DNA of 20,977 nucleotides from a virus, in the IMG/VR virus record IMGVR_UViG_3300025687_000415, positions 1-20,977 of that record, one strand, 5' to 3'. The number at the start of each line of letters is the position of its first letter. Position 1 is the stretch's first letter. The notes beneath the pieces are model-generated. The model was not told the DNA's origin, searched no databases, and saw only the letters and a program-made list of their open reading frames with translations. Both the position numbers and the translations under genes were made by a program. Positions 1 through 20,977 of the stretch are shown one piece after another.

Positions 1-80
1 TCCTGATGAATGTGTCCATAACGAATGGCACCATCTTTTGTTTGAATAACTTTTGATTCGTAATTAACAGATTTTGCCAT
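1..80 (-). CDS. Unidentified protein, N-terminal fragment cut by window edge
   Basis: An open frame starts with ATG at 80-78 and runs off the left edge after 26 codons (begins MAKSVNYESKVIQTKDGAIR). Its start shares one base with the stop of the upstream structural gene (TAATG), so it is probably translationally coupled to the tail operon and the last-transcribed gene visible here. Its position after the gp5/spike region suggests a virion protein, but the fragment is too short to name. Confidence 0.7.
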   Translation of the reverse strand, partial: MAKSVNYESKVIQTKDGAIRYGHIHQ

Positions 81-1090
81 TAGAATTTACCTACACAATC
101 TACTACTTGAATAACTGTTGCTGTTGGTGGAATGGTTTCAACTTCTTCTGGAGTTACCACTCTAAAAATTGGTGAAAACTCTGCATTGTAACCAGTATCC
201 GAAATAACTTCAATTTCTGGAATGTCATCAAATCCAAGTCCTGGATTAATAACTTCAACACCAACTACAGCACCTCCAACTATTTTTGGTTTGAGAACTG
301 CACCCCTATCTGGGGTAACTCTAATGGTATCATTTGGTTGATATCCAAATCCTTGGTCTAAAATAGAAACTTCTTCTATCTCCAGAAGAACTGGGTAGAT
401 TGATGTTGTTTGTGCTGCTGGTGTTGGTGGGATATATGTGCTTCCAGTAGGTGGTTGAATTCCTTCTGGTACAACAAAATATCTACCATCATCAGTAATC
501 GCATAACCTTCATCAGACTCTTTCCAGGTTCTACCATCACCACCAAGACTTCCATCTGGTATTGCTATATATCCATCTCCCGCAGACTCAATGGTAATAT
601 TACGAATTTGTCCACCACCCTGTGTGGTAGTACCAATACCAGTCATGTTTGCTCTTACTCTAGAACCACTTCCTTTACCACATTCATCAATTAGTTCAAC
701 AAAAGGTTCTTCTAAGTAATTTTTTCCGGGATTGACAATATCAAATCCAATTACAGATTGTGAATTTGGACTAATAATTGCATTAGCTACTGCTCCAAAT
801 CCACCACCACCGAATATTTTTACTTTTGGTGGTCCGCACTGAAGAGGTGCTGTGGGGCAAGATGGTGCAGTTGGTAATAAGTTTTTTGGTTGAAGTTGTT
901 CAACTTGATTGATATTTAATTCTTTTTGAACTCCATCACCATCTTGGAATAAAAATGTAGTGCCAGGACGAAGTGCTTCTACTTGCTTTGCCTGTTCTTG
1001 AGTAATATTATCTACTCTTTTCCCATCATTGTCAAAGTAAGAAACCTTGACAGATTTTTTAGGTAAATGTTTGTCTAAATTTAATGTCAT
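80..1090 (-). CDS. Probable baseplate/spike-associated structural protein with beta repeats
   Basis: This 336-aa protein is not assigned to a named family. Residues 1-70 form a charged, Q-rich N-terminal section. A Pro/Cys-rich linker follows (PTAPSCPTAPLQCGPP), then a Gly-rich stretch. From about residue 110 there are several degenerate repeats of the pattern V-x-I-x-N-x-G-x-G-Y/F-x2-x-P-x-I-x-V (for example VVGVEVINPGLGFDDIPEIE), which I read as short beta-strand repeats seen in phage tail and fibre proteins. It lies 5 nt after gp5 in the same operon and overlaps the next gene by one base. A role at the central spike or baseplate periphery is inferred from context only. There is no signal peptide or membrane segment. 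Confidence 0.7.
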   Translation of the reverse strand: MTLNLDKHLPKKSVKVSYFDNDGKRVDNITQEQAKQVEALRPGTTFLFQDGDGVQKELNINQVEQLQPKNLLPTAPSCPTAPLQCGPPKVKIFGGGGFGAVANAIISPNSQSVIGFDIVNPGKNYLEEPFVELIDECGKGSGSRVRANMTGIGTTTQGGGQIRNITIESAGDGYIAIPDGSLGGDGRTWKESDEGYAITDDGRYFVVPEGIQPPTGSTYIPPTPAAQTTSIYPVLLEIEEVSILDQGFGYQPNDTIRVTPDRGAVLKPKIVGGAVVGVEVINPGLGFDDIPEIEVISDTGYNAEFSPIFRVVTPEEVETIPPTATVIQVVDCVGKF

Positions 1091-1095
1091 ATTAC

Positions 1096-2589
1096 TTAGA
1101 AAAATGTAACCCCAAACTCTTTCTCAGGATCTCTCCTTGCACCCTCATCTCTAATAAGTTTTTGTTCTTCAGCAGCTGCTGCCCGAGTTTCTGCATTAGA
1201 CTGACCAACCTGAAGATTTTCCGTTTGGGCAGCATTATTAGTTATGTTAGCAGAAACTGGACCATCAGCAGCACCATTACCTTGCCCTGTTCCCTGTTCA
1301 GTTGATGGATTTCCTGGTGTTGCAGCAGCATCTCCTCCATTTGTAGAACCTTTTGCTTGAGTAATCTCATCATACTCAGCACATGAAGGTTCTTCATCGC
1401 AAGAGAAGAAAGAAAGAATTCCAGAAATAAAATCTAAAGCACTGAAAAGATTTGCTACGAAATTTAATGCCTGGCCAGTAATAGCACTAATCAATGCAAT
1501 GATTGGAGTTAATGCTGCATTAACTGCACTGAGAATTGTATTTAAGATATCATCAATCAATCCACCAATAAGATTTTCTACAGCACATAGAGGAGCGTTA
1601 ATAAATTTATCCAGAATGTTTCTAAGTAAAGATTCAAATTGACTTTTTAATGCTTTTGTAATTTTTCCAAATACGCAAGAAATTGTATCAAGTGCTTTTG
1701 ATTTTGCTTGATTAAATTTTGCTACTTGAGTTGGAAATAAGAATGGAACAGCATCTCTAATTCCATTTTCAATAGTGCTTAATATGTAACCACGAACACC
1801 ACCCATAATAGTTTTCATAAATGATGCAGCTTCACTGGATGCATTTGCTAAAAGTGGTTGTATTTGATTTGATAATGATTGAACATCAGCAATAAATCCT
1901 TGCGCTTTAGTAACATCTTTTTTAATTCTCTCAACATCACCAAGAAGATTTTTAATAGTTCTCTGAATTCCCTTCATTTCAGAGTTATTTTTCTTACACT
2001 TTCGAGTAGATGCAAGTGGTTTAATTACATTCTTATCTTGCTGCTGAGTTTTCCAAGCAAAAGTATTAATATGATACGTATCAAAGGTGTTTAAAACTTT
2101 ATCATTAAGTAGTCTTGCATTATCAGGAACTTTTGCTTTAGGTCCATAAAGATCAGTGTAAATATCAAATCCAGATGTTGGTCCTTCACTTCTTTTCTTT
2201 GGCACTTCATTTTGAGAATTGCCAAGAACTCCATCAATATATGGTTCTTGACCTCCCATACCATCCATCATAAAACCAGTAACCATCGTACCTGCAGCAA
2301 GAGATGGTGTTTCCCCATAACCACCAATACCACTTCCGGATGTTACTGGCAAAACTACATTTGCCATTACCATTTCTTCTGGTTTCAAATCAGTTTTATT
2401 GCCAGTATGCCAACCAACGATTCTAACTTTGTAACGATAACCCCAACCTTTTATATCACTTCTAGTTTCAAAAGTTGTCGAGACTGCATTATCCTGCCAG
2501 GTCTTACTTTCCTCCACTCTTCCAAACCAACGAGGAAGAATAGAGGAATAACCAGAATCAAATAATGAACTAGAAGTTGCCTCAGACAT
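1096..2589 (-). CDS. gp5: gp5-like baseplate hub protein with N-terminal OB domain
   Basis: The 497-aa product has the gp5 OB-fold signature in residues 15-130: PRWFGRVE, then RVRIVGWHTGNK-type strand, a V-x-P-V-T-S-G-S-G-x-G-G-Y-G motif, G-x-V-x-G-F-M-M-D-G, and a YIDGVLGN ending. In T4, gp5 sits on the gp27 trimer and carries the membrane-puncturing needle. Here the middle of the protein (about 200-400) is long, helical and hydrophobic, rich in Ile, Leu and Ala. The C-terminal 80 residues are low-complexity Gly/Asn/Ala/Gln followed by a charged tail. I see no T4-lysozyme-like domain, unlike T4 gp5, and no beta-helix needle repeat. Two nucleotides separate it from the upstream 71-aa gene. 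Assignment by OB motif and synteny with the hub genes is firm; the role of the helical part is unknown. Confidence 0.88.
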   Translation of the reverse strand: MSEATSSSLFDSGYSSILPRWFGRVEESKTWQDNAVSTTFETRSDIKGWGYRYKVRIVGWHTGNKTDLKPEEMVMANVVLPVTSGSGIGGYGETPSLAAGTMVTGFMMDGMGGQEPYIDGVLGNSQNEVPKKRSEGPTSGFDIYTDLYGPKAKVPDNARLLNDKVLNTFDTYHINTFAWKTQQQDKNVIKPLASTRKCKKNNSEMKGIQRTIKNLLGDVERIKKDVTKAQGFIADVQSLSNQIQPLLANASSEAASFMKTIMGGVRGYILSTIENGIRDAVPFLFPTQVAKFNQAKSKALDTISCVFGKITKALKSQFESLLRNILDKFINAPLCAVENLIGGLIDDILNTILSAVNAALTPIIALISAITGQALNFVANLFSALDFISGILSFFSCDEEPSCAEYDEITQAKGSTNGGDAAATPGNPSTEQGTGQGNGAADGPVSANITNNAAQTENLQVGQSNAETRAAAAEEQKLIRDEGARRDPEKEFGVTFF

Positions 2590-2591
2590 AA

Positions 2592-2807
2592 TTAATCTTC
2601 ATAAACTCTACACTCAAGTGCGTCGGGGTTTTCGTCACAAAACATTTCAAATCCTGATGGATCATGATCAGTATCTGGATGTTTGGATTGGTACTTCTCT
2701 AGATGATCAAGTTCATCTTCAAGATGTCTACGACGTTGACCGCTTGTATTGGGATTATCAATTTCATCCCTATCATCATTGATATGTTGTTGAAGTGTCC
2801 TGTCCAT
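2592..2807 (-). CDS. Small conserved cyanophage-type protein of unknown function
   Basis: This 71-aa acidic, helical protein has a charged centre (GQRRRHLEDELDHLEKYQ, residues about 24-41, likely a short coiled coil) and a C-terminal CDENPDALECRVYED tail with two cysteines. I recall similar small proteins next to gp5 in marine T4-like phages, but I know of no function. It lies between the gp27-like hub gene (28-nt gap) and gp5 (2-nt gap), and is directly preceded by a late-type promoter that also serves gp5. Because of this place it may be a minor baseplate component or an assembly factor for the hub; that is inference. Confidence 0.8.
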   Translation of the reverse strand: MDRTLQQHINDDRDEIDNPNTSGQRRRHLEDELDHLEKYQSKHPDTDHDPSGFEMFCDENPDALECRVYED

Positions 2808-2829
2808 GTGAACACAAAATAGTTGATAT

Positions 2830-2837
2830 TATTTATT
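2830..2837 (-). promoter_or_regulatory. T4-type late promoter AATAAATA
   Basis: On the minus strand the sequence TAATAAATAATA contains AATAAATA, one base from the T4 late consensus TATAAATA and fitting the looser NATAAATA form. The TAA stop of the gp27-like gene is its second to fourth... bases on the 5' side, so stop and promoter share sequence. The start of the 71-aa gene is 23 nt downstream. Probably drives the 71-aa gene, gp5 and the genes after it. Confidence 0.6.
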
Positions 2838-4173
2838 ACCTCACTATGGGCTTTCTTCCATAAGAGTCACGAATCAGTTCAAGATAAGTATAAGTTTCAT
2901 TTGGTTTGATATGGTGACATAAACCAGAAATTAGATATACACCACTCAATCTTTTGTTTGTTTCTTGATTTGGTTTAGATGATTGCTCAGGAAAGTCGCA
3001 GAAAATAAGATCACCTGCTCTCAAATTAAAGTCCCCGGGTATGGTAATGTTCAATTGCATAGTAAAGACTTGATTATATCTCATTGATGCTTGATTCATA
3101 ATTTGAGACTTATCCATATCCAAGTCTGAAGATCTCTCCAATTGTTCTTGGAGATTTTTACCATCGGGAAGAAATCCTACAGAATCGAAACTATAAGTTA
3201 TTCTAGATGGATCTGCAGTGAACAAAGAATTTACAAAGTTAAAATCTGTTCCCGCAAAAGTAACTCCAGCCTCTTGAGCAACACTATCGATGGGATTTTC
3301 TCTGTAGGAACTTTCCTTTGAATTAAATCCTTTATTGTTAGCATTATATGTTCCCATCATCAAGTTGCTTTGGAAATCTCCACCACTAGATGATTTAAAC
3401 TTTAATATCTTTCCATCATATCCGACAGGAACCACTGATGATGTTGAGTTATTGTAAATGTACTTCAGGACGGGAGTTCTATCAAATAGACCATCAACGG
3501 ACTTAAATTTAAATCCATCATAATTCTCAAAGAAAAAGTATCCAGCACTTTTTCCTACCGAACCTTGCTTCTGGGGAATAGATTTTTTACATAACCAAAG
3601 AATAGTCCAGTATGGTTTTTTGTTTGTTCCTATAAAATTGAACTTATTTTCTGTTACTTCAATATCAAGTTCCTTCTCCGTTTTTACCACTTCCTTTAAT
3701 ATCTTATCTACAGAATCTGATATTCTTCCATCATATCTTTTGACAACTCTTAAAGATTCGTTTGTTAAAAATTCTTTTGAGACTAATTCAATAGAATACA
3801 TAGTCTTCTGCGTATGTTCAGATATCTTTTCTCTTTTATTCAAATAAAGAGCCTTATCATCAGTTGTGAAATTAAGTTTATTTGGAGTTTTATTACCATC
3901 TTCAAAGGATACCAAAACTTTCTCACCATTTCCTATCTTAAGAGCATCATCTAGTCCGATTTTACCACCAGTTCCATCATCAGCAGATGCTGCGTTTCCG
4001 GTATCCAAAACAATTGCTGTTAATTTTACAGTTTCGGATAAAATATTTTCATAATAATTTAACTCCAAAACACCTTGAGAAACATCGCAAGAACTTCCAC
4101 CCGCATTTGGAAAGATTTCAAATCGTGTAATATTATTATCAGATTTTTTAGTTGACTCTACTCTTGTTGGCAT
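2836..4173 (-). CDS. gp27-like baseplate hub protein
   Basis: The 445-aa protein looks like the central hub ring protein that carries the gp5 spike and joins tail tube to baseplate. Supporting features are its place just before gp5, a length near T4 gp27 (391 aa), an N-terminal beta-rich domain of about 110 residues beginning after a short charged start, and a C-terminal beta domain with I-P-G-D-F-N-L-R-A-G-D-L-I-F-C-D-F and G-V-Y-L-I-S-G, the pattern of hub proteins of the gp27/gpD fold (a 'low' base strand, then a return strand to YTYLELIRD). No enzymatic motif is visible. It starts 3 nt after the 964-aa gene; a GGA seven bases before ATG is a weak ribosome site. The gp27 identity is inferred from layout and fold pattern, not from close sequence identity. 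Confidence 0.75.
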   Translation of the reverse strand: MPTRVESTKKSDNNITRFEIFPNAGGSSCDVSQGVLELNYYENILSETVKLTAIVLDTGNAASADDGTGGKIGLDDALKIGNGEKVLVSFEDGNKTPNKLNFTTDDKALYLNKREKISEHTQKTMYSIELVSKEFLTNESLRVVKRYDGRISDSVDKILKEVVKTEKELDIEVTENKFNFIGTNKKPYWTILWLCKKSIPQKQGSVGKSAGYFFFENYDGFKFKSVDGLFDRTPVLKYIYNNSTSSVVPVGYDGKILKFKSSSGGDFQSNLMMGTYNANNKGFNSKESSYRENPIDSVAQEAGVTFAGTDFNFVNSLFTADPSRITYSFDSVGFLPDGKNLQEQLERSSDLDMDKSQIMNQASMRYNQVFTMQLNITIPGDFNLRAGDLIFCDFPEQSSKPNQETNKRLSGVYLISGLCHHIKPNETYTYLELIRDSYGRKPIVR

Positions 4174-4176
4174 ATA

Positions 4177-7071
4177 TTATCCGTAGTTTAGACTATCAAA
4201 CAAATCATTATTATTATTTACACCAATTGCAATTGGAAGTATTCCACCAGTCTCACCATAATCACTTTCCATAGGAACAGGAACTTCAACAGGAACTTCA
4301 ATATACACTGTTTCTGTTTCATAAGAAGCATAATTTCTTAATACATTCACAGCATCTTTATATTTTGCTTTGTTAATCGCATCCAAGAATCCTGGGAATG
4401 TTGCTTCGATTGCTGATGTAGAATCAGCATCTATGACAAACTCTGGACCCTCTTCACCCAACATTGCAAAATGAGAAATGCCTTTAGTTTTACCACCTCT
4501 GGAATATGCCACATGAACGTGATTGGAATGAAGTGCATTGGGTGCAGATTCATACTTTCCAAGACCTTTAAATGCGGGAGATCCATGAATTATTTCAACT
4601 GGTTTATATCCATTCTTCTTATTCCACTCCAACAGTGCTCTAATTACAGGTGCTTGCTCATCTCTTCCACCAGAACTTGGGTGGGCGGGACCCCAACCAC
4701 CAATATCCAGTGCTCTATTTTGATTATGATATGAAAAATAATTTCTTCTTTCTTGTCCAGGATGTCTTGGATGTTGATGAATATCACCAGTAACACCGAT
4801 CTTACTTCTATTTGCTTTCATAAAATCTCCCAAATCACCAGCAATTTTCACACCACCTGTTCCATATCCAGCACCAGTTCCACCACCAACAAAAGTTCCT
4901 CCAGCACCTCCAGCACCTCCACTAAAACTTGCTAGAGCATCAGCAGCAAATTGATATCTCCTTGGATAGTTTGGTGTTCCAGCTCTTTCCATTTCTCTTT
5001 CAAATATTTCAACTGCTTTTTTATAAGATGTTACACTTTTAATTCTATTATAAGTTCCATATGATTTCATCTCTTTTACCATCCACTCAACTTGAGTTTC
5101 AAGTGCCCAAGGGTCTTTACCAGAACTTTTAGCCCAAGCACTTAAAGATGCCCATCTTTCACTTTCAGTCCATTGCATTATTCCACGACCAGGACCACCA
5201 CGTAATTGCCTAGACTTTGGATTTACACCAGATTCTTGCATCAAGTTTCCAATTATTCCAGCAGCTGCCTCTGGAGTAAATCCTTCTTTATCTACAAGAT
5301 ACCTGAAGACCTTTTCAGCATTACTATTACCAGTTAAAGTTGGAGATCCTGTTGGTTCTTGTTCGGGTTCAGTCACCTGACCCTTATCTTTTTTATTTGG
5401 TTTACCTAACATTATCTCTTTCATTAAATCATTAATTGCAGAATCTACTTCAGAAGAAACACTATCTTTTACTGATTTTGCAATGATATCACTCATATCC
5501 TCACCTGAGAAAATTTTCTTCATATCAACTTCACCACCACCAGCAAATCCAGCACTAGATGAAAATGAACTACCTATCCAATTGTTAAGGGAAATACCAA
5601 TATTCTTATAGTCAATTTCATTTGGTCTATCACCAGATAAAGTTTTTATTGCAAGAGAAAACAATGGTCCAAAAAATGGTATCTTACCCATCTTCTGATT
5701 TTGATCTTTCAAATAATCAATTTGAGAATCTGTGTATATCGTTTCCAGTTTCTTTTCACCACCAACATCCTTTCCTGGTTTAATTTTTTGAGGAGTAACT
5801 GAAACTCTTCTTCTTACTTTTGTCTTCTTTACAGTTCTTTTTGCAGGACCTCCAGTAAGTTTTCCCGCACGAGTTACAGCACCTCCACCAACTTTTCTTG
5901 GTGCTTTATCTTTTGGTGTTGGTTTTTTATTCTTAAAGAACATTTCATAAAGTTTTCCACCAACTTCACCACCAATAAATCCACCAATGGCTGCACCAAT
6001 TGGACCACCAATCGCAGTTCCAACAGCACCAACTAATAAAGAACCAATACCTCTAAATGCTGCTTTACCAACTGGGTCTCCAAGTGCCCAAGATAATGCA
6101 AATTCAGTAAGACCACCAATGATTGGTATGTTTCTGAGTAATGGTGTTGCTAACCTAAGCAGTGCTTTGGTTCCTCCTTTCCCAAGAGTACCAACTAGAG
6201 CATTTCTACCAAGTTTAGTCAGTGCTCCTCTTGCAGCATTTTTACCAACATTCTTTAAGTTTTCTTTGCCAAATCTTCTTAAAAATTGTTCTTTGCCATA
6301 TCTCTCAAAATATCTTTTTTGCAAGTTTCTACCAACTCTTCTTCCACTTCTATCAAATCCTCTTCTTCTAATACCACCTCTACCAAAACCCTCATCACTC
6401 ATTGCACTATCTGCTGCAAGCATTCCTGCGATTACAGCATAATTCATAAAGGTTGTCAGCCCAGATGCAAGTTTATCAAAGTTCTTGGCACCATCCTCAC
6501 CTGCTATATTTTTGATAAATCCCTTAGTCGCATCAACTGCTTTATATCCCCAATCAATAAATGTAACTAATCCATTCAATAATTTACCACCAATATCAAT
6601 TACAAAATCAAAAGCAGGAGCAGCAATCTTTAGAAATCTAAGAATTTGTGGACCATAATCAATCAAACGATATAATATAAAACCAGTCAAAGTTTTCAAT
6701 ATAAAATCACCTATAGTAGCAAACAATCCTCTTCCAGGAAGAGAAGGTAGTTTTAAACCTGCTTTTTGTTTATCTCCTTTAGGTTTTTCTAGTTTCTCTT
6801 CTTTCTTTTCTCTCTTATCATCCTCTAGTTGTTTTTTTACAATAGCATTTTCTTCTTTATTCTGTAATACTAGAGCACCTAGAAGTTTATCAACATCAAT
6901 TACTTTTTCCTTTATACTATAGAATACTTTATTAGATGATGTGGATGTGGACTTTATTATTCCAGAACTTTCACTATCAAATTTTTTAGGTGCTAAGAAC
7001 TTATCTGCTTTTACGATTGCAGAACTAGACTTTTTAGCAGCAGGTAATAACTTGGATGGATTGATAGCCAT
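4177..7071 (-). CDS. Tape-measure/hub-like tail protein with lysozyme-like and M15-peptidase-like domains
   Basis: This 964-aa protein has several parts. Residues 55-105 are a highly charged likely coiled coil. Residues 115-180 are hydrophobic (LFATIGDFILKTLTGFILYR), and about 330-375 form a Gly-zipper stretch (GTAIGGPIGAAIGGFIGGEV). Residues about 582-710 resemble the phage tail lysozyme family: EKVFRYLVDKEGFTPEAAAG, then GNLMQESGVNP with a candidate catalytic Glu near 610, and GRGIMQWTESERW. Residues about 755-855 resemble M15 peptidases: YHNQNRALDIG and NHVHVAYS, matching the S/xHxxxxAxD and HxH metal-site patterns. The C-terminus has GEEGPEFVIDAD, often seen in tape-measure proteins. It would degrade peptidoglycan glycan and peptide during DNA entry, and may supply the gp29 tape-measure role. 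Its start overlaps the previous gene's stop by one base. Domain calls are by motif; tape-measure role is inferred. Confidence 0.8.
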   Translation of the reverse strand: MAINPSKLLPAAKKSSSAIVKADKFLAPKKFDSESSGIIKSTSTSSNKVFYSIKEKVIDVDKLLGALVLQNKEENAIVKKQLEDDKREKKEEKLEKPKGDKQKAGLKLPSLPGRGLFATIGDFILKTLTGFILYRLIDYGPQILRFLKIAAPAFDFVIDIGGKLLNGLVTFIDWGYKAVDATKGFIKNIAGEDGAKNFDKLASGLTTFMNYAVIAGMLAADSAMSDEGFGRGGIRRRGFDRSGRRVGRNLQKRYFERYGKEQFLRRFGKENLKNVGKNAARGALTKLGRNALVGTLGKGGTKALLRLATPLLRNIPIIGGLTEFALSWALGDPVGKAAFRGIGSLLVGAVGTAIGGPIGAAIGGFIGGEVGGKLYEMFFKNKKPTPKDKAPRKVGGGAVTRAGKLTGGPAKRTVKKTKVRRRVSVTPQKIKPGKDVGGEKKLETIYTDSQIDYLKDQNQKMGKIPFFGPLFSLAIKTLSGDRPNEIDYKNIGISLNNWIGSSFSSSAGFAGGGEVDMKKIFSGEDMSDIIAKSVKDSVSSEVDSAINDLMKEIMLGKPNKKDKGQVTEPEQEPTGSPTLTGNSNAEKVFRYLVDKEGFTPEAAAGIIGNLMQESGVNPKSRQLRGGPGRGIMQWTESERWASLSAWAKSSGKDPWALETQVEWMVKEMKSYGTYNRIKSVTSYKKAVEIFEREMERAGTPNYPRRYQFAADALASFSGGAGGAGGTFVGGGTGAGYGTGGVKIAGDLGDFMKANRSKIGVTGDIHQHPRHPGQERRNYFSYHNQNRALDIGGWGPAHPSSGGRDEQAPVIRALLEWNKKNGYKPVEIIHGSPAFKGLGKYESAPNALHSNHVHVAYSRGGKTKGISHFAMLGEEGPEFVIDADSTSAIEATFPGFLDAINKAKYKDAVNVLRNYASYETETVYIEVPVEVPVPMESDYGETGGILPIAIGVNNNNDLFDSLNYG

Positions 7072-9242
7072 TATTTCTTATTAACTCCGAGACTTGCTTC
7101 TGCTCTACGAGTTCCACCTGGCATTGCTGCACTACCTGAGGGTACATTGGATGTTGAAGGTTTAGCACCACTTCCCCTTCTACCCCCCATTCCGCCACCA
7201 GCAACTTGTGGTTTTGGTTTTGATTTTGGTGGGGGTGGTTTTACTCCAGATTTTCTTCTTTGATCACGAGCTAATTTTGCTGCAGCATAATCCTTATAGT
7301 ATTTGCCATCAGAGGAAGAATAGTATCTATTAATTGAAGCAGCTTGTGCTTGTTTTACCCTTGCAGTTGATGCTTTATCTGCTGCTTCATATCTACTCTT
7401 ACCACCTGCCAATCTATCAAGGGTTCCAGTAAAACTTCTGTTTAGTTGACCAAAAAATCCACCACGTTTTTTGTTTTCCTCTGCTTGTGCCTTTATTCCT
7501 GCATTAGTCCAATCACTAACATCACCATATCCATCATTACTGGGATTAGAAACCTTCTGCTTCAATTTATCTAATCTTTGTTGTGATGCAAGTGAAGTTA
7601 ATCTGGAGTTTCTTGCGGCAAGTGCATCATTATAATTGCCATAAGTCTTTTGGTCCGATGAAGAATAATACTTTCCTTTCGATGCTGCATAATTCATTCT
7701 TGCAGACATTCTAGGTCCACCAAACATTCCACCAGGTTGGAACAATCCACCAGTTCCTCTATCTCTAGAATCTTGAGGAGTATAAATTACATCATTACCC
7801 CTCTTCATTGCAAAATATCTCCTACCACCTAAAGTTATTTCATTATCACCAATTCCAGTAGAAAAATTAACACCACCATTTTTAATAACAATAGAATCTT
7901 TTCCTTTATATTTTGCTCCATATCCAGTACCAAGTTGCAATCCAGTACTAACTCCTTTAATGTTTACACCTTTACCTGAAGCAAGTGCTTTTTGTGCTTG
8001 GAGTTGGGATCTTACTCTTTTTTCTAAAATTGGATCTTTAACTCTTTCCTTTTTCTCTTCTTCCGTTCCAACATAACCACCACCCGCAGCATACATCTCA
8101 TTATCTACTATTGTAGGTTCATTAGTTCCACCACCAGAAGCATTAAGTCTCTCAAAGAATTCAACTCCATGTTTATCAACAGCACCTTTGGAAACAACAA
8201 ACTCACCATTCGTTAACCATGCTGGAACTTTATCAACTCCACCAGGTCCTCTAACTAGAGCACCACCATCGAATCTTTGTCTTGGAATTAATCTTGGGAA
8301 TACTAATCCACCACCATAAAGTTTCTGTTGAGGTTGAATGTTTGGTTCTTTTTCATCATCACCACCCGCAAGCAGCATTGCGCCAGTTCCAACTGCTGCA
8401 GCACCTAATGCCACTGCTGCTCCAACTTTATTCCTACCAATAAACTTAAGCAAACTCTTCGTTGCTTTTAGAAGCATTGGTATGGAACGAATAACAATCC
8501 TACTGATTGTCCTTACAAATTTACCAAACTTAGTTCCAAATAATATGTAAGTTCCAAGTAAAGCAGGCCACCAATCTTTTAAGAATCTAACAATACTCTT
8601 AATTTTATCTTGGTTCTGTGGATTGCCAAACCATTCTATAATCTTGAATAAGATTCTTCCAAGGATTACTTTCCCAATAAAATCAAATAGCCTTTCAAAC
8701 AAAGACTTTACGGGAGCAATGATTGTATCTGCAACTTTCTTTATCCCTTCAAAAGGTTTTTTCTCTAACTTATCTTCTCTTTCCCTTCTCTTTCTATTCT
8801 CTCTTTCTTTTTGATCTAGTTTACTTTTCTCTTTTGCAGCATCATTTAGTCCCGTTAAATTGTCACGAATGTCTTTTAATAAATCATCAATATTTTTTAA
8901 AACTTCAGTATCATCTCCAGAATCCTTTGGTGCGATTGCTGCTGGAAGTGCTAATTGCTTTTGGGATATTTTAAAAGACTTTCCAATTCCAAGTTTATCT
9001 GCAGTAATTGGACTCTTTTTTCTTATGGTAAATCTACCTTTACCTTTCTTACTCTTTAATCTTTTATATTCATCCGTAACTAACTCAATTTCTTCTGTAG
9101 GAATTTTGGTATTGGACATTCTGCCCTTTACCATTGCTTCCTTAAGAAGAGTAATATATGTATCATAGTCGATATCGAACACATCCTCCAACCCAATAAG
9201 TCGGAGGATCCTTTCATCAATTTGTTCGTTACCAACCGCCAT
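7071..9242 (-). CDS. Large tape-measure-like tail structural protein
   Basis: The 723-aa protein has an N-terminal helical region with a strongly charged stretch at about 140-170 (KERENRKRREREDKLEKKP), then hydrophobic segments around 185-300 (for example AAVALGAAAVGTGAMLLAGG). Residues about 315-370 carry GGGLVFPRL and GGVDKVPAWLTNGEFVVSKG, the P-G-G-x-D-x-V-P-A-x-L-x-x-G-E-F-V-V signature of many tail tape-measure proteins. The C-terminal half is Gly/Ser/Lys-rich and contains two copies of a YYSSSD repeat (residues 525 and 640). It precedes the 964-aa protein in the operon with one-base overlap, and its own start overlaps the gp51-like gene by 14 nt. Together the two long proteins probably replace T4 gp29. 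No catalytic domain is seen. Confidence 0.78.
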   Translation of the reverse strand: MAVGNEQIDERILRLIGLEDVFDIDYDTYITLLKEAMVKGRMSNTKIPTEEIELVTDEYKRLKSKKGKGRFTIRKKSPITADKLGIGKSFKISQKQLALPAAIAPKDSGDDTEVLKNIDDLLKDIRDNLTGLNDAAKEKSKLDQKERENRKRREREDKLEKKPFEGIKKVADTIIAPVKSLFERLFDFIGKVILGRILFKIIEWFGNPQNQDKIKSIVRFLKDWWPALLGTYILFGTKFGKFVRTISRIVIRSIPMLLKATKSLLKFIGRNKVGAAVALGAAAVGTGAMLLAGGDDEKEPNIQPQQKLYGGGLVFPRLIPRQRFDGGALVRGPGGVDKVPAWLTNGEFVVSKGAVDKHGVEFFERLNASGGGTNEPTIVDNEMYAAGGGYVGTEEEKKERVKDPILEKRVRSQLQAQKALASGKGVNIKGVSTGLQLGTGYGAKYKGKDSIVIKNGGVNFSTGIGDNEITLGGRRYFAMKRGNDVIYTPQDSRDRGTGGLFQPGGMFGGPRMSARMNYAASKGKYYSSSDQKTYGNYNDALAARNSRLTSLASQQRLDKLKQKVSNPSNDGYGDVSDWTNAGIKAQAEENKKRGGFFGQLNRSFTGTLDRLAGGKSRYEAADKASTARVKQAQAASINRYYSSSDGKYYKDYAAAKLARDQRRKSGVKPPPPKSKPKPQVAGGGMGGRRGSGAKPSTSNVPSGSAAMPGGTRRAEASLGVNKK

Positions 9243-9399
9243 TCTGTTTCTGCTTAAGTTCTTCTTCTTCTATATGATTTTTTAATAGAGAAACATAAAT
9301 GTCCCTCTCCCACGGCATCATATTTTCAATCTCAGTCAATGAGTATTTATGATACTGCATCAAAGAAAAATTTAAGTTAAAGTAATTCTCAAGATCCAT
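9229..9399 (-). CDS. gp51: gp51-like small baseplate hub assembly protein
   Basis: A 56-aa frame fills the space between gp26 and the 723-aa gene. It starts ATG at 9399-9397 and ends TAA at 9231-9229, overlapping the next start by 14 nt. The core LTEIENMMPWERDIYVSLL (residues 21-39) followed by an acidic helix is the short helical P-W-E-R-x-x-Y motif of small proteins annotated as gp51 (baseplate hub assembly catalyst) in marine T4-like phages, and also resembles small tail assembly chaperones. T4 gp51 itself is much longer (249 aa), so the name rests on synteny with gp26 and recall of annotations. A second Met at residue 14 (MQYHKYSL) is an alternative start; the first ATG lies only 11 nt after the gp26 stop. 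Confidence 0.72.
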   Translation of the reverse strand: MDLENYFNLNFSLMQYHKYSLTEIENMMPWERDIYVSLLKNHIEEEELKQKQNGGW

Positions 9400-9406
9400 A
9401 TGGATC
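9393..9406. repeat. 14-bp perfect palindrome over the gp51-like start codon
   Basis: GATCCATATGGATC reads the same on both strands. The ATG of the gp51-like gene lies at its centre. In RNA it could form a small hairpin only with a distorted loop, or an intermolecular duplex. It may be chance. Confidence 0.5.
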
Positions 9407-9410
9407 ATTC

Positions 9411-10130
9411 CTATCCGAAAAAACTTGAGAGTCCCTCCAGAACTACTTCACTTTCAACACCAGTATTTGGATTCTTAACTTTCACTTTATGGGAAAGTTT
9501 AGGCATTGTTTCAAAGAACTTTTCAATCTCTTTGAACTGAGATGAGTTCATCTGCTCTAAGAATTCAAGAAGTTCTTTCTTAGTTACATCAGAAGCACTC
9601 CACACTTCTTCTTCATTATAAATTTTATCAATACATGACGCAACCAGATCAAATGATTGCTCCATCGTATTATTGGATGCAAAATCAAAATTGTTCTTAA
9701 TGAACTGTTCAAGAGATGGATATTTCATCTCCATTACTAATGTCTCGTCAAGTTTAATTCTCTTATCATGCTCATCATTCTTTTGAATTTTAATATCATC
9801 TAAAAGAATAGTTATTGGCACTGTGGTTTCTTCATCATCTGGACAAATTAGATTAACTTCAATTTCTTCTCCAACAGACTTACCACGAATGTTAAGGAAA
9901 AGAAATTCAATATCAAAAGTTGGAAGACTTTCAACCTTAATATTTTTTGTCTGAATGCAATTTTTAATGACTGTCTTAATTGCAGTGGTAATCTGTTTAG
10001 TATCTTCAGATTCCAAAGCAATTAAAAGAAGTTTTTCTTCCTTTACTAAGAAAGGTCTGTATTGGATTGTTTGTCCTGTAGATGGCAACTCAAGTTCATA
10101 AGTTGGCGTAGAAATCTTTGGTAATGGCAT
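9411..10130 (-). CDS. gp26: gp26-like baseplate hub subunit
   Basis: This 239-aa protein begins MPLPKISTPTYELELPSTGQ and continues YRPFLVKEEKLLLIALESED, the characteristic opening of gp26 baseplate proteins of T4-like cyanophages (T4 gp26 is 208 aa). The middle has a strand-rich section with a conserved-looking L-I-C-P-D-D-E-E; the C-terminal half is helical and ends at Phe-Gly. In T4, gp26 is required to assemble the central hub. An AGG six to seven bases before ATG (TAGGTTATTATG) is a good ribosome site, and a late-type promoter lies 28 nt upstream. The gp51-like gene follows after 11 nt, a conserved pairing. Confidence 0.88.
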   Translation of the reverse strand: MPLPKISTPTYELELPSTGQTIQYRPFLVKEEKLLLIALESEDTKQITTAIKTVIKNCIQTKNIKVESLPTFDIEFLFLNIRGKSVGEEIEVNLICPDDEETTVPITILLDDIKIQKNDEHDKRIKLDETLVMEMKYPSLEQFIKNNFDFASNNTMEQSFDLVASCIDKIYNEEEVWSASDVTKKELLEFLEQMNSSQFKEIEKFFETMPKLSHKVKVKNPNTGVESEVVLEGLSSFFG

Positions 10131-10157
10131 AATAACCTATAGAAATTTCAGATAATT

Positions 10158-10165
10158 TATTTATT
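10158..10165 (-). promoter_or_regulatory. T4-type late promoter AATAAATA upstream of gp26
   Basis: The minus strand reads CCTAATAAATAAATT; AATAAATA is one base off TATAAATA. It overlaps the TAA stop of the tube-initiator gene at 10166-10164, and the gp26 ATG is 28 nt further on. The same stop/promoter arrangement occurs at 2830 and 18471. Confidence 0.62.
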
Positions 10166-10949
10166 AGGCAAGAGTTGAGTTGATTTGATTTAACTCTGCT
10201 TGAGTTCCTGCACCAGTTCTTGTAGATCCAACGAACAACCCAGTTCCAGTTCTTAATGCACCGGTGCCACTTAGTCCGGGTAAATCAGGAACTCCCGCTG
10301 CTGATGATTGTGTTGGTTCTGGTTGTCCAGGAATTTCTTTTACATTATCCGAGAAATATCGATCATAAGTGAAGGAAACTGTACATTTTAATAACTGAGA
10401 ACTGTCATAAGAAACTGGCATGGAGTTGATAGATATTGGAAATGCATTCACAAAAGTATATGACATTTTACCTGCCATATCTCTTTCAAATTTTGTAATG
10501 TGTATTGTTGTTTTATAATCTTTTGGATATCTTACCCTATAATTGTTGTTTGTTTTTGGTCCACCACTCAATTCACCTGATATTTGCTCACCCACAATAT
10601 ATCTCAACCATGTTTCAAAAGCTCTAATTACGGTATATTTTGTATCAACATAAAAAGTAAAGTCTGCTCTATCATCATATAATCTTCTATAAGCATTTCT
10701 TTGTGTTACTCCAGTAAAATCATTGTTGAGTTCATGTGTAGCTAGAGATGAACCTGGAAGACTTGCCTCAGAACAAGATAAAATTAGTAATTCATTAATT
10801 GTAGTATTACTAATTGCATTATATCCAAATTGATCCTTAATAGTTTGTGGCAATGTAAAACTACACTCAAAATGAGAAGTTAATGCTGGTTGCAGTATTT
10901 TACTTTTAATGTCACTAATAGATCTTTTTGTAGGACTTGGAGCTCCCAT
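10164..10949 (-). CDS. gp54: gp54-like baseplate tail-tube initiator (gp19-like tube fold)
   Basis: The 261-aa protein resembles the tail-tube family. It has L-P-G-S-S-L-A (about residue 63), then a T-x-x-N-A-Y-R-R-L-Y-D-D-R segment with DFTFYVD and a FETWLRYIVGE helix, then VRYPKDYKTTIHITKFERD, and a strand set ending CTVSFTYDRYF. These are the features of gp19-type tube proteins and of the related T4 tube-initiating baseplate proteins gp48 and gp54. Because gp48 is separately encoded at 12089 and this gene starts the hub operon, gp54 is the best call; a tail tube paralogue is the alternative. The C-terminal 50 residues are Gly/Thr-rich and unstructured. The start lies in a 32-bp divergent region with gp4 and lacks a clear Shine-Dalgarno. 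Confidence 0.7.
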   Translation of the reverse strand: MGAPSPTKRSISDIKSKILQPALTSHFECSFTLPQTIKDQFGYNAISNTTINELLILSCSEASLPGSSLATHELNNDFTGVTQRNAYRRLYDDRADFTFYVDTKYTVIRAFETWLRYIVGEQISGELSGGPKTNNNYRVRYPKDYKTTIHITKFERDMAGKMSYTFVNAFPISINSMPVSYDSSQLLKCTVSFTYDRYFSDNVKEIPGQPEPTQSSAAGVPDLPGLSGTGALRTGTGLFVGSTRTGAGTQAELNQINSTLA

Positions 10950-10950
10950 C

Positions 10951-10958
10951 TATAAATA
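10951..10958 (+). promoter_or_regulatory. T4-type late promoter TATAAATA upstream of gp4
   Basis: An exact match to the T4 late consensus TATAAATA starts one base beyond the divergent gene's start codon and 31 nt before the gp4 ATG. It should start the plus-strand block gp4-194-aa protein-gp48-gp53. The gp33 co-activator needed for such promoters is encoded at 16458-16715. Confidence 0.8.
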
Positions 10959-10981
10959 CTTCTACCGATATATTATGTATA

Positions 10982-11428
10982 ATGGCAGAAAGCATAAAGA
11001 GTCGTTATAAACCTGAGTACCCGAAGAAATATAAGGGAGACCCCAACAATATCATTTGTCGTAGTAGTTGGGAACGCAGATTTTGTCGTTGGTGTGATTT
11101 AAATGAAAATATTTTAGAGTGGGGTTCTGAAGAGTTTTTTATTCCATACTTTGACCCAACTACTAGCAGAGTTAGAAGATACTTCCCAGACTTTATCATC
11201 AAAGTTCGTGAGCAATCTGGTGATATTAAAAAGTATGTGATAGAAATCAAACCCAAAAGACAAACGATGCCTCCAGTTCAGACAAGCAAAAAAAGAACTA
11301 GAACATTCATTAGTGAAGTCAAAACTTATGCTGTGAATGAGGCAAAGTGGAAAGCAGCAAAAGAATGGTGTGCAGATAGAATGCTTGAGTTTCGTATTAT
11401 CACAGAAGATCACTTAGGAATTAAGTAA
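10982..11428 (+). CDS. gp4: gp4-like head completion protein, PD-(D/E)XK-like
   Basis: The 148-aa protein is closely similar to T4 gp4 (also called gp50/65; about 150 aa): it has KYKGDPNNIICRSSWERRFC, CDLNENILEWGSEE and RRYFPDFIIKVRE in the same order. Head completion protein is needed to finish DNA-filled heads before tail joining. Residues E31 (SSWERRF), D70 (YFPDF) and E88-x-K90 (VIEIKPK) form the spaced E...PD...ExK pattern of restriction-type nucleases, so it may trim DNA; that is inference from motif. A longer TTG start 15 codons upstream is rejected because it would place the late promoter inside the coding region. The stop overlaps the next start (TAATG). Confidence 0.93.
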   Translation: MAESIKSRYKPEYPKKYKGDPNNIICRSSWERRFCRWCDLNENILEWGSEEFFIPYFDPTTSRVRRYFPDFIIKVREQSGDIKKYVIEIKPKRQTMPPVQTSKKRTRTFISEVKTYAVNEAKWKAAKEWCADRMLEFRIITEDHLGIK

Positions 11429-12012
11429 TGGCACTTACTGGATACGAAAAATCACTATCACAATATACAAAATCAGAATTAGTTCAAATTGCCAGAACAT
11501 ATTCAGTATATTATAGAACAGAATCTGGTGTTGGAAAAATCGGAGTTTATGATAGATTAACTAAACAACAATTAATAGACATAATACAAAAAGATAAAGA
11601 TTATCAAAAAGCAGGATCGCAGTCAAGAATTCAATTACTTAAAAGAAAATTGTCGAATGTATCAGATCCCGAAGAGATCATGATTAATATTTTGGAAGTT
11701 TTTAAAGAAGTTGAAATTATACCTACACCGGGAAATTATTATACCTTTATATACAAAGCAAAAACAATAAAAGATAAAAGTAAACAATACCCAGGAATGC
11801 CCACAGAAGAAGTTTATTACGATCAACACCCTTTAGTTGCAGTTTTCGAAATTAAAAAATGGGGATTTATTGGTTTGAACTTTCATTGGGGAACCATGAG
11901 AAATTATACATGGCAAGAAGTTCTTGGACAACTTCATGTCATAAGAAAAAATGAAATTGATTATATGAGATCCTTAAACTATATGAAACTGATTAAATAC
12001 AAGACTAAATAA
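11428..12012 (+). CDS. Conserved-type phage protein of unknown function, Rho-N/SAP-like N-terminus
   Basis: I do not recognise this 194-aa protein by name. Residues 9-55 (SQYTKSELVQIARTYS, then LTKQQLIDIIQK) look like a two-helix Rho-N, LEM or SAP-type module, which in other proteins binds nucleic acid. The second part (about 100-194) is a compact alpha/beta unit with YYTFIYKAKT, VYYDQHPLVAVFEI, WGFIGLNFHWG and a helical tail; the Y-D-x-H-P-L motif followed by an Asn-x-His strand recurs in other phage proteins of unknown role. It is coupled to gp4 by a one-base overlap and followed by gp48, so a head-completion, DNA-end or tail-joining role is plausible. T4 has gene 2 (DNA end protector) beside gene 4, but I see no clear similarity to gp2. 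Confidence 0.8.
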   Translation: MALTGYEKSLSQYTKSELVQIARTYSVYYRTESGVGKIGVYDRLTKQQLIDIIQKDKDYQKAGSQSRIQLLKRKLSNVSDPEEIMINILEVFKEVEIIPTPGNYYTFIYKAKTIKDKSKQYPGMPTEEVYYDQHPLVAVFEIKKWGFIGLNFHWGTMRNYTWQEVLGQLHVIRKNEIDYMRSLNYMKLIKYKTK

Positions 12013-12026
12013 CTAAAAAGTCTATA

Positions 12027-12089
12027 ATGTCTCATACTCTACAAAAAATTGAGATGATTAGTCCTCTTAGAATTGAGGAGAGTTTCTGA
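12027..12089 (+). CDS. Possible 20-aa peptide upstream of and coupled to gp48
   Basis: ATG at 12027 opens 20 codons (MSHTLQKIEMISPLRIEESF) ending TGA at 12087-12089, overlapping the gp48 ATG as TGATG. It occupies nearly the whole 76-nt gap between two real genes, and the gp48 Shine-Dalgarno GAGGAG lies inside its end. This matches the overlap style elsewhere here. It has no good Shine-Dalgarno of its own. It could be a real micropeptide, a coupling leader or chance. Confidence 0.35.
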   Translation: MSHTLQKIEMISPLRIEESF

Positions 12090-13477
12090 TGGCAGGAAAT
12101 TTTCAGTGCCCACAAGGACAAATTTGTAGTAAAGAATATGGAACTGCTGTAGGTCCAAGAAATACAAACTTGTATTTCAGAACATCCACTGCAATATCAC
12201 AAGGCAGTGGAACTGAAGTGACCGGAGGAACAACAACACTTTATACTTGGGTTCCCGATACAACAAGTGGATTTACTTTTGGAACTGGACAAGGAAGTTG
12301 GCAGCCAGCAGCTAGGTCAAATGATGGAAAAAAATGGGAATTGTTGAAAGACTCTAATGGTAAAAATATTCTCGGTGCTGATGCAGAAAAATCTTTAGTA
12401 TCAACAAATGGAAATCTTAACAGAAATGTAGCAGCAAATACAACGAAGACTTTAAATGCAGCAGGAATAAAACCTACCGACACTAAAAAAATAGTTGAAT
12501 CAAACACAGAGACAGCAACCGAAGAAGCAAATGCTGATGGTTCTGTACCTAAAGAATTCACTACCGAAGATCAGCAAAAAACTGATGAGTTATTAAGAGG
12601 ACTTCAGGGCGCAATTCAATCGAAGTCTAGAGGAGTTGGTGATTATAAAAATGAAAAATATCCACTAACTCTAGATACGAGCACCCAGGATACTATACAA
12701 TTTACTATGCTTGAACATGCTCCAAGGAAAACAGGAACTTCAGATTTTGCAAATGGAAACTTTTTCGGAGACAGAAATAGAGATGATGTAAAGAGTAGAG
12801 GTGCAACAATTACCTTACCAATTCAACCTTCAATAACCGATTCCAATACAGTTAACTGGACTGGACAATCGATAACTGCACTTGAAGCAATGACAGGAAT
12901 TGCAGCAGCATCTGCAATCAGTTCGGGTGGAACTGGTGTGGCAGCTGCATTAGAAGGGGGAGCACAACTCCTACAAAACAAAGCAGCAAATGATTCTATG
13001 AAATCCGCTATTGCTCTTGGATTTGTTTCTTCGAATAAAAATTTCCTTACAAAAACAACTGGAGCAATTCAGAATCCAAATTTAGAATTATTATTTGATA
13101 GTCCATCTTTAAGACAATTCTCATTTACCTTTGTAATGTCAGCAAGAGAAGATGATGAATCTCAAGCAATAAGAAGAATTATTAGATTCTTTAAACAAGG
13201 AATGTCAGTTCAAAGAGCAAGCACTGGATTGTTTTTGAAATCTCCAAATACTTTTGATATAAAGTACAAATATAAAAGTAATGACCACCCATACTTAAAT
13301 AAAATAAAAGAATGTGCTTTGATTAATTTTTCTGTTGATTATACTCCAGCAGGTAATTATTCAACTTATGATGATGGTGCAATGACTTTATATGCATTAT
13401 CAATGCAATTCCAAGAACTTGACCCAATCTATAATGATGATTATGACAAGTTTGGTAAAGAATCGATAGGTTACTAA
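12089..13477 (+). CDS. gp48: gp48-like baseplate tail-tube cap protein
   Basis: The 462-aa protein matches gp48, which caps the baseplate and with gp54 starts tail-tube polymerisation. The C-terminal third is diagnostic: NLELLFDSPSLRQFSFTF, then RIIRFFKQGM, LFLKSPNTFDIKYKYK and a long YSTYDDGAMTLYALSMQFQE, the gp19-like tube fold. The N-terminal part (1-200) is Thr/Gly-rich and the centre has a hydrophobic Ala/Gly helix (AMTGIAAASAISSGGTGVAA, about 268-287). It is longer than T4 gp48 (364 aa). GAGGAG eight bases before ATG is a strong ribosome site. It is followed by gp53 after 1 nt. Confidence 0.88.
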   Translation: MAGNFQCPQGQICSKEYGTAVGPRNTNLYFRTSTAISQGSGTEVTGGTTTLYTWVPDTTSGFTFGTGQGSWQPAARSNDGKKWELLKDSNGKNILGADAEKSLVSTNGNLNRNVAANTTKTLNAAGIKPTDTKKIVESNTETATEEANADGSVPKEFTTEDQQKTDELLRGLQGAIQSKSRGVGDYKNEKYPLTLDTSTQDTIQFTMLEHAPRKTGTSDFANGNFFGDRNRDDVKSRGATITLPIQPSITDSNTVNWTGQSITALEAMTGIAAASAISSGGTGVAAALEGGAQLLQNKAANDSMKSAIALGFVSSNKNFLTKTTGAIQNPNLELLFDSPSLRQFSFTFVMSAREDDESQAIRRIIRFFKQGMSVQRASTGLFLKSPNTFDIKYKYKSNDHPYLNKIKECALINFSVDYTPAGNYSTYDDGAMTLYALSMQFQELDPIYNDDYDKFGKESIGY

Positions 13478-13478
13478 A

Positions 13479-14486
13479 ATGGCATCATACTTTAGACAAG
13501 TTCCAAACTTCGAATATGCCAGTAGAACTGCTGATAATAAAGCAATCTCTGATTATATTCCAGTAAAAAATCTCTTCAAGAAAGGAAAACTTCGTGAGGA
13601 TATTTTTGGCAATTTAAACTTCTTTACCAAGTATAAGATTATTGGAGACGAAAGACCAGACAATGTTGCATACAAATTATATAATGACGAAACTCTTGAT
13701 TGGATAATCCTACTTTCAAATAATATTCTTAATATTCAAACTGAATGGCCTATGGCGCAGTCAGTATTTGATAAAGTGATGCTTGAAAAGTATGGTTCTT
13801 ATGAAGCTCTTTATTCTGGTATCCATCACTACGAAACCATAGAAATTAAAAATTCTGCAGGAGCAACATTAATTCCTGCTGGAACTAGAATGCCAAATAC
13901 TTGGAAAACAAATGGAAACTTTATTGAAATAAACAACTCAAAAATATCACAAATATTTTCTGGAAATGGAGTTACTCCATCTACAACAGTAACCGTTACA
14001 ATGAATAACGGAATCAAAGGATTGACGATTGGTTCGGAAGTTGTAATAAACAATGTATCAGAGAACATCTATAATGGAAGATTCAGAGTTACTTCTGCAT
14101 ATATCCCCACAGATGATATTGCAGTTTCTTTCACATATGAATTATCTTCGGTTCCATCAATTGCAATACCAGTATTAAGTACAAGTCAGAGGGAAGAAGT
14201 TCTGTTTAGAGTTGGAACTGGAGGAAACTCTTATTACTATGAATACTTTGATGATAGATTGGGATATTATGTAACTATTCCATCATCAACAATTCTTATT
14301 CCAATCACTAACTATGAATATGAATCAAGACTAGAAGATGAAAAAAGAAATATTTTTACTCTTAAACCACAATACCTCAATGTAGTCTTTAATGATCTTG
14401 ATGATATTATGCCATATAAAAAGGGTAGCACCCAGTATGTGAATGCTACCCTGAAGAGGGGAGATAATATTAGACTGTTTGAGTAA
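13479..14486 (+). CDS. gp53: gp53-like baseplate wedge protein
   Basis: The 335-aa protein opens like gp53 wedge proteins: MASYFRQVPNFEYASR, then IPVKNLFKKGKLREDI, YKIIGDERPDNVAYKLY and LDWIILLSNNILNIQTEWPM. gp53 joins adjacent baseplate wedges around the hub. It is much longer than T4 gp53 (196 aa): residues about 145-260 are a Thr/Val-rich beta insert, and the last 70 residues return to a helical, charged form with YEYESRLEDEKR and LKPQYLNVV, seen in gp53 family ends. The gene meets gp32 head-on with no intergenic base: its stop ends at 14486 and the gp32 stop begins at 14487. Its last 25 codons also carry the gp32 terminator on the other strand. Confidence 0.9.
   Translation: MASYFRQVPNFEYASRTADNKAISDYIPVKNLFKKGKLREDIFGNLNFFTKYKIIGDERPDNVAYKLYNDETLDWIILLSNNILNIQTEWPMAQSVFDKVMLEKYGSYEALYSGIHHYETIEIKNSAGATLIPAGTRMPNTWKTNGNFIEINNSKISQIFSGNGVTPSTTVTVTMNNGIKGLTIGSEVVINNVSENIYNGRFRVTSAYIPTDDIAVSFTYELSSVPSIAIPVLSTSQREEVLFRVGTGGNSYYYEYFDDRLGYYVTIPSSTILIPITNYEYESRLEDEKRNIFTLKPQYLNVVFNDLDDIMPYKKGSTQYVNATLKRGDNIRLFE
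14418..14452 (-). terminator. Rho-independent terminator of gp32, inside gp53
   Basis: On the minus strand AGGGTAGCA and TGCTACCCT form a perfect 9-bp stem with a 13-nt loop, followed at once by TTTTT. It lies 35 nt beyond the gp32 stop. On the plus strand no T-run follows, so it is directional. It is entirely within the coding sequence of gp53. Confidence 0.75.
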
Positions 14487-15422
14487 TCAGTCTTCAGCAA
14501 GACGCTGGAAATAACTCAGAGCATCATCTTCATCTTCATCGGATGTTTCAATCTTAGGAAGTGAAGGGGACTTACTGCGAGCAAAGGATTGTTCCAGTTC
14601 TGCAATTACACTCTCTTCCTTAGAAGGAGTTTGAGTGTAGGACTCATAATCATCTTCTTGCTCCTGAACTGCTGCACGAGCAGACTTCTGACCCAGAACA
14701 TACTTCAAACGCTTTTCAAGGTCTTCATAAGACTTGAACTGGTCAGGAGCAACAATTGCGGAGAGAGAATACTCTTTCTTCCAAATTGCTTCCAGAGCAT
14801 CATCATCTTCCAGGAGGGGACCAGAACTATCAAACTCAGACTTGTCATAGTTCCAGTAACCTTCAACCTTACGAATCTTCAGACGGAAGTTTGCACCACC
14901 CCAGAAATCAAAAGGATTGATGGGTTCTTCATCTTCAAATTCAGGTTGCATAGCATTGAGAATCTTGTCAAAGATTTTCTTACCGAACTTGAACAGAAAG
15001 ACTTTACCCTCGTTCTGAGGATTTGCGGGGTCTTTCACCACATAGATGTTGCTGTAGTAAGACAGTTTACGCTTCTGCTTACGCACAGTTTCTTTATCTT
15101 TCTCACTACCACTGTTCCAGAGTTCACGATTGTGCTCAGAAACAGGGTCCTTTTGACCAATAGTAGTCAGTGAGTTTTCAATGTACCAACCACCAGGACC
15201 TTGGAAGGCATGTGCATATATCTTAACCCAGGGAAGTTCTTCACCTTCAGGTGCTGGAAGGAAACGAATGACGGCAGAACCAACACCAGTCTTGTCCATT
15301 TCAGGTTTCCAGAAACGTTCATCTGGACCACCACCACTGCTGCTCATTTTTTCAACTTCTTTCACCAGTTTCTCGGTGAGAGAACCAAGTTTGGATTGCT
15401 TTTTCAGATTTTCAAAAGACAT
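14487..15422 (-). CDS. gp32: gp32 single-stranded DNA-binding protein
   Basis: The 311-aa protein is T4-type SSB, which coats single-stranded DNA in replication, recombination and repair and receives gp59. The core contains RFWKPEMDKTGVGSAVIRFL, HAFQGPGGWYIENSL, KLSYYSNIYVVKDPANP and EGKVFLFKFGKKIFDKI, in T4 order (T4 gp32 is 301 aa). A basic N-terminal segment (KKQSKLGSLTEKLVKEVEK) corresponds to the cooperativity domain and the C-terminal tail is acidic (TSDEDEDDALSYF), the usual partner-binding arm. The T4 zinc ligands Cys77, Cys87 and Cys90 are missing; I find no cysteine in the whole protein. GAGG eight bases before ATG is the ribosome site. A sigma70-like promoter at 15468-15496 and a terminator at 14418-14452 frame it as its own transcription unit. 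Confidence 0.95.
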   Translation of the reverse strand: MSFENLKKQSKLGSLTEKLVKEVEKMSSSGGGPDERFWKPEMDKTGVGSAVIRFLPAPEGEELPWVKIYAHAFQGPGGWYIENSLTTIGQKDPVSEHNRELWNSGSEKDKETVRKQKRKLSYYSNIYVVKDPANPQNEGKVFLFKFGKKIFDKILNAMQPEFEDEEPINPFDFWGGANFRLKIRKVEGYWNYDKSEFDSSGPLLEDDDALEAIWKKEYSLSAIVAPDQFKSYEDLEKRLKYVLGQKSARAAVQEQEDDYESYTQTPSKEESVIAELEQSFARSKSPSLPKIETSDEDEDDALSYFQRLAED

Positions 15423-15467
15423 TTGTATACCTCGGATTGTTTGGATTTGGCCTTTGTGTACCCCATC

Positions 15468-15496
15468 AGTCTACAGGTCGGAACCCGTATTGTCAA
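15468..15496 (-). promoter_or_regulatory. Sigma70-like promoter of gp32
   Basis: TTGACA (15496-15491), a 17-bp spacer and TAGACT (15473-15468) stand upstream of gp32; the expected start is near 15461, giving a leader of about 39 nt. The -10 box begins with the TAG stop codon of the DUF1825 gene, and the -35 lies in that gene's last codons. Confidence 0.6.
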
Positions 15497-15815
15497 TGCG
15501 TTCCTTCATGGTCTCAAGTAATTGAGTCATGTTGTTGAATATTACATTCATATCAACATGAGGAGGAAGTCCCATTACTCTAGCAGATTCTTGGATTTTT
15601 TCCTTCATCCGAATTGCTTCAGGATCATCGGAAAGTTTTAAACGAGTGTATAAAATTTGCTGTTTGTTCAACAGTTTTTCAAGAAGAGCAACATGAAACA
15701 ATTTTTCCTCCTTACTCATACGAGGAAATTCAAACACATTCTTATAGATATCTTCTTGAAGATCAGATATCTCAGCCATCTCTGCACGGACGACTTCGGA
15801 ATCAAAAAAACTCAT
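15471..15815 (-). CDS. DUF1825-family protein, cyanobacterial type
   Basis: This 114-aa helical protein begins MSFFDSEVVRAEMAEISDLQ and has a central KLFHVALLEKLLNKQQILYTR-like helix (shortened here), LKLSDDPEAIRMKEKIQ, and a Met-rich C-terminal helix with N-N-M-T-Q-L-L-E-T-M-K. This is the layout of DUF1825, a family of small proteins found in cyanobacteria and their T4-like phages; function unknown. It lies between gp59 and gp32, overlapping gp59 by 4 nt (ATGA), so it is co-translated with replication proteins. It is one of the clearest host-linked markers in the window. A regulatory or replication-associated role is inference. Confidence 0.85.
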   Translation of the reverse strand: MSFFDSEVVRAEMAEISDLQEDIYKNVFEFPRMSKEEKLFHVALLEKLLNKQQILYTRLKLSDDPEAIRMKEKIQESARVMGLPPHVDMNVIFNNMTQLLETMKERIDNTGSDL

Positions 15816-16402
15816 GTTCCTCCAACAACTTGCTTGAGTATCTTTTTATAATGGAATACATCTATATGTAGGAACGGAGAATATTTTTTCATTTTTAAAC
15901 TGACGGTTTCCCACACAGGATCTTTTAGTTTCTTATCAAAGTTGTTCCCGAACAGGAATATCTTATCGTATATTACTAGGGTTTCTAGGCTAATATTACC
16001 GATCAGGAAACTTTTAAGAAGTATTGGATGACCCTTAGAGCAATCAAATACTTCCTCAAATTTGTTTTCAAATAATTGTTGAGATTCTTCCCTGAACAAA
16101 TAGGAAAGTGATTGTATTCTTTTTTGCCAAGACTTATATCTCGTTTCACCTTCTTTAATCATTTCACCAATCCACAATGTTTGTGGGTCTGAACATGATG
16201 TAAAGTTGGCAACAAAAAAATCTATTACTTCTTTATCTTCTTTTTGTCTTGATAGTTTTTCAAACCAATATCTATCCTTCCTTTTATAAAAGGATTGTAG
16301 AGATGCACGACTCTTACCTTGATACTTGTGATAATCATAAGAATCTTTCGTAAAGTGATTCTTCAGGGCAAGGTAGGTCTTATAAGTATCAAAAGGCACC
16401 AT
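15812..16402 (-). CDS. gp59: gp59 loader of replicative helicase
   Basis: The 196-aa, basic, helical protein matches gp59 (T4, 217 aa), which binds forked DNA and gp32 and loads the gp41 helicase. Marks are VPFDTYKTYLALKNHF at the N-terminus, an SFYKRKDRYWFEKLSR segment, FFVANFTSCSDPQTLWIGEM, and the C-terminal domain with SFLIGNISLETLVIYDKI, the usual gp59 L-x-x-G-x-I-S-L-E-T motif. It ends by overlapping DUF1825. It lies 55 nt after gp33, a gap that contains a bulged hairpin. Confidence 0.9.
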   Translation of the reverse strand: MVPFDTYKTYLALKNHFTKDSYDYHKYQGKSRASLQSFYKRKDRYWFEKLSRQKEDKEVIDFFVANFTSCSDPQTLWIGEMIKEGETRYKSWQKRIQSLSYLFREESQQLFENKFEEVFDCSKGHPILLKSFLIGNISLETLVIYDKIFLFGNNFDKKLKDPVWETVSLKMKKYSPFLHIDVFHYKKILKQVVGGT

Positions 16403-16422
16403 TCAAAAAAGTAATATAGGGA

Positions 16423-16454
16423 TTTTTACCGGGAAATTTTTTCCCCGAAAAATG
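16423..16454 (-). promoter_or_regulatory. Bulged hairpin in the gp33-gp59 gap
   Basis: ATTTTT pairs with AAAAAT, with a two-base bulge, then CGGG pairs with CCCG, a one-base bulge, and AAA with TTT around a three-base loop. No T-run follows directly on either strand, so it is a weak terminator candidate; it could act as an RNA structure 21 nt before the gp59 start. Confidence 0.4.
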
Positions 16455-16457
16455 GAA

Positions 16458-16715
16458 TTAAAAGACCAATCTTGCTCGGGAAGTCTTCTTAAGGAAGTTC
16501 AACTCCATAGCTTCGTACTTAATCTTTTCTTTGAGTGGTTTAGAAATAAGTTTCGGAACAGATTCAACATCAATACTATTTTTTTCACAGAAGTGAATGA
16601 TGGCATCAATATAATTCATGTCTTCATTATGTTGAACAAGATTCTCAATCTCTTGAGCAAACCGAGAAGGACAGAAAAACTTATTTTCTAGTGCTTTTTC
16701 TAATTCATTCTCCAT
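16458..16715 (-). CDS. gp33: gp33 late transcription co-activator
   Basis: The 85-aa protein matches gp33, which links the gp45 sliding clamp to RNA polymerase at late promoters. Diagnostic parts are FFCPSRFAQEIENLV, YIDAIIHFCEKNSIDVESV, and the C-terminal KLISKPLKEKIKYEAMELNF followed by LKKTSRARLVF; the last is the clamp/polymerase-binding end. I choose ATG at 16715 (MENELEKALEN), as family members start near here. A TTG eight codons upstream has a better Shine-Dalgarno (GAGGA) and cannot be excluded. A sigma70-like promoter lies just upstream, so it can be expressed before late transcription. Confidence 0.9.
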   Translation of the reverse strand: MENELEKALENKFFCPSRFAQEIENLVQHNEDMNYIDAIIHFCEKNSIDVESVPKLISKPLKEKIKYEAMELNFLKKTSRARLVF

Positions 16716-16760
16716 TTGACCTAACACTGTAATGTACAATCTTTTTCCTCAACTGCATCC

Positions 16761-16789
16761 ATTCTAAAACAAAATTGAACTATAGTCAA
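16761..16789 (-). promoter_or_regulatory. Sigma70-like promoter of gp33
   Basis: TTGACT (16789-16784), 17 bp, TAGAAT (16766-16761): five of six bases match in each hexamer. The -35 contains the TGA stop of the exonuclease gene. Expected start near 16754, about 39 nt before the gp33 ATG. Confidence 0.62.
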
Positions 16790-17451
16790 GAAGTCTTATC
16801 AGTAACAAACTTCTTAATATATTGCGTCAACATTCTGATGTATTTTGCTTTATCTCTTTCTTCATATACTTCTACTTCCCCATTTTCGCATGTCATAATA
16901 ATCACGAACTTTTTAACCGTTAGTCCAGTGAGTTCATGAAGCATACATGCATAGGCACAACACTGAACAAAATATCCATCAATCCACTCTCGTGGTTTTG
17001 GTTGTTTGGAAGTTTTAAAATCAATGATTGAAAGTTCTCCGTCAAATTCTGCAATACAATCGACTGTCCCAGCAACACCTAAGTATTGGCTATAAAGAGA
17101 ACCTTCAAGAGCATGAATATTATTTATGCGACTTAAAGCTGGTTTAGCAATCTTAAAAAGATGTTCGGAAATTGGTTGAACTGTCGGTAGTTCTTGATTC
17201 AATAAGTGATGTTCAATTAAAGTATGAGCATCAGTTCCACGACTAGTTGCCCTTTTAGTAATTCTGTTTGCTTCATCCTCACCAACTTTTTCACGCCACT
17301 TAGCAAACTTTTCTTTACTGAAGTGGCTAATAACTGATGTGATAGATACAAACTTTTGAAGTTCATCATTATTTGGAACCTTATAATAACGAACTCCATC
17401 AATCAGTTCCCTCTCAAGAGAAGGAAGATTTAATTCAACATGATTAAACAT
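16786..17451 (-). CDS. PD-(D/E)XK (RecB/Cas4-like) exonuclease
   Basis: The 221-aa protein has the RecB-type nuclease order: RGTDAHTLIEHHL (H76), E116 in ALEGSLYS, GVAGTVDCIAEFDG with D131, IIDFKTSK with D144-x-K146, and a YFVQCCAYACM helix with Q163. These are the metal and QxxxY motifs of PD-(D/E)XK exonucleases often found beside phoH in marine T4-like phages. It probably degrades host DNA or processes ends in recombination. It overlaps phoH by one base (TGATG). All catalytic positions appear intact. Confidence 0.85.
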   Translation of the reverse strand: MFNHVELNLPSLERELIDGVRYYKVPNNDELQKFVSITSVISHFSKEKFAKWREKVGEDEANRITKRATSRGTDAHTLIEHHLLNQELPTVQPISEHLFKIAKPALSRINNIHALEGSLYSQYLGVAGTVDCIAEFDGELSIIDFKTSKQPKPREWIDGYFVQCCAYACMLHELTGLTVKKFVIIMTCENGEVEVYEERDKAKYIRMLTQYIKKFVTDKTS

Positions 17452-18200
17452 CAGAGATTCAATTCCATTTTAGCAATAAGATATTCTTTACAGAGACCCG
17501 AACGAACAATATCTTCAACTCCAAATTCAATCATTGACATTGAAGGCATGACTCGCAAAATTCTCATAAAATCTACAATGCCATTTTTCTCATTTGTCTT
17601 CACGAGGTCTGACTGAGTAGCATCACCGCAGAACATAATCTTTGAGTTCTCACCAACACGAGTAATGATACTATCAAGTTCGTGGAAGTTTAAGTTTTGA
17701 AATTCATCAACGATAATGATTGCATTATCCAGAGTAGTTCCACGGATAAAAGAAGTACTCCAAAAACTAATTGTACCCTGAGTCTTAAGATTTCCATAAA
17801 GCATTTCAAATGCAGAGTCATCTGGCATTTCAAACATATACTTTACCATATTCTTATAAGGAATTTGATAAAGACTTGACTTATCCTCGTGGTCTCCTGG
17901 AAGGAAACCAATTTCACGAGTTGCTACAAGAGAACGAACGAGGTAAATCTTTTCATAAGGAGTTCTCTCATCCAAAACATCACGCAATGCATTGTAAAGA
18001 GTAATGAATGTTTTACCAGTTCCTGCTGCACCATATGCAACTAAGTTTTGGTCAAGTTTATATTCTTTGAAGAGTACCTCCTGATTATCTGTTAGAGGCT
18101 CAATCGTCCTCATTATATCAAGATTGATTGGTTTTTTTCTTTTCATTTGTCTATTGCTCATTCCAAATGGAACTGGATTCGTTACTCTTTTCTTAGGCAT
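17451..18200 (-). CDS. phoH: PhoH-family ATPase
   Basis: The 249-aa protein has a Walker A motif GAAGTGKT (57-64), a sensor segment YLVRSLVATREIGFLPGD (88-104 region), and Walker B IIIVDEFQNL (161-170), followed by TRVGENSKIMFCGDATQSDL. This is the P-loop ATPase/helicase-like fold of PhoH. It is common in marine phages and named for a phosphate-starvation protein of E. coli, but its phage role is not settled; RNA or nucleotide metabolism is possible. It is four nucleotides after the FmdB-like gene and overlaps the exonuclease. No pho box was seen; the nearest promoter is late-type (18471). Confidence 0.95.
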   Translation of the reverse strand: MPKKRVTNPVPFGMSNRQMKRKKPINLDIMRTIEPLTDNQEVLFKEYKLDQNLVAYGAAGTGKTFITLYNALRDVLDERTPYEKIYLVRSLVATREIGFLPGDHEDKSSLYQIPYKNMVKYMFEMPDDSAFEMLYGNLKTQGTISFWSTSFIRGTTLDNAIIIVDEFQNLNFHELDSIITRVGENSKIMFCGDATQSDLVKTNEKNGIVDFMRILRVMPSMSMIEFGVEDIVRSGLCKEYLIAKMELNL

Positions 18201-18204
18201 ATAA

Positions 18205-18447
18205 TCAAGTGATTGGTTTTACTTTAGAACCTGGCATTTTAGCTGCTCGGTGAAGAACATCATTCCATCCTGGGTGTTTATTGACTAGTTTGTTAGCCCA
18301 GTCACCAACTTCCCCAACATTCATTTGTGTTGGAATAAGTGGTTTAAGATGTGGGTTGTCTTTAAGATATCCATCTTTTTCAGACATATACATCCACTTC
18401 TCAAAAATTTCACCCGTTTCAGTATTTTCAAATCTGTAAGTTGGCAT
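18205..18447 (-). CDS. Small FmdB-like protein without zinc cysteines
   Basis: The 80-aa protein begins MPTYRFENTETGEIFEKWM, the layout of FmdB zinc-ribbon proteins (MPxYxYxCxxCGxxFE), but the C-x-x-C pair is replaced by N-T-E-T. The rest (NPHLKPLIPTQMNVGEVGDW and HPGWNDVLHRAAKMPGSK) is a helical tail with the A-K-x-x-G-S ending seen in small marine phage relatives. I recall such proteins as hypothetical. It lies directly after a late-type promoter and four nt before phoH, so the two are probably co-transcribed. Confidence 0.75.
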   Translation of the reverse strand: MPTYRFENTETGEIFEKWMYMSEKDGYLKDNPHLKPLIPTQMNVGEVGDWANKLVNKHPGWNDVLHRAAKMPGSKVKPIT

Positions 18448-18470
18448 TTGTATTTTAAGTGGTGTGATGA

Positions 18471-18478
18471 TATTTATT
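18471..18478 (-). promoter_or_regulatory. T4-type late promoter AATAAATA before FmdB-like gene and phoH
   Basis: The minus strand reads GAATAAATATC. The TAA stop of thyX (18476-18474) lies inside the AATAAATA box. The next ATG is 24 nt downstream. It would give late expression of the FmdB-like protein, PhoH and the exonuclease, in addition to read-through from thyX. Confidence 0.55.
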
Positions 18479-19163
18479 CAATAGTGATAGAAGGAGCATC
18501 GGAACAATCCGAGCAACCCTCACGAGTCCAACCGAGTGCTTCAGATACTGCAGGGAACTGGCAGGTAAAGATACAACGTACCAGTTCTGCAATCTCCATA
18601 TGTTCCTTCTGTGTTCCATGAGCAGAACGCAAGTCAATATAATGAATCCAAGAACGCACAGAACCGGTCATATAAAGTCTTGTGGGGGTCGCCAAGGGGA
18701 GTACAAACCTTGCACACTCCTTTGCCACACCTTTTTCTAGAAGACGATTATAGAGACGCAGACCATGCTCAAAGTGAATACGAATATCTTCAGTCAAAGT
18801 CAGTTTCAGATAATCAGGAATATCATCGATAGAGTTCTGACGATTCTTGTCATCCTGACGACGAAGTTCTGGAAGGGGAATAGTTTTGTTTAGAAGATTG
18901 GTATCAGCATATCGTTGCGAAAATTCTTGATATGTAAAGCTCCTATGTCGAAGTATCTGAGCTGCAATACCACGAGTAGTATTAATCTCAACAGTCATAC
19001 TGGCTTGCTCAAAGATTGACCAGTGTTGATGTTGAATACAATATTTCAGAAGTCCAGAAAACTTTTCGTTTTCTTGATTAGCAGGATTACTTACCCTAGC
19101 ACAATATGCCATGTGCTTCTCTGCATCGGGTGTAACACTGATGAGTTTTACTTCTGGTTTCAT
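18474..19163 (-). CDS. thyX: FAD-dependent thymidylate synthase ThyX
   Basis: The 229-aa enzyme makes dTMP from dUMP using methylenetetrahydrofolate, FAD and NADPH. The ThyX signature RHRx7S is intact as RHRSFTYQEFS (72-82), followed by QRYAD. HQHWSIFEQA (45-54) precedes it, and CARFVLPLATPTRLYMTG with SWIHYIDLRSAHGTQ gives the later active-site region. The frame is open further upstream, but homologues start at MKPEVKLISVTPD, so I use ATG at 19163, 13 nt after the preceding stop. An ATG at 19193 with GAGG upstream is the alternative; it would overlap the previous gene by 17 nt. It supplies thymidine for AT-rich phage DNA. Confidence 0.95.
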   Translation of the reverse strand: MKPEVKLISVTPDAEKHMAYCARVSNPANQENEKFSGLLKYCIQHQHWSIFEQASMTVEINTTRGIAAQILRHRSFTYQEFSQRYADTNLLNKTIPLPELRRQDDKNRQNSIDDIPDYLKLTLTEDIRIHFEHGLRLYNRLLEKGVAKECARFVLPLATPTRLYMTGSVRSWIHYIDLRSAHGTQKEHMEIAELVRCIFTCQFPAVSEALGWTREGCSDCSDAPSITIE

Positions 19164-19176
19164 AAACTCAAATTCT

Positions 19177-19347
19177 TCAATCTGGGTATCCATCATCGTC
19201 CTCAAAGATTTCATCGTAGTCTGCAATGTGAGGAGCAACGTCCTCATAGTTTAGGTAAGAACCTGTATCAGAATACACTTCCGACTTCAAACAGTCAACA
19301 AGGGATTCTAGGTTCCTTATAATAAGCTTAAGCTTTTCTTTGTCCAT
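19177..19347 (-). CDS. Small acidic cyanophage-type protein upstream of thyX
   Basis: A 56-aa protein starting MDKEKLKLIIRNLESLVDCL and ending IADYDEIFEDDDGYPD. The N-terminal half is an amphipathic helix; the tail is strongly acidic. I recall proteins with the same Y-D-E-x-F-x-D-D-D-G-Y-P-D end next to thyX in marine T4-like phages; function unknown. ATG at 19347 is chosen because GAGG stands nine bases upstream and the promoter's expected start (about 19363) excludes the longer upstream reading. It is the first gene of the thyX transcription unit. Confidence 0.82.
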   Translation of the reverse strand: MDKEKLKLIIRNLESLVDCLKSEVYSDTGSYLNYEDVAPHIADYDEIFEDDDGYPD

Positions 19348-19369
19348 TTCATTGAACCTCAACAAAGTT

Positions 19370-19398
19370 ATTATACACAAAAAAAGAGGGTTCGTCAA
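19370..19398 (-). promoter_or_regulatory. Sigma70-like promoter of the thyX unit, overlapping a terminator
   Basis: TTGACG (19398-19393), a 17-bp spacer and a perfect TATAAT (19375-19370). The -35 box spans the loop and first stem base of the upstream gene's terminator hairpin; the spacer includes its closing arm and T-run. Expected start near 19363. Confidence 0.75.
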
Positions 19399-19410
19399 GA
19401 ACCCTCTTTT
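19379..19410 (-). terminator. Rho-independent terminator of the 161-aa gene
   Basis: AAAAGAGGGTTC and GAACCCTCTTTT form a perfect 12-bp stem with a 5-nt loop, six bases after the stop codon, continued by more T on the minus strand. The A/T ends make it partly bidirectional in form, but the flanking genes point only leftward. Confidence 0.88.
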
Positions 19411-19415
19411 ATACT

Positions 19416-19901
19416 TTATGCTAAAGATTTTGATAACTCAGAAAGAATAGAATAAGCAGTATCTTGAGGAACATCTGTAAACTGAGCATTCATCTTAGAA
19501 CCTTGAATGATAATTACACATACATCATCAGAAGAAGGTTCTGGAATTGTTCCAATAATAGTGTTGTTTTCAGAGAAGACTAATTGACCAATTGTAGATT
19601 CTGGAAAAATATTTGGAAGTTTATTTCTATATCCATCCCAGTCAGGAAGAAGTTTATGATTATTAAATCTAGATGAAATCATATCAGTAACTTTTATTGC
19701 TTCTACTTCTGTAAAATAAGGCCAATGTCTTTTAATAATATTTTTAATTCCCCTCAAACTTCTACTTTCAGGAGTTCTTGCAGCTTGTCCTGCAAGTGCT
19801 TCTTTAATAATATTTCTCCACATTTTTAGAAACTCAGTTTCAAAATGTGGATACTTTTCATGCAAATCTTTAACTTTTAAACCGGCAGTTTTGGATGACA
19901 T
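19416..19901 (-). CDS. Unidentified 161-aa protein
   Basis: I do not recognise this protein. Residues 1-60 are basic and helical (EFLKMWRNIIKEALAGQAAR), 60-95 include RHWPYFTEVEAIKVTDMISS, and the C-terminal 70 residues look beta-rich (TIGQLVFSENNTIIGTIPEP, DDVCVIIIQGSKM) with a final helix. No catalytic motif, signal or membrane segment is visible. It has its own consensus promoter (19923-19951) and terminator (19379-19410), so it is an independent single-gene unit, with a leader of only about 15 nt and no Shine-Dalgarno. A strong promoter of this kind suggests early expression, perhaps against a host target; that is inference. Confidence 0.82.
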   Translation of the reverse strand: MSSKTAGLKVKDLHEKYPHFETEFLKMWRNIIKEALAGQAARTPESRSLRGIKNIIKRHWPYFTEVEAIKVTDMISSRFNNHKLLPDWDGYRNKLPNIFPESTIGQLVFSENNTIIGTIPEPSSDDVCVIIIQGSKMNAQFTDVPQDTAYSILSELSKSLA

Positions 19902-19922
19902 AATTTAAAGACAACTAATGGT

Positions 19923-19951
19923 ATTATAGTTAAAAAAAAGAGGGGTGTCAA
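19923..19951 (-). promoter_or_regulatory. Consensus sigma70 promoter of the 161-aa gene, overlapping a terminator
   Basis: TTGACA (19951-19946), 17 bp, TATAAT (19928-19923): all twelve hexamer bases match consensus. The -35 lies over the loop of the upstream terminator hairpin and includes the TGA stop of the 51-aa gene. Expected start near 19916. Confidence 0.85.
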
Positions 19952-19959
19952 GACCCCTC
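19932..19959 (-). terminator. Rho-independent terminator of the riboswitch micro-operon
   Basis: GAGGGGT pairs with ACCCCTC (7 bp, 6-nt loop), followed on the minus strand by eight T. The last four codons and the stop of the 51-aa gene are inside the hairpin. Confidence 0.85.
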
Positions 19960-20103
19960 AGACTTAAATATTATTTCAAACCATTCCACTAAATGGATAC
20001 GGTAACAAGACCAATATTTACATCCACGATATGTTAAAAGATAACAAGCAGGACCTCTATTGTCCTTGTCCATATCATCATAGTGGTAACGGTAATTTTC
20101 CAC
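19948..20103 (-). CDS. Small 51-aa protein with TYRG motif, GTG start
   Basis: A frame beginning GTG at 20103 and ending TGA at 19950-19948. The start shares one base with the TAG stop of the preceding tiny gene (TAGTG). The protein has an aromatic N-terminus (ENYRYHYDDMDKD), then CYLLTYRGCKYWSCYRIH with three cysteines in all, and a hydrophobic LVEWFEIIF end. The L-T-Y-R-G piece recalls the YRG motif of DUF4278 proteins, also seen in the first gene of this operon; this is a weak resemblance. Function unknown. Evidence that it is real: exact stop-start overlap, full use of the space before the terminator, and end placed in the terminator stem. Confidence 0.65.
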   Translation of the reverse strand: MENYRYHYDDMDKDNRGPACYLLTYRGCKYWSCYRIHLVEWFEIIFKSEGS

Positions 20104-20189
20104 TACCTATTGAGTAATAGAACTTCAATATAAATTAAGTAAATGAATGCTGTTGATGCACCTGCAATAGCTGCAATCATAGCAATCAT
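20103..20189 (-). CDS. 28-aa single-pass membrane micropeptide
   Basis: ATG at 20189 opens 28 codons, MIAMIAAIAGASTAFIYLIY then IEVLLLNR, stop TAG. It is almost wholly hydrophobic and would make one membrane helix with a positively charged end. It overlaps the previous gene by 4 nt (ATGA) and the next by 1 nt (TAGTG). AGGA stands just before the start, rather close, so coupling is likely. Tiny one-helix proteins occur in photosystem and other membrane complexes, and in phage as membrane effectors; which applies here cannot be told from sequence. Confidence 0.68.
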   Translation of the reverse strand: MIAMIAAIAGASTAFIYLIYIEVLLLNR

Positions 20190-20284
20190 TTTCCTGCACC
20201 CACATTAGCAAGTTGTGCTTGGTGACGACGTTGCTCTTTTTGCTTCTGCTCTTTAATGAGTTGAAGCACGTTGAGTTTTTTCAT
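20186..20284 (-). CDS. 32-aa basic helical micropeptide
   Basis: ATG at 20284 opens 32 codons: MKKLNVLQLIKEQKQKEQRR then HQAQLANVGAGK, stop TGA. It is basic, Gln/Lys-rich and probably a single helix with a short Gly tail. GAGGG lies ten bases upstream. It overlaps the preceding YRG gene by one base (TGATG) and the following membrane peptide by four (ATGA). No family recognised with certainty. Confidence 0.68.
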   Translation of the reverse strand: MKKLNVLQLIKEQKQKEQRRHQAQLANVGAGK

Positions 20285-20421
20285 CACTTATGACCCTCTT
20301 TAGTAAACTTAACACCACGATAGGTTTCGTCGTACTGTTGAGGTTGCTGCATCATTTGCTGTTGATACTCCAGACGCTTCTGGGTATCATACTCGATGCC
20401 ACGATATACTACTTTAGCCAT
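20284..20421 (-). CDS. 45-aa YRG-motif (DUF4278-like) protein, downstream peptide of the riboswitch
   Basis: The protein reads MAKVVYRGIEYDTQKRLEYQ, then a Gln/Met stretch, then YDETYRGVKFTKEGHK. Two Y-R-G motifs at both ends of a short chain are the hallmark of DUF4278-type small cyanobacterial proteins. Start ATG at 20421 is fixed by GGAGG at 20434-20430 with an 8-nt spacer; a longer open frame upstream only reads through the riboswitch. It is the first gene behind the glutamine aptamers and the kind of short protein after which the 'downstream-peptide' RNA motif was named. Function unknown; a link to nitrogen status is inferred from the riboswitch. Confidence 0.82.
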   Translation of the reverse strand: MAKVVYRGIEYDTQKRLEYQQQMMQQPQQYDETYRGVKFTKEGHK

Positions 20422-20450
20422 TGGAATTTCCTCCAGAATGAGATTTTTAG

Positions 20451-20541
20451 GCCCCGTTCCTTCGGTCGGTTTGCGTCCCATTGGGATGAACGTTCCGTTC
20501 CGCCGTCCTACTTGCGTCAGAGTTTCCTCTGATGAACGTAA
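20451..20541 (-). ncRNA. Glutamine riboswitch (downstream-peptide/glnA type), probably tandem
   Basis: The minus-strand leader contains CGTTCATC (20538-20531), a GAAA-capped hairpin AGAG/CTCT, GACGCAAGTAGG (20518-20507), and at the 3' end CCGAAGGAACG (20465-20455), where GAACG pairs with the first CGTTC. This is the conserved order of cyanobacterial glutamine aptamers. Between them a second set occurs: CGTTCATC (20492-20485), hairpin TCCC/GGGA, GACGCAA (20477-20471) and the same 3' end, while GGAACG (20501-20496) could close the first copy. So two aptamers in tandem, or one with a partly duplicated arm, are possible. The Shine-Dalgarno of the first gene is about 20 nt beyond, suggesting translational control. 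The region is visibly richer in GC than its neighbours. Confidence 0.85.
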
Positions 20542-20545
20542 GGTC

Positions 20546-20574
20546 ATTATAGACCCGTCAATCTAGTTATGCAA
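20546..20574 (-). promoter_or_regulatory. Sigma70-like promoter of the riboswitch operon
   Basis: TTGCAT (20574-20569), 17 bp, TATAAT (20551-20546). The expected start near 20539 coincides with the first base of the aptamer, supporting both calls. The other 35 or so bases up to 20611 hold no gene or clear terminator. Confidence 0.75.
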
Positions 20575-20611
20575 GCAAGTTTGTAAAATGTTATACCGAT
20601 TTTATTATTTC

Positions 20612-20815
20612 TTAATCTTGATTCTTTCTATCGTATTGATGCCACTTACACCACCCATCAGGTGAAATCTTACCTTTCACCGCAGTACAAGCATTAGGTG
20701 GTCTCCACATATTGCAGTTGGAGCACTTCTCATTTCCTTTAGGTTCATCAATATAACCTGCAGTTCTTTTTGAAGATTTCTCTTCTTCAGATAAAAACTC
20801 TTGAAAGGATTTCAT
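20612..20815 (-). CDS. 67-aa four-cysteine protein, HiPIP-like pattern
   Basis: The protein starts MKSFQEFLSEEEKSSKRTAG and has C31-x2-C34-x8-C43-x12-C56 with a G-W-C-K-W end (DGWCKWH). This spacing and the GWC motif resemble high-potential iron-sulfur proteins, where four Cys hold a [4Fe-4S] cluster, though the protein is short and lacks an export signal; a zinc-binding role is the alternative. ATG at 20815 is chosen over an in-frame TTG at 20833 since that TTG lies in the Shine-Dalgarno GGAGG. It overlaps the upstream gene stop by one base (TGATG). Confidence 0.75.
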   Translation of the reverse strand: MKSFQEFLSEEEKSSKRTAGYIDEPKGNEKCSNCNMWRPPNACTAVKGKISPDGWCKWHQYDRKNQD

Positions 20816-20977
20816 CAGTCTCTCTGCCTCCAATCGTCAGGTTTATCTCCACTGAAGAAATCAATAATATCATCAGCACTTTGAAATCCTGTTCTATGGT
20901 TTGATGGGTCAGGGTCTCCAAGGTCTAAAGCATTCATAAATCCATCAAGACTATCTTCCTGCATATTAGGATTTGCA
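20815..20977 (-). CDS. Unidentified protein, C-terminal fragment cut by window edge
   Basis: An open frame enters from the right edge and ends TGA at 20817-20815. The visible 53 residues are acidic (DSLDGFMNALDLGDPDPSNH ... SADDIIDFFSG) and end KPDDWRQRD. The final codons carry the GGAGG ribosome site of the next gene, with which it shares one base, so they are coupled. No family recognised. Confidence 0.7.
   Translation of the reverse strand, partial: ANPNMQEDSLDGFMNALDLGDPDPSNHRTGFQSADDIIDFFSGDKPDDWRQRD

Follow-up and report, generated by a model that had tools for sequence, protein, structure and literature searches.

Does a leader with two sets of glutamine-riboswitch motifs carry two aptamers side by side, or do both sets belong to a common structure? 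This question is raised by the minus strand of the marine cyanophage record IMGVR_UViG_3300025687_000415, the 20,977 bases of which (hereafter the window, i.e., the whole stretch of DNA analyzed) harbor the T4-like cyanophage genes PhoH and ThyX around the riboswitch site. The repeats listed in the original prediction are present: the minus strand has CGTTCATC twice, beginning at 20538 and at 20492, and GACGCAA twice, from 20518 and from 20477, with a hairpin between each pair, and GAACG occurs three times (20500–20496, 20495–20491, 20459–20455), its middle copy overlapping the second CGTTC within the palindrome GAACGTTC. A glutamine-I riboswitch with two cores in a phage leader, as supposed there, was also recovered with a held-out covariance model (69.7 bits, E 4e-16). 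Still, comparison of the sequences suggests with good confidence that the 5′ end of the mRNA of a DUF4278-like gene forms a nested double glutamine-I riboswitch rather than the two tandem aptamers originally proposed.

Genomic setting of the leader

The elements follow each other on the minus strand in the order TATAAT (20551–20546), a gap of 7 nt, the two cores (20538–20454), GGAGG (20434–20430) and the controlled gene (20421–20284). They are listed below, with the pairings of the predicted nested fold.

20569..20574, minus strand: putative −35-like hexamer TTGCAT, a weak sequence match, 17 nt from the −10 box
20546..20551, minus strand: −10 box TATAAT, ending 7 nt before the riboswitch
20454..20538, minus strand: whole predicted nested double glutamine riboswitch (69.7 bits, E 4e-16 with model R1, trained without the window class)
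20534..20538, minus strand: outer P1 5′ strand, CGUUC(1)
20518..20531, minus strand: P2(1) hairpin, CAGAGGAAACUCUG; in relatives, it can contain a gene of ~66 codons
20514, minus strand: outer-core position 23 (C), long-range pair with G20454
20509..20512, minus strand: loop E 5′ half, AGUA
20503..20508, minus strand: P3 5′ strand V1 (GGACGG), pairs with 20469–20464 at 5/6 positions
20496..20500, minus strand: inner P1 strand GAACG(1), partner of CGUUC(2)
20493..20495, minus strand: linker GAA, which closes the inner P1 hairpin and begins with inner-core position 60, the partner of C20473
20488..20492, minus strand: inner P1 strand CGUUC(2)
20477..20485, minus strand: P2(2) hairpin, CCCAAUGGG; in relatives, it can contain a gene of ~54 codons
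20470..20476, minus strand: inner-core junction ACGCAAA, with C20473 as inner-core position 23
20464..20469, minus strand: P3 3′ strand V2 (CCGACC)
20461..20463, minus strand: loop E 3′ half, GAA
20455..20459, minus strand: outer P1 3′ strand, GAACG(3)
20430..20434, minus strand: Shine–Dalgarno GGAGG of the controlled gene
20284..20421, minus strand: controlled gene, 45-aa DUF4278-like protein MAKVVYRGIEYD...YRGVKF (phrog_5049)

In 143 of 313 relatives, CGTTC is preceded by an exact TATAAT at a distance of 7, 8 or 10 nt, which makes the aptamer the probable start of the RNA. The −10 box also forms the loop of an inverted repeat (GGTC/GACC, 20555–20552 and 20545–20542, within 20556–20542 of the window). 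Its arms vary between phages with their complementarity kept, e.g., GGTC/GACC, GAGTC/GACTC and TGTGTTA/TAACACA, and this complementarity far exceeds that of shuffled controls in the relatives.

The controlled gene encodes a protein with two YRG motifs, matching phrog_5049 with E 1.5e-11 and the Pfam family DUF4278 with E 9e-4, which is below gathering. A YRG protein is encoded downstream of the riboswitch in 295 of the 297 relatives where an ORF was found; hence, the target gene of the riboswitch is constant. The entire leader is open in frame with this gene (an 87-codon ORF, 20547–20284, minus strand), probably by chance. Upstream of the riboswitch, a 73-aa protein (20612–20833, minus strand) displays spaced cysteines and a weak Pfam match to high-potential iron–sulfur proteins (E 4e-4, just below threshold).

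An extra conserved hairpin, ACGGAUC[C/A]-NNN-GAAA-NNN-..AAAGG, is located between the riboswitch and the Shine–Dalgarno in ~30 of 307 relatives, e.g., in locus L004 (about 1646–1690) and in L021, L045, L075 and L089. It shows two-sided compensatory changes at 6 of 7 pairs and has no significant match in Rfam; it may represent a second, undescribed regulatory RNA.

Relatives and covariance searches

The leader was matched by blastn in 338 cyanophage records. Pattern scans of IMG/VR returned several hundred loci, 326 of them distinct once duplicates were removed; parts of the core were fixed in these patterns. Both hairpins were classified in 312 loci, of which 176, the window among them, are short-short. 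Ten of 12 isolate genomes gave one match each to the nested model, and the other two gave none at that stringency. The plasmids searched gave no match, and the loci listed by a loose-pattern scan of genome contigs for host copies were scattered over unrelated bacteria and archaea. In one locus (L143, near 6500–6800), three units stand in a row: a short unit is followed by an ORF_A unit and then by a closing one. V1 of the ORF_A unit pairs with V2 of the closing unit and the short unit is partnerless; the locus is perhaps a recombinant.

The nested covariance model was trained on 34 relatives, none of them from the sequence class of the window. Its single match in the window is the full 85-nt unit (20538–20454), at the score given above, vs. 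66.6 bits for a side-by-side model made from the same alignment. The nested model has the better E-value for 19 of 19 loci and the higher bit score in 17; the side-by-side model gains ~3 bits for two loci, their classes being in training.

A whole-window Rfam scan at the gathering threshold gave no match: with cmscan, copy 2 reaches 31.2 bits (E 5.7e-5) and copy 1 17.7 bits (E 0.3) for RF01739, the gathering score of which is 35 bits, and the glutamine-II family RF01704 scores 28.9 bits, below its gathering score of 33 bits. Of 20 scanned relatives, 12 pass gathering for RF01739, with scores of up to 45.5 bits. In six of these, among them the three best glutamine-I relatives (45.5, 43.7 and 43.6 bits), the match covers the entire nested unit, although the Rfam model was made without reference to this arrangement; in the S-H34 alignment, P3 joins the two copies and 44 nt are inserted. 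A single match with an arm across the middle was the outcome that would have counted against the original prediction; Rfam gives such matches in these six relatives, but the middle itself is a conserved second core.

Pairing between the two copies

In about 310 relatives, the outer aptamer consists of the 5′ half of copy 1 and the 3′ half of copy 2, and it is canonical: CGUUC(1), P2(1), ACGCAAGUA, P3, GAA and GGAACG(3). A loop E motif is part of the glutamine-I aptamer (PMC5393176). Among the aligned relatives, AGUA occurs in copy 1 only and GAA in copy 2 only; since each copy possesses just one half of loop E, the two copies together make up one canonical outer aptamer. The RF01739 architecture (P1, P2, P3, junction, loop E AGUA/GAA) is likewise obtained only with halves of both copies combined.

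The lack of GUAGG in copy 2 had been taken as a possible sign of decay. The observation is literally true, but GUAGG is absent from copy 2 of every aligned relative as well, hence the copy is not decayed and this candidate explanation was rejected.

The strands of P3 change in concert. Taken in register, V1 and V2 pair at 83% of positions vs. 9–46% when slid (equal-length combinations), and the cognate pairing exceeds every one of 5000 shuffles (length-matched, 0.746 vs. a maximum of 0.728). The innermost P3 pair is unbroken in 24/24, as A-U, G-C or U-A. On a tree of the downstream gene, built on about 45 residues, each side of P3 changes 53–54 times, and the supported independent comparisons agree in 5/5, 8/8 and 8/8. 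The helix harbors mismatches, two A-C kept in the 8-bp P3 class and one A-A in the window, and is weak in computed ensembles (mean probability 0.06–0.23).

The long-range pair 23:60, numbered by analogy with C19:G41 of glutamine-II (PMC5393176 names G22 and G23), points the same way: in all 311 loci, position 23 of copy 1 fits the base that follows GAACG(3) (238 C-G, 73 G-C), the window's own outer pair being C20514–G20454. Of these loci, 306 accommodate both 23:60 pairs when nested and 237 when side by side. The switch between C-G and G-C is mostly clade-linked (69 of the 73 G-C loci share one downstream sequence, with 2 supported independent comparisons); because most G-C loci fall into one clade, the agreement represents few independent events, though without exception. 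Finally, all 176 short-short loci have a lower computed energy when nested than when side by side, with −20.5 vs. −13.6 kcal/mol in the window.

The inner core and the alternative folds

In place of its loop, P3 carries a second core in circularly permuted order, composed of GGAACG(1), a short linker, CGUUC(2), P2(2) and ACGCAAA. It has AU between CGUUC and P2, its P1 is closed by the linker of 2–6 nt and P3 is left open; the two cores stand back to back on one short common helix, P3. In the glutamine-I aptamer, glutamine is contacted by C1:G59, G2:C58 and G22, adjoining the long-range pair (Huang et al. 2019, PMC6698751), and these nucleotides are present in both cores. Judged by its sequence, the inner core most likely constitutes a second site for glutamine, with P3 common to both. 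In many relatives (e.g., L026, L036, L043), P2(2) is a nearly identical hairpin of 21–22 nt with a conserved loop, TTCGCTATT..AATAGCGAA, and 70 of the 71 copies found sit in the riboswitch.

The rival that survives best, though we consider it unlikely, holds that glutamine is bound by the outer aptamer only, with the inner element serving as a spacer or persisting as a structural relic. It agrees with the lack of loop E in the inner core, with the failure of the inner 23:60 pair in 5 of 311 loci and with the large inserts tolerated in P2(2); however, the inner CGUUC, GAACG and ACG junction are near-invariant, the inner 23:60 pair is kept in the other 306 loci and the arms of P2(2) covary in every class.

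Among 213 loci, the P1 strands vary in just one; hence, their pairing cannot covary and cannot choose between the folds, and the side-by-side fold could exist in one state. As the original prediction anticipated, they have alternative partners, the pairing potential of all four being identical. Together with the linkers of 2–6 nt, these properties would suit a strand-exchange switch, nested in one ligand state and side by side in the other, with the P1 strands swapping partners. Such a switch appears improbable: the ligand-free ensemble already favors CGUUC1:GAACG3 (mean 0.82–0.86) over CGUUC1:GAACG1 (0.05), and for the bound state, the 23:60 pair at the binding site singles out the nested form.

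Least probable is a pair of independent side-by-side glutamine-I aptamers (CGUUC1:GAACG1, CGUUC2:GAACG3), which is permitted by the P1 strand sequences and in line with copy 2 alone scoring above the Rfam threshold in several relatives, but leaves loop E incomplete in both copies, accommodates both 23:60 pairs in fewer loci, gives the V1:V2 covariation no role, is worse in energy in every short-short locus and places the units just 2–6 nt apart, hence with no expression platform between them.

The nested arrangement bears on a published set of 157 doublets and 4 triplets of glutamine riboswitches, called pseudo-cooperative, i.e., independently functioning (Sherlock et al. 2022, PMC9481103). 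Instead of two complete independent aptamers with their own platforms, as this term implies, the present locus has a 3-nt linker, a split loop E and nested 23:60 pairs. These doublets are very probably the same kind of arrays as the nested loci. Tandems were accepted in that study only without an ORF between the domains (PMC9481103), so the set would exclude the gene-bearing forms described below.

Genes inside the P2 hairpins of relatives

A complete gene of ~50–70 codons occupies one or both P2 hairpins in 136 of the 312 fully classified loci: P2(1) in 60, P2(2) in 51 and both in 25. Each embedded gene has its start codon within or adjoining the 5′ strand of P2, and its stop codon falls within the junction or close to it. 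In 81 of 86 loci, ORF_A begins 10–12 nt past the C of CGUUC(1). It terminates at the UAA of CAAG-UAA in 28 loci, and in nearly all others the stop lies ≤12 nt before the junction. ORF_B starts 9–11 nt past the C of CGUUC(2) in 77/78 and ends with the UGA or UAA of GAC-UGA-AGGAACG in 74/78; since the stop falls there, the last ORF_B codons (e.g., WDAND) are at the same time the riboswitch core.

The P2 arms around the ORFs are complementary beyond shuffled partners (0/3000), and the helix extends into the AUG in 48 of 81 loci for ORF_A and in 69 of 77 for ORF_B. In the V1 length 5 class, a GGAG Shine–Dalgarno is found in the linker of 45 of 46 loci with ORF_B vs. 6 of 79 without it, an association supported by few independent comparisons on the tree. 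In one relative (L085, near 2063–2097), the second hairpin starts with CGTTCATCCTAGGAGGTTTTTATG, i.e., the embedded start codon with its own strong Shine–Dalgarno.

Substitutions in the embedded ORFs fall preferentially at third codon positions, and all full-length embedded proteins (83 and 78 in the two families) have exactly two cysteines. The families are related (hhalign probability 97%) and match phrog_6471, 13397 and 504, all of unknown function. An AlphaFold2 model of the embedded protein is a helical hairpin (pLDDT 83), with no match to its fold in the PDB at E ≤ 0.001. Embedded genes are present in the complete genomes of the isolates S-CAM8, S-RIM2, P-SSM7, S-SZBM1, DSL-LC02 and S-SRM01, hence they are not an assembly fault. 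In DSL-LC02, the DUF4278-like protein of which is 89% identical to that of the window, ORF_B takes the place of the window's 9-nt hairpin.

Comparison with known riboswitches

The element shares with glutamine-I (glnA RNA, RF01739) P1 CGUUC/GAACG, P2, the ACGNAAGUA...GAA loop E, P3 and the long-range pair 23:60, and, like its cyanobacterial counterparts (PMC6316151), it precedes a DUF4278-type gene. It differs in that the P3 loop contains the second, circularly permuted core, in that 23:60 is often C-G (G-C in the solved aptamer) and in that the P2 hairpins of relatives contain genes. Glutamine-II (downstream-peptide RNA, RF01704) has a nearly identical ligand pocket, is likewise associated with DUF4278 genes (in picocyanobacteria) and has a start codon within or adjoining the aptamer, but it is a pseudoknot, whereas a three-way junction is predicted here. 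Two homologous amino-acid sites with one expression platform are also typical of the tandem glycine riboswitch, the aptamers of which, unlike one core within a helix of the other, are consecutive and in mutual contact.

A review of natural circular permutation covers ribozymes, introns, rRNA, tmRNA and others and names no riboswitch. No earlier description of the nesting or of the embedded genes was found in the open-access papers covered, which do not include some key ones; the novelty is therefore provisional.

Proposed mechanism and implications

In the nested riboswitch, both cores would bind glutamine, and folding of one would favor the other via the common P3, making the response steeper than that of a single site; as a model, cooperative binding of two ligands through P3 is plausible. 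In the glutamine-I and -II riboswitches known so far, glutamine activates expression (PMC6316151), and by analogy the glutamine-bound RNA may raise translation of the DUF4278-like gene. A phage regulator would thereby be linked to the nitrogen status of the host. The computed access to the Shine–Dalgarno with vs. without the outer P1 goes up in 51 loci and down in 60, i.e., in no consistent direction.

In the gene-bearing relatives, the nested fold would pair the embedded start codon, and low glutamine would favor the embedded genes; ribosomes on these genes would, in turn, undo the sensor, and glutamine would have opposite effects on the embedded genes and on the downstream one. Our tentative overall picture, which we put forward as possible rather than likely, is that of a cyanophage permuted aptamer within an aptamer with up to two two-cysteine genes in its P2 hairpins, where glutamine traps the embedded starts and opens the DUF4278-like gene, and ribosomes unfold the sensor, yielding an either/or switch with two outputs.

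Overall, the largest group of 'tandem' glutamine riboswitches may be nested, which would change their predicted stoichiometry and cooperativity. In such elements, a sensing RNA and coding sequence overlap compactly, and an annotation rule allowing no ORF between domains would miss these forms. The nested riboswitch would offer a model, open to direct testing, of how host nitrogen status is sensed by a phage.
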